NCBI RefSeq assembly: GCF_000013985.1
Contig: NC_008048.1
Coordinates: 2,604,001 to 2,668,000 of the forward strand
Direction: 5' to 3'
DNA length: 64,000 bases
DNA from: Sphingopyxis alaskensis RB2256
Lineage (GTDB): Bacteria > Pseudomonadota > Alphaproteobacteria > Sphingomonadales > Sphingomonadaceae
Notes under the pieces: model-generated
Databases searched by the model: none
Told to the model about the DNA's origin: nothing
What the model saw: the letters and a program-made list of their open reading frames with translations, nothing else
Part shown: one piece after another, positions 1 to 64,000 of the stretch
How the letters are laid out: the number at the start of each line of letters is the position of its first letter
Position numbering within the stretch: the stretch's first letter is position 1
Program-made: the position numbers and the translations under genes

Positions 1-707
1 GCAGCGCCGGCGATAATGGTGATGACGAGGAGTGTCGCAGTCTTCCGGTTGTTGTCGCGGTTGCTGCGGCGCGGGATGGCATGCGAACGAGACCGTTTGG
101 GAAGCTGAGAGGGCGACAGCAGGCAACCGGCGAGCAAGAGTGCCAGGGCGAGAGGGAACAGCGGGGCCGACGGCAGCAGCGGAAAAGACAATTGTGTGAG
201 CAGGGGGCCGGCCAGGTCGCCAAGAAAGACAAAGCTGGTCAGCCATGTGAAGAGACGGGCCCGACCCACCCGGCTCTCGGCCCGGAAGCCCGCAGCAAGG
301 AGCGAGAGAGGAATGATGGCCCCCGACGCCATGCCCGACAGGATGCGCAGAAGATATAAGGTGGCGAGATCGGTACTGCCGAACGCCAGTGTCGTTGCCG
401 CGAGGACCAGAAGCGCGATCCGAAGAAGCACCCGATAGTCCATGCGATCGGCCAACCACCCCCAAATGGGCGCAAGGCCGAGAGCGGCAAGAGGAAAGGA
501 AGCCGAAAGGCTCACTATATGGAAATCGTGGGTTGCGGCAACGGGGATCACCGCGCCGCCCTCGATCAAGGACGGCAGAAAAGCGATGGCGGCCGTTTGC
601 GTGGCCGACGTCGCGGCAACGGCAATCAGGAGGAGCAAGAATCCGAAGCTTGATCCGCCAAAAACTGCGGAGTTCCGGCTGGCTGCCGCAGGACCGAAAA
701 TCTTCAC
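1..707 (-). CDS. MFS transporter, N-terminal half (runs off the window)
   Basis: Partial major facilitator superfamily permease of the inner membrane; the substrate cannot be told. The frame stays open from a GTG at 707 to the window edge (about 235 residues). About six hydrophobic stretches are visible, and the loop after helix 2 carries the MFS signature GWLADRMDYR near residue 84. A basic stretch (KRSRSHAIPRR) near the edge fits the loop between the two six-helix halves, so the second half lies beyond base 1. An ATG at 715 is in another frame and closes after three codons. It lies downstream of the metal-handling genes, behind a terminator, so a link to metal export is only positional. Confidence 0.8.
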   Translation of the reverse strand, partial: MKIFGPAAASRNSAVFGGSSFGFLLLLIAVAATSATQTAAIAFLPSLIEGGAVIPVAATHDFHIVSLSASFPLAALGLAPIWGWLADRMDYRVLLRIALLVLAATTLAFGSTDLATLYLLRILSGMASGAIIPLSLLAAGFRAESRVGRARLFTWLTSFVFLGDLAGPLLTQLSFPLLPSAPLFPLALALLLAGCLLSPSQLPKRSRSHAIPRRSNRDNNRKTATLLVITIIAGA

Positions 708-730
708 GGGAACATTTGAGCTTTTCAGAC

Positions 731-762
731 AAAAAGCCCGCTGCCACGGGGGCAGCGGGCTT
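731..762 (-). terminator. Rho-independent terminator
   Basis: Perfect 10-bp stem GCCCGCTGCC (736-745) / GGCAGCGGGC (751-760) with a 5-base loop, followed on the minus strand by TTTTT. It sits 24 bases after the stop of the Met/His-rich gene at 787-1125 and ends that transcript before the MFS gene. Confidence 0.88.
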
Positions 763-786
763 CCGGGGGGATGGACCGACCGATGC

Positions 787-1125
787 TCACATATGCTCGT
801 GCTTCATCGGCATGTCTTTCGGTTTGTCCGCAGGCTTGGACGTCCCCATGCCGCCCATGGCAGGCATGGGCTTGTCGTTGCCGCCGCATCCACCGCCGGA
901 CTGATCCTGCATCTTTTCCATGCCCTCGCGGTGATCTTTCATCATCTTGTCGTGCATCTGCTGTCCGCCGTGGTCCATGCCGTGGCGATGCTCGTCGCCG
1001 GGCTTCTGGGCCGGCGCGGTGGCGGCCGGCTTCTTCGGCGGCCCTTTGCTCTCGTCGGCGAGGACCGGCATCTGGGTCAGGGCGAGGAGGCCAAGGACCG
1101 TCAGAACAGGGGAAATCTTGCGCAT
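787..1125 (-). CDS. Secreted Met/His-rich metal-binding protein
   Basis: Small exported protein, 112 residues, probably binding copper or a similar soft metal in the periplasm. Residues 1-24 (MRKISPVLTVLGLLALTQMP...LA) form a Sec signal peptide. The mature part is disordered and rich in Lys/Pro/Ala at first, then in Met and His (HRHGMDHGGQQMHDKMM, a GGGCGG run, and MPMKHEHM at the C-terminus). The ATG at 1125 was chosen because only it gives a signal peptide at the front; longer readings add a non-secretory head. It is last in the minus-strand series before the terminator at 731-762. No defined family is recognised; metal binding is inferred from composition and neighbours. Confidence 0.75.
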   Translation of the reverse strand: MRKISPVLTVLGLLALTQMPVLADESKGPPKKPAATAPAQKPGDEHRHGMDHGGQQMHDKMMKDHREGMEKMQDQSGGGCGGNDKPMPAMGGMGTSKPADKPKDMPMKHEHM

Positions 1126-1277
1126 GATGTGTCTCCATTCGAAATCTTTGCTTTGTATCGACACCAAGTCGGATCGGCGCCGCTGTGCTCGATATGCTGC
1201 ACCGAACGTCCGGATCGAAATACGTGAAGCCCACATGTTGATCTCTCGCCCGAAGAAAATCGGAACGCCACGTGCTG

Positions 1278-1718
1278 CTATGAAGACATGACCATCATGC
1301 CGCACCCCTCGGCACAGCGGCGGCATAAGTTCGCGCAGCGCAACAGCTGTGCGTCACCCGTGAATGCAGCGCAGTTTTCCGCGCACAATCGGCAGATCTG
1401 CTCGCAGGTCTGGCAAAGGATCCCATGAGCCGGAGAATTGCGAAGCAGCGATTGAGCGGTCGTGAGGCAAATCCCGGCGCAATCGGCGAGAATAGCCATG
1501 ATCCCCGGAGCGGCCTTGTCGCCGCCCTCTTCTAGGCAATGGCGCGCGGCTTCGATGCAGCTTCGATGCGTTTCCAGGCACAACGCCGCGCAATCGGCAA
1601 GCGGCATTGCATGGGAGTCGGGCATTCCCCCGCCGGGCGGTGGATCTTCGGCGCGCGCGGCGCCGACGAGCATTGTCAGGGCAAGCCCGGTCCCCAGGAT
1701 CGATCGCCTCTCAAGCAT
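1278..1718 (-). CDS. Cys-rich four-helix-bundle copper-storage-like protein (DUF326/Csp family)
   Basis: About 146 residues with 15 cysteines, spaced as in the Csp1/DUF326 four-helix bundles that store Cu(I) inside a thiolate-lined core (CAALC, CAGIC, CQTC, CRLC, CANLC, CRRC). The N-terminus MLERRSILGTGLALTMLVG looks like a twin-arginine signal (RRS) ending in an AxA site, so the protein is probably exported folded, as known for Csp1. The start at 1718 places the twin-Arg motif at residues 4-5. It lies between DUF1622 and the Met/His-rich protein in the metal-handling series. Copper as the ligand is inferred from the family; mercury or silver could also fit. Confidence 0.85.
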   Translation of the reverse strand: MLERRSILGTGLALTMLVGAARAEDPPPGGGMPDSHAMPLADCAALCLETHRSCIEAARHCLEEGGDKAAPGIMAILADCAGICLTTAQSLLRNSPAHGILCQTCEQICRLCAENCAAFTGDAQLLRCANLCRRCAEGCGMMVMSS

Positions 1719-1805
1719 GAAAATTCTCCCATTGAATCGAGCCATGCGGCCGAAGCCGCCATCCTCTCGGAAAGATGCGCCTGAGCGTGTCGGATGGCAT
1801 GGTGG

Positions 1806-2210
1806 TCACCGGTCCGTCGCCGCGTCGAGGCGGGCGCGCTCCATGCGCGTATTCTCCCAAGGCCAATGACCATTGATCTCGACGCCCAGCGAAATGCTCA
1901 GGAAGGTACGAACAAACACGAGGCCCGCGAGCACGACGAGGTCGTTAAGCGTAGGGTTGATCACCAGTGATTTCACGATGTCGCCCGCTACGAGAAACTC
2001 AAGGCCGAGCAATATGCTGCGACCGAGTGTCGATCGGAACGGACGATAGGCTTCGGCATAGAGGCCTCGACAGGCCTGACGGAGAAACGTCGCGGTCGCC
2101 AGCGCGGCACCTGTCAGGATGGTTGCCGTGCCGCTCAGTTCCAGGATAACCACGGCGAGGCGGAACAGGCTCTCGAGCCAGTGACCGCTTCCGCCGTCAA
2201 TGGTGATCAT
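1806..2210 (-). CDS. DUF1622 membrane protein
   Basis: 134-residue inner-membrane protein of the DUF1622 family, function unknown. Hydrophobic segments at about residues 15-38, 62-80 and 92-112 give roughly three helices, with the family-like stretch FRSTLGRSILLGLEFLVAGD in the middle. The ATG at 2210 lies 14 bases inside the 3' end of the upstream heptahaem cytochrome gene, so the two are translationally linked. Family members often sit beside redox or ion-transport genes; here the place within the electron-transfer/metal block suggests a supporting membrane role, which is not proven. Confidence 0.8.
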   Translation of the reverse strand: MITIDGGSGHWLESLFRLAVVILELSGTATILTGAALATATFLRQACRGLYAEAYRPFRSTLGRSILLGLEFLVAGDIVKSLVINPTLNDLVVLAGLVFVRTFLSISLGVEINGHWPWENTRMERARLDAATDR

Positions 2211-2910
2211 ACCAGCCTCTCCTGCGAATATTGTTGAAACTGTCGGTCGTGTGACAGGCATAGCATTGTTCCACGGTCGCCCGCTCGCCTGCGGCGCGCT
2301 GCGAAACCATGCTGAAATGCTCCATATAGTGGCTCGGCGGCGCCCGGTGGCATTCGGAGCAGTTCCGGGAATTGGTCGAGGGATGCCGGTAGCCGTCGAT
2401 GCGCCAGCTGTCGGTCGCGTGGCAACTCGCGCAGCGCGTTCCGAAGAGGCCCAGGTGCGGGTCGCGAATGGAATGGCAACCAGCACAGGCGAGCACGCCT
2501 GTCACCGCGCCGCCGGCGGTCGCGGCGGCGGGGCGCTGCGACCATATTCCCGGCTTGAACAGGGCCTTGTGATCCATGCGAATGAGGCTCTGTCTGCCCG
2601 CATGCTCGACGTGGCATGAGGTGCATTGCAAGGCCGAGGCATGGAATTGGGTCGATTGCTTGTTTCCGAAGTCGGTCGCGGCATGACAACTCTTGCAAGT
2701 CTCCCCCGTCACACCAGCGATGGGGGTGTGGCAGTTTCGGCACGATCCTGCGAGGCTGCGGTGGGCTTCGGACAGGGGGCCCGGCGAAACGAGCTGCGCG
2801 ACCACGCCGGCCTGAGGCGGCGCGTTCGACCGCGACAGCGCCGGTAGCCCAAGCAGCACGACGAGCAGGCTGGTCGCAAAAAGGGCCGGAAGCAGCCAGT
2901 GGCGCATCAT
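2197..2910 (-). CDS. Seven-haem c-type cytochrome
   Basis: Periplasmic multihaem cytochrome c, 237 residues, with seven CxxCH haem sites in order: CRNCH, CKSCH, CTSCH, CAGCH, CASCH, CSECH and CYACH. The N-terminus (MMRHWLLPALFATSLLVVLL) is a signal peptide or a single membrane anchor. The arrangement resembles small tetrahaem/c7-type shuttles extended to seven haems, which carry electrons in the periplasm. Its ATG at 2910 overlaps the stop of the membrane cytochrome upstream (ATGA), and the reductase lies one gene further, so it is the likely electron acceptor of that chain. The terminal acceptor (metal ion, oxygen species or another protein) cannot be read from sequence. Confidence 0.9.
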   Translation of the reverse strand: MMRHWLLPALFATSLLVVLLGLPALSRSNAPPQAGVVAQLVSPGPLSEAHRSLAGSCRNCHTPIAGVTGETCKSCHAATDFGNKQSTQFHASALQCTSCHVEHAGRQSLIRMDHKALFKPGIWSQRPAAATAGGAVTGVLACAGCHSIRDPHLGLFGTRCASCHATDSWRIDGYRHPSTNSRNCSECHRAPPSHYMEHFSMVSQRAAGERATVEQCYACHTTDSFNNIRRRGWYDHH

Positions 2911-3632
2911 GGCCAGCGAAGACCAAAATAGACCGCGGCCGCGATATGGAGAATCACGAGCGCGTAAAGCAGCGAACCGGCCACGATATGAAACCATCGC
3001 CAGCGTGCGAAAAGTACTCCCGTTACTTCCTCTGCCCGCACGGCATATTCGGTGTCGGAAATGGCCGCGGCAAGCTTGATCGCATCCTGCGGTGGTGGTT
3101 CAGCGGGCTGGTTTGCGCGGGTGAAGACATATCGAAGCCAGCGTGGCGGCTCCTGCGTCTCCCCAATTTCGCCCGGCGCCGCCGGAATGTCCAGAAAGGC
3201 CGACTGGAGCGAAGCCAGTTCCGACTTGCGGCCGCGCAAGGCCCTTGCAAGTTCGCCGAGAAGATAGCGCCCGGCAAATCCGCTTGCAACGGTGAGGAGG
3301 AGGAGGCCGGTTAGCATGAGGCCCAGCGGACTCGCGAACTTGTGCGCGGTGTGAAGGAGGGCGAAGAAAGCTCCCAGAACGCCAGAATAGATATGAACGG
3401 CAAGGAGCGTCGGCTTACGCACATAGCGCGTAATCCGACGATCGAGCGGCGGGATATGTTTGGCCGCCACATAGGGAAGCGTCAGCAGCATGCACAGGGC
3501 CGCAAGGATGCCGAGCAGACCGCCGCCGAGGCTACCGGGGAAGCGTGGGGATGCGTGAACGAGAAATCCGGCCGGAAAGACCAGAATGAACCCCACCAGA
3601 AGCACCATCAATATGTCGCCGCGTTCGCGCAT
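2907..3632 (-). CDS. Cytochrome-b/ferric-reductase-like membrane protein
   Basis: 241-residue inner-membrane protein with about five helices (starting near residues 8-28, 35-55, 78-98, 103-122 and 212-235). Paired histidines in helices (HIYSGVLGAFFALLHTAHKF, then WFHIVAG and ILHIAAA near the end) fit haem b ligation as in cytochrome b561 or ferric-reductase-like domains. A soluble loop of about 80 residues separates helices 4 and 5. It overlaps the reductase upstream (TGATG at 3632) and the heptahaem cytochrome downstream (ATGA), so it probably passes electrons from the FAD/2Fe2S protein across or within the membrane to the multihaem protein. Exact family membership is uncertain. Confidence 0.75.
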   Translation of the reverse strand: MRERGDILMVLLVGFILVFPAGFLVHASPRFPGSLGGGLLGILAALCMLLTLPYVAAKHIPPLDRRITRYVRKPTLLAVHIYSGVLGAFFALLHTAHKFASPLGLMLTGLLLLTVASGFAGRYLLGELARALRGRKSELASLQSAFLDIPAAPGEIGETQEPPRWLRYVFTRANQPAEPPPQDAIKLAAAISDTEYAVRAEEVTGVLFARWRWFHIVAGSLLYALVILHIAAAVYFGLRWP

Positions 3633-5509
3633 CAGGCTTCAACCACGATCGGCTTGCCGCTGCCTTTGGCCTGGCAAGCCAATATATAGCCGTTCGCCTT
3701 GTCTTCCGGCGCCAGGCCCGCTTCGTTCGCCATCGTGACTTCACCGTCGAGCAGCTTGGTGACGCATAGTCCGCAGTCTCCGGTGCGGCAGGAATAGGGT
3801 ATCTCGACGCCAACCCCCTCGGCGGCTTCGAGCACGGTCTGATCGCCAGCCAGGGCGGCGGACACACCCGACAGAGCGAACGTCACGGAAGCTTCGGCAA
3901 TCCTTGTGGAAGGCGCGGACGGAGGCTGTACCGTGCGACTTGCATCGTTGCCGGGCGCGCTGGGCGCGTCGACTGGATCGATGGGCAGCGATGCGGGCCC
4001 AAAGGCTTCGGTATGAAGTTGCACTTCCGGCACGCCGAGCTCGGCGAGCTCCGCCTTCATCGCCGCCATCATCGCGGGGGGACCGCACAGGTGGATGCGG
4101 CGGCGCGCGATGTCGGGGACGGCCGAAAGCAGCATGTCCCGCGTCAGGGGGCCGACGGCGCCATGCCAGACCGTCCCTGGCGAGCGCTCCATCGCGGCGA
4201 AGACATGCAGATTGTCATGAAGCCGCTCGAGTCGCTCGATTTCGTCACGGAAGACGAACTCGTCCGTGGACCGAGCGCCATAAAGGAAGAATATCTCGCC
4301 CGGCCAGGCGGTGTCTGTAAGATAGCGCAATACCGACATCATCGGCGTGATCCCGACACCGCCCGCGATGAGCACGATACTATCCGCGGTCGTCCCAGTG
4401 AAGGTGAAGGAGCCGAAAGGGCCCGAGGCTCGAACAAGATCCCCGACAATGAGCGTGTCGTGCAGGTGGCGGGACACCGCTCCCTGCTCCTCGCGCTTCA
4501 CCGTCAGTTCGACATAGGCCCGCTGCGTCGGCGACGAAGCGATAGTGTAGGATCGGCGGGCACGCTTGCCGGGCTCGGGCTCGACCTCGATTTGCAGAAA
4601 CTGACCGGGCAGGAAATCGAAAGGCAGCCGGTCGGCTGCGGGATCTGCGAGACGGAAGGTCCTGATGGTCGGCGTCTCCCGGATGATCCGCGTCACCCGC
4701 AGCGGTCCGGACCAGGGCCGGGGCTTGCGCAGCGAAGCACCGGCCGGGGCGGGCGCGTTGCTTGGCGCGAGCGCTCCGGCCGTAGCGGCCTGCATCTCCG
4801 GAGCTGCGGCCGGCGACGGTTGCGTGTTGGCGACCTTCGCGGTTCCTTTCCTGGCTGCGACGATCTGACGGATGCGCTTGAGACGAAGTAGCTGCAACGC
4901 GGCGAGGCCGGTACTCAGCAAGAGGAGGAACAGCATCAGCAGCAGGTGGGAGGGAGACAGGCCGAAAGGATGGGCCGCGTGCGTCTCGTCCGGCTCGATC
5001 GACAGGCGATCGCGGAACCAGTTCATCGCGGCGCCCGCCGGCTTTCCGGTCCCGGCGAGGGCCATCCGGGCAGCCGCACCGCTATCGAGAAGATCGCTGC
5101 CTTCGCGAAGATTGCGCACGGCGGCGATTTGCTCGGTCGCCGTTTCGGCGTGCGCGGCTGCGCGGGCGGCCTCGGAGATCAGCATCAGCCCTCGATGCGA
5201 CCGTTGCTCGGCTTGCCGCAGCAGGGCTTGCCTCGCCGCGTCATCGAGTGCCGGTAGCGCGAGCAATTGCGAGAAGAAAGGAGACTGGCGGCGGCCGCCA
5301 TGCTCGCCTTCCATCATTTCGCCCATCATCGATTGCATTTCGCCCGCGGGCTTCATCCCGGATGACGCCATGCTGCCAACCGCCACGCCGCCAGGCGGCG
5401 AGGCACTCCCATGATGGGCGGCATGCTCGTCGGCGTCCTCCGCATGGACGATCGATGCCGTCAGAAACGTCATCGCCACGCACAGGCCGAAGCGGAATGA
5501 TTTCTGCAT
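3632..5509 (-). CDS. Membrane-anchored NAD(P)H oxidoreductase with FAD, NAD and 2Fe-2S domains
   Basis: 625-residue multidomain reductase. Residues 1-23 are a signal peptide; a His/Met-rich stretch and a helical region follow; a membrane helix lies near residues 187-206. The ferredoxin-reductase core has the FAD motif RSYTIASS (about residue 320) and the nucleotide motif LIAGGVGITPMMS (about residue 380). The C-terminal plant-type ferredoxin domain has CRTGDCGLC plus a later LAC cysteine (from about residue 570), giving the four 2Fe-2S ligands. It would take electrons from NAD(P)H and feed the membrane cytochrome encoded next. An N-terminal signal peptide together with a cytosolic nucleotide-binding core is odd; the membrane helix probably returns the core to the cytoplasm. 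Confidence 0.88.
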   Translation of the reverse strand: MQKSFRFGLCVAMTFLTASIVHAEDADEHAAHHGSASPPGGVAVGSMASSGMKPAGEMQSMMGEMMEGEHGGRRQSPFFSQLLALPALDDAARQALLRQAEQRSHRGLMLISEAARAAAHAETATEQIAAVRNLREGSDLLDSGAAARMALAGTGKPAGAAMNWFRDRLSIEPDETHAAHPFGLSPSHLLLMLFLLLLSTGLAALQLLRLKRIRQIVAARKGTAKVANTQPSPAAAPEMQAATAGALAPSNAPAPAGASLRKPRPWSGPLRVTRIIRETPTIRTFRLADPAADRLPFDFLPGQFLQIEVEPEPGKRARRSYTIASSPTQRAYVELTVKREEQGAVSRHLHDTLIVGDLVRASGPFGSFTFTGTTADSIVLIAGGVGITPMMSVLRYLTDTAWPGEIFFLYGARSTDEFVFRDEIERLERLHDNLHVFAAMERSPGTVWHGAVGPLTRDMLLSAVPDIARRRIHLCGPPAMMAAMKAELAELGVPEVQLHTEAFGPASLPIDPVDAPSAPGNDASRTVQPPSAPSTRIAEASVTFALSGVSAALAGDQTVLEAAEGVGVEIPYSCRTGDCGLCVTKLLDGEVTMANEAGLAPEDKANGYILACQAKGSGKPIVVEA

Positions 5510-5537
5510 CTTTGGTCACCCCGCCCGGCGAATCTGC

Positions 5538-5897
5538 TTACATATGCTTCATCGGCGCCGACTGATCGGTCGTGGTCTGATCCGCGGGCTGCATATTGCC
5601 TTGCCCCGCCCCACCCTTGCGCATCTCGTCATGGTCCATTTCCTGACGATGATGGCGCATCATTTCCTCGTCCATCGCGTCATCTTCATGATCCATGGCA
5701 TCGGGCGCGGCTGGCGCGGCGGATGAGGCATCGGTGGACGGCGTGGAACCAGCGCCACCGGCGGTTGCGTCGGGGGTTGCCGAGGCGGCGTCCGCGGCCT
5801 TGTTCTCGGCCTTGTCTCCACAGCCGGCGAGCGCGAGTGCCGCTGCGAGCGCGACACCATATCCAGCCCATTTCAGGTCGATTTTTCGGTTTGTCAT
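5538..5897 (-). CDS. Met/His/Asp-rich lipoprotein
   Basis: 119-residue lipoprotein: signal peptide with the lipobox LAGC at about residues 23-26, then an Ala/Thr/Ser-rich linker, then a C-terminal half rich in His, Met and Asp (DAMDHEDDAMDEEMMRHH, then MKHM at the end). The composition fits a periplasmic metal-binding lipoprotein, probably for copper. It is separated from the reductase gene by 28 bases and from the upstream lipoprotein gene by a perfect hairpin. No named family recognised. Confidence 0.75.
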   Translation of the reverse strand: MTNRKIDLKWAGYGVALAAALALAGCGDKAENKAADAASATPDATAGGAGSTPSTDASSAAPAAPDAMDHEDDAMDEEMMRHHRQEMDHDEMRKGGAGQGNMQPADQTTTDQSAPMKHM

Positions 5898-5920
5898 GGC
5901 ATTATCCCTTCCTCGAACTA

Positions 5921-5947
5921 GTCCGGGTGGCCATCGGCCACCCGGAC
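5921..5947 (-). terminator. 12-bp perfect hairpin between two lipoprotein genes
   Basis: GTCCGGGTGGCC (5921-5932) and GGCCACCCGGAC (5936-5947) form a perfect 12-bp stem with a 3-base loop, 5 bases after the stop of the gene at 5952-6170. No T-run follows on the minus strand, so it may attenuate transcription or stabilise the mRNA end rather than fully terminate. Confidence 0.6.
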
Positions 5948-5951
5948 AAAG

Positions 5952-6170
5952 TCATTTCGCGTCGCGCAGAATCCGCTGGCAGCGGCCGTGCGACAGGTTC
6001 ATCGGATTGAAGCCCTGGCGTTTCATCTCGCCATGGTCATGGCGCTGATCGAGCCCCATCTTCTCTTCCATGGCCCGGCAGCTATCGACTTCGGCCTGAG
6101 TGGCCCGGGTCGTGACGCAGCCTCCGAGAAGGAGCGCGGGGGTGAGCAACAAAATGGAATATTTCTTCAT
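5952..6170 (-). CDS. Small lipoprotein
   Basis: 72-residue lipoprotein with signal MKKYSILLLTPALLLGGC; the lipid-modified Cys is residue 18. The mature part has a few His and Met residues (DQRHDHGEMKRQ) and one further Cys pair (SCRAM, GRC). It lies directly downstream of the MerR gene (45 bases), so it is probably the first target gene of that regulator. Family not recognised; a metal-related role is inferred from position. Confidence 0.65.
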   Translation of the reverse strand: MKKYSILLLTPALLLGGCVTTRATQAEVDSCRAMEEKMGLDQRHDHGEMKRQGFNPMNLSHGRCQRILRDAK

Positions 6171-6215
6171 AAAAATCCCCTATTTTCAATGTTGTAATAT
6201 GTTCCCCTGCGAACG

Positions 6216-6632
6216 CTATTTTTTTGGTCTTCGTTTTTCCGCCAAGAATGCGATTATGTTGCAGTCGGAGACCGGCGCCTCTCGCGGGCAATTGTCGGCG
6301 AGGTCCTGCAGCACATCCCGAATCTCAGTCAGCTTCCTGACCCGCGTTTCGGCCTCCCGAACCTTGTCGAGCGTGATCGCAAGCACGGCCGCCGCGGTGG
6401 CGGTATCCGATGCCTTGAGGGTGAGAAGCTGGCGCGCCTGTTCGAGCGTGAATCCGAGTTCCTGCGACGCGCGAATGAAGTTGAGCCGCTCAAGGTCCCC
6501 GTCGCTGTAAAGGCGATAGCCGGCCGCGGTACGGCCCGGGGCCGGTAGCAAGCCCGTCCGCTCATAATAGCGTATCGTATCGCGCCCCACGCCCGCGGCT
6601 TCGGCGAGCTTTCCGATCTTGTAGCTTCCCAT
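6216..6632 (-). CDS. MerR-family metal-responsive regulator (CueR/HmrR-like)
   Basis: 138-residue MerR regulator. Residues 4-40 form the winged helix (YKIGKLAEAAGVGRDTIRYY), followed by the long dimer coil (about residues 78-118). The C-terminal loop has two cysteines (NCPREAPVSDC) at the place where CueR-type proteins hold Cu(I); the gap is eight residues between the Cys instead of CueR's seven. The ATG at 6632 was chosen because it begins at the helix-turn-helix; longer readings are not conserved. It heads the minus-strand metal series, and a perfect palindrome lies 22 bases upstream of the start, so autoregulation and control of the following genes are likely. The metal is inferred. Confidence 0.88.
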   Translation of the reverse strand: MGSYKIGKLAEAAGVGRDTIRYYERTGLLPAPGRTAAGYRLYSDGDLERLNFIRASQELGFTLEQARQLLTLKASDTATAAAVLAITLDKVREAETRVRKLTEIRDVLQDLADNCPREAPVSDCNIIAFLAEKRRPKK

Positions 6633-6654
6633 GACATCCGCTCGCTTGTGCAGG

Positions 6655-6676
6655 TTGGACCATGGTCCAAGGTCAA
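6655..6676 (-). promoter_or_regulatory. MerR-type operator and -35 element
   Basis: TTGGACCATGGTCCAA (6655-6670) is a perfect 16-bp palindrome. On the minus strand it directly follows TTGACC (6676-6671), a good -35 box. MerR-family operators normally lie between -35 and -10 with a 19-20 bp spacer; the -10 here is weak (around 6646-6651), as expected for an activated promoter. Confidence 0.7.
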
Positions 6677-6828
6677 GAGACATTCGGCATTGGAGGCGGG
6701 CTATTGCCGGTTCATGCCTCCAACGCGGGTCCGACATCCGGGCCACGACGCGGCGTGGTCCTATCCGCGCGCGAGGAGGAGGGGAACATCTCCCCCGGTC
6801 CTCGCTCGCGCTACGGAAAGGGCCGGAC

Positions 6829-7191
6829 TCAGTCCTTGCGAAGCTCGACGATATCGTTCTTGGCCAGCTTGCCTTCGGCGATCGTGACATGGGCGAAATG
6901 GTCATCGTAAATATGGTCGATGGTCACCTGGCCGACCCGCTTGCGATGGAAGGGAGCAACATTGCCCTTCGATGCCACGGGACCCGGATGCCGGACGTTT
7001 CGATAGACTTCGAGCGTCTGGCCGACTTCGGCGCCATCGGCCTTGCCGATGCAGACCACGGTATTGCCCGCGCTGGTCTCGACGATCGAGCCCCGCATGA
7101 AGAAACTGTGCCCGATGCCCTGGGCGAACGCCGGGGCGGCCGCGAACATCGAAATGCCTGCCGCCGCGATCATGATGCTTTTCCTGATCAT
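6829..7191 (-). CDS. Periplasmic protein with small beta-barrel-like fold
   Basis: 120-residue exported protein; signal peptide at residues 1-24 ending AFA-Q. The mature part reads like an SH3-like or FlgT C-terminal-type repeat (VVCIGKADGAEVGQTLEVYR, then VGQVTIDHIYDDHFAHVTI), a pattern seen in small periplasmic domains that modulate partner proteins. No Cys pairs or clear metal motif. It is transcribed toward the MerR gene but separated from it by 196 bases holding the MerR operator, so it is probably a separate unit. Function unknown. Confidence 0.7.
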   Translation of the reverse strand: MIRKSIMIAAAGISMFAAAPAFAQGIGHSFFMRGSIVETSAGNTVVCIGKADGAEVGQTLEVYRNVRHPGPVASKGNVAPFHRKRVGQVTIDHIYDDHFAHVTIAEGKLAKNDIVELRKD

Positions 7192-7326
7192 CTTGAACTC
7201 CTTCGGGCCGCTGCCCTGACTGCCTGTCGAAGAATCCTGTTCTTCGGCAACAGGACTAGGGTCCAGAGTCCAAGCTCGACATACGTAGTGTTCGCAACTT
7301 CGGAAAATACCTAGATATCGGCCGCT

Positions 7327-8226
7327 TTATCGATCGGGTTTAGCGAGGAGGCGCTGCACGCCTTCCGCGACGACCGGCTGCAGGCTGATGGCGTTGCTGG
7401 AATGAGCGACAGCATCGGTACTGACGATACGCCCCGCCTCGGCGGACAGTGCCGCGAAGGCGCCGCGAGCGAATAACGGATGCACGATGACGCATTCGGG
7501 CGGCGGAAAACCAGCCTCTCCTATTCCCCGCGCCGCTTCGATCAGCGTGCGGGCCGATGACGCGATATCGTCGACCAGAACCGGGGTGCGCCCTGTATGC
7601 GCCGAGAGATCGGGTAGCGCGATCCTGACGTCGCGATCGCCCAATCTCAGCTTGCTGCAAACGGCGTGAGGGGCACCGGCGCGGCGTGCGATCGCGCTCG
7701 CCCATTGTTCGCTTTCGCTGTCGGGACCGATGATGAGCGGCCGCTCGACATGGGTTCTGATCCAGTCGGAAATCGGCGCTGCGGCATGCACGGCCTCGGC
7801 CCGAATATCATAGATGTCGCCGAGCGAGGCATATCGATGAAGATGGGGATCCGCCGTGACCAGCCAGTCGACGGCGCCCGAAATGCGGCGCGCGAAACTG
7901 CGCGAGCTGATTGCCTCGCCATTCTGAAAGCGCCGGTCCTGGCGCATATAGGCAAGATATGGGGCTACGAGCCCTACGCTGAAGGCGCCGAGCTCGCGGG
8001 CCGCGTCGGCTGCGATAAGAAGCGAAACCAGCTTGGTATCGGGGCGATCCAGCGTGCAGACGAGCACGATGTCGCGGCCGGCAACCTCGGAAAGGAGCCG
8101 CAGATAGGTCTCACCGTCCGGAAATCTGCGGGTTTCGATCCGTCCGACCTCGCCCCCGAGCAGGCCCGCGAGTCCAACCGCGAACTTGCCGTTACCGGGC
8201 AGCGGCAGGAACATCGGCGGGGTCAT
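7327..8226 (-). CDS. Ribose-phosphate pyrophosphokinase-like protein
   Basis: 299-residue PRPP-synthetase family protein, close to the usual 310. Motifs seen: RRFPDGETYLRL near residue 34, RQDRRFQNGE (ATP/pyrophosphate site) near residue 95, TADPHLHRY near residue 125, and the PRPP loop VDDIASSARTL near residue 217. The loop keeps the paired acids but lacks the usual Gly before Thr. The ATG at 8226 overlaps the stop of the phosphorylase gene (ATGA). Classic members make PRPP from ribose-5-phosphate and ATP; beside an AMP-phosphorylase-like gene it may instead work on, or toward, ribose-1,5-bisphosphate. That is inference. It is probably not the cell's housekeeping prs. Confidence 0.85.
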   Translation of the reverse strand: MTPPMFLPLPGNGKFAVGLAGLLGGEVGRIETRRFPDGETYLRLLSEVAGRDIVLVCTLDRPDTKLVSLLIAADAARELGAFSVGLVAPYLAYMRQDRRFQNGEAISSRSFARRISGAVDWLVTADPHLHRYASLGDIYDIRAEAVHAAAPISDWIRTHVERPLIIGPDSESEQWASAIARRAGAPHAVCSKLRLGDRDVRIALPDLSAHTGRTPVLVDDIASSARTLIEAARGIGEAGFPPPECVIVHPLFARGAFAALSAEAGRIVSTDAVAHSSNAISLQPVVAEGVQRLLAKPDR

Positions 8227-9767
8227 CGGTCGGATAGCTCGAGAATGGGGCCAACGGCCTCGGCATAGGCCAGCGCATAGGCCAGTTCGCCCTGGCTTTC
8301 GGCGTGCACTGTGAGGAGGGGCGTTCCTGTTTCGACCGCGGAGCCGAGCCGGACGTGCATTTCGAGGCCGGCACTTTTCGCGGCTGGCGCGCCTGCAAGT
8401 TTGGCGAGTTTGGCGAGCCTGCGATTGTCGATCGCCGAAACGCGTCCCGGCCTCTGCGCAGTCATCACATGACGATGATTCGACAGGGGCGGTGTCCGCA
8501 TGCCGCCCTGCGCCTCGCAGATTCGCTGGAACTTGCTCCAAGCCGACCCGTCGGCCAGCACTTGAGCGGCCAGGGCCGCACCGGTGCCGGGGCTGGCGCG
8601 GCCCGCGAGTTCGATGAGCGCGCCTGCCAATTCGCAGGCGCGGCGGGCGAGATCAGGGGGCGGATCGCGTCCCTCGAGCACAGCCAGGATGTCGCGCGCC
8701 TCGAGGGCAGGGCCGATTCCCCGACCGATAGGTTCGCGACCATCGCCTTGCATCACCTTGAGGATCAGGCCGAACTCCGCTGCAACCTTCTGAAGCGCCC
8801 CCGAAAGTGCGGCAGCATCGGCGGGCGAGCGTACCTTTGCCGTCGGTCCGATCGGCATGTCGACGACGAGGTGCGTTGCGCCCGCCGCGAGCTTCTTGGA
8901 CAGGACCGAGGCGACCAGTTGGCCCGCCGCATCGAGATCGAGCACCCGCTCAACACCGATGATGATGTCATCAGCCGGACTGAGCGAGACGGCGCCGCCC
9001 CACACGATGCACCCGCCTTCGTGGTCGACGACACGTCGGATCGCGCCGACGTCGAGATTCACGGGCGCGAGCGTTTCCATGGTGTCGGCCGTGCCTGCCG
9101 GAGAGGTGATCGCTCGGGACGATGTCTTTGGCATGATGAGGCCCAGCGCGGCGACAATCGCGACCACGATCGGGGTGGTCCGGTTTCCGGGCAGGCCTCC
9201 CACGCTGTGCTTGTCGACGACGACGTCCGAACCCCAGGCCAGCCGCTCGCCGGACGCGACCATGGCACCGGTCAGCGCCACCGTTTCCGCATGATCCAGA
9301 GGGAAGGCGGAGCAGGCCGTTACGAAGGCGGACAGATGGACGTCGCTATACCGGCCAGCAACGATATCGTCGACGATCGACCGAAAGGCCGCGCCATCGA
9401 GACGATTTCCATACACGCGACCGCGTAATGCTCCGAAGGAATCGATCGGCGGTGCGTGACGCACGCTGACCGCATCGCCGGGCGCGACCCCGAGCGCCGC
9501 GGCGGCCGATTCCGAAAGGCCGATCTCCCCCGGCGCGATCATTTCGCCGGACGAATGCAGGAGCGAGGCCAATATCTCCCGCCCCCCTGCCTGGATCAGC
9601 ACCTGACTGCGCGCCGCAAGACCTTCCGAGCGGCATATGTAGCAATCGGTTCGCATGACGACGGCCGGTTGTTGCTGCGGCAGGAACAGGCCGAGGGGCC
9701 GAGCCCGGAGGCGATGGGGTGCCATATTCTCCGACGCGGGTCCGGTATCCGGGACGGGGTGGGTCAT
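8223..9767 (-). CDS. AMP/thymidine phosphorylase family protein
   Basis: 514-residue nucleoside/nucleotide phosphorylase. The length and an N-terminal extension of about 85 residues match the archaeal AMP phosphorylase type rather than the shorter E. coli-type thymidine phosphorylase (about 440). Signature segments: KHSVGGLPGNRTTP near residue 184, then TSSRAITSPAGTADTME, and a C-terminal PYNP domain. AMP phosphorylases split NMPs with phosphate into base plus ribose-1,5-bisphosphate. The gene overlaps both neighbours by ATGA (9764-9767 and 8223-8226), giving a nuclease-phosphorylase-PRPP order that suggests RNA breakdown and ribose salvage. Substrate choice (AMP versus thymidine) cannot be fixed by eye. 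Confidence 0.88.
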   Translation of the reverse strand: MTHPVPDTGPASENMAPHRLRARPLGLFLPQQQPAVVMRTDCYICRSEGLAARSQVLIQAGGREILASLLHSSGEMIAPGEIGLSESAAAALGVAPGDAVSVRHAPPIDSFGALRGRVYGNRLDGAAFRSIVDDIVAGRYSDVHLSAFVTACSAFPLDHAETVALTGAMVASGERLAWGSDVVVDKHSVGGLPGNRTTPIVVAIVAALGLIMPKTSSRAITSPAGTADTMETLAPVNLDVGAIRRVVDHEGGCIVWGGAVSLSPADDIIIGVERVLDLDAAGQLVASVLSKKLAAGATHLVVDMPIGPTAKVRSPADAAALSGALQKVAAEFGLILKVMQGDGREPIGRGIGPALEARDILAVLEGRDPPPDLARRACELAGALIELAGRASPGTGAALAAQVLADGSAWSKFQRICEAQGGMRTPPLSNHRHVMTAQRPGRVSAIDNRRLAKLAKLAGAPAAKSAGLEMHVRLGSAVETGTPLLTVHAESQGELAYALAYAEAVGPILELSDR

Positions 9768-11185
9768 TCGAGCACCACTCGATCACCAAGGCCGGGTATC
9801 TGGCACGGCCAGCCGAGCTCGTCGCCGATGCGCCGCGCAAGAGCGGCCGCGGCATCGGGCTCACCATGGGTGATGAACGTCATCCGGGGCGCCCGTACGA
9901 ACTGGCCGAGCCACTTCAGTATCTCGTCGGCATCGGCGTGCGCGGACAGCATCGAAAGATTGCGCACCTCGGCTCGCACGGGAACCTGTTCGCCATGGAT
10001 CTTGACGCTGGGAGCACCCGCCACCATTGCAGCGCCGCGCGTGCCGGACGCCTGGAAGCCGGCGAACAGAATGAGGTTGCGGCCATCGGGCGCATAACGT
10101 TTGAGATGGTGGAGAACGCGGCCACCTGTTGCCATTCCGCTTGCCGAGATAATGACCTTGGGCACCGGACTCATTGTGAGCGCCTTGGACTCTTCGACAT
10201 CGCGAACATAGCGCGCGACCTTGCAAGCGGCATCGCATTCCGCTTCGGTCAGCCTGTGGTCGCCGGCATGGCGGCAGAAGATGCCGCTCGCGTCGATTGC
10301 CATCGGGCTATCGAGATAGACGGGAACATTGCTGATCCGCCCTGCGGCGCGCAGGCGTGATAGATGATAGAGGATGGATTGGGCCCGGCCGACGGCGAAG
10401 GCCGGAATGACCACGGTTCCGCCGCGGCGAACACAGCGCTCGATGGCATCGCCAAGGGCCGCTACGGCATCCAGCGCCTCATGGCTCCGGTTGCCATAGG
10501 TCGATTCGACGATCAGATAATCCGCTTCCACGGGAGGCGAGGGATCGAGCATGACCGGATCGTTGAAGCGGCCCAGGTCTCCCGAGAAGAGGATCGTGCG
10601 GTCACGCCATTTGAGTTCGACGAATGCCGCCCCGAGTATATGTCCGGCACGATGGAAGCGAAGTTCGGCGCCCCCTGCCACCGAACGATATGCCCCGAAG
10701 CGGACCGGATCGAGATAGTCGAGCGCCACCTCGGCGTCCTTCTTCGTGTAGAGAGGAAGCGCGGGCTTGTGGCGCGAATAGCCGTGGCGATTGGCGAACG
10801 CCGCATCATTCTCCTGGAGAAAGCCGCTGTCGGGCAAGAGGAGGCCGCAAAGGTCCGCGGTGGCGTCGGTGCATAGAATCCGGCCGCTCCAGCCTTCCTT
10901 CACAAAGCGCGGAATATAGCCTGAATGATCGAGATGCGCATGGGTCAGAACGATGGTGTCGATGGCCCGGTGGTCAGAGAGCGCCGGCTCCCAATTTCGT
11001 TCACGAAGCTCACGACCACCCTGAAACAGGCCGCAGTCGATCATGATCTTCGCGCTGCGATCTCCGAGAAGATATCGCGAGCCGGTCACCGTACCCGCCG
11101 CCCCGAGAAACGCGATCGAGATTGCCTCGCCGGCGTCCCGTTCGCCCGCGCCGCCGAATGGCGCTCGCCCTTCCCCTGTCTGCAT
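9764..11185 (-). CDS. MBL-fold/beta-CASP RNA-processing metallohydrolase
   Basis: 473-residue metallo-beta-lactamase protein of the YSH1/RNase-like branch. It has the zinc motif THAHLDHSG near residue 82, a further HILGAAF histidine, the FSGDLG aspartate, the beta-CASP segment ISASGMATGGR and the last histidine in MLSAHAD. Such proteins cut or trim RNA. A variable head of about 20 residues precedes the fold. It is the first gene of the three-gene overlapping unit, and its start at 11185 follows about 160 non-coding bases that should hold the promoter. Confidence 0.88.
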   Translation of the reverse strand: MQTGEGRAPFGGAGERDAGEAISIAFLGAAGTVTGSRYLLGDRSAKIMIDCGLFQGGRELRERNWEPALSDHRAIDTIVLTHAHLDHSGYIPRFVKEGWSGRILCTDATADLCGLLLPDSGFLQENDAAFANRHGYSRHKPALPLYTKKDAEVALDYLDPVRFGAYRSVAGGAELRFHRAGHILGAAFVELKWRDRTILFSGDLGRFNDPVMLDPSPPVEADYLIVESTYGNRSHEALDAVAALGDAIERCVRRGGTVVIPAFAVGRAQSILYHLSRLRAAGRISNVPVYLDSPMAIDASGIFCRHAGDHRLTEAECDAACKVARYVRDVEESKALTMSPVPKVIISASGMATGGRVLHHLKRYAPDGRNLILFAGFQASGTRGAAMVAGAPSVKIHGEQVPVRAEVRNLSMLSAHADADEILKWLGQFVRAPRMTFITHGEPDAAAALARRIGDELGWPCQIPGLGDRVVLE

Positions 11186-11344
11186 CGTCTCTACCCAGCC
11201 TGTTGAACCATGGGCTGAGGAGATCGCCGCAAATGACCGGGCCGGGAATACGCAATAACCGCAAAGACGGACCCAAGCAAACCGGCGGTTCGCCAGCCAT
11301 CCACCCTTATAATGCGCTTAATCCCTTGCCAGCGCGCCGCGCCG

Positions 11345-11644
11345 CTAGGCCAGCCGCATCGCGGCGATGATGGCGATGGCAGCGATGGCAACCCAGCACA
11401 GCCAATATCCCGCTCGCTGCCACCATGGGGGTTCATAGCCGCCTGCAGCGAGAAGGCGGCGTGTTCCGACCATGGCAAACAGGTGGGCTATGAGGCCGAT
11501 GGCCAGCAGCGGCCAGGCGATGGACCGTAGGGGCAGAGCCAGGAGCACACCGACGGCAGCGCCAGCGAGGGCCGCTCCGACGACCGAGAGCGTCGCGAGT
11601 GCCGACCTAGCCTGTTCGGTCCGTTGATGCGGTTCCTGGCTCAT
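11345..11644 (-). CDS. Small inner-membrane protein
   Basis: 99-residue protein with three predicted membrane helices (about residues 17-38, 42-62 and 78-98). Proteins of this size and layout often follow the trb operon in related elements. It is on the same strand as trb, about 100 bases past DUF2274. No named family recognised; function unknown. Confidence 0.65.
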   Translation of the reverse strand: MSQEPHQRTEQARSALATLSVVGAALAGAAVGVLLALPLRSIAWPLLAIGLIAHLFAMVGTRRLLAAGGYEPPWWQRAGYWLCWVAIAAIAIIAAMRLA

Positions 11645-11743
11645 TCATCCGCCCCCTGACACCCAAGGAATGCGTCCGGTCTGCGTCGTTCGGATCGGAA
11701 GTGCAAGTCCGGCATATAAAAAGACACGCGCGGCTACGCAGGC

Positions 11744-11965
11744 TCAGCGCCTCGAACGCAGGCGCGCAAAACCCCGATCGGCTGCGATGAAGCGCTCGAC
11801 CATGGCAGGGATGAGCCGTTCAGGTGGCAAGGGGGTCGCGAGGCCGGTCTGCGCCGCATGGACGGCGGCATAGTCCGCCACATCGCGCGCCAGCAGCCCG
11901 GGCAATTCGAGAGTCAGTTTGACCGGCTTGTCTTCGGCGATCGGACCGAGCCTGAGCCGGGTCAC
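11744..11965 (-). CDS. DUF2274 protein
   Basis: 73-residue soluble protein of the DUF2274 family, the usual last gene of trb operons in alphaproteobacterial elements. The GTG at 11965 overlaps the trbI stop (GTGA) and gives the family's normal length, so it was chosen over longer readings. The core KLTLELPGLLARDVADYAAV resembles a short ribbon/helix DNA-binding fold. Function unknown; perhaps a regulator or plug of transfer. Confidence 0.85.
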   Translation of the reverse strand: MTRLRLGPIAEDKPVKLTLELPGLLARDVADYAAVHAAQTGLATPLPPERLIPAMVERFIAADRGFARLRSRR

Positions 11966-13176
11966 CGTCCGCCTCGATCCAGAGGCTCGAGGATGATGTC
12001 CCGCGTCACAATGACGCGGAGGATCGCGCCTGACCGAACCGTGATGGTCGGCTTCACTCCAAGCTGGCGTTCGACGAGTTGCCGTCCCGTCTCGTTGATG
12101 CTGTCCTGCGCGCCACGCCGCACCGCCCGAACGAGGCGATCCTCGTCGTCGGCGCCGAGTTCGGCGCCGACGCCCAGCAGCGTCGAAACCAGCGTGGCCT
12201 TCAGCATATGGCCCCAATGATAATCGGTCCGGTCGGCAAGCCCGGCCATGCCGGCCGCATCGGCGCCCGGCAGGCGATCGAGAGCAATCGAGCGCCCGCC
12301 CGGCAGGATCAGCCGGTCCCATGCGAGAAGGACCCGGCTCTGCCCGTCGGCGATCTCGCTGCCATATTCGCCGATCAGCCGAGCACCCTGCGGAATGAGC
12401 AGGATGCGCCCGGTGGGGCTGTCGTAAACATTCTGGGTCACCTGCGCGGTGATCTGGCCCGGCAAGTCGGACCGGATGCCGGTGATGAGTGCCGCCGGAA
12501 TCACGCTGCCCGCCTGGACCAGATGCGGCGATGAGGGCTGGACGAGCCGCGCCATGCTCTCTGCCGGACCGGCGCCATCACCACTGAGGAAGCCCTTGCG
12601 CTTGTCGGCCGCGGTCGGGTTGGCTTGCAGATTGTCGGGCGCCGGTCGCAACACGCCTTCGCCAAGCACCGGCAGCTGCGAGGTGACCGACGCCCCACCG
12701 CCGAGGAAGAGCTGGCTGGCGCGCGCGCTTTCGCGTTCCTGGGCCGCACGCGCGCGGGCTTGCTCCGCCGCAGCGGCTCGCGGGTCTGGCGGCGGAGGCG
12801 CGCCGATCGGAGGCACCGGGACGGTCTCGCCATTCTCGCGCGCGGCAAGGATCGGCCGCCCGAGATCGCCAGGGAGCGGCTCGCCGAGCTTCGGGATCTT
12901 GCCATAATCGCCCGGCGCTCCGGTCACGAGCTCGGACTTGTTCGCACGGTCGCTATCGTAGAGATTCTCGGCCACCTTGAGCTTGGCGGGCTGCAGCGCA
13001 TAGAGAAGCGCGCCGCCGATAGCGGTCCCCAATGCGGCGCCTAGAATGGCCAGCGCCTTGCGCGACAGGCGCATGACGCTCGGCGGCTCGGCACCAAGCC
13101 GAAAGGGCTCGCCGCTTGCGGGAGGGACAGCGACGAGTTCCACCACCTCCTCCTCGTCCCGTTCCGGCGCGCTCAC
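11962..13176 (-). CDS. trbI: TrbI, VirB10-like channel scaffold
   Basis: 404-residue VirB10-like protein spanning both membranes in the conjugative type IV secretion channel. It has a short cytosolic head, one membrane helix at about residues 40-62, a proline-rich periplasmic stretch, and the conserved C-terminal beta-barrel domain (GARLIGEYGS, VLLAWDRLI). Overlaps trbG and DUF2274 by four bases each. Length is normal. Confidence 0.93.
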   Translation of the reverse strand: MSAPERDEEEVVELVAVPPASGEPFRLGAEPPSVMRLSRKALAILGAALGTAIGGALLYALQPAKLKVAENLYDSDRANKSELVTGAPGDYGKIPKLGEPLPGDLGRPILAARENGETVPVPPIGAPPPPDPRAAAAEQARARAAQERESARASQLFLGGGASVTSQLPVLGEGVLRPAPDNLQANPTAADKRKGFLSGDGAGPAESMARLVQPSSPHLVQAGSVIPAALITGIRSDLPGQITAQVTQNVYDSPTGRILLIPQGARLIGEYGSEIADGQSRVLLAWDRLILPGGRSIALDRLPGADAAGMAGLADRTDYHWGHMLKATLVSTLLGVGAELGADDEDRLVRAVRRGAQDSINETGRQLVERQLGVKPTITVRSGAILRVIVTRDIILEPLDRGGR

Positions 13177-14024
13177 GAGCGCCCCCGCACGCGGCCGACG
13201 CGCTCGATAACCACCTCGCGCGCCGCGCGTCCGGCACCCATCCGAAGCTGTCCGCGTTCGAACAGGCGATCGGCGATCATGAAGCGGCCATGGACGCGGT
13301 AGTTGACGAGCTCGGCCTCGCCCTTTTCACCGACCGCGAACAGCGGGGGCATATCGCCCGTTGCGACGCCTTCGCCGAACTCGATGAAGAGCTGGCGCCC
13401 GTCATCGAAAACGCGCACCGGTCGCCAATCCGGCTTGTCGCCCGACAGCCGGTAACGAAAGTTGAGGGCGCCAAGGTCGAGCCCTGCCGCGACCGGCGCC
13501 GCCCGCTCACGCTCCACCTCCGCAGCACGCAGCGCGATCAGCTCGGCTTCCGGATAGGACCAGGACACCGACGCCATATAGGTCGCGGGCGTCGCGCGCA
13601 GCTCGATGTGATAGGTCCGGCGGCTCGTGTTGATGACGATATTCGTCATGATGTCGGCCCGCGTTGGCTTCACGAGGATGTGCACGCGGCGACTCGCTCC
13701 GCTGCCGCTCACCGTGTCGCCGATGATCCAGCGGACCGTGTCGCCGGCAGCCACCGGCCCCGGGCCGACAAGCTCCTCGCCCTCCTGCAGCACGATGTCA
13801 GTGACCTGCCCCGGCGACGCATAGACCTGATACAGCGCGCCCTCGGCCCAGGCATATTTCTGGATCGCGTTGAGGAAGGTCGCGCGATCGGGCTGCACGC
13901 GCGCCGCGTCGTTGGCGCGCCCGACATTCTGTTTCGGATCGCGACCTTCAGCCCCGAGGGATGGCGACGCCACGCCGAGCGCAGCGACACCCGCGAGCAG
14001 CGAGATACGGGAAAAGGCCTTCAT
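13173..14024 (-). CDS. trbG: TrbG, VirB9-like outer-membrane core protein
   Basis: 283-residue exported protein; signal peptide at residues 1-24 (ending SLGA). It has the VirB9/TrbG pattern with an N-terminal beta domain (YQVYASPGQVTDIVLQEGE) and a C-terminal domain (FRYRLSGDKPDWRPVRVFDD) that packs against TrbI and the outer membrane pore. ATGA overlaps on both sides. Confidence 0.93.
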   Translation of the reverse strand: MKAFSRISLLAGVAALGVASPSLGAEGRDPKQNVGRANDAARVQPDRATFLNAIQKYAWAEGALYQVYASPGQVTDIVLQEGEELVGPGPVAAGDTVRWIIGDTVSGSGASRRVHILVKPTRADIMTNIVINTSRRTYHIELRATPATYMASVSWSYPEAELIALRAAEVERERAAPVAAGLDLGALNFRYRLSGDKPDWRPVRVFDDGRQLFIEFGEGVATGDMPPLFAVGEKGEAELVNYRVHGRFMIADRLFERGQLRMGAGRAAREVVIERVGRVRGRS

Positions 14025-14704
14025 TGGCTGAGCTCCTTCGACCAGGAAATAGCGGAAACAAACACTCCAAGCGGATTGCGGCGGAGGGCATCGGGAGTGC
14101 GCGGCGGCACATGGGTGACGGTAAGAATGGCCGACCAGCGCGACGTCTCGATCAGGCTGCCGTCCTGATAGCGACGCTCGGTCCAGGCGATGCGGAAGCT
14201 GTCCTTCGAGGCGCGGATCACGCTCGAGACGTCGACCGCGACCTGGACCTTGCCGACCTCGGAAAAGGGGTCGTTGTTGCGGGCATGATCGTTGAGCGCC
14301 TGAGCCCCTGCCGCGGTCGTGAAATCATAGGCGCGGAGCCAGTCCTTGCGCAGCACCACCGGGTCGGCCGGGACCGAACGCACATGCTCGATGAACCGCG
14401 CGAGATGGAACGCCGTCTGCGGATCGGTCGGCTGATAATCCTCGTCCGCCGGCGCGACTGCACGGGCCTCGCCGAGCTTGTCGACCTCGACCACCCAAGG
14501 GGTGATGGTGCCGCGCGCCGAGTGCCAGATGAGGCCCCCCGCAAGACCGCCCGAAAGGAGGAGCGAGCCGAAGAAGGCGAGCCGCCAGTTCTTCGCCTGG
14601 ACGCGCGCCGAGCCGATACGGTCGTCCCAGACCTGCGCGGCGCGCTGATAGGGGGTGACCGGCTCGGGGGCGCGGCCATAATGGTTGGTCGGTCTCTTGA
14701 ACAT
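14021..14704 (-). CDS. trbF: TrbF, VirB8-like assembly factor
   Basis: 227-residue bitopic inner-membrane protein with one helix at about residues 46-66 and a periplasmic VirB8-like domain containing WTERRYQDG and a VSSVIRASKDSFRI stretch. VirB8 proteins nucleate the secretion machine. The start at 14704 lies six bases after the trbL stop; this is the only small gap inside this part of the operon. Confidence 0.92.
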   Translation of the reverse strand: MFKRPTNHYGRAPEPVTPYQRAAQVWDDRIGSARVQAKNWRLAFFGSLLLSGGLAGGLIWHSARGTITPWVVEVDKLGEARAVAPADEDYQPTDPQTAFHLARFIEHVRSVPADPVVLRKDWLRAYDFTTAAGAQALNDHARNNDPFSEVGKVQVAVDVSSVIRASKDSFRIAWTERRYQDGSLIETSRWSAILTVTHVPPRTPDALRRNPLGVFVSAISWSKELSQ

Positions 14705-14710
14705 GATCGG

Positions 14711-15991
14711 TCAGTCCTTTTCGCTGATGTCGGGAGCCGAACCGCCGCCGTGGCTGTCGCCACCCTTCAGGGTCTGGGCACCGATGGTGGCGCCCTGCGT
14801 CACCATCTGGCGGCGGCGCATTGCTGCGGCCCAGGCGGGCGGCGCATCGGCGGGCCGGGCCGGCGCCGCGCTATCGGCAGGCCCGTCCCGCCCGGCCTCG
14901 AAGTTCGCCCGAAGCTTCTCCGCCGCGCGGCGGAGCGGGGACGAGGCGCCGCTCGCGGCGCTGCGCGCGACATTTGCCAGGCCGGAACCGACCGCCCTCG
15001 CCCCGCTCTTCCCGGCCGCTCCCGCGGAATAGGCTGCCGATGCGCTTCCCGCACCGCGGGCGCCGGCAGCAGCCGCGCCCCGCGCTGCCGTTGCCGCCGC
15101 GCCGCCCGCAAGCGTCGCGCCGGCGGCACCGGCGGCGAGGGTGGCGCCCGCCGCGACCGTGGTTCCCGCTGCCGCGCCCGCTCCGAGCTGCGGTCCGCCA
15201 GCGACGATACCGTTCGCGATGCTGGGGCCGAAGATGCCGAGACCGAGCAAGGTGAGCGCGCCGAGTGCGATGGCCATCGCCTGCTCGATATCAGGCTCTG
15301 GGCCGATACCGGCCTCGAGAAAGCGGTCGAACAAGGTCGTGCCGATACCGGTGATGACGGCGAGTACGAGCACCTTGATGCCCGACGATATGATATGCCC
15401 GAGGACACGCTCGGCCATGAAAGCTGTCCGCCCGAAAAAGGCGAAGGGGATGAGGACGAAGCCCGCGAGCGTGACGAGCTTGAACTCGAGGATCGTCACG
15501 AAGACCTGTACCGCGAGGATGAAGAAGGCGAGCACCACGATCACCCAAGCGACGAGCAGGATCATGATCTGGACGAAATTGGTGAAGAGCCCGACCGGTC
15601 CCAGGAGGTCGGCGCTGGCGTCGAGCAGCGGCTCGGCCGCATCGAGCCCTGTCGCCGCAACGACGCCCGGCCGCATGAAGTCGCCGATCGCCATCGCCCC
15701 GCCGCTCGCCTTGAGGCCGAGACCCGCGAAGCTTTCGAGCATGATCGTCGCGAGGCTCTGGAAGTTGCCGATGATGAAGGCAAAGACCCCGATGTAGAGC
15801 GTCTTCTTGACCAAGCGCTGCAGCACATCCTCGTCCGCGCCCCAAGCCCAGAAGAGCGCCGCGATCGTCACGTCGATCACGATCAGCGTCGAGGAGAGGA
15901 AGCCGACCTCGCCGCCGAGTAGCCCGAAGCCGCTATCGATATAGGTCGAGAAGACCGACAGGAATTGGTCGATGACGCCCGTATCGTTCAT
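14711..15991 (-). CDS. trbL: TrbL, VirB6-like polytopic channel protein
   Basis: 426-residue inner-membrane protein with six or more helices in residues 20-260, then a long Ala/Gly-rich tail of about 150 residues carrying few other residue types. This matches the TrbL/VirB6 family, which lines the inner-membrane channel. Overlaps the trbK-like gene by four bases. The low-complexity tail makes long false frames on the opposite strand. Confidence 0.92.
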   Translation of the reverse strand: MNDTGVIDQFLSVFSTYIDSGFGLLGGEVGFLSSTLIVIDVTIAALFWAWGADEDVLQRLVKKTLYIGVFAFIIGNFQSLATIMLESFAGLGLKASGGAMAIGDFMRPGVVAATGLDAAEPLLDASADLLGPVGLFTNFVQIMILLVAWVIVVLAFFILAVQVFVTILEFKLVTLAGFVLIPFAFFGRTAFMAERVLGHIISSGIKVLVLAVITGIGTTLFDRFLEAGIGPEPDIEQAMAIALGALTLLGLGIFGPSIANGIVAGGPQLGAGAAAGTTVAAGATLAAGAAGATLAGGAAATAARGAAAAGARGAGSASAAYSAGAAGKSGARAVGSGLANVARSAASGASSPLRRAAEKLRANFEAGRDGPADSAAPARPADAPPAWAAAMRRRQMVTQGATIGAQTLKGGDSHGGGSAPDISEKD

Positions 15992-16242
15992 TTCTCATCC
16001 TCTTCCTCGCCGAAGAAATGGCGGCGCTTCGCCTCCCACGCGGCCTCACACTCGGCATCGGCGACGGTGACTGTGCGGCAGCGGCGCAGCGTGTCTTTCA
16101 GATTGGGTCGTGCGTCCGCTCCGGAGATCTGAGGGAGAGCGGACGCACGGGGCGCGGGCGGGTCCAGCGCGGCCATAAGAGCGATCGTCAGCGCCATGCC
16201 TCCGATGACCGCACCGACCGTGAGCTTGCCCGCCCGGCCCAT
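15988..16242 (-). CDS. TrbK-like small protein (putative entry exclusion)
   Basis: 84-residue protein with one N-terminal helix (TVGAVIGGMALTIALMAAL) and a charged C-terminus ending in an acidic run. By position between trbJ and trbL and by the paired cysteines (RRCRT, AECEAAW) it matches the alternative TrbK type of alphaproteobacterial elements. TrbK proteins block re-entry of the same element. The ATG at 16242 is one base from the trbJ stop; longer readings overlap trbJ deeply. Function is inferred from position and size. Confidence 0.75.
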   Translation of the reverse strand: MGRAGKLTVGAVIGGMALTIALMAALDPPAPRASALPQISGADARPNLKDTLRRCRTVTVADAECEAAWEAKRRHFFGEEEDEK

Positions 16243-16243
16243 C

Positions 16244-16972
16244 TCAATTGCCCTTGCGGAAGCGGCGGAAGCGTTCGCGGCCCTCGGCTTCCGCGGCGGC
16301 GGCGCGTGCGGCATCGAGCATTTCGGCGCGGCCCTGTGCGGCGATCGCGGCGGCAAGGTCGCCAAGCTGCTGCGACTGGAGCGCGAGCAGCTGGTTCCCC
16401 GCCTGAGCCGCCTGCAGCGCGCCGGTCGCCGACTGGCTCGAGGTCACCAGCGTGCCGATCGACTGCCGCGCAGCTCCCATGTTGACGACCACGCCGGCCT
16501 GTACCTTCATCGCGTCCTGAAAGGCGCCGACGCTGTCGTTCCAGCGCGCCTCGGCATTGACGACGAGCGCCGCCTGCGGCCCCGACAGCGATGCGCCCTT
16601 ATAGCGCGCCTCGAACGTCTTCTGGATGTCGCCGACGTCGAAGGCGATGCGCTGCGCTTCACCGAGCAGCTCGCGGGTGCGGTCGACCTGGCCCTGCAGC
16701 TCTTGCAGCGTCGAGACCGGCAAGCTCTGCAGGTTCCGCGCCTCGTTGACGAGCGAGGTCGCCTGGTTCTGCAGCTGCTTGATCTGATTGTTGATCTGCT
16801 CGAGCGTGCGCGCTGCGGTCAGGATATTCTGGGCATAGTTGCGCGGATCGTGGACGATCCCGCCGATCTGCGCCGATGCGGGGGTGATCACTGCGCCCGC
16901 CGACAGCATCGTGATCGCGATCAGGCCGGCCAGCGCTGTGCGGCGATAAAAGCTTGTCTTCATCCTATTCAC
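16244..16972 (-). CDS. trbJ: TrbJ, VirB5-like pilus-tip protein
   Basis: 242-residue exported protein with a signal peptide (residues 1-34, ending ASA-Q) and a mature body of long helices and coiled coil (ARTLEQINNQIKQLQNQA). TrbJ/VirB5 proteins cap the conjugative pilus and contact the recipient. ATGA overlap with trbE. Confidence 0.92.
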   Translation of the reverse strand: MNRMKTSFYRRTALAGLIAITMLSAGAVITPASAQIGGIVHDPRNYAQNILTAARTLEQINNQIKQLQNQATSLVNEARNLQSLPVSTLQELQGQVDRTRELLGEAQRIAFDVGDIQKTFEARYKGASLSGPQAALVVNAEARWNDSVGAFQDAMKVQAGVVVNMGAARQSIGTLVTSSQSATGALQAAQAGNQLLALQSQQLGDLAAAIAAQGRAEMLDAARAAAAEAEGRERFRRFRKGN

Positions 16973-19413
16973 TCCTTCAGGGGGGCTGCGATTTCAAGAT
17001 TGCCGAGCAGATCGGCGGCCCATTCGAGGCCGCGATGGCGAAGCCAGGCCGCCGCGAACTGGTCTTGGCCATGCGCGGCCATCAGCTCGCCGATGCGAAT
17101 CTGGTCGGATTTCGAAGAGGCGGCGGCAAAGGCGAGCGCGATGTCGCCGAGGCCAAGGTCGAACAGTCGGTTGCCGCGCCGTGACTGGCAATAATAGTCA
17201 CGCTTCGGCGTCGCCCGGCTCAATATCTCCACCTGTCTGCTGTTCAGGCCGAAGCGGTCATAGACCCGCGCGATCTGCGGCTCAGCGGCGCGCTCGTTCG
17301 GCAGGAATATCCGTGTCGGGCAGCTTTCGATGATCGCGGGCGCGATGCTCGACCCTTCGATATCGGCGAGGCTCTGCGTCGCGAAGATCACGCTCGCATT
17401 CTTCTTGCGGAGCGTCTTGAGCCATTCGCGCAGTTGCGCGGCGAAGGCGGGGCTGTCGAGAACGAGCCAGCCTTCGTCGATGATGATCAACGTCGGCGAG
17501 CCGTCGAGGCGTCTCTCGATGCGGTGGAACAGATAGGAGAGGACCGTCGCCGCCGACGAAGCGCCGACCAAGCCTTCGGTTTCAAGCGCCTGCACCCGCG
17601 CGGAGCCCAGATGCTCGACCTCGGCATCGAGCAGGCGACCCCATGGGCCGCCAACGAGATATGGCGAAAGGGCGAGCTTCAGTTCCTGCGACTGGAGCAA
17701 GACGGCGAGTCCAGTGAGCGTTCGCTCGGTAACCGGCGCGGTCGCGAGCGAAGTCAATGCCGACCAGAGATGCTCCTTCGCCGCCGGATCGACCGCAACG
17801 CCTTCGCCCGTGAGCAGCGCCGCAAGCCATTCGGCGGCCCATGCGCGCTCGGCCGGTTCGTCGATCCGCGCGAGCGGCTGGAGCGCCACCGACCCGTCGC
17901 TCCCCGCGTCGTGAAGCGCGCCGCCGAGATCCTGCCAGTCGCCGCCCATGCCAAGCGCCGCGGCGCGGATCGATCCGCCATAATCGAAGGCGAAGATCTG
18001 GCTGCCTTCATAGCGGCGGAACTGCATCGCCATCAGCGCCAGAAGCACCGACTTGCCGGCGCCGGTCGGACCGACGACGAGGCAGTGACCGACATCGCCG
18101 ACATGCAGCGAAAGGCGGAACGGGGTCGAACCTTCGGTCTTGCCGTAAAGCAAGGGGGACTGACCGAAATGCTCGTCCCGTTCCGCCCCCGCCCACACCG
18201 CCGACAGCGGGATCAGATGGGCGAGATTGAGCGTCGAGACCGGGGGCTGACGGACATTGGCATAGACATGGCCCGGCAGGCTCCCGAACCAGGCTTCGAG
18301 CGCGTTCACGCCCTCGACGGTGCAGGTGAAGTCGCGGCTCTGGACGATCTTCTCGACCAGCCGCAGCTTCTCGGCCGCCAAGGCCGGATCGCGGTCCCAA
18401 ACCGTGATCGTCGCTGTGACATAGGCGATACCCGCTTCGTCGGCGCCCAGCTCCTGCAACGCCATGTCGGCGTCGGCCGCCTTGTTCGAGGCATCGCTGT
18501 CCATCAGGACCGACGCCTCGTTGGTCATCACTTCCTTGAGGATTGCGGCGACGGACTTGCGCTTGGCGAACCATTGCCGGCGAATCTTGGTCAGCAGCTT
18601 GGTCGCGTCGGTTTTGTCGAGCATGATCGCGCGCGACGACCAGCGATAGCCGAAGGCCTGGCGGTTGAGTTCGTCGAGCAGCCCCGGGAAGGTTACGCTC
18701 GGAAAGCCGGTTATGGTGAGCGTGCGCAGATGATGGTCGCCGAGCCGCGGCTCGAGACCGCCGACCAGCGCCTCGTCGGCGAGCAGCGCGTCGAGATAGG
18801 CCGGCGTTTCGGGCACGCGGACGCGCTGGGCCTTGGTCGAGATGCAGCTGTGCAGATAGGTCAGCGTCTCGCCGTCACCGAGCCATTCGACCTCAGGCAT
18901 GAAGCCCTCGACAAGATGCAGCACGCGCTCGGTGCGATCGGCGAAGCTTTTCAGCAATTCCTGCGCATCGACGCCCGTCTTCGAACGGCCCTCGTAGAGC
19001 CAGGCCTCGGCGCGCGCCGCCTCCTCGGCGGGCGGCATCCAGAGCAAGGTCAGATAATAGAAGCTCTCGAAATGCGCCCCCTCCTCGCGGAACTGCTCGC
19101 GGCGTTCGATATCGACGAGTTCCGATACCGGGTCGGGGAACTCGGACACGGGATAGGTCATGGCCGGGACCCGCTGCGCCTCGACGAACACGGCCCAGCC
19201 TGATCCCAGCCGGCGCAGCGTGTTGTTGAGCCGCGACGTGACCGCGACAAGTTCGGCGGGCGTGGCGCTGTCGAGGTCGGGCCCGCGGAAGCGCGCCGTG
19301 CGCTGGAAGGAGCCATCCTTGTTCAGCACCACGCCCTCCGCCACCAGGCAGACCCAAGGGAGAAAGTCAGCGAGGCGGGCGGATTTCGTGCGATATTCGG
19401 AGAGATTCATCAT
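16969..19413 (-). CDS. trbE: TrbE, VirB4-type ATPase
   Basis: 814-residue ATPase that powers pilus assembly at the inner membrane. An N-terminal CagE/TrbE/VirB domain precedes the ATPase core, with Walker A GPTGAGKSVLL at about residue 455 and Walker B IIIDEGWLVLD at about residue 645. The first ATG of an ATGATG pair (19413) overlaps the trbD stop and was chosen over longer readings, which would swallow trbD. Confidence 0.95.
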   Translation of the reverse strand: MMNLSEYRTKSARLADFLPWVCLVAEGVVLNKDGSFQRTARFRGPDLDSATPAELVAVTSRLNNTLRRLGSGWAVFVEAQRVPAMTYPVSEFPDPVSELVDIERREQFREEGAHFESFYYLTLLWMPPAEEAARAEAWLYEGRSKTGVDAQELLKSFADRTERVLHLVEGFMPEVEWLGDGETLTYLHSCISTKAQRVRVPETPAYLDALLADEALVGGLEPRLGDHHLRTLTITGFPSVTFPGLLDELNRQAFGYRWSSRAIMLDKTDATKLLTKIRRQWFAKRKSVAAILKEVMTNEASVLMDSDASNKAADADMALQELGADEAGIAYVTATITVWDRDPALAAEKLRLVEKIVQSRDFTCTVEGVNALEAWFGSLPGHVYANVRQPPVSTLNLAHLIPLSAVWAGAERDEHFGQSPLLYGKTEGSTPFRLSLHVGDVGHCLVVGPTGAGKSVLLALMAMQFRRYEGSQIFAFDYGGSIRAAALGMGGDWQDLGGALHDAGSDGSVALQPLARIDEPAERAWAAEWLAALLTGEGVAVDPAAKEHLWSALTSLATAPVTERTLTGLAVLLQSQELKLALSPYLVGGPWGRLLDAEVEHLGSARVQALETEGLVGASSAATVLSYLFHRIERRLDGSPTLIIIDEGWLVLDSPAFAAQLREWLKTLRKKNASVIFATQSLADIEGSSIAPAIIESCPTRIFLPNERAAEPQIARVYDRFGLNSRQVEILSRATPKRDYYCQSRRGNRLFDLGLGDIALAFAAASSKSDQIRIGELMAAHGQDQFAAAWLRHRGLEWAADLLGNLEIAAPLKE

Positions 19414-19679
19414 GGGCGCATCCAGACAGGATATTTGAGGTGACGCCGGGCGACGTCGACGAACTGGGGGTCGCGGCGGGCGGCCCAGACAGCGAGGGCA
19501 TGACCGACCGCCCAGATGGCGAGACCGACGACCCAGAGCCGGAGCCCGAGTCCGACCGCGCCGGCAAGCGTGCCATTCACGATCGCGAGGCTGCGCGGCG
19601 CGCCGCCAAGCAGGATCGGCTCGGCCAGCGCCCGGTGGACCGAAGCGAAGAAGCCCGGCACTTCCCCTTGCCCATCCAT
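19410..19679 (-). CDS. trbD: TrbD, VirB3-like protein
   Basis: 89-residue inner-membrane protein with two adjacent helices in the middle (LAGAVGLGLRLWVVGLAIW) and the family feature of a charged head (EVPGFFASVHRALAEP). It starts one base into the trbC stop (TGATG) and overlaps trbE (ATGA). Confidence 0.9.
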   Translation of the reverse strand: MDGQGEVPGFFASVHRALAEPILLGGAPRSLAIVNGTLAGAVGLGLRLWVVGLAIWAVGHALAVWAARRDPQFVDVARRHLKYPVWMRP

Positions 19680-20011
19680 CAAACCAGCGCTCCACCGCCG
19701 AAGGAGAAGAAGGAGAGGAAGAAGCTCGAGGCGGCGAAGGCGATCGACAGACCGAAGACGATCTGGACCAGCCGGCGGAACCCGCCCGAGGTGTCGCCGA
19801 AGGCGAGGCTGAGGCCGGTCACGATGATGATGATCACCGCGACGATCTTCGCGACCGGACCCTCGATGCTTTCGAGGATCGACTGAAGCGGCGCTTCCCA
19901 CGGCATCGACGAGCCGCCGGCTTGAGCGGGTGCCGAGACCGCGAGCGCGACAAAAAGTGCGGTCGAACAGAGCATGGCGCGGCGGGCGCCATGCCGGAGG
20001 GCATGGATCAT
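19679..20011 (-). CDS. trbC: TrbC, VirB2-like prepilin
   Basis: 110-residue prepilin: signal peptide at about residues 1-31 (ending AQA-G), then two hydrophobic helices (IVAVIIIIVTGLSLAFG and a second rich in Phe/Ser). This is the pilin subunit of the conjugative pilus. In RP4 the mature TrbC is made circular by TraF; a TraF-like peptidase gene is present at 29773. ATGA overlap with trbB. Confidence 0.92.
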   Translation of the reverse strand: MIHALRHGARRAMLCSTALFVALAVSAPAQAGGSSMPWEAPLQSILESIEGPVAKIVAVIIIIVTGLSLAFGDTSGGFRRLVQIVFGLSIAFAASSFFLSFFSFGGGALV

Positions 20012-20991
20012 CGATTGTCTCCTTCGGGGGTGATGAGGGGCGTGAGGCGATATTCGAGGTTCAGCCGGTCGAAGCCGTCGACGCGTGCGAGTTCGGCAAG
20101 GCGCCGGCCACTACCGTCGCGGACGAGCACGGCGACGAGATCGATCGTCTCGGCGAGCAACGCGCGCGGGACGGTGATCACCGCTTCCTGGATGAGCTGC
20201 TCCATCCGGCGGAGCGCGCCGAGCGCACTACCCGCGTGGATCGTGCCCACACCGCCCGGATGACCGGTGCCCCATGCCTTCAGAAGATCGAGCGCCTCGG
20301 CGCCGCGAACCTCGCCGATCGGAATGCGATCGGGCCGGAGGCGGAGCGAGGAGCGCACGAGGTCGGAGAGCGAGGCGACACCATCCTTAGTGCGCATTGC
20401 GACGAGGTTCGGCGCCGCGCACTGCAATTCGCGCGTATCCTCGATCAGCACGATGCGGTCGCTGCTGCCCGCAATCTCAGCGAGGAGCGCGTTGGTCAGC
20501 GTGGTCTTGCCGGTGCCCGTGCCGCCGGCGACGAGGATGTTCAGACGCTCGCGCACGCCGACGCGAAGGATGTCCGCGGCCTCGGACGACATGATGCCCG
20601 CGGCGACATAGTCGGCGAGCGTGAAGACCGCGATAGCCGGTTTTCTGATGGCGAATGTCGGCGCGGCGACGACGGGCGGCAGCAATCCCTCGAAGCGCTC
20701 GCCGCCATCGGGAAGCTCGGCGGACACGCGCGGTGCAGCCCCGTGGACCTCGGCGCCGACGTGATGCGCGACAAGGCGGATAATGCGTTCGCCATCGGCC
20801 GCGCTCAGCGTCTCGCCGCTGTCCTCGATCCCGAGGCCAAGCCTATCGACCCAGAGCCGCCCGTCGGGGTTGAGCATGATCTCGATGATTTCGCGGTCGG
20901 AGAGCCACTCGGCGATCGCGCCGCCCATCGCCGTGCGCAGCATGCGTGCGCTGCGATGACGTGCCTCCAGCCGGATCGGTTCTGCGCCCAT
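20008..20991 (-). CDS. trbB: TrbB, VirB11-type ATPase
   Basis: 327-residue hexameric ATPase of the VirB11/PilT type. Walker [12 protein letters not shown] at about residue 158, the Asp-box region LIEDTRELQ, the Walker B region [11 protein letters not shown] and the His box [12 protein letters not shown] are all present. It is first in the trb operon; the 218 bases before it separate it from the divergent HTH gene and should hold both promoters. Confidence 0.95.
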
Positions 20992-21209
20992 CGGGTCCCC
21001 GGTTCTTGACGCGGGGCAAGGGCGCCCCGCTCGACGGGGATGAGTAAGAGACGCAGCAAAGCGCCGGATTCAACAAGCTTTTCGCCGCGTCGCAGCGTGG
21101 CGATGAAAGACAGGCGATGGCGTAAGTGCCGGCGATCTCGAGAACCGGACCAGCCCGAAACGCGGGCGCGACAACTTGCGTCGCGCGCGATTATGACAAG
21201 AGTGTAACA

Positions 21210-21701
21210 ATGACTGATTCGGGGTCGCAGCCGTCGGACGAGCCTTTGCGCTGGGCGCGTCTCACCGGGAAACAGCGCGCATGTCTCGATTTGCTGCTCG
21301 AGCGCCAGACCTCGAAACAGATCGCGCGCCGCCTCCAAATATCGAAGCAGGCAGTCGATCTGAGGATCACCACTGCCCGGCATATCCTCGGCGCCGCCAA
21401 TCGCGACGAGGCCGCACTCATCTACGCCCGGCTGCGCCAGACCTACGACCGGATACCATGTGATCCGGTCGTACTACCGCCGGGCACTGACCTCGTGCCA
21501 TCCGATTTCCCGGACGGCGAGCCGGCCCCGCTGGCGCTGAACGACATCGTGGCCGACCCGCCGTCCAAGGGTCTCTGGAGGCACGATCATCGTCGCTTGA
21601 ACCGGGGCGGGATCATGGCGGCGATGCTGGCCGTCCTCGTCATTCTCGTTCTTGCGGCGGTGACGATCGGTGAAACACTGACGCGCCTCCTTTCCGGGTG
21701 A
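21210..21701 (+). CDS. LuxR-type helix-turn-helix protein with C-terminal membrane helix
   Basis: 163-residue protein. A LuxR/GerE-type HTH (TGKQRACLDLLLERQTSKQI, then RRLQISKQAVDLRI) fills residues 14-75; a linker follows, and residues about 135-158 form one membrane helix. It has no receiver or ligand domain. The ATG at 21210 was taken because the upstream in-frame part looks non-coding. It is divergent from trbB, so it is a candidate regulator of transfer genes from a membrane position. Such stand-alone anchored HTH proteins are common beside sphingomonad trb operons. Confidence 0.75.
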   Translation: MTDSGSQPSDEPLRWARLTGKQRACLDLLLERQTSKQIARRLQISKQAVDLRITTARHILGAANRDEAALIYARLRQTYDRIPCDPVVLPPGTDLVPSDFPDGEPAPLALNDIVADPPSKGLWRHDHRRLNRGGIMAAMLAVLVILVLAAVTIGETLTRLLSG

Positions 21702-21760
21702 CCCTTTCGCACAGTCGATCAGCAATGGCCGGAGCACTGGCTTCCGGCAGAGGAGAAGTC

Positions 21761-22093
21761 ATGTCCAACGAAATCACCATCACGGCCGCACGTCTCATCC
21801 GCGATGTCCCTGCGGCCGAAGTGCGCATCGACGATGCGCTCATCGCCTTATCCTCGTTGATGACAAGTGTCGTCACCGCCCGGCGCGATACGGTCGGAGT
21901 GCCCGCGGTCAAAGGACAGGCCGCGATCCGGAGATTGATGAAGGCGCAGGTCGCGCTGGTCGGCGTCAGCGGAGAAATCTTGCGTATCCATGGTGAACTC
22001 GCCGACATCGGCCGGGAGACCGCGGGCTATGACCTTCACGAATGTCCGTCGATCGCCGGGACGGTAACCGGCGTCCAAGCCGGTTCGGCCTGA
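21761..22093 (+). CDS. Conserved hypothetical protein
   Basis: 110-residue soluble, mostly helical protein (SNEITITAARLIRDVPAAEV at the front). The ATG at 21761 has a good ribosome site (GGAGAAG) and was preferred to a GTG at 21698 that would overlap the HTH gene. It follows the HTH gene on the same strand. Family not recognised. Confidence 0.6.
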   Translation: MSNEITITAARLIRDVPAAEVRIDDALIALSSLMTSVVTARRDTVGVPAVKGQAAIRRLMKAQVALVGVSGEILRIHGELADIGRETAGYDLHECPSIAGTVTGVQAGSA

Positions 22094-22134
22094 CGCCGAT
22101 TGACGGGCAGGCACCGCCATGAAAGTCTTGGTTC

Positions 22135-22608
22135 ATGCGCATCGCATTGTTCCTTGGATTTCTGGCGGTTGCCATATGCTATGCCGCCTGGCGCGGAGGC
22201 GGCCCGGAACGTGTGATGGCAGCGATCGCGGCGGCGATGGTGGGGCTGGACCAATTGCTCCACGCCTTCGTCCCGCCGAATTTCCTGTCGCTGGACAGCG
22301 GCCATCTTGCGATCGACCTGTTCGGCGCGACGGCGACGATCATCCTCGCGCTTTTTGCGCATCGATTCTGGCCCATGTGCGTCGCCGTTTTGCACATTGC
22401 CCCGTTGCTGGCGCACACCAGCCGGATGATCGACGTGGGCCTTCATCCCGCGGCCTATCTCACGATGCAGGTGGCGACGTCGTGGCCGGTCCCGGCGATT
22501 CTCATCCTCGCAACCTGGCGTCACCAGCGTCGGCTGGCGCGCGGCGACAGCGAGCCGTCCTGGCAAATCTCGTCGCCGCCATCGAACCCGACAATAGCGC
22601 GGCGATAG
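22135..22608 (+). CDS. Small multi-pass membrane protein
   Basis: 157-residue membrane protein with about four helices (residues 3-20, 26-44, 58-76 and 102-122) and a soluble tail. No family recognised. Its 3' end overlaps, in another frame, the region where the JAB protein begins, so the two are probably co-translated. Confidence 0.65.
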   Translation: MRIALFLGFLAVAICYAAWRGGGPERVMAAIAAAMVGLDQLLHAFVPPNFLSLDSGHLAIDLFGATATIILALFAHRFWPMCVAVLHIAPLLAHTSRMIDVGLHPAAYLTMQVATSWPVPAILILATWRHQRRLARGDSEPSWQISSPPSNPTIARR

Positions 22609-23546
22609 CTGAGGCTCTGCTGGCGGAACATCGCACGCTCGCGCGCATCCTCGTGCAGTCCCCGGAGACGCTGGCGAGAACGCTTGGCAAAGACAGCGCG
22701 GTCAGCGCATTGCTTTGCGCAACGCAGGCGGCCGCGATCCAATCGTTGCGGGCCGACCTCGACGACCGCGGCATCGATCCCGCCAATCCGAAACTGCTTC
22801 GCTATCTCAAATTGTCGATGGGCGCTTTGCCGCATGAAACGCTCAGGGTGCTGTTTCTCGACCCGGCGCGCCGCCTGATCGCCGACGAACAATTGCAGCA
22901 GGGCACCATCGGCCATGTCGCAATCTATCCCCGCACGATATTCCGGCGCGCAGTTGAACTCGATGCCGCCGCGATTATTCTTGTCCACAATCATCCGAGC
23001 GGCGATCCGACACCGAGCGAGGCCGACGTGGCGACAACAGCGCGGCTGGCGGCCATAGGCCGGGCGCTCGAAATCCAGTTGCTCGAACATATCGTCGTCG
23101 CGCTGCGCGGCCACCGGGCCATCCTCAAACAAGGGACCGCGCTTCTCTACTCCCCTGCGCCCGACCATTTTCTATGCGACAGATCCGGCAACTGGCACAG
23201 CGCGCCCGATGCCCCGCGCGCGCTGGCGAACGCACAGCGCGCCGCCCGACGGCGGCTGCTCCGTCGGCAGCTCGTCGGCACGCCCAGCCTCTTCGGCGAA
23301 CCGGCCTGGGACATGCTCGTCGAGCTGTTCATCCATGAGGCCGAGGCCAAACCCGTTTCCACCAGTTCACTCTGCATTTCGTCGGGCCTTCCGATGAGCA
23401 GCGCGCTCCGGCTCCTGCAGCGCCTGACCGACGCCGGCCTTGTCACGCGCGAGGCCGACCGGACCGATGGGCGGCGCAATTTCATTCTGCTCGACCCCGA
23501 TCTCGGGCACCGCCTCATGGCATATTTTGCGGAAGGCGATGAATGA
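22482..23546 (+). CDS. RadC-like JAB-domain protein with MarR-type C-terminus
   Basis: JAB/MPN metalloprotease-fold protein of the RadC group joined to a winged helix. The metal motif HNHPSGDPTPSEAD sits in the middle, preceded by the RadC lead-in (PHETLRVLFLDPARRLI). The last 100 residues (SSALRLLQRLTDAGLVTREA, then DRTDGRRNFILL) look like a MarR wing. The start is uncertain: the GTG at 22482 is the first usual start near the conserved part, but it overlaps the membrane gene by 127 bases; a CTG at 22560 (LANLVAAIEP) is another possibility. Mobile-element RadC proteins have no proven repair role; the HTH fusion suggests a regulatory one. Confidence 0.75.
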   Translation: MAGPGDSHPRNLASPASAGARRQRAVLANLVAAIEPDNSAAIAEALLAEHRTLARILVQSPETLARTLGKDSAVSALLCATQAAAIQSLRADLDDRGIDPANPKLLRYLKLSMGALPHETLRVLFLDPARRLIADEQLQQGTIGHVAIYPRTIFRRAVELDAAAIILVHNHPSGDPTPSEADVATTARLAAIGRALEIQLLEHIVVALRGHRAILKQGTALLYSPAPDHFLCDRSGNWHSAPDAPRALANAQRAARRRLLRRQLVGTPSLFGEPAWDMLVELFIHEAEAKPVSTSSLCISSGLPMSSALRLLQRLTDAGLVTREADRTDGRRNFILLDPDLGHRLMAYFAEGDE

Positions 23547-23683
23547 CCACCACCGAACGGAAAGAATGGTTGATTTCGGCGGCTCCCGTTCGGCAACTCT
23601 TCGTCAAAGAACCGCGAGCTTTGGCAAGAGCTAAAGCCCCATGCCGGGCAGCGACGTCGCCGCTTGCGAGACCGCGGCGCTGA
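23543..23683 (+). CDS. Possible small protein, weak
   Basis: 46-codon frame starting with an ATGA overlap with the JAB gene stop and reading MTTTERKEWLISAAPVRQLF, then basic. It runs 53 bases into the 3' end of traA on the other strand. Translational coupling makes it possible, but nothing else supports it. Confidence 0.2.
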   Translation: MTTTERKEWLISAAPVRQLFVKEPRALARAKAPCRAATSPLARPRR

Positions 23684-26441
23684 TCGCCTTGTCAGCAGCG
23701 GGCGCGGCGATGGCTGATTGCACCATGCCGGCCCCGGCGGCAGGTGCCTGTGAGAGCGCGGTCTGGACGGCCCCGGCGCGCTCATTGATCGCCGACGTCA
23801 GTTTTGCGCGATCGTCGGTGACGATCGTCGCCGACTCCTTTGCGCGCGAGATGCCGACATAGAAGCTTTTCTGGTCGACCAGATTGGTCGCCTTGCTGTC
23901 CGCGTGGATTATGACATGATCGGCGGTGCGTCCCTGCGCGGCAAAAGCGGTATCGACATAAGCGTGGGCGATATGCCGGTCGCGCACGGCATCGAGGTCG
24001 AGAGTCTGTACCTGACCGCGCGCGCCAAGCACCGTCGCCGTCCGCGCCTGCTCGTCCACCGCGATCACCTCGCCCCGCGCGCCATTGATCCGCCCGGCGT
24101 CGCGATCGTTGCGGGTGAAGCGGATGCTGTCGCCGGTCCTGAGGTCAATATTCTGCGGCGCGAACACCTGCACCTTGCCGGCGCCCCATTGCCGAAGCCG
24201 CCAATCGACCTCGCGCCCATCCTCGGACCTCAGTGCAATGGCAGCCTTGGCCGGATTGACCGCCTCGACACGATAGGCGTCGCCGCGCGCTACGCCCTTG
24301 TCGGCATAATCGCGGGTGAAGCGCACAACATCGCCCCTGTCATAGCTCAACGGATCGCGGGCCTCGGCACGGGTGAGCCCCTTGTTGACGAGGCTCTCCA
24401 TCGTGACAGCGGGACCGGAAAGCGCGCCCGAATTGACGAGCGCCGTGCGGATGCCTGCTGTCAGCGCGTCGCGCCCTTCGCGCGAGGGCTCAATGACCAG
24501 CGTTCGCGTCCGCGCCGCCTTGTCGAGCCCGGCATAGCGATCGGCGATGGCGGCGAAGCGGCCGGAGCGATCGGCATGTTCGACGATCTGGCCGCCCCCG
24601 CGATCGAGCGCCGCGAGCGCCTTCTTCGCATCGCCCTCGATCGAGGCGAGCACCGCCTCCTTGGTAGCCGCGTTGCTCTGCCGAACGATCTCGCCGAGCT
24701 TTGCGGTTTCCATGCCGACGCCCTGAAGCTGCGCGAACGCCGCGCCAGCCTCGACCGATCCAAGCTGCTTCACGTCGCCGACGAGAATGATTCGGGCATC
24801 ATGCTGCTCGGCCAACTCGAACAGCCGCGCGGTATCGCGCGCCGACAAGAGCGAAGCCTCATCGACGATCCATGCCACCGGCTGCCCGGGCGCCGAATCT
24901 TCCGGCGCGAGCAGATGGCGCGCCACGGTATCGCCGCGCGTGCCGAGCGCCTCGCCGAGTGTCATCGCCGCCGATGCAGTCGGCGCCAGCGCGACCACCG
25001 ACACGCCGCGCGCTTCGGCCTCGCGCGCGAAGGTGGCGAGCACCGTCGTCGTCTTGGCGGTGCCAGCATAGCCTTGGACCGCGGTGACCCGATTGCGGCT
25101 GGTAAGGAGCTGTTCGGTCGCGGCCTTCTGGTCGGGATTCCAGCCAAACCCCGACCGCTCCGCCTGCGCGGCCGCGCCAGCGACAGCCTTGGCGGCGGCA
25201 AGCGGGGAGGCTATCGGCGCGAGCGCACCGCGACCGCGGGCTTCGATCCGAAGCAGCGTCTTCTCGGCGGCGATATTCTGGCTGGTCGTGAACCCCGCGA
25301 ACGCGGCGCCGCGCCGATCGAGGAAGGTGCGCTCGACCAGCTCGCCTTCCTTTGTCGCCCGCCCGATCGCTTCGCCGATCTCGGAATAGCCGACCTTCCC
25401 AAGCCCAACCCGGCCCGCTTCCTCATGGAGCGCCGCGACCGCAAACACCGACTGCCGCTCGCCAAGCTTGTCGGCGGCATGGGCGACGGCGCGATCGGCG
25501 ACCGATGGATCGGGAAGCTGAACACCGTTCGCTGCCCGAGCTTCTGCCTCACGCACCAACGCCAGCCGAGCCTCGGCGTCGAACCCTGCCCGGTCGGCGG
25601 TCTCGCGCCAATCGGCAACAAGCGCGCCATGGTCGGCCACCACCTTCGCTTGCCGCGTATCGAGCGCGGCCACCTGCTTTTCGGCAGCGCTGGCCTCTTC
25701 GCGCGATGTTCCGCGTTCGCCTAGCGCCGCTTCAATCTCGGCGCTGCGCGTGCTGAACGCCGCCATCGCGGCCTCCGAGACGCCTTTGATTTCGAACATC
25801 GACTCCTTGCCCGGTGCAATCTCATAGCCGAGCTCGCCGACCTTCAAGGCCAGCTCCTGCCGGTAGATCGCGCCGATCTGCTTCTGGAGCTGATAGATGG
25901 CGCGCGGTTCGAGGCTGCGCCATGAACCATCTTCGCCCTGCGTCGCGTTCATGATGACATTATGCGTATGAAGCTGCGGGTCCTGCGCCCGGCTGGTCCC
26001 GTGCTGAAAGCCGGCGACAACGAGATTGCCGGTGGCCTCACGCGTCACGCTGCCGCCGTGCCGAACGCGGGTCGCGGCCATATGCGCCTCGATATGCGCG
26101 AGCGTCGTCTTCACGGCCTGCCCATGTGCCTCGATCAACCGCCGGTCGCCCGCGACCTCGGCCATGATCGACACCGACTTGGGCGCACTCAGTGTCACAT
26201 CCCAGCCGGGCCGATGCTCAAGCTGGCCGTCACGAACCGTGCCGAGTTGCTGGCCCGCGACCTTGCCGTCGAGCAGTTCCCGAAATTGGTCGCGATCGAC
26301 ATCGCCCGACAGCCCAAGCTCCTCGGCGCCCTTGCCTTGCCATTCGGACGGCGACAGCCCGCCCTCGGCATAATAATCGTCGGCCTCATAATAGCTGCTC
26401 GCCTGCGCCGAACTCGTCAGCGCCGATACCGACGCGACCAT
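23631..26441 (-). CDS. traA: MobF-family conjugative relaxase-helicase (TrwC/TraA type)
   Basis: 936-residue relaxase. N-terminal HUH domain: candidate nicking tyrosines in SYYEADDYYAEGG (residues 17, 18, 23 and 24), and the metal triad from QHGTSR plus LHTHN. The C-terminal half is a RecD2/TraI-type helicase with Walker A GYAGTAKTTT at about residue 458 (usual AGTGK has Ala for Gly here) and Walker B WIVDEASLL at about residue 524. The motif VDTAFAAQGRTADHVI and a late VGISRAKE complete superfamily 1. It nicks oriT, stays attached to the 5' end and unwinds the strand. Starts inside the traD stop (TGATG). Confidence 0.93.
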   Translation of the reverse strand: MVASVSALTSSAQASSYYEADDYYAEGGLSPSEWQGKGAEELGLSGDVDRDQFRELLDGKVAGQQLGTVRDGQLEHRPGWDVTLSAPKSVSIMAEVAGDRRLIEAHGQAVKTTLAHIEAHMAATRVRHGGSVTREATGNLVVAGFQHGTSRAQDPQLHTHNVIMNATQGEDGSWRSLEPRAIYQLQKQIGAIYRQELALKVGELGYEIAPGKESMFEIKGVSEAAMAAFSTRSAEIEAALGERGTSREEASAAEKQVAALDTRQAKVVADHGALVADWRETADRAGFDAEARLALVREAEARAANGVQLPDPSVADRAVAHAADKLGERQSVFAVAALHEEAGRVGLGKVGYSEIGEAIGRATKEGELVERTFLDRRGAAFAGFTTSQNIAAEKTLLRIEARGRGALAPIASPLAAAKAVAGAAAQAERSGFGWNPDQKAATEQLLTSRNRVTAVQGYAGTAKTTTVLATFAREAEARGVSVVALAPTASAAMTLGEALGTRGDTVARHLLAPEDSAPGQPVAWIVDEASLLSARDTARLFELAEQHDARIILVGDVKQLGSVEAGAAFAQLQGVGMETAKLGEIVRQSNAATKEAVLASIEGDAKKALAALDRGGGQIVEHADRSGRFAAIADRYAGLDKAARTRTLVIEPSREGRDALTAGIRTALVNSGALSGPAVTMESLVNKGLTRAEARDPLSYDRGDVVRFTRDYADKGVARGDAYRVEAVNPAKAAIALRSEDGREVDWRLRQWGAGKVQVFAPQNIDLRTGDSIRFTRNDRDAGRINGARGEVIAVDEQARTATVLGARGQVQTLDLDAVRDRHIAHAYVDTAFAAQGRTADHVIIHADSKATNLVDQKSFYVGISRAKESATIVTDDRAKLTSAINERAGAVQTALSQAPAAGAGMVQSAIAAPAADKAISAAVSQAATSLPGMGL

Positions 26442-28333
26442 CAGACTGGTCCGTCGCCGCTCGGCTGTGGTTTCGGCGGCTCCGGCTCGGTGGGCGGCAC
26501 CGTCGATGGTTGCACGGCGGGCTCCGCTTCAACCGGCGGTGTCCCGACCGGCGGCGCTTCGACGGACTGCTGCCAGAGGCTGGTCGTGGGATCGCCCGCG
26601 ACATATCCGAGCTGGCGCGCCTTGCCGCGCCGCACGATATGGTCGTCGGTGAGCGCGATGCGCGCGACCGGCAATCCATCGGGGAACAGCAAATAGCCGC
26701 GATGCCTGGGAAGGCGCAGTTCGCTCTCGAGGACGGCGGGCCGGACCTTGCGCTGGCGGCCGAGCGTCGTGCGCGGCTTGTAGTCGCCGTCGGCGAGGGC
26801 ATCGGTCATCGTCGGCAGCTCGACCTCGCAGCTTCCGATGGTGTCGCTCGCCCATTGCCGGGATTCGCTGTCGGTCATCTGGAGGAACAGCTTGGTGTTG
26901 CAGCAGCCGAGCATCGATTCGGACAAATCCTGTCCGTAGCGATGTCGCATCTGCCCGATCGCCTGAAAGGTGAGGATGACCGCCGCCCCGAACTTGCGCC
27001 CCTCGGGTAGCAGCCGCGCGAGATTGTCGACGCGCGGCAGGTCGGCGAGTTCGTCGAGGATGAACCAGAGGCGGCGCTCGGCCGAGGGCGAATGCCCGAG
27101 CAGGGCGCTCGCGGCGCATTCGAGCCAGCAGGCAAGCAGCGGCTTCGAGGCCTCGAAATAATCCTCTTTCCGCGGCACGAAGATCCAGGGCTTCGGACCG
27201 GGATGCATGTCGAGCCCCGATAAAAAATCGCGGAAAGAAAAGGCCGTCTCCTTGCCCTCGTCGATGCGCAGGAACTGGATGAGGTTCGCGGCCTTGGCGA
27301 GCATGAAGAGCACGCTTCCCGTCGCGCGGTCGGCATCGTCAGCGAAGGTGCGCGCCGACGAACTGTTCCCCAGCCATAGCTTGAGATCGTCCTTTGACCG
27401 CACCTGCAATGCATGGAGCAGATCGGGCAGGGTGCATTTGCCCTCGCGCCACAGCGCGCGGATCATGTTGGCGACGAGGATGCGGCTCGTTTCGAGCCAC
27501 ACGTCGCGATCATGCTGTCCGGTCTCGGTGATAAGCTGCTGCGCGATGCGGTCGGCATCCGCCGGATGCGCAATCTCGGCGAAGGGCGTCCAAATAGCGC
27601 AGCGCGCATCGAACGGATTTAGGATGATGTCGCCGCGCCGGGGATCATAATATTGGGCGACGAACTCACCGCTCGTGTCGTAGACGAGCGCCGCCTCGCC
27701 GCGCGCCTCGACGCCATCGAGTATCTGACGCAGCACCGTGGTCTTTCCGCTTCCGGTCGTGCCGACCATCGCCATGTGGCGGGTTTCGAGGCGTGGCGGC
27801 ATGGGCACCGTCGCGATGGCCAGGGCATGGTCCCCTGCTTCGGCACGCGTCAGCTGCGCGAGCTTCTTCTCGGTCGTAACGATCGTCCCCCCGATCACGC
27901 GATCGCGAAGCATGAGTTCGCGCCGCCGTGCCATCGCGCCGCGCAGCAAGATCAGGCCCGCCAGCCAGGCGATGAACCCCAGCAAGCATCCTCGTATGAA
28001 GAAGGCAATCACCGTGTCGGCCGACCGGCGATAATAGGGATGCGCCGCGACCAATCGAGCCGATGCCTCGTAGCGCTCTCCTCCACCGCTGATCATGACG
28101 CCCGGTTCGGCTTCGGTGCCGCTCGATATCCACGTCTTCAATCGCGCGACATACCAGGTCCCGGTCGCCTGCATCGTCGTCGGCGTCAGCATCAGATAGG
28201 GGAGCGTCAGGCCGCCGAGCGCGATCGATGCCGCGAAGATGATCGCATGGCGCTTGAACCGCCGGACCTGGTTCGATCGCCAGTGGCGCCGCAGCGCGTC
28301 GGCATGGATACGCTGGTCCCGATCGCGCATCAC
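26441..28333 (-). CDS. traD: TraD/VirD4-type coupling protein
   Basis: 630-residue inner-membrane ATPase linking relaxosome to channel. Two helices (about residues 29-52 and 108-130), Walker A GTTGSGKTTVL at about residue 189, Walker B LWFILDELADLP at about residue 422, and a TraG/TraD C-terminal domain (SLWQQ). The tail is Pro/Glu-rich. The start is GTG 28333 or ATG 28330; both overlap the stop of the accessory gene. Confidence 0.93.
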   Translation of the reverse strand: MMRDRDQRIHADALRRHWRSNQVRRFKRHAIIFAASIALGGLTLPYLMLTPTTMQATGTWYVARLKTWISSGTEAEPGVMISGGGERYEASARLVAAHPYYRRSADTVIAFFIRGCLLGFIAWLAGLILLRGAMARRRELMLRDRVIGGTIVTTEKKLAQLTRAEAGDHALAIATVPMPPRLETRHMAMVGTTGSGKTTVLRQILDGVEARGEAALVYDTSGEFVAQYYDPRRGDIILNPFDARCAIWTPFAEIAHPADADRIAQQLITETGQHDRDVWLETSRILVANMIRALWREGKCTLPDLLHALQVRSKDDLKLWLGNSSSARTFADDADRATGSVLFMLAKAANLIQFLRIDEGKETAFSFRDFLSGLDMHPGPKPWIFVPRKEDYFEASKPLLACWLECAASALLGHSPSAERRLWFILDELADLPRVDNLARLLPEGRKFGAAVILTFQAIGQMRHRYGQDLSESMLGCCNTKLFLQMTDSESRQWASDTIGSCEVELPTMTDALADGDYKPRTTLGRQRKVRPAVLESELRLPRHRGYLLFPDGLPVARIALTDDHIVRRGKARQLGYVAGDPTTSLWQQSVEAPPVGTPPVEAEPAVQPSTVPPTEPEPPKPQPSGDGPV

Positions 28334-28701
28334 GACCCGCCCTCATCGGCACGGCGCCGCTGGCGATCATAGGCACGGCCGATCTCGGCGCTTATCTCCT
28401 CGTCGCTCTTGCCGCCGTCGAAGGCGGCGCTGCGCGCGTAGCAATAGGCAGCGCAGGCAGTGAACAGGGTGCGGTCCAGCATGCGCTCGACGGCGAGCAG
28501 CCGGGTACCGATCGAGACGAGTTCGGCGACGAGTTCGCGATTGCCGGACCCGTCCGCCATAGGATTTGACAGCGCCGCAAGCCCGGCTTCGACGCAGGTC
28601 GCGAGGGTCGCATAGGCGGTGTCGCCTTTCGCCTTCGCAAGCTCGCCTACCGCCTTGTCGACCTCGACCGGCAGACGAACCGTATGCCTCACCAGCTTCA
28701 T
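28330..28701 (-). CDS. Ribbon-helix-helix mobilisation accessory protein
   Basis: 123-residue protein. The N-terminus VRHTVRLPVEVDKAVGELAK looks like a CopG/Arc ribbon-helix-helix; the rest is helical and ends basic (RRRADEGGS). Such proteins bind oriT and help the relaxase (TraM/TrwA-like role). The ATG at 28701 fits the domain start. It lies next to a 346-base non-coding stretch that is the best oriT candidate. Confidence 0.75.
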   Translation of the reverse strand: MKLVRHTVRLPVEVDKAVGELAKAKGDTAYATLATCVEAGLAALSNPMADGSGNRELVAELVSIGTRLLAVERMLDRTLFTACAAYCYARSAAFDGGKSDEEISAEIGRAYDRQRRRADEGGS

Positions 28702-29047
28702 CGCGAGGCCCGATCGCGACGCCGATGCGACGTCTCCAAAAGTTGCGGAATTCCTAAGCTTCTGCCTAGGCCAGCCGACGTGACGTCGGATCCGCCGCTC
28801 GAAAAGTGGGACAAAAGCTGGATGCACCCGTGCGTGAGGTGTGTATTCAAATTATGGGTCCGATGCGTAGCATCGCGGCCCAACTTCTTTGCCTGAAAGA
28901 CTATGGCTTCAGACTTGAGCCGGGCTCCCGGCAGCAGAGAATTGAAGCTGCCAGTCCAGCTCACCTGCATGCCGGGACCTGCCAGGGAAGGTGCAACGAT
29001 TGGGGCCCAATCGCGGCCAGCGTGGAGGATCTGGTATCGGCGCGCAA
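28702..29047. other. Non-coding stretch with dyads; candidate oriT
   Basis: 346 bases without a gene. Visible dyads: CCGACG-TGA-CGTCGG (28775-28789) and CGATGC-GTA-GCATCG (28861-28875), with an AT-richer patch at about 28845-28860. The position next to the accessory, coupling and relaxase genes is usual for oriT in MobF systems. No nic site was recognised. Confidence 0.4.
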
Positions 29048-29776
29048 TCATGGCCGATGCTGCCCGGACCGAGCAATGAAAAGCGGCGAACCTGCGTCCG
29101 GGATGGCGGCAGCTTCACCTGCCGAAGCTGCCGGGCGCGCAGTGTCGATCGCCGCCGCTGGTGCAACAAAAATGGCCGCATCGCGCCAGCCCGGCGACCC
29201 TCTTGGAAGCGAAGCGACGGCAGAAGTTCCAAGCGGCGCGTGCAGTTCGGGCGCAATCTTCGCGACATAGGCGCGCGTCTCGGCTGGCAGTCCGCGACGC
29301 CCCGCGACATAGGCATCGGCGCGGCCGGGACCTGCATTATAGGCCGCGAGCATCAGCCGGACATCGCCATAGCGGTCCCACATCGCGCGCAGATAGGCGG
29401 CGCCCGCGAGGATGTTCGCGCGGGGGTCGAACGGGTCCGAACCGAGCCGGTGGCGCGCCGTCAGCGGCGCCCATGTTGCGGGCATGATCTGCATGAGCCC
29501 CATGGCGCCGGCGTGCGACACGGCGCCGATACGGCCGCGGCTTTCGGCATGCATCACGCGCCAGATCCAGAGCTCCGGGATACCGAAGCGCTGCGCCGCT
29601 TCGGCGACCGGAGCGGCATAGGGATGGCGCTCCGACTGCGCTGCGGCGGCAGCCGGAGTGCAGATCGGCGGCAAAAGCAGCGCAGCCGAAATGGCCGCGC
29701 GCCGTGCGCCGACGCGCATCGGCGAGCACAGGACAGACAGTATGGTGAGACTTCGCCGCAGCCGCACAACTGTCAT
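29048..29776 (-). CDS. Lytic transglycosylase (VirB1-like)
   Basis: 242-residue exported muramidase that opens the cell wall for the secretion channel. Signal peptide within residues 1-45 (start MTVVRLRR at 29776, or M at residue 20), then the SLT fold: catalytic Glu in VMHAESRGR, MGLMQIMPATW, and ILAGAAYLRAMWDRYGDV followed by LAAYNAGPGRAD. A disordered Ala/Pro tail follows. Start overlaps the traF stop by ATGA. Confidence 0.92.
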   Translation of the reverse strand: MTVVRLRRSLTILSVLCSPMRVGARRAAISAALLLPPICTPAAAAAQSERHPYAAPVAEAAQRFGIPELWIWRVMHAESRGRIGAVSHAGAMGLMQIMPATWAPLTARHRLGSDPFDPRANILAGAAYLRAMWDRYGDVRLMLAAYNAGPGRADAYVAGRRGLPAETRAYVAKIAPELHAPLGTSAVASLPRGSPGWRDAAIFVAPAAAIDTARPAASAGEAAAIPDAGSPLFIARSGQHRP

Positions 29777-30363
29777 CGTCCTTGCTCCATCTCGTCGGCA
29801 ATTGGTTCGAAGGAAGGGCTCGCGCGGTGCCAGCGAAGCGATGCTTCGGCGTCGGTGCGCGTCAGAACAGGGTGCGCCGTGCCGATGAGTCCGGACGCCG
29901 AAATCGGCCCGAAATATCGCCCGTCGAGGCTGCCCCGCGCGGCATTGATCAGGAATAATTCCTGCGCCCCGACGATCCGGCAACCGCGCCAGACCGGGAG
30001 CGGACGATCCGCCCCGTCGCGCGCCAGCGCACGGGCGACGCCCGCGCCGTCGATCGTGACGGATGCACCCGAACGGCAGACCAGAGAGCCCGGAAGCGCG
30101 GCGACGCGCTTCAGCAGCGGAACGCCGCGCGGCAGATAGCCGCGACGGGAAAGATAGATCGCAAGCGCCGGCGGCGGGTCGATGGCGACAAGCTCGCCGA
30201 GCCGAGGCCGCGCACCGACATCGATCCGGTACACGCCGATGGGGGCGCTGGCGCTCGCATTCCAGAGCAGTCGCGGCGCCGGCTTCAGCCAGGCGACTGC
30301 GACGAAAGAAGCGGTAAACAGCGCCGCTGCGCCGACCGTCGCGCACAAGAACCGGCGGTTCAT
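29773..30363 (-). CDS. traF: TraF, S26-type signal peptidase
   Basis: 196-residue inner-membrane serine peptidase. N-terminal helix (residues 7-28), then the S26 catalytic Ser in ASAPIGVYR and Lys in LLKRVAALPG, and a late GRYFGPI motif. In RP4, TraF cleaves and circularises the TrbC pilin. The ATG at 30363 overlaps the DUF2840 stop (ATGA). Confidence 0.9.
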   Translation of the reverse strand: MNRRFLCATVGAAALFTASFVAVAWLKPAPRLLWNASASAPIGVYRIDVGARPRLGELVAIDPPPALAIYLSRRGYLPRGVPLLKRVAALPGSLVCRSGASVTIDGAGVARALARDGADRPLPVWRGCRIVGAQELFLINAARGSLDGRYFGPISASGLIGTAHPVLTRTDAEASLRWHRASPSFEPIADEMEQGR

Positions 30364-30905
30364 GCCTCGATCGCCCGGCGGCGGAGCCATGCCGTATGGC
30401 GATCGAGACTATAGGGCCGGAAAGGCAGGCCGGCGGCGAGCCGGTTGCCGACATGGCGCCAATGGTCGGGCGATGCATCGCACGCCTCGATGCCAGCCGC
30501 CTCCACCGCGTTGATCGCTGCGAGCGCCTGCTGGACCTTCGGCCAGCCGTCGATCCGCGCAAGGATTTCGGCGCCGGGGCGGACGAAAGGCAGCGTCGAA
30601 AATGGTTCGCCGGGCGTCATCGCAATTGCGATCGCGATGGTCGAATGGATGGTACCGAAGTCGTTCGACGTCCACCGCACGAAGCCAAAGACCGCGCCGG
30701 GACGAAAGGCCATGACGCGGGTGCTGCGGCTCAATATCCGCTCGGCGGCGACGCGGCCGAAGCGGATCCATTGTTCGTGGCGGCCCTCGATCCAGGTCAG
30801 TTCGACCTCAGTCAAGCCGCAGCCGTGGGGCGACGCGGAAACACATCCGCTACCGTGGCCGGGGCGGGAGAGCGAAACGCCGGGCGCTGCGACAGCGCGC
30901 GGCAT
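30360..30905 (-). CDS. DUF2840 protein
   Basis: 181-residue soluble protein of the DUF2840 family, a constant neighbour of traF in alphaproteobacterial elements. Family features: VELTWIEGRHEQWIRFG, FGFVRWTSNDFGT, LPFVRPGAEILARIDGWPKV and a late DHWRHVGNRL. The ATG at 30905 shares a base with the upstream stop (TGATG). Function unknown. Confidence 0.88.
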   Translation of the reverse strand: MPRAVAAPGVSLSRPGHGSGCVSASPHGCGLTEVELTWIEGRHEQWIRFGRVAAERILSRSTRVMAFRPGAVFGFVRWTSNDFGTIHSTIAIAIAMTPGEPFSTLPFVRPGAEILARIDGWPKVQQALAAINAVEAAGIEACDASPDHWRHVGNRLAAGLPFRPYSLDRHTAWLRRRAIEA

Positions 30906-31147
30906 CAGGCGAGCCCCCGGCGCGCCGGGTGCACGGTGCCGACGCCCGGATCGGAGGTCGACGAGCGCCGCCCGAGTTCGACCCATGCATCGAGTTCGTC
31001 GATCGCATAGACCACGCGCCCACCGAGTTTGCGATAGGCCGGGCCGGTGCCATAGCAGCGATGCTTTTCGAGCGTTCGCGGCGAGAGGCCGACGCGGCGC
31101 GCCGCGTCAGGGGTCCTCAGATAACGGGGAGGGTGCGCGGGGGTCAT
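30905..31147 (-). CDS. AlpA/excisionase-like HTH protein
   Basis: 80-residue DNA-binding protein: a MerR-like HTH of the AlpA/HTH_17 type (LRTPDAARRVGLSPRTLEKH, then RKLGGRVVYAIDELDAW). Such proteins act as excisionases or small regulators on mobile elements. It lies directly upstream of DUF2840 on the same strand. In many related elements parA and repA sit between these; none is here. Confidence 0.85.
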   Translation of the reverse strand: MTPAHPPRYLRTPDAARRVGLSPRTLEKHRCYGTGPAYRKLGGRVVYAIDELDAWVELGRRSSTSDPGVGTVHPARRGLA

Positions 31148-31249
31148 GGGATGCTCCTTCCCGCGGCGGCTCCCGAAAAGGCGGGGCAGCGCGCGATGGG
31201 GCGTCGTGGCGCGAAAGCGGGAGCGCGGGGGAGCGGCTGAATCGCCGAG

Positions 31250-31759
31250 CTATTTTTGTCGCCCCGCGCGGCCGGCGAGCAGCGTGCGATAGCCGCCCGC
31301 GGCAAGCGCGTCGGCCTCGTGGATAAGGCGCTGGGTCCGGCGGCGCTCGGGAGAGGACTTCCAGGCGGCGCCCTGTCCGATCGAGAGGCGCGGATAGACG
31401 AGGCGCTGCGCGACCATATGGCTCGTAACCTCGCCGTCTTGGCGAAGGTTGAGGATGGCCAGTAAGAGTTGGAGACGCCGCGCCTGATAGGCGGTCGGGC
31501 CGAATGGTTGCGCCGCGCTCCGCGCGCCGCGCAGCCATCGGTCCAAGCCTGCGAGGGCCTGCAGGCGGACATCGAGCAGCGCGTCGCACGGGATAAGCGA
31601 AGCAAGGGGGCGTCCGGCGGCCGCGTCACGCAGGCAGACCCGATGAAAGGACACACCATCGCTCATCACCAGATGCGTCTCGTCGCCCACCGAGCGCGAG
31701 GCGATGGCCGGAGGCCACCGGGCAAGATCGAAATGCGGACTATTCCTAGAAGCCGCCAC
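31250..31759 (-). CDS. DUF2285 protein
   Basis: 169-residue protein of the DUF2285 family, frequent on rhizobial and sphingomonad elements. N-terminal PHFDLARWPPAIASR, central RLQALAGLDRWLRG, and a C-terminal three-helix part (ARRLQLLLAILNLRQDG) that may bind DNA. The GTG at 31759 overlaps the end of the upstream gene by 14 bases. In some elements the two are one fused protein. Confidence 0.82.
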   Translation of the reverse strand: MAASRNSPHFDLARWPPAIASRSVGDETHLVMSDGVSFHRVCLRDAAAGRPLASLIPCDALLDVRLQALAGLDRWLRGARSAAQPFGPTAYQARRLQLLLAILNLRQDGEVTSHMVAQRLVYPRLSIGQGAAWKSSPERRRTQRLIHEADALAAGGYRTLLAGRAGRQK

Positions 31760-32027
31760 TGCAGGGCCGAGGATTATGACCTGAGGACACTCGGCCGGGT
31801 CCCAGAAGGCAGGCGCTCCAAGCGCCGACAGATGGGGATCGGCCGGGAAAGCAAAGGCCCCACCGCCGGGCCATCACCTCCTGGGCCGTCGGGTCGCCAT
31901 CCCGATCCGACATGACCCTCTCATAGTCGCAGCGATATGCGGGATTGCGGCGAAGAAATTCCTGCGCGAAACCAGGGAAATCGAGCCGGGAGCCTCCGAC
32001 CCCCTTGTCCCTTGCTTCCTCCGCCAT
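31746..32027 (-). CDS. DUF6499-type regulator domain protein
   Basis: 93-residue protein with the short motif DFPGFAQEFLRRNPAYRCDY that is the hallmark of the transcriptional-regulator-like domain preceding DUF2285. The middle WGLCFPGRSP matches the family; the last 30 residues are less conserved. The ATG at 32027 fits the usual start. Probably works with the DUF2285 protein encoded next. Confidence 0.78.
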   Translation of the reverse strand: MAEEARDKGVGGSRLDFPGFAQEFLRRNPAYRCDYERVMSDRDGDPTAQEVMARRWGLCFPGRSPSVGAWSACLLGPGRVSSGHNPRPCSGGF

Positions 32028-32117
32028 GCGCGCCTCCGTGGAAGGCACGAGATTTGGCGACGGCATGCAAGCCGGCAATTCCATGGCACGGGGAGCCATA
32101 TCCCCAGAAATGGGTAT

Positions 32118-32140
32118 CCCGCCCGGCGGTGCCGGGCGGG
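32118..32140 (-). terminator. GC-rich hairpin after DUF736
   Basis: CCCGCCCGGC / GCCGGGCGGG, perfect 10-bp stem with a 3-base loop, about 10 bases past the DUF736 stop. The following minus-strand bases hold only a short T stretch, so termination may be partial. Confidence 0.6.
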
Positions 32141-32149
32141 AGCCGAGGT

Positions 32150-32464
32150 TCAGTCGCCCCGGCGCGACTGTCGGTTCCAGACGAGGTCATGCTCATCGCC
32201 TTCGCCCGCGAAAAGCTGCGCGAAGATCGGCGCCGTGAAGCTTGGGTCGTCGAGCTTGACCGACAGATAGGGGCGCTTGTCCTGTGTCTGCTTTTCCCAG
32301 GCCGCGCCGACTTCGACGTCGCCCACGAAGACGCGGTGGCTGGGGGCGTTGCCGCTCGGATTTTCCTCGGGCGCGATGCGAACCGACTTTGCCTGCACCG
32401 AGAGGGTGACGATGCTCCCCCGAAATTCTCCGGAGACTTTCTTGAATGTGCCGATCTTGGCCAT
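32150..32464 (-). CDS. DUF736 protein, copy 1
   Basis: 104-residue protein of the DUF736 family (MAKIGTFKKVSGEFRGSIVT), nearly always on conjugative elements. It is a compact beta-rich fold; function unknown. The ATG at 32464 has a good ribosome site (AAGGAA) and removes a non-family head. A second, divergent DUF736 gene lies at 33963-34283. Confidence 0.92.
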   Translation of the reverse strand: MAKIGTFKKVSGEFRGSIVTLSVQAKSVRIAPEENPSGNAPSHRVFVGDVEVGAAWEKQTQDKRPYLSVKLDDPSFTAPIFAQLFAGEGDEHDLVWNRQSRRGD

Positions 32465-32774
32465 GATGCATTCCTTCCTTGGCTCGGACCGCACCATCGC
32501 GGTCTCGATGCGCATCGAAGATCAGCGGGGACCGGCGGTGCAGCCAAGGGCCCGGAGCGAAGCGGAGGACGGCGCGCGCCTGTCTTTCTTGCTTCGCGAG
32601 GAACGGCGGCACGCCGGGGGAAGAAAGACGGGGGCGCGCCGTTGCACCAAGCCGGTCAGCAAAGCGTCCCGATGACAGATGGCGCATGTCGAGAGATCGC
32701 GACGGGAGGTCCGCAGGACGGACGCATCGGCAATCGGCCGCGAAGGGGAGCGAAGAAAGAGGGGGTAAGGCGGC
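32465..32774. other. Non-coding stretch upstream of DUF736 copy 1
   Basis: 310 GC-rich bases without a credible gene; should hold the promoter of DUF736 copy 1. No clear repeat or structured element was recognised. Confidence 0.5.
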
Positions 32775-33206
32775 CTAGACAGACAAGGCCGGTCGCTCGG
32801 CTGAAACCGCAGGTGACACAAGGTCTCGCCAGCTCGCATAGCCGGTCAAAAGGCCCGACAGGAAAGCGAGGCCATGCTTCGCACCCGCTTCAAGTCCGCC
32901 CAAGATGGCGAGCGCTGTCCCAGCCTGATAGCCGGCAAAGGCCGCAGCGCCGACGAACATCAGGATGACGCAGAGCTTCACGGGGAACGGGGCCGCGCCG
33001 CCGACCAAACGCCGACCAAGAGCCAGGACAGCGAGTCCAGCGATCAGCGCCGACCCCAGGATCGTCAACCAGCCGAAGCCGAGATCGCGCAACGCGAAGC
33101 CGAGGGCGATCGCGGCACAGACGGGCAGCGCGAACTTGGCGCTGCGAAAGAGAAGCCGGAGACAGTAGAGCGCCGCGATGGCGCCGAGTATGAGCATCAG
33201 GGTCAT
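32775..33206 (-). CDS. Polytopic membrane protein
   Basis: 143-residue protein with four or five helices (about residues 2-20, 27-45, 46-62, 78-96 and 98-115). The ATG at 33206 was chosen since AGGGGG lies six bases before it. Family not recognised. Same strand as the DUF736 genes but with its own spacer. Confidence 0.65.
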   Translation of the reverse strand: MTLMLILGAIAALYCLRLLFRSAKFALPVCAAIALGFALRDLGFGWLTILGSALIAGLAVLALGRRLVGGAAPFPVKLCVILMFVGAAAFAGYQAGTALAILGGLEAGAKHGLAFLSGLLTGYASWRDLVSPAVSAERPALSV

Positions 33207-33275
33207 GAACATCCCCCTGTCGGACGCGCCCGCCACCACCTCCACAGCGCAACCTGCGCGCGAAGCATAGTAGAA

Positions 33276-33302
33276 GCCGGTCCGGGAATGAACCCGAACC
33301 GG
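33276..33302 (-). terminator. Hairpin after the small gene at 33330
   Basis: GCCGGTCCGGG / CCCGAACCGGC with one mismatch and a 5-base loop, 27 bases past a minus-strand stop. Only scattered T residues follow. Likely a transcript end. Confidence 0.5.
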
Positions 33303-33329
33303 CCCTAATCTGGACCTATTTTCAAAGGG

Positions 33330-33494
33330 TCAGCGATTGAAGGGGTCATATTCGCAAATGATCGTTTCGGGGTCGCCATCGAATTCGTCGAGCGGCATCA
33401 CCGAATATCCGGCGCTGGTTTCGATAAGAATGATCACGGTCATCATGGTCCGGGCGAGGTTCCAGCCAAGCGATTGGGCGGTGGTAAGCGGCAT
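33330..33494 (-). CDS. Small protein of unknown function
   Basis: 54-residue protein (start MPLTTAQSLGWNLARTMMTV) with a short hydrophobic centre and an acidic C-terminal half (PLDEFDGDPETIICEYDPF). A strong ribosome site (CAGGAG) lies seven bases before the ATG at 33494, and a hairpin follows the gene. No family recognised. Confidence 0.6.
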   Translation of the reverse strand: MPLTTAQSLGWNLARTMMTVIILIETSAGYSVMPLDEFDGDPETIICEYDPFNR

Positions 33495-33962
33495 GGGATG
33501 AACTCCTGTCCTTGGGAGCGGGCCATTCCCGCTCGACAGGCGCCCCGCCGGACGGGGACTGGCCGCAATCATCGCGGCGAAGCCGCGGCCCGAGCGCAGC
33601 GTGGGGACCCTTTACGGGTTGATTGGCGGAGGCCAGGCCTCGGCCAAGGGATTAGCGGCAATCGAGAGCGGGAATGGCCCGATTCCATGCGGCAGCCCCC
33701 ATGCCGCCCCATCGCCCCCTTGCTTCCGCTTCCCGGCGCCTGACCGAATACTCACCGACACGCCGAACCAGCGATCCACCACGCCGATCGGATCATGATC
33801 TTCGAAACACCGCGACATGCAGCCCCTCAGGCAGAACCCCTGCGCAGTTCCCCAGTTGGCCAAGGGCCTGCCGGGCCAGACATGCCGAATGGCGGCCCGA
33901 AGACCGCCGTCCATCGACAGAAAGAGAAACCGGCTCCGCCCGAAGGCGGAGCCGGATGGCCG
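33495..33962. other. Non-coding stretch between small gene and DUF736 copy 2
   Basis: 468 bases without a credible gene. It holds the DUF736 copy 2 terminator (33930-33955) and presumably the promoter of the small gene at 33330-33494. Confidence 0.5.
33930..33955 (-). terminator. Strong Rho-independent terminator
   Basis: CCGGCTCCGCC / GGCGGAGCCGG, perfect 11-bp stem with a TTCG tetraloop on the minus strand, then TTTCTCTTTC. It lies 7 bases after the DUF736 copy 2 stop. Confidence 0.85.
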
Positions 33963-34283
33963 TCAGGCCGGCGGATTCCAGATGATGACCTTCTTCATCG
34001 GGTCGTCGCCCGGCGCATTGGCGACATTGCCGTAGATGGTCCCGAATTCGGGGGCCGACATGGTGACCGACACATATTCGGCGCCGTTGTTCTGCGAGAA
34101 GCGCTTCCAGCCGGCGCCCAGCTCGAAGCCGTTCTTGCGGCTGAGGATGCGATAATCGGGCTCATTGTCCTTGGTCTTGCGACCGTTCGGCACGATCGCA
34201 ATCGGCGCGGTGACGTTGAGGGTGGCCAGCGTGCCTTCGAAGCTGCCGTCGGACTTGACGTGGAGGTTGGCAATGGTGGGCAT
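33963..34283 (-). CDS. DUF736 protein, copy 2
   Basis: 106-residue DUF736-type protein (MPTIANLHVKSDGSFEGTLA, then APIAIVPNGRK), clearly related to but divergent from copy 1. The ATG at 34283 has a ribosome site (AAGGAG). It stands alone, with 608 non-coding bases upstream and a strong terminator downstream, so it is probably expressed by itself at a high level. Function unknown. Confidence 0.88.
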   Translation of the reverse strand: MPTIANLHVKSDGSFEGTLATLNVTAPIAIVPNGRKTKDNEPDYRILSRKNGFELGAGWKRFSQNNGAEYVSVTMSAPEFGTIYGNVANAPGDDPMKKVIIWNPPA

Positions 34284-34891
34284 GATGAAACTCCTTCGGT
34301 TACTCGGGGGACATCCCCGATGGCGCCGGAAGAAGGGGCAGCGAGCTGCCGTCACCGAGCGGCACGCGAGGGCGAACCCCGCATGGGGTTGACGGCCAGA
34401 GGCGAGCCGGACCCGCAAAAGGGCGACAGGAAGGGGTGACCTCGGGCAAGCGAAGGAGCGTTGCCCACGCCGTCCGAACCCAGCCGGCGCAAGATGCACC
34501 GTCAGGTCCCGGCCGGCTCCGTCGCTGAGATGTCGAAAAAGGAATTCCAGCGCTACGAACGAGGAAATGGTGCAACCCTCAGTGCGACAGCGAGCGGAGA
34601 AGAGGGTAAGATGTGTTGGGGCAAACATGGACGAAAACTGACGCTCCAAGCCCAGAAATAATTTCAAAAGGCCCCGGCGCCTGCGCGAAGCGCCCGAGAA
34701 GAAGGCGCTCTTGGCGAGCCCGCGGCCGGGCGGCGTGCGCGCGGGCCTGTGGGCCAGCCGCCGTCCGGCAAGGAGTGCGAGCCGAGTGCGCCGCGCGGCC
34801 CAGAACAACGCGCGGCCCCTGGCGCCGTCTGCCGGCGCCAGAGCACGCCCAATTCAGCCGCGCTCGATTTGGCCGGCCGGATTCCGGACGT
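34284..34891. other. Non-coding stretch upstream of DUF736 copy 2
   Basis: 608 bases with no gene supported on either strand. It is the longest gene-free stretch of the window and should hold the DUF736 copy 2 promoter. No tRNA, origin-like iterons or clear structured RNA was recognised. Confidence 0.5.
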
Positions 34892-35116
34892 TCAACCGTT
34901 GTAGCGGATGACCGGCCCTGGCTCTCCGCAGAGGCCGCAGGGGCCTCTCAACCGCTCGAAGCCTCCGGTCCCGCTCGCCGAACTGGTAACGACACTCGCC
35001 TGTGCGATCGACGAAAGGTCGAGCCGGTCGGCGATACATTCGTCGCAAAGCGGCGTCCCGTCCATCCTGCGGACCAGTCCTGCCACTCGCTCCGCTATGG
35101 TGGGCCGCTTTGTCAT
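34892..35116 (-). CDS. Small zinc-ribbon-like protein
   Basis: 74-residue protein with two CxxC pairs, LCDEC and PCGLC, about 35 residues apart, fitting one zinc site. The N-terminal part (KRPTIAERVAGLVRRMDG) is helical and basic. The ATG at 35116 begins at this helix. Found at the edge of the backbone, next to cargo. Family not recognised. Confidence 0.65.
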   Translation of the reverse strand: MTKRPTIAERVAGLVRRMDGTPLCDECIADRLDLSSIAQASVVTSSASGTGGFERLRGPCGLCGEPGPVIRYNG

Positions 35117-35186
35117 GAATGCTGCGATAGTCAGGCAGATTGACAAACGGAAGCCCCTGCGAAATTGGCCGATTACGGTCAGGCAA

Positions 35187-35229
35187 CTTTTGGTTCGAAA
35201 TCTGGAGAAGCAGACACTCGAACCAAAAG
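35187..35229. repeat. 12-bp perfect inverted repeat at backbone/cargo edge
   Basis: CTTTTGGTTCGA (35187-35198) and TCGAACCAAAAG (35218-35229) with 19 bases between. It lies between the last backbone gene and the first cargo gene. No T-run follows, so it does not look like a standard terminator. Confidence 0.6.
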
Positions 35230-35245
35230 CGCTGCGAACAAGATT

Positions 35246-36478
35246 TTAAGGCGCAGGCACGCGGCTCGCGATAGCCGCTTCGATCAGGCCCTGCATCTCC
35301 TGTTCCAGTTCGGTGCCCTTACGATCTCCGCCGCTCGAAATCTCGGTCGCGATCAGGCCGTAATAGCCGGTTCCGCGATCGATCCAGCCCGTCCATCCAT
35401 AAGCGCCCGGCGCCGAATTGATCATCGACGTCGCGCAGGCCGAGGGGGTGTCGCATTCGACGAAGGAGCCCAGCGCATATTCCCAGTTCGAGGCTCCCGA
35501 GGGTACGAAGACGCGCGGCAGGCCGGTCGTGCGCGGCTGAGTAAAGGCGGTCATGTCGGTCACAAAGGCGCCGCCGAGGAGCGCACGCAGCAGCTTGGCA
35601 TAGTCGCGCGGGGTCGAATAGGCGCCCCCCGCCACCCACGGATTCGTCGGTGCGCTGCCCGCCGGATCATACCATGTCGTGCTCGTCATCCCGAGCGGCG
35701 TCGTGACATGCTGGGCGAAAAGTTCGTGGAAGGTGCGCTGGCGCGCCGGCGTCGTTCCGGGCTGGATGCTCACATCCTTCGCCTCGAGATAGGCGGCGGC
35801 GACCTGCATCCCGTGCGGGCCATAGCTATATTGCGCACCCGGCGCGTTGCCGGGACGCAGGATGTCGTATCACAGGTCGTGGATATTTTTCGCGCAATTG
35901 TACAGGATCAGCGCCGGTGTCAGCTGGCACCCTCCGACCAGCGGGCTGCCGTTGAACCCCGACGTCATCGACAGCGCATGCTTCAGCTTGACGTCCTTCT
36001 TTGTCCCGGTCGTCGTCCAGAAGGCGAGCGGCGGCCGCATCGGGTCGTCCAGCGTGACAATCCCCGCCTGCGCCATCCGCATGGCGAGCGTTCCTGCGAA
36101 CCATTTGGTGGCCGAGGCGAGTGGCGTCACCCGATCGATTCCGAAGCTGCCCTTCTCATATGCAAACAGATAGTCGGGGTCGGTGGCGTTACCGACGATG
36201 AAATAGCCGTTCGCGACTTCGGCGTCGGCATCGATGGCCGCCTGCAGCGCGGTCCAGTCGTAGGTATAGCCGCCCACTGTCGTGGTCAGGCTGGCAGGCG
36301 ACAACGCCGTCGGGGCCGACGCCGCGGAGCTGGCCGGGACGACCGCTGCCGGGGGCAGTTGCACCATCGGACGCGCATCCCCCCTGCCGCGGTCCCCCAC
36401 GCCGCTTTGCGCGAAGGCACCCGCGCCGACGACGACCGCACCGGCGGCGAGCCACGCCCATGTCTTTCGTTCAACCAT
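35246..36478 (-). pseudogene. Class C beta-lactamase-type serine hydrolase, broken by one in-frame TGA
   Basis: One continuous frame (410 residues if read through) interrupted only by TGA at 35872-35870. The first part (202 residues) has a signal or anchor helix (AAGAVVVGAGAFAQS) and the nucleophile motif SATK in PLASATKWF. The part after the stop resumes at once with YDILRPGNAPGAQYSYGPHG (the second catalytic Tyr region) and ends with GAYGWTGWID. The stop therefore removes the catalytic Tyr. A good ribosome site precedes the ATG at 36478. It follows the TonB receptor by 73 bases, so the two form an operon. A second hydrolase of the same superfamily lies at 41077. Confidence 0.85.
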
Positions 36479-36551
36479 ATCGTCTCTCCCATCCTCTTCG
36501 TTGCACGTTTCGAAAGGAGGCGCCGCTGAACGCGGCGCGGCGGCCGCCGGA

Positions 36552-38795
36552 TCAGAAGGAGATACGTCCTTCGACCCCGATCACTCGCGGCTGGCTGTAG
36601 CGGTTGATCGTCGGCGCCTGCGCGACATAGTAGACCTTGTCGAAGAGGTTGTTCGCGAAGGCGCTGATGCTCACCTTCCCGAACTCGACCCCGACGCGCA
36701 GGTTGACGAGCACATAGTCGTCGAGGTCGACCGAGGTCGCGGTCAGTTCCTGCTTCCCGCCCCATTGGCCGCTGACCAGGATGTTGCCGGTCAGCGAAAC
36801 ATTTTTCGCGACCGGGGCGCGCAGGTTGAGGTTCGCCGAAGCGAGCCAGTCGGGCACCTGCGCGAGGTCGAGCCCGTCGTAACGCCCGCTCTTCACCTTG
36901 CCGCCCTGCCGCGACCCGCTCAGCGCCAGACGCCCGCTGCCTTGGCCAAGGTCGAAGCCCTGGCTGTATTCGGCTTCGACGCCCCAGCTCTTCGCATCGC
37001 CCGCGTTGGTGAGATAGCTCACCGCCGCGACCGGGCAGGTGGGGTTGGTCAGCGCGCAGCCGTCGTCGACCTGCGCGATCAGATCGTCGAGCTGGGTATA
37101 ATAGCCCGCGACCGCAAAATAGCCGCGCCGCATCGGGCTACCCTTGAAACCGACCTCGTAGCTGGTGCTGTTTTCGTTGCCGAACAACACCTGCACCGGG
37201 CTCGGCGCGCGCGGGTCGGACAAGCGCGTGTTGAAGCCGCCAGCGCGATAGCTGCTCCCGACCTTGGCATAAGCGAGGATGTCGGGTGCCAGCTTGTACG
37301 ACAGCGTCGCATTGTAGGAGAGATTGTCGGCGGTGATGCTGTCGTCGATGATCCGCGAGGGCCCGCCGGTCGGGAGCCCGGTGCCGAGATCATAGAGCCG
37401 CGCGCTGATGCTGCGGCTGTCGTGCGTATAGCGCAATTCGCCGGTGATATTGAGGCTGTCGGTCAGGTCGAAGCCGAGCGAACCATAGGCGGCATAGCTT
37501 TCGAAATGGAGCCGCGCGGGCGCGATATTGCCCGGCGACGGGTTGGCGAGCGTCGGCGTGCGCGTCGTCGTCACCGAAAAATCGCTGTCGAGGAGGAGCA
37601 TTTCCGCCCCCACCAGCCAGGTCAGCCGGTCGTTCGATCCGCTGACATGGATATCCTGCGAGAAATTGTCGGTCGTATCGACCACATAGGACGCGCTGCC
37701 CGGGTCGAGCGGGGTCAGCGGCCCGACTTCGCCCGCGGCGCGCGCACGCGCCAGTTCGGCGGGGCTGACCGCATCATTGTCGAGATCATATTCGCTGTGT
37801 CGCTTGCGGAAGGAGGTCGTCGAGGTGAGGTCGGCTCCGCCAAGATCGACACGCACGATCGCCTGCAACCCGTCGACGTCCTGCGACGCCCGCGGCGCGG
37901 TGCTCCACGGATAACGGAAACGGTCCTGGATATAGCCGCCCGGAAAGCCCGGCGTGCCGGCCGGAATGAAGATCTGATAATGGATCGACGGCGTCGTCAG
38001 CCGCTGCGTCTCGGCCATGATCACCGCGTCGACCGGTCCGCGCTTCAGGCGGATCTGCCCGCGCAGGCCATGCCCCTTCTGCCGGTCGAAATAGACGTCG
38101 TTGTCGGGGTTGTAGAAAAAGCCCTTGTCCTGTTCGACCAGATCGCCGCTGATCCGCGCCGCGATCCCGTCGCCCAGCGGCATATTCACCGCGCCCTGCA
38201 ATTGCAGGCTGTTGTTCTCGAACCCGTATCGCACGCTGGCCCAACCCGACAGGTCGAATTCGGGCTCGGCCGATATGATGTTGATCGCGCCGCCGACCGC
38301 GTTGCGGCCGTAGAGCGCACCCTGCGTCCCGCGCAGCACCTCGACGCGGCCGATGTCGAGCATATCGAGGCGCGTGAAGTTGCGCCCGCCGACCGGACCG
38401 CCCGCGATATAGGCGCCGTTGCGATAGAGGCCGACGCTCGGGTCACCGTTGGTCGCGCGCGCCGTCGACGACGCGCGGATCGAAATTTCGGACGTGATCG
38501 ACGAGCTGAGATTGTTGAAGCGCACGCTCGGCTGGTCGGCGAGGAGTTCGCCGCTTCCCGTCGCCCCGCCGCGATCGTTGAGCGCCGTCGCGTCGATCAC
38601 CGATGCCGCGGTCGGCACATCGGACAGGCGTTCCTCGCGGCGCCGCGCGGTGACGACGATCGCGCCGTCATCGCCCGCTTCCGCCGCCGTATCGGCCGGA
38701 AGAGCCTCGGGAGCCCGATCTTGGGCGGAAGCGGGCGCGGCCGCCGCCACCCAGAGCGCGGCCGTACCGAAAAGAAGCTGCGCCTTGCGTCCCAT
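36552..38795 (-). CDS. TonB-dependent outer-membrane receptor
   Basis: 747-residue receptor: signal peptide at residues 1-25, TonB box GAIVVTARRREER near residue 40, plug domain (RVEVLRGTQGALYGRNAVGG) and a 22-strand-type barrel ending in Phe (VEGRISF). The ATG at 38795 has GGGAGGG before it; longer readings are not conserved. Together with the hydrolases and M28-like protein it probably imports a peptide or lactam-like substrate. A GntR-type palindrome lies 29-40 bases upstream of the start. Confidence 0.93.
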   Translation of the reverse strand: MGRKAQLLFGTAALWVAAAAPASAQDRAPEALPADTAAEAGDDGAIVVTARRREERLSDVPTAASVIDATALNDRGGATGSGELLADQPSVRFNNLSSSITSEISIRASSTARATNGDPSVGLYRNGAYIAGGPVGGRNFTRLDMLDIGRVEVLRGTQGALYGRNAVGGAINIISAEPEFDLSGWASVRYGFENNSLQLQGAVNMPLGDGIAARISGDLVEQDKGFFYNPDNDVYFDRQKGHGLRGQIRLKRGPVDAVIMAETQRLTTPSIHYQIFIPAGTPGFPGGYIQDRFRYPWSTAPRASQDVDGLQAIVRVDLGGADLTSTTSFRKRHSEYDLDNDAVSPAELARARAAGEVGPLTPLDPGSASYVVDTTDNFSQDIHVSGSNDRLTWLVGAEMLLLDSDFSVTTTRTPTLANPSPGNIAPARLHFESYAAYGSLGFDLTDSLNITGELRYTHDSRSISARLYDLGTGLPTGGPSRIIDDSITADNLSYNATLSYKLAPDILAYAKVGSSYRAGGFNTRLSDPRAPSPVQVLFGNENSTSYEVGFKGSPMRRGYFAVAGYYTQLDDLIAQVDDGCALTNPTCPVAAVSYLTNAGDAKSWGVEAEYSQGFDLGQGSGRLALSGSRQGGKVKSGRYDGLDLAQVPDWLASANLNLRAPVAKNVSLTGNILVSGQWGGKQELTATSVDLDDYVLVNLRVGVEFGKVSISAFANNLFDKVYYVAQAPTINRYSQPRVIGVEGRISF

Positions 38796-38820
38796 AAATC
38801 CCTCCCATGTCGTTATTGCA

Positions 38821-38835
38821 ATTATTATCGATAAT
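38821..38835. promoter_or_regulatory. GntR operator before the TonB receptor
   Basis: ATTATTATCGATAAT containing the perfect 12-bp palindrome ATTATCGATAAT (38824-38835), an AT island in GC-rich DNA, in the gap between the receptor start and the M28-like gene end. The same 15 bases occur, reversed, at 41029-41043 beside the GntR gene. Confidence 0.72.
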
Positions 38836-38892
38836 TTTGTGCATATGGCGACGCGAGTCAAGCCGGAAACATCGCCCTCGCGGCGACGCCGG

Positions 38893-40206
38893 TCAGCGGC
38901 GGACGGGAATGATGGCGGTGAGGAAGTCGCGAACCGCTTGCGCCGTAGCGGCAAGCGGCGCGGGCGCGACGACCGAAAGATTGTCGGTCGGCGCGTGATG
39001 ATGGCGGTGCGCGCCGAAAATTCCGGCATGATGCGGATAGCCGGCCTTGACCACTTCGGAGAGTTCGCCCGCGACCCCTTCGGTCGAGGGATAAGCCATC
39101 TCCAGTCCCGGCAACCCCCTGAAATCCGACCGGGCGCGATCGACAAAGGCGGCCGAGGTCATCAGGAAGCGGAAGGGATCGGCGCTCGGCAACGGCAACA
39201 GGCGCCCGGGCATGTCCTGATAGTCGCGCGTCGCGACATTGGCGCCGAGATGCAGCCAGAGATCGGTGTCGGCAGGCGGCGGCCCGACCTTTTCGACGAT
39301 ATGGCTGGCACCCAGATTTTCATATTCATGCCCGCTGTTGCAGACGAAGAGCAGGCTATGATCGGGGAAGGCGCGCGGCATCCATTCGGCGAGCGCGAGC
39401 CAGATCGCGAAACCCGGCCCGCGTTCGCCCGCGCAATCGGTCCAGCCCGAGCGCGGGGTCGAGACCACGAGCCAGCGGCGCCCCTTGCGCACGCGCCGCG
39501 CCACGACATTCTCCGCGACGCGCGAACCGCCCTTCCCGCGCAGCACCAGCATCGCCGGCTGCCCCTGCCGCGCCGCTTCGATGACGGGCGCCGCAAGGCG
39601 CGGCGCCAGCAGCGCCAACGGATTGTCCGACAGCGGCGCATCGGCCGGCGCATTGAGGAGCAGCGCCTCGCCGGTGGGCCCTGTGGTCACAAGGATGACC
39701 GCGGCCGCGCCCCGCGCCAGCGCATCGGCCAGCGGATCGCGCACCGCCCGGTCGAGCAGGCTCGACCAGCGGCGATACGGCAGCCGCACCACCGCGATCG
39801 CGCCATCGAGCCGATCGCTGACCTCCGCAAGCCGCAGCGGCGCACCGATCCCGCCAACGCCCGTCGGCACGGCGAGCGGCTGCGCCATCAGGGGGATTTT
39901 CCGATCGCCGAGCGCCAATTCGCATGTCGCCGCTTCGAACCAGGGCACGTCGAACGACTGGCGCTCGACCGCAAAGCCCGCCGCAGCAAGCCGCCGCGCA
40001 GCCCAGTCGGCGGCCCAGCGATCGCCCGCCCCGCCCGACTGCTTATTGCCCGCTTCGGCGTAGGCCTTCACATCGGCGAAAAGCCGTTCGGCCGCGAATA
40101 TGGCATCATCGCCCCCAGCGGCGAAGGCGGGAGCAGCCTGAAAAGCGATCGGCGCCGCAAGCCCTGCCTTCAGCAGGCTCCGCCGGCCGGCATAACCCCG
40201 CGTCAC
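38893..40206 (-). CDS. M28-like metallopeptidase-fold protein, motifs altered
   Basis: 437-residue exported protein with a twin-arginine-like signal (RRSLLKAGLAAPIAF). The overall order matches M28 aminopeptidases with an inserted PA-type domain, and the late motifs NSGHEYENLGASH and HHAPTDNLS are present. However, the usual first ligand block (H-x-D and GANDNGSG) reads GWTDCAGERGPGFA, so zinc binding may be changed. ATGA overlap with the GntR gene upstream, so they are co-transcribed. Probably acts on the substrate taken up by the TonB receptor. Confidence 0.78.
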   Translation of the reverse strand: MTRGYAGRRSLLKAGLAAPIAFQAAPAFAAGGDDAIFAAERLFADVKAYAEAGNKQSGGAGDRWAADWAARRLAAAGFAVERQSFDVPWFEAATCELALGDRKIPLMAQPLAVPTGVGGIGAPLRLAEVSDRLDGAIAVVRLPYRRWSSLLDRAVRDPLADALARGAAAVILVTTGPTGEALLLNAPADAPLSDNPLALLAPRLAAPVIEAARQGQPAMLVLRGKGGSRVAENVVARRVRKGRRWLVVSTPRSGWTDCAGERGPGFAIWLALAEWMPRAFPDHSLLFVCNSGHEYENLGASHIVEKVGPPPADTDLWLHLGANVATRDYQDMPGRLLPLPSADPFRFLMTSAAFVDRARSDFRGLPGLEMAYPSTEGVAGELSEVVKAGYPHHAGIFGAHRHHHAPTDNLSVVAPAPLAATAQAVRDFLTAIIPVRR

Positions 40207-40952
40207 GACGCGCGGGCGCGGCGACGGCCAGGCTTTGCCTTGGTCCGCCGTGCCTTATATTCCGCCAGCGCCTCGGCGAAATTCTGTTGCGATGTGGCAA
40301 TCAGGTCGCGCGCGACGCGGTCGGCGTCGTCGGGTTCGCGCGCGACGATATGCCGGCAAAGCTGCTCATAGAGCACCGCCGACCGGCGGCCAACCTCGCC
40401 CTCGCCGTGCGTCGCGACAAACTCGTCGGTGTAGACATTGTGCTGCCAGCGCGCGAGCAGCGCCAGCCGGTCGAGCAACTCGAGCGCCATCGGCGCATTC
40501 GATCGCTTGGCGATGAATCGCCCGATCCGGTTCGAGACCCTGAGATGCTCGGCGGAATTGGTGGTTCGTTCGGTCACATCCTTATATTCGATCAGCCGGT
40601 GCATCAGCTCGCGCCCGTCGCGGTCGCTCATCGCCGTGCACGCGAGGCGGCAAACGACCCCGAAGAGCGCTTTCCACAGCTCGTAGACCTCATCCGCCCC
40701 ATGGTCGTCGACGTCGATCGCATAAGCGCCGCGCCAGGGCACGACCTTGACCAGCCCGATGCTCGCGAGATGCCGAAAGGCTTCGCGAACGGGTGCGTGA
40801 CTGACTCCAAAGCGCGCCGCAATCTCACGCTCGCGCAGCCACGATCCCGGCGGAATCCGCCATTCGACGATGTCGTCGGTCAGCAACCGTGCGATAACCC
40901 GGTCCTGTGTCGGCGCCTGCTCGTCGTCGGTCTTCGTCGCGGCCATTTCCAC
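40203..40952 (-). CDS. GntR-family regulator (FadR type)
   Basis: 249-residue regulator: winged helix at about residues 18-80 (SWLREREIAARFGVSHAPVR), then an all-helical FCD-like ligand domain with spaced histidines. It is divergent from the serine hydrolase at 41077 and co-transcribed with the M28-like gene. The palindrome ATTATCGATAAT in the divergent gap and again before the TonB receptor is its most likely operator, so it should control the whole cluster. Confidence 0.9.
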   Translation of the reverse strand: MEMAATKTDDEQAPTQDRVIARLLTDDIVEWRIPPGSWLREREIAARFGVSHAPVREAFRHLASIGLVKVVPWRGAYAIDVDDHGADEVYELWKALFGVVCRLACTAMSDRDGRELMHRLIEYKDVTERTTNSAEHLRVSNRIGRFIAKRSNAPMALELLDRLALLARWQHNVYTDEFVATHGEGEVGRRSAVLYEQLCRHIVAREPDDADRVARDLIATSQQNFAEALAEYKARRTKAKPGRRRARAS

Positions 40953-41028
40953 CCGTTCGGCTCCCTGTCTGCCGGTGCCATCCTAGATCGGGAAAACACG
41001 GGAGCAAACGATCATTGAAGTTCGGAAT

Positions 41029-41043
41029 ATTATCGATAATAAT
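41029..41043. promoter_or_regulatory. GntR operator in the divergent promoter region
   Basis: ATTATCGATAATAAT, the reverse complement of the 15 bases at 38821-38835, sharing the perfect palindrome ATTATCGATAAT (41029-41040). It lies 76 bases from the GntR start and 33 bases from the serine hydrolase start, so it can act on both. Confidence 0.72.
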
Positions 41044-41076
41044 GATAAAAACAAGCATCGGAATCAGGAGCCGGAT

Positions 41077-42087
41077 TTGAAACGCATTGCCCCCCTTCTC
41101 CTGCTCGCGGGCTGCGCAGCAGCCCCGGCGGTGCAGGCCGCCCCCGCTCCCGGCTGTGCCGCGGCGCTGGCCTATTCGTCGGCGCATCAAGGCGTCGCCG
41201 TGCTCGTCCTCGAGGACGGGAAGGTCCGCTGCTCCTCCGATGGCGTCTCGACACCGCAGGAACTCTGGTCGGGGACCAAGAGCCTGGTGGGCCTGATGGC
41301 GGCAGCGGCGGTCCAGGACAGGCTGCTCACGCTCGACGAACCTGCGTCGGCCACGCTCGCCGAATGGCGCGAGGACCCAAAAAAGGCCGCGATCACGATC
41401 CGGCAATTGCTGGCGATGACCAGTGGACAGGCGTCGACCGTCGGTCGGCCACGGGGTTATCTCGACTCGGTGAACGCCCCGCTCGCCGCCGATCCCGGCA
41501 CGAAATTCCAATATGGCCCCGCGCCGATGCAGATAATCGGCGAGATTATACGCCGCAAGCTGGCCGCCGCAAGCCTTGATGCCGATCCGCGCCGCTATCT
41601 CGAGCGCCGCATCCTGACCCCGGTCGGAGTGACGATCGGCGATTGGCGCAATGGACCGGATGGCGCGCCTCTGATGCCGCAGGGGCTGGTACTCGCCGCA
41701 GAGCAATGGGCAAAAGTCGGCGAATTCGTGCGCCGCGGCGGCACGCAGGACGGCAAGGCGCTTGTCGATCCCGCGGCCTTGGCCGAGTTGTTCAAAGGAA
41801 GCGATGCCAACCCCGCCTATGGCCTGACCTGGTGGCTTCCGCGAGCGAGTCCCTCCGACGATCCTGTGACGCGCTCGACCGACATCGTTGCGCATGCGCC
41901 AACGCTCCCGGCCGACCTGGTCGTCGCGGCAGGCGCAGGCGACCAGCGCCTCTACGTCATCCCGTCACGGCGCCTGACGATCGTGCGGCAGGCGAGACTG
42001 GATATCGCAGCGCTTGCCGCCGGGAAAAAGAGTGGCTGGTCCGATACACATTTCCTGTCTTTCTTCCTCTCTCCGACCGGCGAATAA
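41077..42087 (+). CDS. Beta-lactamase-fold serine hydrolase
   Basis: 336-residue exported serine hydrolase. Residues 1-22 form a signal peptide with a possible lipobox (LLAGC). The nucleophile motif is SGTK in LWSGTKSLVG near residue 68; the second motif region is KFQYGPAPMQIIG. A clear KTG/HxG third motif was not found, as in many esterase-like or peptidase-like members. The GntR operator lies directly upstream. Substrate unknown; peptides or D-amino-acid amides are guesses. Confidence 0.85.
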   Translation: MKRIAPLLLLAGCAAAPAVQAAPAPGCAAALAYSSAHQGVAVLVLEDGKVRCSSDGVSTPQELWSGTKSLVGLMAAAAVQDRLLTLDEPASATLAEWREDPKKAAITIRQLLAMTSGQASTVGRPRGYLDSVNAPLAADPGTKFQYGPAPMQIIGEIIRRKLAAASLDADPRRYLERRILTPVGVTIGDWRNGPDGAPLMPQGLVLAAEQWAKVGEFVRRGGTQDGKALVDPAALAELFKGSDANPAYGLTWWLPRASPSDDPVTRSTDIVAHAPTLPADLVVAAGAGDQRLYVIPSRRLTIVRQARLDIAALAAGKKSGWSDTHFLSFFLSPTGE

Positions 42088-42201
42088 TGGCCGTTTCCAG
42101 CCTGTCGGCTTTCGGACTGAAAATGAAAGAAGCAGACATTGAGCTTCGCCAAAGCGTCGTCCTTGCGAAAACCGACATTGGTCTGTGCTGGCCGACGGCG
42201 G

Positions 42202-42657
42202 CTAGCCGGCAGGAGGCCGGGCAGACGGATCGATCGAACCGAATAGCGTTTCCAGCAGCGGGCATTCCGGGGTCTTGCCATCCGCGCATCGCACGACGGT
42301 TTCGGCAAGCACCGACTCCATGGCCTGAAGATCCGCGATCTTGGTACGAATGTCGGTCAGATGGACCACGGCGACCTCGCGCGCTTCGGTGCATGGGCGA
42401 TCGCGGTCCTCGGCCAGCCGAAGCAGCGCGCGGATCTCGTCCAGCGTGAAGCCCAGTTCCCGCGCGCGCCGCACAAAGCCGAGCCGCATGAGATGACCAT
42501 AGCCATAGAGCCGGTGACCGCCGTCGCTGCGCGCAGGCGCGGAGAGCAGGCCAATTTTCTCATAATAGCGGATCGTCTCGATGTTGCATCCGGTGCGCCG
42601 CGACAGTGCTCCGATGGGGAGCCGGGGCGCTGTGTCCTGCAGATTTTTCCGATCCAT
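42202..42657 (-). CDS. merR: MerR, mercury-responsive regulator
   Basis: 151-residue MerR. HTH at about residues 13-50 (PIGALSRRTGCNIETIRYYE), dimer coil, and three cysteines in the Hg(II) positions: one in RPCTEARE, then RCADGKTPEC. Divergent from merTPA with the operator-promoter between. The ATG at 42657 starts just ahead of the HTH. Confidence 0.92.
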   Translation of the reverse strand: MDRKNLQDTAPRLPIGALSRRTGCNIETIRYYEKIGLLSAPARSDGGHRLYGYGHLMRLGFVRRARELGFTLDEIRALLRLAEDRDRPCTEAREVAVVHLTDIRTKIADLQAMESVLAETVVRCADGKTPECPLLETLFGSIDPSARPPAG

Positions 42658-42670
42658 GCTGAAATACCTC

Positions 42671-42701
42671 TTGAACCTGTAGCCGCTACAGATCCTATCT
42701 A
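42671..42701 (+). promoter_or_regulatory. MerR-controlled mer promoter
   Basis: -35 TTGAAC (42671-42676), a 19-bp spacer holding the dyad CTGTAG-CCG-CTACAG, and -10 TATCTA (42696-42701). The over-long spacer with a central dyad is the hallmark of MerR-activated promoters. Confidence 0.9.
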
Positions 42702-42731
42702 GGGTCAACAACGTGATTCGGAGAACAGAAA

Positions 42732-43103
42732 ATGACCCAGCCGAAAACGGCTTCCAGACGTGGTGCGTGGATAGCGATTGTTGGAGGAAGTCTGGGCGCG
42801 CTCGGCGCGGCCTCTTGCTGCATCGTCCCGCTAGTGCTCTTCACACTGGGCGTCAGTGGCGCATGGATCGGCAACCTGACCGCGCTCGCCCCCTATCAGC
42901 CCATCTTCCTGGCGGTGGCGATCGCCTTCCTGGCCGCCGGGTTCTGGCGGATCTATCGTCAGCCGCGCGTGGTCTGCGCCGAGGGCGAGTGCGGCACGCC
43001 TTCCTCCAACCGCTTGGCAAAGACGGCCTTGTGGCTTGCAACGGCGCTGATCGGACTCGCCGTCCTCTTCCCCTATCTCGCCCCCCTATTCCTCGACCTT
43101 TGA
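42732..43103 (+). CDS. merT: MerT, mercuric ion transporter
   Basis: 123-residue inner-membrane protein with three helices. The first helix has the Hg-binding pair in AASCCIVPL; a second pair (VCAEGEC) sits in the cytosolic loop between helices 2 and 3. It passes Hg(II) from MerP to MerA. First gene after the MerR promoter. Confidence 0.93.
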   Translation: MTQPKTASRRGAWIAIVGGSLGALGAASCCIVPLVLFTLGVSGAWIGNLTALAPYQPIFLAVAIAFLAAGFWRIYRQPRVVCAEGECGTPSSNRLAKTALWLATALIGLAVLFPYLAPLFLDL

Positions 43104-43114
43104 ACAAGGAGACC

Positions 43115-43399
43115 ATGATGAAGAAGCTTACCCTGTTCGCGGCCGCGGCTGCGCTGTTCGCATCCGGGCCGGCCTTTGCCGCAATCCGGACCACCACCTT
43201 GGCGGTCGAGAACATGACCTGCGTGACCTGCGCTCCCACCGTCAAAAAGAGCCTGTCGCGCGTACCCGGCGTGACCGCTGTCGAAGTGTCGGCCAAAACG
43301 CATACCGCGACGGTCACCTATGACGACGCCAAGACCAGCACCGCGGCGTTGATCGCGGCGACCACCAACGCTGGCTACCCTTCCCGAGTCCGCAAGTGA
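43115..43399 (+). CDS. merP: MerP, periplasmic mercury-binding protein
   Basis: 94-residue protein: signal peptide (residues 1-22, ending AFA), then one HMA domain with ENMTCVTCAPTVKKSL holding the two Hg-binding Cys. The start is the first ATG of the pair at 43115/43118, with an AGGAG site before it. Confidence 0.93.
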   Translation: MMKKLTLFAAAAALFASGPAFAAIRTTTLAVENMTCVTCAPTVKKSLSRVPGVTAVEVSAKTHTATVTYDDAKTSTAALIAATTNAGYPSRVRK

Positions 43400-43409
43400 A
43401 AGTCGTATC

Positions 43410-44849
43410 ATGAGTGATTGCTGCAATCGGGGCGACGGCTCTCAGGCCAAGAAGTACGACCTTATCGTCGTGGGCGGCGGCTCGGCTGGGTTCTCGGCCG
43501 CGATTACCGCGGCGGAGCAAGGAGCCCAAGTCGCCGTTATCGGTGCCGGCACCATCGGCGGAACCTGCGTCAACGTCGGCTGCGTTCCTTCCAAGGCGCT
43601 GATCCGCGCGGTCGAGAGCATTCACCACGCGAATGCCGCGCCGATGCGGTTCAACGGTGTCGAGGCCGGGGCACGAATGGCCGATTGGGGCAAGGTGATC
43701 GCCGAAAAGGACTCGCTCGTCTCGGGCCTTCGTCAGGCGAAATATGCGGATCTCCTGCCTCTCTACAATAATATCGCCTACCATGAAGGCACGGCGCGGC
43801 TCGTCGAAAATGGCGTCGAGGCCGGTGGAAGGCGGTTCACCGCTGACCGGATCGTGATTGCGACAGGTACGCGTCCGGCGGTGCCGGCTATCCCGGGCCT
43901 TCCGGACGTCGATGCGCTCGACAGCACTACCGCGCTCGACCTGACCGAGTTGCCGAAATCGATGATCGTCCTCGGGGGCGGCTATATCGGTGTGGAACTC
44001 GCCCAGATGTTCTCCCGCGCCGGCGTCGACGTGACGCTCGTTTTCCGCAGCCGCCTTCTCCCCGATATGGAGCCGGAGATCGGTGCCGCGCTGACCGACT
44101 ATCTTTCGAGCGAAGGCATCACGGTTCTGGGCGACCTCGCCTATCAGTCGGCCCACAAGACGGCGGAAGGGGGCACTGCGCTCACCGTCCTGCGCAACGG
44201 GGTCGCCGAAACCATCGTCGCGGAGCGCCTTCTCGTAGCGACCGGGCGCGCCCCGAATGTGGAGGACCTCGGTCTCATCGAGGCAGGGGTGAAGCAGACG
44301 CTCAGCGGTGCCATCATTGTCGATGACCATATGCGAACCTCGGTGCGCGGCGTCTATGCCGCCGGCGATGTGACGGGCCGAGACCAGTTCGTTTACATGG
44401 CAGCCTATGGCGCAAAGATCGCCGCCAAGAACGCCTTGAACGGCGATAGCCTGCGGTACGACAATTCGGCCATGCCGGCCGTCGTATTCAGCGATCCGCA
44501 GGTAGCCAGTGTCGGCTTCACCGAAGCGCAGGCTATCGCGGCAGGATATGCAACGCGAACCTCGACCCTCCCGCTCGAGAATGTTCCGCGCGCATTGGCG
44601 GCTCGCGACACGCGCGGCCTGATCAAGCTGGTTGCGGATGGCCGGACCCGCAAACTGCTGGGCGCGCATATCTTGGCGCCGGAAGGTGCGGACAGTATCC
44701 AGACCGCCGCCATGGCGATCCGCTGCGGCCTCACGATCGACGATCTGGCGGAGATGATCTTCCCCTATCTGACCACGGTCGAAGGACTGAAGCTGGCTGC
44801 GCAGACATTCGATCGGGATGTGAAAAGGCTGTCCTGCTGTGCAGGATAA
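43410..44849 (+). CDS. merA: MerA, mercuric reductase (short form)
   Basis: 479-residue flavoprotein reducing Hg(II) to Hg(0) with NADPH. FAD motif LIVVGGGSAGFSAA near the front, redox-active pair GGTCVNVGCVPSK, NADPH-binding VLGGGYIGVELAQ, the second FAD motif GVYAAGDVTG, and the C-terminal Cys pair LSCCAG that takes Hg(II). There is no N-terminal NmerA domain; a short SDCCNRG head holds one extra Cys pair. Confidence 0.95.
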   Translation: MSDCCNRGDGSQAKKYDLIVVGGGSAGFSAAITAAEQGAQVAVIGAGTIGGTCVNVGCVPSKALIRAVESIHHANAAPMRFNGVEAGARMADWGKVIAEKDSLVSGLRQAKYADLLPLYNNIAYHEGTARLVENGVEAGGRRFTADRIVIATGTRPAVPAIPGLPDVDALDSTTALDLTELPKSMIVLGGGYIGVELAQMFSRAGVDVTLVFRSRLLPDMEPEIGAALTDYLSSEGITVLGDLAYQSAHKTAEGGTALTVLRNGVAETIVAERLLVATGRAPNVEDLGLIEAGVKQTLSGAIIVDDHMRTSVRGVYAAGDVTGRDQFVYMAAYGAKIAAKNALNGDSLRYDNSAMPAVVFSDPQVASVGFTEAQAIAAGYATRTSTLPLENVPRALAARDTRGLIKLVADGRTRKLLGAHILAPEGADSIQTAAMAIRCGLTIDDLAEMIFPYLTTVEGLKLAAQTFDRDVKRLSCCAG

Positions 44850-44882
44850 GATTGCTCGGTCGCGTCGCGGCGGTGAGATGAC

Positions 44883-45299
44883 ATGAGTAGCCCGCGCGGT
44901 TCCGATCCCGCCAGCGGCGCCGGGGATTGGTCGGGTAACTGGCGCACGCTTGTCGGGCTCTGGGCTATTCCCGGCCTAGCCATGCTGGCCGCCATGTGGC
45001 TGGAACCTACGCCCCGCGCGGTCATCTGGACCGTCATGCTGGCCTCCATGGGTGCGGCTTGTATCATGAACGCCAGACGGTGCGGCCGGACTCATTGCCG
45101 TTTCACCGGACCGTTCCTGATTGGGATGGCGATACTGGTCGTCGCCTACGCGATTGGGATGCTGCCGCTGGGGCCACATGGCTGGGGTATTCTGGGCGGA
45201 GTCACGCTTGGCGGGTTTGCCGCTCTGTGGTGGGGCAGCGAACGGGCATGGGGCAAGTTCTCGCGTTCCAAAGATAAGGGCGTTTCTCGCAGCTGTTAG
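44883..45299 (+). CDS. Mer-operon-associated membrane protein
   Basis: 138-residue protein with four helices (about residues 22-40, 47-64, 76-94 and 100-118) and one Cys-containing loop (RRCGRTHC) between helices 2 and 3. It follows merA by 33 bases on the same strand, so it is probably last in the mer operon. A role in mercury transport is possible from the Cys pair but not shown; no named Mer family recognised. Confidence 0.7.
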   Translation: MSSPRGSDPASGAGDWSGNWRTLVGLWAIPGLAMLAAMWLEPTPRAVIWTVMLASMGAACIMNARRCGRTHCRFTGPFLIGMAILVVAYAIGMLPLGPHGWGILGGVTLGGFAALWWGSERAWGKFSRSKDKGVSRSC

Positions 45300-45427
45300 G
45301 TTTCGTGGGAGATCGGACGTCCGGCCACTGCTATAATGGCCCATTTGCGAACGACTGGTTTTGGGCCACGCGTCGCTGGCGGTGAATGGCCGGGCTCAGG
45401 CGCAAAGCCGACCAGTCGTCTTGCCAA

Positions 45428-46342
45428 TCAAACTTGCCAAAGTGGCCGCTGCTGCCAGTTCGCGGGAAAACCCATCGATCGCGTATCGCCCTCGGGATGG
45501 GTCACGATGTGCGCCGCCACATCGGCAAGCCAGGTCGAGTCCGGCGCCACGGTATTGATGACGTGACCGATCATGCAGATGCCGTTGTAAAGCTTGGCGG
45601 GTGCCTGAGTGGCGTTCTGATCGATGGTCGCCTGTAGGGATTTGGGCTTTTGCGCGAGCTTCGGAGGCGTGAGGAAGCCCCGGTTCCACAGCCGGCCGTG
45701 ATGCGCGCAGATATTACGGATGTCCGTCACATGGCGGACCAAGGGCACGAGAACGGTCTCCGGAAGACCAAGGGGCCCGGCGATGCGTGTTCGAAGAGCG
45801 CGGTCTGCGAGGCTCGAATACCAGCGCGAGAGGTGACCGAATGACATCATTTCTGCGACCATCCAGACCGGCGGCAATGCTGGCAGATCGTAGTTTTGCC
45901 GATAATGCTTGATATAGGTCTCGTTCGAACGCCCCACTTCGCCAGCCAGTTTCGAGAGGCGAAGATGATAATCGGTGCGATCGCTATAAAGACTGGCGTC
46001 CAGATAGCTGTGTCCGTCGCCGAGCCCGGCGAGATGATAAGCCCAACTCCCGCGCAAGGCCACTTCGACATGCTCGGTGCCGCGCATCAAGAGGCGCCGG
46101 AGTAGCCGGTCGAAATCATAGAGGGCGGTGACGCGTTCGAATGTCGTGCCCGGAAGGAAGCGCGGTCCCGCCTGTCCCTTCGGATGTTCGAAATAAAGCC
46201 AGTAGGCACTCAGCCGGTAGTAGCTCACATGACGGAGCCACGCCTCGGCCGCCGGCTCGTCGGCAACGATCATGCCGTTTGCCCGGAGATGAGCGATTTG
46301 CTGGGTGTAAGTGAGAGTCGGTTTGGAATAGGCGCGTGACAT
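45428..46342 (-). CDS. Abi_2 (AbiD/AbiF-like) HEPN protein
   Basis: 304-residue Abi_2 protein, the family of abortive-infection proteins AbiD/AbiF. The front part has the typical HVSYYRLSAYWLYFE; the HEPN ribonuclease motif R-x4-H appears as RNICAHHGRLWNR near residue 212. Such proteins are RNA-cutting toxins that stop phage growth, and some are paired with a structured RNA. No clear ribosome site precedes the ATG at 46342. A candidate RNA with promoter and terminator lies just upstream on the same strand. Confidence 0.9.
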   Translation of the reverse strand: MSRAYSKPTLTYTQQIAHLRANGMIVADEPAAEAWLRHVSYYRLSAYWLYFEHPKGQAGPRFLPGTTFERVTALYDFDRLLRRLLMRGTEHVEVALRGSWAYHLAGLGDGHSYLDASLYSDRTDYHLRLSKLAGEVGRSNETYIKHYRQNYDLPALPPVWMVAEMMSFGHLSRWYSSLADRALRTRIAGPLGLPETVLVPLVRHVTDIRNICAHHGRLWNRGFLTPPKLAQKPKSLQATIDQNATQAPAKLYNGICMIGHVINTVAPDSTWLADVAAHIVTHPEGDTRSMGFPANWQQRPLWQV

Positions 46343-46370
46343 TGACCATCGTCATGCGTCAACGGCGCCC

Positions 46371-46431
46371 AAAATAAAAGACCCGCCCAGTGTGCATATC
46401 CTTGCGGACAGAGGCCGGGCGGGTGCGATTG
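46371..46431 (-). ncRNA. Candidate small structured RNA upstream of the Abi gene
   Basis: Minus-strand transcript of about 60 bases. A perfect 8-bp stem ACCCGCCC (46424-46417) / GGGCGGGT (46388-46381) encloses a 28-base loop that itself holds a 5-bp hairpin TGTCC-GCAA-GGATA (46410-46397). CTTTTATTTT follows at once (46380-46371), giving a clean 3' end 28 bases before the Abi start. If the transcript starts a few bases earlier, GTGGGCAT (46439-46432) could pair with ATGCACAC (46397-46390) as a pseudoknot with one mismatch. Structured RNAs have been described upstream of AbiF genes; identity with that motif is not shown. Confidence 0.55.
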
Positions 46432-46436
46432 ATGCC

Positions 46437-46465
46437 CACATAGGGTAGGCAAGCGAACAAATCAA
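46437..46465 (-). promoter_or_regulatory. Promoter of the candidate RNA
   Basis: Minus strand: -35 TTGATT (46465-46460), 17-base spacer, -10 TATGTG (46442-46437). An alternative is TTGTTA with TACCCT a few bases upstream. The AT-rich stretch stands out locally. Confidence 0.5.
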
Positions 46466-46568
46466 TAACAAGCGTTGCAGCGCAACACGAAATAGGACCC
46501 TTCCACCCCGACATCATCCGGACAAAGGAAGGCACGCCCAAAGGCCCTGCCAAGGCCGCCACTGCACA

Positions 46569-47495
46569 TCAGGCCGTCGGAATACGGGCCTCCAGTTCGG
46601 CGATGCGCTCCGAACAGATCGCATGCACCGCGCGGCCGAGCTCCTCGACATGCGCAGCGAGCCACAGCAGGTCCGCTTCGCCGATGCGATAATGTTTCGA
46701 GTAGCGGGCCTTCACATAAGCCTCTTTCAGCTTCTCGAAGCGTGAGCGATCGGCCTTCAACGCGCGGGGCCATGCGTCCACCAACCGCATGTCGATCCGT
46801 TCCGCCTGCGTTCGCAGGAACCCGAGGTTGTGCACATGCGGGGTGTAGAAGGTGCAGACCAGCAAGACGCAGTGGTACAGAAATTCGGAAGATTGGTGCA
46901 GATCGAAAGCGGCTGGCTTTAGGTAGCCCTTCTCCCGTCCCATCGCAGACAATTCGAACCGCTGCATGGCGAGGGGGAACCACTCCTCAAAATATTCCTT
47001 CGCCATCGCCAACGCCTGCTCGGGCGTCTTCGGCTTGGGCGTGTGCAATGCCTTGTCGTCATATTCGTAGAGTGCGATCCCGTCGCGCGCGACGTCCATG
47101 AAGAAATAGCGCCCATGCGCCAGCCCGTCATTCACCTCCTGCAGGGTGTGCACGATGAAATTCACCGGCGTGTGCAGCGTCTTGTCGATCGCAAGCTCGC
47201 GGGTCAGCCGGTCTTCGAGCTTGGACCAAAAGTCGATCTTGTCGGTGAGGCGCTTGTCGTTGACGATGATCAGCAAATCGAAGTCCGAGCGATAGCCCTT
47301 CGCCGTGTGCGGCTCGTCGACCCAGCCTCCGCGCGCATAACTTCCGTACAAGATGATCTTGTCGATCCGGCCCTTCTTCTTCCAGCCCATCGTCGAAAGC
47401 GCGACGGCATCTTCGAATTCTTCGAAGATGATCGCCTTTACGCGCTCGAGCTCGCGCTGCTTGTTGGCCGGAAGATGATCGAGATCGGTACGCAT
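46569..47495 (-). CDS. MNT-HEPN fusion protein
   Basis: 308-residue protein joining a minimal nucleotidyltransferase to a HEPN domain. The MNT part has LYGSYARGG near residue 50 and the paired acids SDFDLLI near residue 70; the second half is an all-helical HEPN domain (KARYSKHYRIGEADLLWLA) with a degenerate R-x-H motif. MNT/HEPN pairs are toxin-antitoxin systems in which the MNT adds nucleotides to the HEPN toxin; here both are in one chain. It lies upstream of the candidate RNA and Abi gene on the same strand. Confidence 0.88.
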   Translation of the reverse strand: MRTDLDHLPANKQRELERVKAIIFEEFEDAVALSTMGWKKKGRIDKIILYGSYARGGWVDEPHTAKGYRSDFDLLIIVNDKRLTDKIDFWSKLEDRLTRELAIDKTLHTPVNFIVHTLQEVNDGLAHGRYFFMDVARDGIALYEYDDKALHTPKPKTPEQALAMAKEYFEEWFPLAMQRFELSAMGREKGYLKPAAFDLHQSSEFLYHCVLLVCTFYTPHVHNLGFLRTQAERIDMRLVDAWPRALKADRSRFEKLKEAYVKARYSKHYRIGEADLLWLAAHVEELGRAVHAICSERIAELEARIPTA

Positions 47496-47560
47496 CGTTC
47501 CTTCCTTCTGTGGTCACAAGCTCGCCCGATGGCAAGCATGGTCGGGTCCAGATCGAAACC

Positions 47561-48502
47561 TCATGGCGCTTCGCGGATGCGGAAATCCCACACGGGGATG
47601 CCGAACGCCCGCGCCTTGTCGACGAGATTGTCCTGGATGCCGGTGCCCGAGAAGACGATGAGCCCGGCGGGCATGGCGTCGATCATGCGCTCGTTGCGCT
47701 TGAAGGGAGCCGCCTTCCTGTCGCGGTTCCAGTCGGGGCGGAAGGCCACCTGCGGCACCTTGCGGGCGTCGGCCCAGCAGGCGGCGGCACGCTCGGCACC
47801 GGTCGGCGTCGCGCCGTGGAGCAATATCATGTCGGCATGACGGGCATGAACCTTGTCGAGTGCCGACCAGATATGCCGGTGATCGTTGCACGCGGGCCCA
47901 CCGCTGAAGGCGATGCGGGTGCCCTCGGGGATCAGCGCCTTGGCCTTTTCGCGGAGGCGGCGGTCCATGAAGTCGCGGCTGTCGATTATTGCCGCGGTCA
48001 TCGCCTGATGGCGGATGCGCGACCCGGTGCGCGGGACCCACGCCTTGCGGGCGTGAATGCGATACTGTTCAGCGGCGCATTCGCGGAAAAATTCCATGGC
48101 GTCGCGCCGCTCGATCAAGGTGATGCCCTCGGCGATCGCGCGCTCGAGTTCGACCGAGCGGATTTCGCTGCCATCCTGTTCGCGCTGGAGATCTCGCTGC
48201 GCCACCTCGTTGCGGTCGAGATCGCGCTCGATCCGCGTGCCCGCGCCGTGGAAGAGATTGACGACGCCCCAGAGCAGTTCCTCAAGGTCGGGCTCGATTC
48301 TCGTGTCGACGAGGCAGCCCGCGAGTGCATCGAAGATGTCGGCAACGGCGCCGCCGGCGAGCCGGTCATCGGGAAGCGGCCGCCCGTCGGGCTCATCCTC
48401 GAACGGACGATAGCCGTAGAGCTGCATTTCCTGGAGGAGATATGCGCTGGCGCCGGGCTCGGCGGGCTCGCTGCGTTCGGAAAAGTCTGACAGGTCGCTC
48501 AT
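47561..48502 (-). CDS. DUF2493/SLOG-domain protein
   Basis: 313-residue protein. The first half is helical and charged; the last 120 residues are a YspA/DUF2493 Rossmann-like SLOG domain (RIAFSGGPACNDHRHIWSAL, then ILLHGATPTGAE and AGLIVFSGTG). SLOG domains bind nucleotide-derived ligands and occur in conflict systems. The ATG at 48502 precedes a Ser/Glu-rich head (SDLSDFSERSEPAEP). Common in sphingomonad elements; role unknown. Confidence 0.85.
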   Translation of the reverse strand: MSDLSDFSERSEPAEPGASAYLLQEMQLYGYRPFEDEPDGRPLPDDRLAGGAVADIFDALAGCLVDTRIEPDLEELLWGVVNLFHGAGTRIERDLDRNEVAQRDLQREQDGSEIRSVELERAIAEGITLIERRDAMEFFRECAAEQYRIHARKAWVPRTGSRIRHQAMTAAIIDSRDFMDRRLREKAKALIPEGTRIAFSGGPACNDHRHIWSALDKVHARHADMILLHGATPTGAERAAACWADARKVPQVAFRPDWNRDRKAAPFKRNERMIDAMPAGLIVFSGTGIQDNLVDKARAFGIPVWDFRIREAP

Positions 48503-48820
48503 GTCATGCCTCGCTTCTGGTGGCCGCGGCTCTCGCGGCCTTCGCGGCGACGCCCCCGCGGCGGCGGGTGCGGGTCGGCACCGCGCGGCACGCGCGGCCG
48601 AAGCGCCAGCGTAGGATGGCGAGGGTGCGGCTATTTTGTTTCGCGATGCAAAGGGGCGCAGCCCCGGCGGAAAATAGCCGCGCGCTCGCCATTGCGGTGC
48701 CCGGATCCGCCGCCGCAGTCGCCCCCCAGCGAAGGCCGGAGGCACGGCTGCCGGGAATGATCCAGAGGCAACCCGGTCGGACGCTTGATGAAGCGGCGCC
48801 CACCGCCGTCCGAAATCCCG
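48503..48820. other. Non-coding stretch
   Basis: 318 GC-rich bases between the toprim and DUF2493 genes; no gene supported. Should hold the DUF2493 promoter. Confidence 0.45.
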
Positions 48821-49873
48821 CTATGTTTTTCGGACAAGGAAGCGCACCGCATCGAGCGGCAGCATCAGGGCGCGAAGCCGAGCCGCCATTTCTTCCCGGC
48901 CCGTCCGAACGAGATCGCTGTTTAAATCGTCGAGCCGCGGATCGAGCGGGACGATCGCGATCCCGAGCGGTTCGGCGCGCTCAATCAAGGTCTTCATCGC
49001 CCAGGACCCGGCCGCGTCATTGTCGCGCGCAACATAGAGACGGCGCAGCGGTTGGGGGAAGTGGATGGCGGCGAGATGCGCCGCCGACAGACCGGCGATC
49101 ATCGGCATGTCCGGCATCAGCTCGCGTAGCGACAGGAGCGTCTCGATACCTTCGCCAGCGGCCATGACGTCCGCAGCAGGTCCGAACCGCACGCCATGCC
49201 CAAGCAGATTCCCCATCGCGCGGCGGGGACAGGCGACGGGCGCCTTGCCGCTCGCCGGATCGAGCCAGGTGCGATGAACGCCGGAGATTTGACCGGCGTC
49301 ATCGGTTACCGCAGCGATCATGGCCGGCCAGGCGGGACGGACATCGGGCGGGTCATCGCTTGATGCCCGGTAATGGCAGCGCGGATGAAAGCGGATGGCA
49401 CCATTGCCTGGGTCGATATCGATCCCACGCGATGCAAGATAAGCAGCGGCCAACGTCCCGGCGATCGGCTTCGACCCATCCCAAAGCCGCCGCGCCGCCG
49501 CAGGCGTTCCCGTCGACGCCTTGCGCGATCGCGGCGATCGAGACCCCGCCGGCTGCGGCATCGACATCGGCATGCTCAAAAATCGCCGCGCCTCGGCGAG
49601 CGTCTCGCGCAATTCGGCGTGACCGCAACTGGCGGCGATGACATCGAGCAGGTCGCCATGCTCGCCGCTCGCGGCATCGGTCCATTTCCCCGCCCGGCCG
49701 CGCCCGTCGCCCGACGACGACAGCAACAGGTAAAGGCTGCGACCGGGCGTCCCCCGGACATCGCCGACAAGCCAGTAGCGGCCTTCGCGGCGGCCGTTGG
49801 GGAGATAGTGGCGGCAGACGGCTTCGGCATTGTCGGCGAGGCGGCGCGCCAATTCACGGGCTGGACTTTCCAT
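48821..49873 (-). CDS. Toprim-domain primase-like protein
   Basis: 350-residue protein. N-terminal part (CRHYLPNGRREGRYWLVGD, then GKWTDAASGEHGDLLDVI) matches the plasmid DUF7146-type primase head; the C-terminal toprim domain shows the catalytic Glu in AGEGIETLLSL and the acid pair in VARDNDAAG. No zinc finger or helicase is present. It may prime plasmid strand synthesis. The ATG at 49873 has an AAGGAG site upstream. Confidence 0.85.
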   Translation of the reverse strand: MESPARELARRLADNAEAVCRHYLPNGRREGRYWLVGDVRGTPGRSLYLLLSSSGDGRGRAGKWTDAASGEHGDLLDVIAASCGHAELRETLAEARRFLSMPMSMPQPAGSRSPRSRKASTGTPAAARRLWDGSKPIAGTLAAAYLASRGIDIDPGNGAIRFHPRCHYRASSDDPPDVRPAWPAMIAAVTDDAGQISGVHRTWLDPASGKAPVACPRRAMGNLLGHGVRFGPAADVMAAGEGIETLLSLRELMPDMPMIAGLSAAHLAAIHFPQPLRRLYVARDNDAAGSWAMKTLIERAEPLGIAIVPLDPRLDDLNSDLVRTGREEMAARLRALMLPLDAVRFLVRKT

Positions 49874-50125
49874 GCGGGGCTCCTTCCAAGGCCTTGCGCC
49901 CGCGCAGATGTCGATCAAAAGGCGATCGGCGATCCGCACGGACAGCTCGGCACCGGCAGCCCCTGCCAGCGCGTAGAGCGTGATTTTGTCACAAACGGGA
50001 CTTCAGAATCAAGCATGACCTGCCTGCCCGTCTGGCGGTGGGACCTGCGGAACCGGCGGCGTCGAAGCCAATCGGATCATGGCGGACACTATCGGTCGGC
50101 AGGCTATAACGGCGGATGCCGCGTA

Positions 50126-51091
50126 TCAGGTCGGCATGAGCGGACGATAACCCCGGTCGTCGTCCATTTCCTCGGCCCACAGCGCCATCTGGAAGTCATC
50201 ATAGCTGACCCCGCATTGCTCGAGCATCCAGGCCGCGAGCGCCGGATGATCGGCGACGGCTTCGACGAAATCATCACCACCATGCCTGCGCCCGCGGTCG
50301 AACCACCAACCGGCCTCTTCCTGGACGGAAGGATCGCGCTCGATCACCAGCTGCGACGCATCGAGTTCGAGCATGGCTGCGAGCAATTGCTCGCAGTGGA
50401 CGACATCGAGCGTCTCGCGCGGCCCGTGCTGACGCTGATAGCCCACCGACAGATTGGTGCATTCGGAAACGATGCCGGCATATTCATTGGTGTCGGTGTA
50501 GACGCCGGTATCGTCGGGGGCATAGCGGAACCCCATATTCTGCCGGTTGAGCGCCGCCGCAAGACTCGATGCGAAGGCATCGGAGCATGTCCGGCCATAG
50601 CTCTGGTGGGTGATGACATCGCCAAGCCCCGCGCGGTCGAAGGCGATCGCCGCGTCGATGTCCGCGAGAAGTTCGGGCGTGTGGCGCTCGATCCAGCGCG
50701 AGCCGAGGCAACCCTGCTCCTCGCCGCGATGGAAGAGGTAGAGGCCGGGACGCGCGGCCGCGATCATGCCGAGCATGATCCACAGTCCCGCGCCGTCGTC
50801 GGCGCCGAGCGACATGCCCGCTTTGCCGTCGCACAGATGCGCGATGCCATATTCATCGACGCCCACCGCCTGGTGCCCGCCGACGGCCGCGACCGTATCG
50901 ACATGGCAGCTCCACAATGTGCGCGGGCGATCGCCGATTTCCAGCATTCGGTTGCCGAAACCATCGGCGCGGATGCCGGGAACCCGGTCGAGATATTCGC
51001 GGCAGAAGGCGCGTTCGGTCGCGCTGTCATGGGGCCGTGCCCAGGACAGGATTTCGAGGAGGCCGGCGCGGCCCGCAAGGTCATGGGTCAT
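50126..51091 (-). CDS. M20/M28-type di-zinc peptidase
   Basis: 321-residue cytosolic enzyme without signal peptide. All usual metal ligand blocks are present: SCHVDTV, GADDGAG, HRGEEQGCLGS, AFDRAG and VVHCEQ. Length fits a compact aminopeptidase. It starts four bases from the multi-zinc-knuckle gene stop, so the two are one unit. A housekeeping-like peptidase in an element backbone is unusual; it could process or remove a specific protein. Substrate unknown. Confidence 0.8.
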   Translation of the reverse strand: MTHDLAGRAGLLEILSWARPHDSATERAFCREYLDRVPGIRADGFGNRMLEIGDRPRTLWSCHVDTVAAVGGHQAVGVDEYGIAHLCDGKAGMSLGADDGAGLWIMLGMIAAARPGLYLFHRGEEQGCLGSRWIERHTPELLADIDAAIAFDRAGLGDVITHQSYGRTCSDAFASSLAAALNRQNMGFRYAPDDTGVYTDTNEYAGIVSECTNLSVGYQRQHGPRETLDVVHCEQLLAAMLELDASQLVIERDPSVQEEAGWWFDRGRRHGGDDFVEAVADHPALAAWMLEQCGVSYDDFQMALWAEEMDDDRGYRPLMPT

Positions 51092-51094
51092 GGA

Positions 51095-52693
51095 TCAGGC
51101 TCCTGTCTGGCAAGGGGTTGCGGTCGCTGCCAGAGGCGCTGCGGCGGCGGAGGTGAGGCCATCGACCGGCGTCGGCATGTCGGGAGGATAGCCGTGCGCG
51201 CAGGCACAGCTGCACGGCGGAAGAGATCCACGTCGCAAGTCTTCGAGGCGAGGTCGCTCGGCTGCTTCCCGTTCGTGCCTCAGCCGTTCTTCGCGGGCAC
51301 GCTCACCGGCTGCCTGCCATTTGGCGACCTCGAGTTCGATCGCCGACATTTCGTACCGAAACCAGTCGCGAGCGAGGACATGGGCATTGGCGAGCGATGG
51401 ATCGTCATCGTCGACAGGATCGGGCAGATAATCCGCACAAAGCCATTCACCATGATATTCGGTGAGATCAGTCGCATGATACCATTCGCCCGAGGCATCG
51501 CATTTCCGGCAGCAGGTCGCGAGCCACCATTCGCCGCGATCTTCGATGTACACCGCACCGAAGGCCTCGACATAACCGTCAAGCACGTCATGCTCATCGC
51601 CATCGGCGAGCACCGGGATGAAGGTTTCGGCATCGCTGTAGCTGCGCTCATTATGCGCGCAGAAGGTCGTGTGATCGGTGAAGCAATTATAGCACCATTC
51701 TTCCGACGAGCCGTCGCCGAAATAGACTTCCTCATGCGGCGTCGTTTCGCGGTCGCACCGCGGGCAGTACCAACATCGGTCCCCCAGGCCGTTGGTATTC
51801 TCGGACGGGATCTCACCATGGCCGATGATGAGATATTCGCCGTCGTCGGCGAGGTCATCGCCCGCATCGATATAGGGAACGACGAAGCTGCCGCCATCGA
51901 CGAGCCGCCGGATGCGTGCGCCATTGAGGCTGCCCTTCGCATAGCCCGCATTTTCGAGCAGCAGCTTGAGCCGCGATACATCGCCATAGATGCTGGTGTA
52001 GATTTTGAGTTCGGGCCACACCACGCTGCGCGCGCGGGCATCGTCGCGGGCGCCGATATAGGCGAGCGCCGTGTCGGGACCGGCATAGACGCGCACCGGG
52101 TGGCAATAGCTCTCGAAGTCGCTCGCGCCGTGCGACATGCAGCTGCCGGGACCGCCGACATAAACCTCCTCGATTTCGTCGGCGTCCTGCGTGATCTTGA
52201 GCGCATCTTCTGCAAGCTGGACCGAAAGCCGGGCGCACCAGCCCTCGATCGCTTCATTGTCCAGATGGGCAGAAAAGAAGCGATTAAGGTAGCGGCCCGG
52301 CGACATCACGAGCTGGCGGTCGACCTCGCCCTTCGCCGCATTCTCGGTGAAAGCGATCTTGCCCGCCTGCTCGGTCGAGACATGGCAGAAATGCTCTTCG
52401 TGCTTCTCCTGATACCAGGGCTCCTCATGCCAGGGCGTCGGCGCATAGGTGCCGTCGGCGAACCGCAATTTCTCGCGAACCGGCCAGTCGACGTCGCCGA
52501 TCTCGGCGTCCGCGAGCGCGATCCGGAGCTGCGCATCGGGCGCGCGGAGGAGAAGCTGTTTCCGCGCGGCTTCGGCTTCGTCAAAGGAAGGCCAAAGATA
52601 TTGCTGGTCGCCATTGGGTGCGAAAAGGAATTCGATCGTGACCGGCCGCCACTCGGCTTCCGAGTGCGGGCAAAGGATTTGAAACTGTGCCAT
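51095..52693 (-). CDS. Large multi-zinc-knuckle protein, function unknown
   Basis: 532-residue soluble protein. Early part beta-rich (EFLFAPNGDQQYLWPSFDEA); the middle has GSCMSHGASDFESYCHPVRV; then comes a run of CxxC knuckles: CWYCPRC, WCYNC, CCRKC and CSCACAH near the end. Several zinc sites are likely. A similar layout occurs in hypothetical proteins of phages and alphaproteobacterial plasmids. Co-transcribed with the peptidase downstream. Confidence 0.7.
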   Translation of the reverse strand: MAQFQILCPHSEAEWRPVTIEFLFAPNGDQQYLWPSFDEAEAARKQLLLRAPDAQLRIALADAEIGDVDWPVREKLRFADGTYAPTPWHEEPWYQEKHEEHFCHVSTEQAGKIAFTENAAKGEVDRQLVMSPGRYLNRFFSAHLDNEAIEGWCARLSVQLAEDALKITQDADEIEEVYVGGPGSCMSHGASDFESYCHPVRVYAGPDTALAYIGARDDARARSVVWPELKIYTSIYGDVSRLKLLLENAGYAKGSLNGARIRRLVDGGSFVVPYIDAGDDLADDGEYLIIGHGEIPSENTNGLGDRCWYCPRCDRETTPHEEVYFGDGSSEEWCYNCFTDHTTFCAHNERSYSDAETFIPVLADGDEHDVLDGYVEAFGAVYIEDRGEWWLATCCRKCDASGEWYHATDLTEYHGEWLCADYLPDPVDDDDPSLANAHVLARDWFRYEMSAIELEVAKWQAAGERAREERLRHEREAAERPRLEDLRRGSLPPCSCACAHGYPPDMPTPVDGLTSAAAAPLAATATPCQTGA

Positions 52694-52880
52694 GGATGGG
52701 ACTCCGCGCAGCCGCGCGCATGCCCCGAAGAGGCGCGATCGCGGGCTGCATTGCTGATGGGGTGGCGCAGGGTTAGCGAGGGTCGGGGGTCAGCGTCCGG
52801 ACCGAGAGCCGTGACTGGCCTCGTGTCGCCTCAAGCCGTCAAAGGCCGACTTTCCCGGGCACCGCTGCGCCGTGAAGAAG

Positions 52881-52911
52881 ATCCGGCGGGGGCATGCGCC
52901 CCCGCCCGGAT
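52881..52911 (-). terminator. GC-rich terminator after the ParB-like gene
   Basis: Minus-strand ATCCGGGCGGGGGC / GCCCCCGCCGGAT with one bulged G and a GCAT loop, followed by CTTCTTC, starting 4 bases after the ParB-like stop. Confidence 0.65.
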
Positions 52912-52914
52912 GGC

Positions 52915-54999
52915 TCACTCCGCCGCGACGGGCAGCTCGGCGTCGCAGGGATCGCCCTCGTCGGCATCGGCGGGTACCGCCATTTCACCGCCGTCCGGAT
53001 CGATGTCGTCCAGACCCGGCGTTCGCATCGGCGCCGGGAGCCAGGTCGTTTCTTCGACCAGCCGTTCGGCCTCGCGGGCCATATCGGCTTTCTTGAGATG
53101 GCCGATCATGCGGGCAGCTTCGTCGCCGCGCGCCTCGGCGACATCGGCGAGGATCTGCGGCTTGGTCACACCGCTGAAATAGCCTGCCGCGGTCGGCCGC
53201 CACCCCGCGCCATGCACATCGAGCCCCGCGGCCAGCGCGAGGACATGGCTGTGGGCGATCCGGCGCTCGACGCCATGCGCCGAGATGCGGCCATTGTCAT
53301 ATTTGGGAACGACCTCGGCCTGGGCGTTGACGCAGAGCGAGCCGCAATGCGCCAGGAGCTGCGACTGCTCCTCCCCATCGAGGGTGAGCAGAAAGCTCCA
53401 CACTTCCTTATCCGACTGCGGCAGCCGCGCCTTCCATGCCCCCGAGCGCGCGTCGATCGCCTGCGCGGGCGCGCAATCGCGCAAACCGGCAGGGGCATTG
53501 GAAAAGGAGACGCGATTCGCCGCGATCTGGACGCAGCTCTCGCGGCTGAAGCTGTAGAAGCAGCCCAGCACGAGGACGTGGAGAACGGCGACGAAGGCGA
53601 GCGCCGGGTCTTGCGCGACCCTGTCCTGCAGCGCGAGGGTGCGCCAAGCCGTGAGGTCCGAGACGAGACGGTCGGGGAGCGGGCGCAGCGCACCCGGTTC
53701 CTCAGCTCCTTCGGCGTCATCCTGCGCCTTCTTCGGTTCGCCGTCGCCGCGGCCAGTGGAGCGCGCCGTATCGCCCGGCTCCGACGCGCTGTCACTGCCG
53801 AGTCCATCACGCAGTTGATCCTCGGGCTTCACGAAGCCGCGCTCGACGCGCACCGACCCATCGCGGTCGAGCGAGACGAATGCGCCCGCCACCGCCATGT
53901 CCGCGGGATCGAAGATCAGCGGCCGGTCGACCAAAGCACCGAGTTCGGCATCGATCGCCTCGATCCGCGCATGCACCTCGTCGGGCACGTCGTGCGCATC
54001 GGCCCATTCATCGCCGAGTTCCTCGCCTTCGGCTTCAAGCTCGGCGACGCGCGTCGCTTCGGCTTCGGTCATCGCGACCTCTTCGCGGTCGATCTCGCGA
54101 TACCCGCGCGTTGCGTCCCACGGCAGGTCGATCGCGGTCGTCACCCATTTCCAGCCCTCGGCGAGGATGCGCGCGCCCTCGGCCTTCAGCTTGGCATCGA
54201 CAAGCCGATCGAGAAGTGCGGGGTCGGTGAGCCAGCCGCCGCCATCGGATTCGAACAGGTCGCGCGCGATGCTGCCGCCCGCTTCGAGATAGGTGTCGAG
54301 ACCGACGAAGCGCGCCCTTTTGTCACCCGCGCGAACGCTGTTCTCGGTGAGCTTCTGGCGGATCCAGGTCGCCGACTTGTTGAAGCTATGTTCGAGCTGG
54401 TCCCAGACCTCTTCTTGCCGCGTATGGTCCTCGGCGATGGTGAAGGCCATGAGCTGATCGAGCGTCATCGCCTCGTCGGCATAGAGCTCGAGCAGCTTCG
54501 GCGAGACGCCGGCGAGCTTCAACCGCTGCCGCACCGCGGCGGGCGTGGTGTGAAAATGCGCGGCGATTGCCTCGATGCCGGCGTCCTTCTCGACCATCGC
54601 CTGCATCGCGCGAAATTCGTCGAGCGGATGCAGTGCCTCGCGAAAGCTGTTTTCGGCGAGGCTGTCCTCTTCGGCGAGTATGTCATTGGCCGCACCGCCC
54701 ACGACACAGGGGATCGGCGCGTCCTTCGCGAGCCTTTTCTGCTTCACCAGCAGTTCGAGCGCGCGGAAGCGCCGGCCTCCGGCTGGAATTTCGAATTCCC
54801 CCGTTTCCTGCCCCTCGCCATCGAGCAGCGGCCGCACGTTGAGGCTCTGGAGCAATCCGCGGCGCGCGATGTCGGCCGCCAGCGTGTCGATCGATACCCC
54901 CGCCTTCACGCGCCGCACATTGGCCTGCGACAGGCGCAGGCGGTCGAGGGGAATGTCGCGCGACGGGGCGAGGGTGATTTTCGGAAGCGATTTGGCCAT
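52915..54999 (-). CDS. Large ParB-like protein
   Basis: 694-residue protein. The first 300 residues are ParB/Spo0J-like: LRLSQANVRRV, ADIARRGLLQSLNV, the nucleotide-binding FEIPAGGRRFRAL, and the HTH AIAAHFHTTPAAVRQRL. The long remaining part is acidic then helical and ends very acidic. No parA neighbour. Such large ParB-like proteins are frequent on sphingomonad and rhizobial elements; they may act on gene control or nicking rather than partition. The ATG at 54999 starts at the conserved domain. Confidence 0.87.
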   Translation of the reverse strand: MAKSLPKITLAPSRDIPLDRLRLSQANVRRVKAGVSIDTLAADIARRGLLQSLNVRPLLDGEGQETGEFEIPAGGRRFRALELLVKQKRLAKDAPIPCVVGGAANDILAEEDSLAENSFREALHPLDEFRAMQAMVEKDAGIEAIAAHFHTTPAAVRQRLKLAGVSPKLLELYADEAMTLDQLMAFTIAEDHTRQEEVWDQLEHSFNKSATWIRQKLTENSVRAGDKRARFVGLDTYLEAGGSIARDLFESDGGGWLTDPALLDRLVDAKLKAEGARILAEGWKWVTTAIDLPWDATRGYREIDREEVAMTEAEATRVAELEAEGEELGDEWADAHDVPDEVHARIEAIDAELGALVDRPLIFDPADMAVAGAFVSLDRDGSVRVERGFVKPEDQLRDGLGSDSASEPGDTARSTGRGDGEPKKAQDDAEGAEEPGALRPLPDRLVSDLTAWRTLALQDRVAQDPALAFVAVLHVLVLGCFYSFSRESCVQIAANRVSFSNAPAGLRDCAPAQAIDARSGAWKARLPQSDKEVWSFLLTLDGEEQSQLLAHCGSLCVNAQAEVVPKYDNGRISAHGVERRIAHSHVLALAAGLDVHGAGWRPTAAGYFSGVTKPQILADVAEARGDEAARMIGHLKKADMAREAERLVEETTWLPAPMRTPGLDDIDPDGGEMAVPADADEGDPCDAELPVAAE

Positions 55000-55122
55000 G
55001 GGCCTTCTCCATGACGGGCCGCCGCGAGACACTCTCCCGGCTCCTGAAACCCGTCACGAAGCCCCGGCTTCCCTCTTCCTCGAACGGGGCCGCCACCGGC
55101 GGCCCCGAACAAGTCCGCGGCC

Positions 55123-55524
55123 TCAGCCCCGCGCCGAAAGCCGGCGCGCCGCTGCGTGCAGGCGCTGCTCGCCAAGGATGATCGAGCCCGCCGCGCGCGC
55201 CGCTTCGGCATAGACCGACAGGGGATGGCGTGCCTCGAAGTGAAGGTCGCGCTCGATGCCGAGCCCGAAGGGCAGGCGCACCCCCTCGAGTTCGGCAAGC
55301 GAGAAACTTCCGAGTTCGGGGCATCCGAACCCCAAGTCCGCGAGGCCGAACAGGATGCCGTCGGCATCGACCTCGGTTGCAAGCCAGGTCGCGGCGCCGA
55401 CGGGGCTGAAGAAGCGCACGACAGGTCTGGGATCGGGCTCGCGCGCGCCGCGCGCGATCGCGTCGTGCCGCGCGGCAGCATTGGCGGCGAGCGCGGCTGC
55501 GATTTCCGCAGTGAGCAGTTTCAT
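55123..55524 (-). CDS. DUF2958 protein
   Basis: 133-residue DUF2958 protein: features PVVRFFSPVGAATWLATEVD, then LADLGFGCPELGSFSLAEL and ERDLHFEARHPLSVY. The ATG at 55524 (MKLLTAEIAAAL) is the family start. Common on mobile elements; function unknown. Same strand as the ParB-like gene, 124 bases before it. Confidence 0.9.
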   Translation of the reverse strand: MKLLTAEIAAALAANAAARHDAIARGAREPDPRPVVRFFSPVGAATWLATEVDADGILFGLADLGFGCPELGSFSLAELEGVRLPFGLGIERDLHFEARHPLSVYAEAARAAGSIILGEQRLHAAARRLSARG

Positions 55525-55762
55525 GCTGCGATCCTTCCGGTGAATTTGCCGCCGTGGCGGTGGGGCTTTGCATAATGCGTCATTTCGGTTCTCCGCGGGG
55601 GACCGGCAGCAAGCCTCTCTCGCCGCACTCCGTCCGCCACGCGGCCCGGCAACCCCCGCGCTCGCTCGCGGCGGCCTGCCGCCGCGGGACCGAGGATCAT
55701 GGGCGGGCCCAGCCGTGCGCAGTGGGCTTGCCATGTTGTTCTTCCTATGTTCTCATATGGGC

Positions 55763-55954
55763 ATGGACAGAATCGATACCGCCCGAGTCGCAGAAACCCT
55801 GCTTGCCGCTCCCGGCTGGGCGCGCGTGGGCCTCACCGCACCTACAAGTCACATGCGCGTCGAAGCGGCGTTCGAGCTTGCCCGCGTCATCGCCGAAAGC
55901 GTGGGTGGAAGCCCCGAGCCCGCGCATATCGACCAGCTCGGGCTTTCGCTGTGA
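55763..55954 (+). CDS. DUF6771 small protein
   Basis: 63-residue protein with the family start MDRIDTARVAETLLAAPGWA and GLTAPTSHMR. The ATG at 55763 was chosen by family fit over 55757 and 55733; no strong ribosome site is seen, so it may be leaderless. First of a plus-strand run. Function unknown. Confidence 0.75.
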   Translation: MDRIDTARVAETLLAAPGWARVGLTAPTSHMRVEAAFELARVIAESVGGSPEPAHIDQLGLSL

Positions 55955-55955
55955 C

Positions 55956-56285
55956 GTGGGCGGCTGGACCAGAGAAGGTGGGCGGCGCGCAACGCATCTG
56001 TTCGAGGCCGCGGCATGGTATCAGGCGGTCAGGCCGGTGTGCCGCTGCGGCCATAGCGCGACCTTCGATCCTTATGGTCTGTGGTGGAAGTTCCAGCGCA
56101 AGATGTGGGACGATGATCTTGGCAAGGCGCGCGAAAAATTCTGGTGCGCGCGCTGCAAGGCACGGACCGGCAAACGCGTTCGGCCGATCCGGCTCGAACT
56201 GGTCCAACCGAGCAAGGACGATATTCAATTGCCCATGCCCGACGAACGTGAATGGAAGCGCGCGCTGAGCCGCTTCCGGGCCTAG
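55956..56285 (+). CDS. Zinc-ribbon hypothetical protein
   Basis: 109-residue protein with Cys pairs VCRCG and WCARC, one zinc ribbon, plus aromatic-rich centre (DPYGLWWKFQRKMWDDDLGK). The GTG at 55956 is two bases past the DUF6771 stop; no ATG is available in the frame before the conserved part. Followed by the SRAP-type genes. Family not recognised. Confidence 0.7.
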   Translation: MGGWTREGGRRATHLFEAAAWYQAVRPVCRCGHSATFDPYGLWWKFQRKMWDDDLGKAREKFWCARCKARTGKRVRPIRLELVQPSKDDIQLPMPDEREWKRALSRFRA

Positions 56286-56296
56286 GAGACCGTCCG

Positions 56297-56806
56297 ATGG
56301 ACATCGAGAATGACGACGCCCTTGTGGGCATTGGCAAGAGCCATCGCGTGATCATCTGGGATGGACAGCAGGAGCGTGAGAAGGAGCTCCACTGGGGCCT
56401 GCCGTCTCACAATCCCGACATCTTTCAGATTCCGCTGCTCAAGTCCGAGACCGCGATCATCGACCGCCCGTGCCTGCTGCTTGCCAATGAGTTCGGTTTG
56501 GTGAAACGGGGACGCACAGTTTATTCGGCGAGCCTCATCGGCGAACCTTTCCTATGCATCGCGGCGACCTGGCGCCCCGGGAACCGCGATTGGCCCGACA
56601 GTTTCGCGGCGCTCACCGTCCCCGCCTATGCCGATCTTGCGCATCATAAGGACCGCCATGTCGGGGTGGTTCATCCTGACGATCTCTTCGACTGGTTGAT
56701 GGGAAAGCGTCCACCGCTGGACTTGCTGCGGCCCTTCCCCAAGGATAGCTTCAGGATCACGCCGCCGATCCAGCAGAATTTCGACGACCTACTCGGAGCG
56801 GCCTGA
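56297..56806 (+). CDS. SRAP-like paralogue lacking Cys2
   Basis: 169-residue protein that follows the SRAP (YedK/HMCES) layout: HWGLPS, RPCLLLANEFGL, IAATWRP, FAALTVPAY and HHKDRHVGVVHPDD line up by eye with the next gene. It lacks the N-terminal Met-Cys needed for DNA-protein crosslinking and starts MDIENDDA. So the fold is probably kept and the chemistry changed. Encoded 14 bases before the full SRAP gene. Length is shorter than usual (about 220). Confidence 0.7.
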   Translation: MDIENDDALVGIGKSHRVIIWDGQQEREKELHWGLPSHNPDIFQIPLLKSETAIIDRPCLLLANEFGLVKRGRTVYSASLIGEPFLCIAATWRPGNRDWPDSFAALTVPAYADLAHHKDRHVGVVHPDDLFDWLMGKRPPLDLLRPFPKDSFRITPPIQQNFDDLLGAA

Positions 56807-56820
56807 CGGAGGGCCGCCCG

Positions 56821-57471
56821 ATGTGCAACCTGGTGACGCTGAATTCGACGGTCGACGAGGTGGCATCCTATTTTAAATCGCGCCGGCCGCAGGCCACCAA
56901 CGCCTCGCCCGGCGATGTCTATCCCGGCGGACAGGGTTTCGTGGTGAGGCAGGACGGCGGCGAACGCGTTCTTCAGGCCATGACCTGGGGCTTCCCGGTG
57001 CGCCTCAAACATATGAAACCGACCAGCAAGCCGAAGCCGGTCAACAATGCGCGCGACGACAAGCTGATGTCCTTCTGGCGCCCCTGGTTCACCAGCCCCG
57101 CACATCGCTGCCTCATCCCTTTCACCTCCTTCGCCGAAGCCGAAGGCGAGAAGGGCAAGATGACGCGAACCTGGATCAGCGTGACCGACCAGCCGCTCGC
57201 CGCATGGGCGGGTCTCTGGCGGCCGACCGACGAATGGGGCGATTGCTATACGGGCGTGATGGTCGATGCGACCGAGGAACTGTTCCACATCCATGATCGC
57301 ATGCCGGTCATCCTGCACCCCGAAGATCATGATGCCTGGCTTTATGCGCCTGCCGAAGAGGCGATGGCGCTGGTCGCAAAATATCCCGCCGATCGCCTCG
57401 CCGTCGAGCGCACCGAAGTACCCTGGTTCAGCCGCAAGGCGCCGCCCGCGGATGCGCCATCACTGCTCTGA
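56821..57471 (+). CDS. SRAP-family protein (YedK/HMCES type)
   Basis: 216-residue protein that caps abasic sites in single-stranded DNA by a thiazolidine link. The catalytic Cys2 is present (MCNLVTLN), with the Asn in PVNNAR, the Glu in SFAEAEG and the His in IHDRMPVILHPED. On a conjugative element it could protect the transferred single strand. Directly downstream of its Cys2-lacking paralogue. Confidence 0.92.
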   Translation: MCNLVTLNSTVDEVASYFKSRRPQATNASPGDVYPGGQGFVVRQDGGERVLQAMTWGFPVRLKHMKPTSKPKPVNNARDDKLMSFWRPWFTSPAHRCLIPFTSFAEAEGEKGKMTRTWISVTDQPLAAWAGLWRPTDEWGDCYTGVMVDATEELFHIHDRMPVILHPEDHDAWLYAPAEEAMALVAKYPADRLAVERTEVPWFSRKAPPADAPSLL

Positions 57472-57726
57472 AAACGGGCGGTGTGCAGCCGGAATAGATC
57501 CAGAAGCGGGTCCGATTGTCAGACCCAAGCCCTTTACCCGGATTATCAACCTGTTACATCTCGCTGACCGATCGATCGCCATGCGCCGGGCTGCGGGAAC
57601 AGCGGTCGGACAGGGCGTGAGGACCCGTCGGAAATTCCCCCGTTCGCCCGCGCCGAAATGGAAAAGGTTCGCGGCGATAGTTGGAGCGGACCGCAGGCGA
57701 GCGGGTCGGGAACGCGCCGGCGGCCG

Positions 57727-58488
57727 ATGAACGATGTGAAGCATTATTATCTGACAGAGGAACTCGCACAGGAATTTACAGGAGCAGACAGAGAAGAGCA
57801 GCTCTTTGCCGCACTGACCAAGGCTGCGGGCCGAATGGGGTTCGACCATTTCGCGCTTGCTTTCGATCGGCGCGGAACCGGCGAACCGGCGTCGATTCTC
57901 GTGCACAATTATCCCGACGCCTGGGCCAAGGTCTATGTCGGCTTCGATCTCAGCGGAACCGATCCGATCCGCCGCGCTAGCGAGCGATCGCTGACCGGCT
58001 TCGAATGGCGCCACGTCGATCGCTATATTCCGCTGAGCCGCGGCGACCGCCAATTGCTGTCGGTGGCGCGCGATAGCGGCGTCGGTGACGGCTTCACGGT
58101 TCCTCGCCATCTGCCCGGCGAGGCATCGGGAACCTGTTCCTTCGCAGTCCGTCCGCACGCGGACATTCCGGCGGACATGCTCCACGCCGCCGAAATCCTC
58201 GGCGCGATCGCCATCGCTTCGGCGCGTGAGTTGATCGGCTCCTCTCCTTTACGGCCACGCCCGATACTTACCGAACGGCAACGCGAATGCGTGCTCTGGT
58301 CGGCGCGCGGCAAGACCGCCGGCGAGATCGCCGATATTCTCGGGATCAGCGAAGAGACGGTCGTGCGCCACCTCAAGATGGCGCGCGAGCGCTATTCGGT
58401 GCATTGCCGCTCGATGCTGATCCTGTGCGCGCTGTTCGACGGGCTGATCGGCTTCTCGGACATCTACGACTGGTGGCGCCCGAACTGA
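57727..58488 (+). CDS. LuxR-family quorum-sensing regulator
   Basis: 253-residue AHL-responsive regulator. Ligand domain with the usual Trp/Tyr/Asp-Pro pocket (AWAKVYVGFDLSGTDPIRR, then FEW), and a C-terminal HTH (LTERQRECVLWSARGKTAGEI). It is immediately upstream of luxI on the same strand. The ATG at 57727 begins the conserved domain. Confidence 0.92.
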   Translation: MNDVKHYYLTEELAQEFTGADREEQLFAALTKAAGRMGFDHFALAFDRRGTGEPASILVHNYPDAWAKVYVGFDLSGTDPIRRASERSLTGFEWRHVDRYIPLSRGDRQLLSVARDSGVGDGFTVPRHLPGEASGTCSFAVRPHADIPADMLHAAEILGAIAIASARELIGSSPLRPRPILTERQRECVLWSARGKTAGEIADILGISEETVVRHLKMARERYSVHCRSMLILCALFDGLIGFSDIYDWWRPN

Positions 58489-58514
58489 CGCGCCACGCAT
58501 AATCGCAAAATCCT

Positions 58515-58530
58515 TGCCCAGAAATGGGCA
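58515..58530 (+). promoter_or_regulatory. Lux-box-like palindrome
   Basis: TGCCCAGAAATGGGCA, 6-bp perfect arms with 4 bases between, 55 bases before the luxI start. Placement and form fit a LuxR-type binding site, though arms are shorter than in classic lux boxes. Confidence 0.5.
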
Positions 58531-58585
58531 TGGCGGCCGCAAAGGATCGATGGTCTGATTCCGGCTCCACAGCCAAGGAATCATC

Positions 58586-59212
58586 ATGATCGCACAATCG
58601 ACGCGGGCGCCCGACGCGCCCGGGGATGCCGCGCTGCGCGGCATGTTTGCCGCGCGAAAGCAGGTCTTCATCGACCAGCTCAAATGGGATTTGCCCGTCC
58701 TCGACGGCCGTTTCGAGCTGGATCAGTTCGACACGCCCGACGCTCGTTATCTGATCCTGCTCGACCCGCACGATCTGCGTCATCGTGCTTCGGCGCGGCT
58801 CCTGCCCACCACGGCGCCGCACCTTCTCGGCGACATCTATCCGCATCTCTGCACCGATGGCCCGCCGACCGGCACCAGTATGTGGGAGATAAGCCGCTTC
58901 TGCCTCGACCCCGCGCAGACGCCCGACGAGCGCCGCGACGCGCGCAACCAGCTCGTGACCGCAATTGCCGACTATGCGCTGAACAACGGGATAAATGAAT
59001 ATGCCGGGATCGCCGAGGCGGGCTGGTACCATAGTATCAGCAAGTTCGGCTGGGTTTGCCGCACGCTGGGACCCGTCCACCGAGATACAAATTGCCGGAT
59101 CGTCGCGTTCAACATCACGATCGACGAAGACACGCTCCCCGGCCTGAAACGAACGGGGACCTATGCGCCGCTCATGCTCAAATATGAGGAAGGCGGGGAG
59201 CCGGCGCTATGA
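58586..59212 (+). CDS. LuxI-family acyl-homoserine-lactone synthase
   Basis: 208-residue synthase with the conserved residues of the family: AARKQVFIDQLKWD (Arg, Phe, Trp), ELDQFD (two Asp), ASARLLP (Arg) and SMWEISRF (Glu, Arg). It makes an AHL signal from SAM and acyl carriers; the acyl chain cannot be told. Its stop overlaps the phyH start (ATGA). Confidence 0.93.
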   Translation: MIAQSTRAPDAPGDAALRGMFAARKQVFIDQLKWDLPVLDGRFELDQFDTPDARYLILLDPHDLRHRASARLLPTTAPHLLGDIYPHLCTDGPPTGTSMWEISRFCLDPAQTPDERRDARNQLVTAIADYALNNGINEYAGIAEAGWYHSISKFGWVCRTLGPVHRDTNCRIVAFNITIDEDTLPGLKRTGTYAPLMLKYEEGGEPAL

Positions 59213-60087
59213 AGAAGGATCTCACCGAAGCCGATCTTTGCGCGATGCTCGTCGAGGAATTGCGCCGCACCGGCTATTGCATCGTCCGCAACGAGGCGAT
59301 CGCCCGCGTCCACGCCCTGGCGAAGGATCTCGACCCGATCTTCGCCGCGACGCCCTTCTGCGAAGGCAATTTTTACGGCTGCCGCACCAAGCGGTTCGGC
59401 AGCCTGCTCAAGCGCTCGCAGCATATGGCCGCATTGGTGCTGAATCCGATCATCCTCCCCGCCGTCGAGACGATCCTCGGAACGGGATGCGACCGGATCC
59501 AGCTCAACCTCACCCAGGCAATCGAGATCCATCCGGGCGAAGTCAGGCAATATCCGCACCGCGATCAGGATATGTGGCGCGGCGCCGATGGCGCCCAGGA
59601 ATATCTGGTCAATGTCCTATGGCCGCTCACGCCCTTCACGAAAGAAAATGGCGCGACGCGCATCTTCCCGAACAGCCATGGGGCTGCGGGCATGGCAAAG
59701 ACCGATCTCGGCCAGCCGATATTCGCCGAATGCGAGCCGGGGTCAGCGATCTGCTTCCTCGGATCGACCGCACACGGCGCGGGAACGAACCTCAGCAAGG
59801 AAGTCCGGCGCGGCGTGCTCGTCAGCTACAGCCTCGGCTGGCTCAAGCCCTATGAAAATCTGTGGCTCGCCTATCCCCCCGAGGTCGCTCGGCATTTTCC
59901 GCCCGAACTGGCTGCGCTCGCCGGTTATGCGCAGCATCGCCCCAATCTCGGCAATTATGAAGGCCAATGCCCTTCGGTCTTGCTGACCGATGAAAGGCCC
60001 GCCCATCTCGGCGCGATCGATGCCCTGCGTCCCGACCAGGCCGAGGCGGTCGCCACCTTCGCCGCCACCGAAAGGACAGGCGCATGA
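59209..60087 (+). CDS. PhyH-family Fe(II)/2-oxoglutarate dioxygenase
   Basis: 292-residue phytanoyl-CoA dioxygenase-like enzyme. Iron ligands: HRD in QYPHRDQDMW near residue 118 and the far His in STAHGAGTN near residue 187; the 2-oxoglutarate Arg is in KEVRRGVLVSY. A phyH gene beside luxI is a known feature of Sphingomonadaceae. Overlaps luxI and gntR by ATGA. It may modify a metabolite under quorum control; the substrate is unknown. Confidence 0.9.
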   Translation: MKKDLTEADLCAMLVEELRRTGYCIVRNEAIARVHALAKDLDPIFAATPFCEGNFYGCRTKRFGSLLKRSQHMAALVLNPIILPAVETILGTGCDRIQLNLTQAIEIHPGEVRQYPHRDQDMWRGADGAQEYLVNVLWPLTPFTKENGATRIFPNSHGAAGMAKTDLGQPIFAECEPGSAICFLGSTAHGAGTNLSKEVRRGVLVSYSLGWLKPYENLWLAYPPEVARHFPPELAALAGYAQHRPNLGNYEGQCPSVLLTDERPAHLGAIDALRPDQAEAVATFAATERTGA

Positions 60088-60695
60088 GCCCCGCGCACGT
60101 GTTCGAGCCGACCTATGAGGCGATCAAGCGCCGGCTGATGACAGGCGAATGGGCAACTGGTGCCAGAATCGAGGCCGCGCGTCTCGCCGATGACCTCGGG
60201 GTCAGCATGACCCCGGTACGCGACGGTCTCTACCGCCTCAATGGCGAGCGCATGGTCGACTTCACGCCGGGCGACGGCTTTCATGTTCACCGCCTTACCG
60301 AGACCGAGTTTCGCGACCTGCTCGAGCTGCACCTGGTCCTGCAACTCGCCGCGCTCGCGACAGCGCCAAATCGGCTGGCAACGCCGGTGAGCGCCGATCA
60401 GCCCTATCCCGATCGGATCGCCGATCTGTTCCTGGCGGTGGCGGATCGATCTTCGAACTCCGAGATCGTCGCCAACATCGCCGCAATCGGTGACCGGCTC
60501 CAGTTCTCGCGGCATTTCGACGCCGCGATCCTTGGCGATGTCGAGGCTGAATATAAATTGCTCGAGGCGGCCATTGTCGATGCCGCACCGCAGACCGAGA
60601 TGCGGAGCCTGCTGCTCGGCTATCATGAGCGGCGCGCGCGCGAGGCCAATGCCTATGCGCGCGCACTCGCAGCGCATCCCGGCCGCCAGTCCTGA
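60084..60695 (+). CDS. GntR-family regulator
   Basis: 203-residue regulator with a winged helix (EAIKRRLMTGEWATGARIEA, then LADDLGVSMTPVRDGLYRL) and a helical C-terminal ligand domain. ATGA overlap with phyH, so it is translated with the quorum genes and may feed back on them or on the PhyH substrate. Confidence 0.87.
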   Translation: MSPAHVFEPTYEAIKRRLMTGEWATGARIEAARLADDLGVSMTPVRDGLYRLNGERMVDFTPGDGFHVHRLTETEFRDLLELHLVLQLAALATAPNRLATPVSADQPYPDRIADLFLAVADRSSNSEIVANIAAIGDRLQFSRHFDAAILGDVEAEYKLLEAAIVDAAPQTEMRSLLLGYHERRAREANAYARALAAHPGRQS

Positions 60696-61018
60696 GCGGC
60701 CAATATTGCCGGATCGACGCTTTTGCTTGTCACAGCCGCCCGCAATTGACATGATTCGGGCGCGCGGGAGCATTGCTGGCAGCTTTCGCGCGAACTATTT
60801 CGCCAGGCATTATATGCGCCAGTCCTTGACCGGACCGGCGGCCGAACCGGACCCTGGATCGCACAAGCGACCGAACGGCGGCGCAGCACTGGGAGACGAG
60901 CATTTCGCTTCGGCGGGATGGTTCGGCTCGTGCCTTCGGGACAATTGCTGTGTCTTCCTGTACCTGCTGCGACGACGCTCCGCTACGCCACCCCTTTTCG
61001 GTGTCGTCGGCCTGTCAT

Positions 61019-61558
61019 GTGCATCCCGACGATCGCCCGGCACCGGCCGAACATCGGCCCGCCACCGGACAGGATCTGGAGACGGTGTATCGCACGCACC
61101 GCTCGTCGCTCTTTCATTTCCTGCGCCGCAAGGCGGGACCCGAGGAAGCATCCGACCTGGTGCAGGAAGTCTTTGCTCGTGCGGCAGGCAGCGAGCAACG
61201 GCATCAGCTCGTCAACCCGGGCGGCTTTCTTCGCCGGATTGCGCAGAATCTGCTGATCGACCGGGCGCGACGCCGCAAGTCTGCGCCGAAAGCTCTATTT
61301 TCGCTGCGCGAAGAAAGCGATGCCGTGACGCCCGCCACGCAGGAATGGAATCTCGAAGCGGCGGACCTTCTGGAACTTTACGAGAAGGCCGTTGACGCAA
61401 TGCCGCCCAAGACGCGCCGCGTCTTTCTGATGCACCGGGTGGACGAACTTTCCTATCGCGAGATACATGAACAGCTCGGCATCAGCATTGCGACGGTGGA
61501 ATATCATATGATGAAGGCGCTCGGTCGGATCGCGAAGGTGGTGGACAGCGAGAAATGA
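61019..61558 (+). CDS. ECF sigma factor (FecI-like)
   Basis: About 179 residues. Region 2 YRTHRSSLFHFLRRKAGPEE and region 4 AMPPKTRRVFLMHRVDELSY then IHEQLGISIATVEYH. The start is uncertain: the GTG at 61019 gives a usual length; GTGs at 61001 or 60950 are possible, and no ATG exists in the frame. Its stop overlaps fecR (ATGA). It should drive the downstream TonB receptor. Confidence 0.87.
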   Translation: MHPDDRPAPAEHRPATGQDLETVYRTHRSSLFHFLRRKAGPEEASDLVQEVFARAAGSEQRHQLVNPGGFLRRIAQNLLIDRARRRKSAPKALFSLREESDAVTPATQEWNLEAADLLELYEKAVDAMPPKTRRVFLMHRVDELSYREIHEQLGISIATVEYHMMKALGRIAKVVDSEK

Positions 61559-62544
61559 CGAAGGCCGGCGACGACGATTATCCGGTCGACGAGGTTGCGC
61601 GGGCTTGGCTCGTCAAGATGCGCGGCGAGGATGCGGAGGTGCTGCGCGGCGAATTCGACGCGTGGTTACAAGCATCTGCAGAACATCGCGAAGCCTATCG
61701 GCACGCCGAAAAGCGGATGGCGGCGCTTGCGATCCTCAAGACGTCACAGCGCCACGGAACCACGCATGCCGAGGCGCGCCGCGGCCCGATGCGCGGCTGG
61801 TTCACATGGGGAGCGGTCGCTACTGCGTTCGCGCTCCTGATCATCGCGATCGGGGCCGCGGGCGCCCCCTTTCCCGGCCAGCCAGGCGGCGGCGCGACGG
61901 CTTTTGCCGCCGAACCTCTCGAGACGCAGCGCGGCGAGATTCGCACCTTCCGGCTCGTCGACGGTTCGCGCGCGACGCTCGACACCGACAGCCGGCTCGA
62001 CGTGGCCTTTTCGCATGGCGAACGAAGCGTTCGTCTCGTGAGGGGCCGGGTTAGACTGTCGGTCGCGCCGGGCGATGTGCCACTCCGGATCGAGGCCGGG
62101 CGCGGCGAAGCGACGGCAAACGATGCGGAAATCGATCTGCGTCTCGCCGCATCGGGGAGAGTGGTCGCATCGCTGCGCCGCGGCGCAGCAGAGGTACGCG
62201 CGGATGCAGACGTCGATCAGACCATGCCCCTCAAGGCGGGAAGCGCTCTCGCCTATGGACCCGGCAACCGGTTGGAACCTGTCGCGGCGCCGGCGGCCGT
62301 CATTCAGCCAGACTGGACCGAAGGTTGGGCAGATTATCGATCGATCAAACTCGGCGCGCTCGTCGCGGAAGCCAATCGCTACGCTGCGGTGCCGATCGTG
62401 ATCGACGAAAGCGCAACAGCCGCCCGCGAAGTGTCGGGCCGCTTCCACATCAGCCAGACCGACGCTTTCGCCGAGCGGATCGCCATATTGTTCGGTCTCG
62501 CCGTCGAACGGAGGTCTGACGCCATCCACCTCCGCCGCCGATAA
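61555..62544 (+). CDS. FecR-family anti-sigma regulator
   Basis: 329-residue inner-membrane protein: DUF4880 head with ARAWLVKMRGEDAEVLRGEF, one membrane helix (WGAVATAFALLIIAIGAAGA) near residues 82-101, a FecR domain in the periplasm, and a C-terminal STN-like part. It relays the receptor signal to the sigma factor. Start overlaps the sigma gene by four bases. Confidence 0.92.
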   Translation: MTKAGDDDYPVDEVARAWLVKMRGEDAEVLRGEFDAWLQASAEHREAYRHAEKRMAALAILKTSQRHGTTHAEARRGPMRGWFTWGAVATAFALLIIAIGAAGAPFPGQPGGGATAFAAEPLETQRGEIRTFRLVDGSRATLDTDSRLDVAFSHGERSVRLVRGRVRLSVAPGDVPLRIEAGRGEATANDAEIDLRLAASGRVVASLRRGAAEVRADADVDQTMPLKAGSALAYGPGNRLEPVAAPAAVIQPDWTEGWADYRSIKLGALVAEANRYAAVPIVIDESATAAREVSGRFHISQTDAFAERIAILFGLAVERRSDAIHLRRR

Positions 62545-62554
62545 ATTTTTTACC

Positions 62555-62572
62555 GAGCGACTAAGGTCGCTC
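62555..62572 (+). terminator. Small hairpin after fecR
   Basis: GAGCGAC-TAAG-GTCGCTC, perfect 7-bp stem about 10 bases past the fecR stop. The T-run comes before, not after, the stem, so it may be a weak transcript end or a leader structure of the receptor mRNA. Confidence 0.4.
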
Positions 62573-62643
62573 CTATCTTCCCGTCATCGCACCCCCACTG
62601 GCCGTCTGCCTGATGCACGGCCGAGAATATTGGGGGAGTGAAA

Positions 62644-64000
62644 ATGTCGATGAAATCCCGTTCGCTGGCCGCACTGCTCGTCGGCACAGCAGCCTTGCTT
62701 TCGCCCGAAGGCGCGCAGGCCATGCAGGCGCCGCGCCAATCCTATGATATTCCGGCGCAGGATCTGGGCGACGCTCTGCGCCGTGCCGCCGCGCTCGCCG
62801 ATATCGAGCTCTATGTCAGCGCGCAGGACATCGAAGGGAAGAGGGCGCCCGCCGTGCGGGGTCAGCTCACGCCGCGCGAAGCCATCGAGGCGCTTCTCGC
62901 CGGCAGCGGCCTCACGGCGCGTTTCGAGAGCCGGTCGGTCATTATCCTGAGCGACGCCGCCGTTCCGGCCATCCCCGCGGGCGAGCCCGAAGTCATCATC
63001 GTCACCGGGTCGCGCATCGCGGGCGCTCCTGCCGCCGCGCCGGTTATCGACATCAGTGCCGAGGATATTCGCAACGCGGGTCATGCCGACCTCGGCGAGG
63101 TGGCGCGAAACCTGCCCCAGAATTTCGGCGGCGGGCAGAATCCCGGGATCGGGTCGGGTCAGGGCGTCGCGAACGAGAATGGAAACGTCAATGGGGCCTC
63201 GACCTTCAACCTCAGGGGGATAGGGCCGAGTGCAACGCTGACGCTGCTCAATGGCAATCGCTTTGCCTACAGCGGCACGCAAAGCGCCATCGACGTGAGT
63301 GCGATTCCGGCAGCGGCGGTCGAACGGATCGAGATCGTCACCGACGGCGCGTCGGCGATCTACGGCGCCGACGCGGTGGCGGGCGTGGTCAATATCCTGC
63401 TGCGCAAGGATTATGAAGGAATCACGACGAGTGCCCGGCTCGGCGGATCGACCGACGGGGGCAATTTTCAGCAGCAATATGGGCTGCTCGGGGGCGCAAA
63501 ATGGTCCGGTGGCGGCTTCCTTGCGGCCTATGACTATTTCGAGAATAGCGCGATCCTTGCGCGCAATCGCAGCTATGCAGCGAGCAGCAACCCCGCCTCG
63601 ACACTCTACCCGGAGCTCAAGCGGCATAGTTTTCTGCTGAGCGCTCATCAGCAGGTGGTTGCCGGCGTACAGTTGAAGACCGACGCGATCTACAAGCGCG
63701 GCGATATGACTTCGGTGCGCGGTCTTATCGTGGACCGTCCGATCACGACGCGCGGTACGATTGTCACCAATGAGTTCGAAACGTTCGGGATCGCCCCAAC
63801 GCTCGAGGCCGAGATCGGCGGCAGTTGGAACGCGCGTATCTCCGCTTTCTACGGCAGCGATGATACCTATGGCGAGACGCAGAATTTCACCAACGGTGTG
63901 GCGACGCGCCCCATTCGCATATTCAACAATCGCAGTGTCAGCGTCGAAGCCGGTGTGGAGGGCGCGATCTTCGCGCTACCCGCCGGCGATGTGCGGCTCG
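62644..64000 (+). CDS. TonB-dependent receptor with STN domain (runs off the window)
   Basis: First 452 residues of a receptor. Signal peptide at residues 1-27, then a secretin/TonB STN domain (SYDIPAQDLGDALRRAAALA) that contacts FecR, a TonB box (EVIIVTGSRIAG), and the plug domain with VERIEIVTDGASAIYGADAV. The ATG at 62644 has a strong site (GGGGGAG). With the sigma/anti-sigma pair upstream it forms a cell-surface signalling set. The barrel end lies outside. Confidence 0.93.
   Translation, partial: MSMKSRSLAALLVGTAALLSPEGAQAMQAPRQSYDIPAQDLGDALRRAAALADIELYVSAQDIEGKRAPAVRGQLTPREAIEALLAGSGLTARFESRSVIILSDAAVPAIPAGEPEVIIVTGSRIAGAPAAAPVIDISAEDIRNAGHADLGEVARNLPQNFGGGQNPGIGSGQGVANENGNVNGASTFNLRGIGPSATLTLLNGNRFAYSGTQSAIDVSAIPAAAVERIEIVTDGASAIYGADAVAGVVNILLRKDYEGITTSARLGGSTDGGNFQQQYGLLGGAKWSGGGFLAAYDYFENSAILARNRSYAASSNPASTLYPELKRHSFLLSAHQQVVAGVQLKTDAIYKRGDMTSVRGLIVDRPITTRGTIVTNEFETFGIAPTLEAEIGGSWNARISAFYGSDDTYGETQNFTNGVATRPIRIFNNRSVSVEAGVEGAIFALPAGDVRL

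Follow-up and report, generated by a model that had tools for sequence, protein, structure and literature searches.

Three elements lie in a row on the minus strand of a 64,000-nucleotide stretch of Sphingopyxis alaskensis RB2256 DNA (contig NC_008048.1, positions 2,604,001 to 2,668,000; designated here the window): a gene for a single-chain MNT-HEPN protein, a short RNA unit and a gene for an Abi_2 protein, abi. A first-pass annotation had proposed that they may act together as a combined defence system not yet described. The question raised by this locus is whether the elements are real and which of them belong together. All three proved to be real. They are listed below with the gene that adjoins them, in window coordinates.

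45428..46342, minus strand: Abi_2/AbiF-type HEPN protein, predicted RNase toxin (open reading frame, 304 aa)
about 46371..46430, inferred ends, minus strand: abiF-type RNA of ~55-60 nt, predicted antitoxin (conservation, covariation, model R1)
46381..46424, minus strand: paired part of the RNA, ACCCGCCC ... GGGCGGGU (15 pairs over 21 sequences)
46437..46465, minus strand: predicted promoter, TTGATT (46465-46460), 17 nt, TATGTG (46442-46437) (by eye)
46569..47495, minus strand: single-chain MNT-HEPN protein, neighbour gene (open reading frame, 308 aa)
47561..48745, minus strand: YspA/DUF2493-type backbone gene adjoining the MNT-HEPN gene (PF10686, 6.1e-28)

The abi gene product belongs to the Abi_2 family (PF07751; E 3.8e-52, 177.7 bits against a cut-off of 25.6) and was also recognised by the PADLOC AbiD model (2.3e-66). 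Its RNICAHH sequence, at residues 209-215, fits the HEPN RNxxxH motif, and in an alignment of 24 sequences R209, N210 and H214 were invariant and A213 and H215 nearly so. These results bore out the initial identification of an AbiF-like HEPN protein carrying this motif. The nearest solved structure was 8vz6 (E 3.6e-43, residues 6-303), which is given as a PbAbiF-RNA complex in the relevant part of a review (PMC12737573). By analogy with its relatives, the window Abi is predicted to be a toxin that needs the HEPN motif for its toxicity.

The RNA had been described as a short unit with its own promoter and terminator, and tests on the single sequence gave no indication of it. A scan with the sigma-70 promoter consensus found no match at the RNA site, a terminator scan found none there, the fold z-score of the window stretch was -1.09, and an Rfam search of the window RNA returned no abiF match at the gathering score or at E 10. 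Alone, these tests would have meant dismissal, but comparison across loci led us to judge the RNA real. Sixty-six loci with a related Abi were fetched (149 genomes of the family were searched separately), and the RNA was looked for before every Abi whose match starts within the first seven residues; Abi fragments that lack the N-terminus, such as L044 and L078, fell outside this survey. A frameshift near residue 43 breaks the Abi gene in three of the loci (L006, L007 and L008), and the preceding RNA is intact in all three. The 36 listed loci with an Abi identity of at least 56% represent 33 distinct ones, given that three entries are the window's own locus and that L069 falls within L009. The RNA lay directly upstream of abi in 33/33 of these, over Abi identities of 56-100%. 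A motif search recovered it in 34 of the 36 listed loci, L020 and L023 were recognised by eye, and by eye no RNA was seen before abi in the distant loci L061 and L062.

The RNA is sharply bounded by unconserved DNA. In ungapped pairwise comparisons of 18 sphingomonad loci, hand-chosen from the 36 listed, identity was 0.24-0.27 farther upstream and 0.43-0.55 in the promoter zone (TTGATT-17-TATNTN), rose to 0.64-0.94 within the RNA, stood at 0.81 along the T-run and fell to 0.36 beyond it. The T-run ends near 46371, as first annotated, with the abi ATG ~28 nt beyond it. The upper end of the span originally assigned to the RNA, 46371-46440, had to be revised because the span includes part of the -10 element (TATGTG, 46442-46437). 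The promoter at 46465-46437 is predicted to serve the RNA and, by read-through, abi as well.

Within these boundaries the RNA has an 8-bp closing stem, a conserved GCCUCU...AUGC core, an extra hairpin in the loop and a 3' T-run. The 15 proposed pairs were formed in 99.0% of 315 cells over 21 sequences, and compensatory changes were present at the stem ends (A-U to G-C and A-U to C-G) and in the inner hairpin (C-G to U-A). The covariation score was 0.275, compared to 0.171 (sd 0.015) when shuffled and at most 0.088 when the pairing was slid. This score, the number of cells paired and the number of double-change cells (21) each lay above all 500 shuffles, a control that takes no account of relatedness among the 21 sequences. 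Two further counts did not exceed the shuffles, namely pairs changed on both sides (4, reached in 83/500) and further pair types (10, reached in 496/500). RNAalifold placed the second helix differently, which makes this part of the RNA uncertain.

The consensus of the Rfam abiF family, RF03085, has a stem that encloses GCCUCU and AUGC, with a short loop between these two. The window RNA has the same closing stem, the same core and the same place before abi_2; it differs in a hairpin of ~12 nt in the loop, and the window copy is undetected by RF03085. RF03085 was run on 15 related loci: three of them, L027, L043 and L048, passed its cut-off, and the four of sphingomonad type gave no match. A model built from 21 sphingomonad RNAs, designated R1, found the RNA before Abi genes in 21/41 loci at E 0.01 or better. 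With the three model-building loci excluded, R1 reached this threshold in 18/38, down to ~27-33% Abi identity; the remaining 20 gave no R1 match at E 0.01, and several of them show the core by eye. Some of the RNAs that R1 found before Abi genes of distant lineages also pass RF03085, and intermediates of this kind link the window RNA to the Rfam family. On sequence grounds, the window RNA is a divergent abiF-type RNA and not a member of RF03085, because RF03085 gave no match to it at either threshold. According to an AbiF passage in PMC12804078, the authors of the PbAbiF work built their own AbiF covariance models, and these may already cover the window type. Tandem abiF RNAs were observed in L145 (9284-9459), L048 (2430-2619) and L053; in L145, a phage contig, the second copy lies ~100 nt on and has a different closing stem.

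It is highly probable that abi and the RNA that precedes it constitute a two-part, type III-like AbiF toxin-antitoxin module, with the MNT-HEPN gene as a backbone neighbour. Both parts, their linkage, the conserved structure of the RNA and the catalytic motif were established directly. The promoter at ~46465-46437 would drive a short RNA starting near 46430, and most transcripts would end at the T-run that follows the closing stem of the RNA, this stem being the presumed terminator. Termination at this point would leave the RNA in excess and allow little abi mRNA by read-through. The RNA would bind the Abi dimer and block the HEPN site; infection would disturb RNA supply or binding, and the freed Abi would then cut RNA and stop the cell, and so limit the phage. 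For relatives, the published passages devoted to them report a toxic protein that the RNA binds and neutralises, transcription that ends prematurely, and the structure 8VZ6 (PMC12373285, PMC12737573). The pairing of AbiF-type Abi_2 proteins with structured RNAs, stated in the first-pass annotation, was confirmed by the upstream RNA in all 33 distinct loci, by its covariation and by these same passages, and the link of AbiF systems to Cas13 is likewise found in the AbiF sections of published work (PMC12373285, PMC12737573, PMC12948488). Tandem antitoxin repeats, a criterion for type III systems, were not seen, as one RNA copy lies before abi and one occurs in the whole genome; most other abi loci displayed also show one copy. 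The single copy is the reason for the label type III-like rather than type III.

AbiF_Cd-RCd22 of the C. difficile prophage phi027, as presented in the portions of PMC12373285 that concern it, resembles the window module in its Abi_2 protein with a HEPN RNxxxH motif and in its abiF-motif RNA, which lies between promoter and gene with termination before the gene. It carries two motif copies whereas the window has one, and it is located in a prophage lysis module whereas the window copy is in a plasmid/ICE-type setting. The window RNA further differs from RCd22 in its extra loop hairpin, in giving no RF03085 match and in that the closing stem itself precedes the T-run. PbAbiF-AbiFr (8VZ6; PMC12737573, in the part on this structure) has a protein related to the window Abi over nearly its full length.

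The MNT-HEPN protein matched Polbeta in Pfam (2.6e-7), and its HEPN domain was matched at 0.0012 (19.4 bits, under the Pfam cut-off of 22). The HEPN half matched the solved structure 4nqf at 4.5e-28. Together with the open reading frame, these matches upheld its description as a single-chain MNT-HEPN protein. In 13 aligned sequences the family keeps the nucleotidyltransferase residues but lacks an invariant Rx4-6H histidine. A 2013 survey, in its section on such fusions, describes HEPN domains fused to MNT as typically without RNase residues (PMC3710099). The protein has MNT and HEPN domains in common with the type VII toxin-antitoxin system MntA-HepT; it differs from this system in being one fused chain without a conserved Rx4-6H, and the MntA model scored it at 17.7 bits against a cut-off of 60.

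The combined system first suggested would require the MNT-HEPN protein to modify or control the RNA-Abi pair, and the distribution of the genes makes this a far-fetched reading. In the window the elements stand side by side in one orientation, and MNT-HEPN lies directly upstream of abi in 5/66 related loci (L002, L003, L006, L007 and L008) and on plasmid pMC4; three more of the 66 carry it elsewhere in the fetched stretch, and 59/66 reach at least 1300 nt upstream. However, each of these adjacencies, pMC4 included, involves an Abi at least 98% identical to that of the window, and L004 and L005, with an Abi 91% identical, have a different upstream region. The DUF2493 gene follows toprim in the same order on pMC4 and on the Blastomonas plasmid pBSY18_2, and on the latter the order continues with MNT-HEPN, a regulator and metal-efflux genes, abi being absent. 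An Abi match was found in 14 of the 149 family genomes, an MNT-HEPN match in 30 and both in 3, compared to 14 x 30 / 149 = 2.8 expected if the two were independent. In addition, the RNA sits between the two genes with its own promoter zone. As a rule the protein genes are thus apart, which the first-pass annotation had named as grounds for rejection, and they co-occur at the level of chance; a combined MNT-HEPN/RNA/Abi system is not supported. The arrangement on pBSY18_2, the restricted adjacency, the co-occurrence counts and the missing histidine together indicate that MNT-HEPN looks like a backbone neighbour of abi, not part of the module, and that its protein likely lacks RNase activity. 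A second MNT-HEPN gene, 76% identical, is present in the window's genome (G000:C2:2735177-2736088), and several family genomes have more than one copy.

A further alternative is that the RNA is merely an intrinsic attenuator of abi, with no antitoxin role in trans. Its position in the abi 5' leader and its end in a conserved T-run would suit an attenuator, yet the loop core GCCUCU...AUGC and an ACAC are conserved beyond the needs of a terminator, phage records that lack Abi_2 contain a core of this kind (see below), and RCd22 of C. difficile works both in cis and in trans (PMC12373285, in the passages on this RNA); a role confined to cis is thus improbable. A different question is that of purpose, since a module serving mainly the maintenance (addiction) of mobile elements, not phage defence, would be compatible with the type III-like mechanism. 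Related Abi proteins occur in 411 plasmid records and the window copy lies within a plasmid/ICE-type backbone, and maintenance as the main purpose is conceivable, if on the unlikely side; it does not exclude defence, and the lactococcal AbiF is a phage-resistance gene according to the AbiF passages of PMC12373285.

Searches beyond the Abi loci recovered further RNAs of this type. Over the 149 family genomes R1 matched 14 places, seven of them with an adjoining Abi. Four matches (L128, L129, L131 and L132) look like ordinary terminators by eye and one (L125) looks degraded, and these were not counted as abiF RNAs; L124 and L126, with no adjoining Abi, look like real RNAs. A first pattern for viral contigs, which contained the sphingomonad closing stem, gave no matches. 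Later patterns, which omit most or all of the closing stem, found 78 contigs with an alpha-type core, 110 with a second core and 66 with a third pattern. A closing helix of at least 6 pairs was possible in 71/78 alpha-core and 75/110 second-core contigs, with 24 and 23 different closing-stem arms, respectively, and in 918/5432 and 1733/10655 combinations when 5' and 3' sides were taken from RNAs with different arms. RF03085, run on 50 records, matched 43 over its cut-off and 47 at E 0.01, the three unmatched ones being of the sphingomonad type. The helix counts, set against the swapped arms, and the RF03085 matches indicate that the phage RNAs are real and that their stems look kept by selection. 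The third-pattern contigs are probably mostly chance, as the helix was possible in 10 of the 66. Two groups of viral contigs that match the sphingomonad-type pattern (L369, L323 and L326; L336, L337, L346 and L376) have near-identical flanks but poor stems and are probably chance as well. The exact alpha-type core was present in one of 398 Pseudomonadota genomes, too rare to be set against the phages, and a search of named phages with the window RNA gave no convincing match (3 records, E 2 to 7).

Most of the phage RNAs are solitary. PF07751 was found in 5/107 whole phage records, not all of which are independent (3/50, 2/45 and 0/12; 0/19 for the INPHARED records among them). The 107 are a selection. 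From the alpha-core set came 46/78 contigs, each 15 kb or longer and with 5 or more pairs possible in the helix; from the second-core set came 34/110, of which 33 have a possible helix of this size and L227 has 3 pairs; the third pattern supplied 8/66. The other 19 are INPHARED records chosen out of BLAST lists of 53 and 74; several of these have weak BLAST E-values, and one is an unverified scaffold. The IMG/VR records are possibly fragments or integrated prophages, several contigs share near-identical RNAs, and the contigs L281 and L287 equal in length Thibault and LittleE, two phages already counted within the 19. For the downstream gene, helices of at least 6 pairs (at least 5 for the third pattern) were taken and 11 third-pattern contigs were dropped by hand, which left 154 RNAs. 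Where at least 700 nt lay downstream, an ORF followed in 133/134 (77 clusters; 5 were Abi). The ORF taken was the first one of 60 aa or more called mechanically, and some of these may not be genes. In L190, Abi lies ~200 nt past the RNA. Otherwise the phage RNAs are without a fixed downstream partner among these predicted ORFs. RF03085 gave 9 matches in the 398 Pseudomonadota genomes, 3 of them over the cut-off, and an Abi homologue adjoined 7/9 (2/3 of those over the cut-off); the phage and genome samplings differ in method, so the contrast between solitary and paired RNAs is only indicative. One genomic match over the cut-off (L401, in G510) has no adjoining Abi, and by eye its downstream ORF resembles a HigA-type antitoxin.

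The RF03085 cut-off was passed by 15 of the 19 INPHARED records, which are as follows.

Aeromonas phages PZL-Ah8, PT2 and T7-Ah: RNA between connector and scaffold genes; over the cut-off
Rhizobium phage RHEph21 and Roseobacter phage CRP-143: RNA before the capsid gene; over the cut-off
Acinetobacter phage Acj61, Salicola phage CGphi29, Synechococcus phages S-SZBM1 and S-SRM01: over the cut-off
Mycobacteriophages Thibault, Beem, Dove, LittleE, Douge and Lolly9: over the cut-off
Rhizobium phage Pasto: RNA before the capsid gene; below the cut-off
Arthrobacter phage Mimi, Pseudanabaena phage Pan2 and an unverified faecal scaffold: below the cut-off

Several of the phage RNAs sit in tRNA clusters, and T7-like phages carry others next to their capsid genes. 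Each of the three Aeromonas phages has a CTATAGGGA element that starts 16-24 nt before the matched stretch, and one other copy about 1.0-1.25 kb on; on the basis of the consensus, we take this element to be a promoter of the phage RNA polymerase. No CTATAGGGA was present in the fetched stretch of the Rhizobium and Roseobacter phages. The closing stem of T7-Ah and PT2 differs from that of PZL-Ah8 by a compensating change, and a simple stem test gave at least 5 pairs in 16 of the 19 records, with L412, L418 and L419 needing a bulge or mismatch. The faecal scaffold (L396, MT836731.1) carries its abiF-like RNA (28.6 bits, below the cut-off) ~300 nt before a DUF3800-VIII RNA of 76.7 bits (2501-2546 and 2852-2915), and in L420 a DUF3800-IV match below the cut-off follows ~1 kb after the abiF RNA; several defence-linked RNAs may thus be clustered in phages.

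RNAs of the window's own type were found in viral contigs L377 and L379 and at genome locus L124 (R1 scores of 58.7, 48.5 and 61.0 bits). All three adjoin endolysin-like genes, L379 also an internal virion protein gene, and a PF07751 search of the L377 and L379 records found no Abi_2. Among weaker sphingomonad-type members, Abi_2 is present in L370, L381 and L353, with none in L371, L321 and L357. L124 belongs to a genome of the window's genus (G122) and combines the window-type loop core with a different closing stem in which both sides are changed. With the window Abi as query, this genome gave a single broken fragment, away from L124.

We lean, by a narrow measure, toward the view that solitary abiF RNAs serve a wide variety of phages as counter-defence, with the sphingomonad-type copies acting as decoys for the subfamily of the window. 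Phage-made abiF RNA would bind the host AbiF and keep it silent. It would be transcribed in the T7-like Aeromonas phages from the likely phage promoter, and elsewhere within tRNA clusters. Such RNAs would resemble the Racrs (RNA anti-CRISPRs), as these are characterised in the passages of PMC10651486 that define them, and the pseudo-ToxI of phage PhiTE, which acts against ToxN (PMC5449768, in the section on this phage), in being solitary RNAs by which a phage imitates the RNA component of a defence system; they would differ from both in their target, which would be AbiF. The Racr paper reports, in its passage on CRISPR types, solitary repeats for all types except type VI (Cas13), and the term 'AbiF' is absent from it (PMC10651486). 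That abiF RNA occurs in phage genomes is already known, and the AbiF-silencing role is the prediction made here. An abiF RNA has been noted in cyanophage S-CREM1, with mention of three phage genomes in Rfam (PMC9964418); the passage calls it an sRNA and makes no tie to escape from AbiF. The terms 'solitary', 'orphan' and 'counter-defense' are absent from PMC12373285, and the AbiF passages of PMC12948488 and PMC12804078 contain nothing on phage RNAs directed against AbiF. No claim of phage abiF RNA as counter-defence against AbiF was found in literature titles and the openings of abstracts, a set without the 2017 motif paper and the 2025 PbAbiF paper.

The module of the window represents an alphaproteobacterial branch of AbiF whose RNA has an extra hairpin and goes undetected by the Rfam model in its current form. 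The evolutionary passages of PMC12737573 treat AbiF as the ancestor of Cas13, and RNA variants that still travel with the protein therefore reveal the fixed part of the RNA. The phage side of the abiF RNAs outweighs the module itself in importance: if the counter-defence reading is true, a broad class of RNA counter-defence would already lie within sequenced phages, at least one of which, S-CREM1, has its RNA annotated as abiF.
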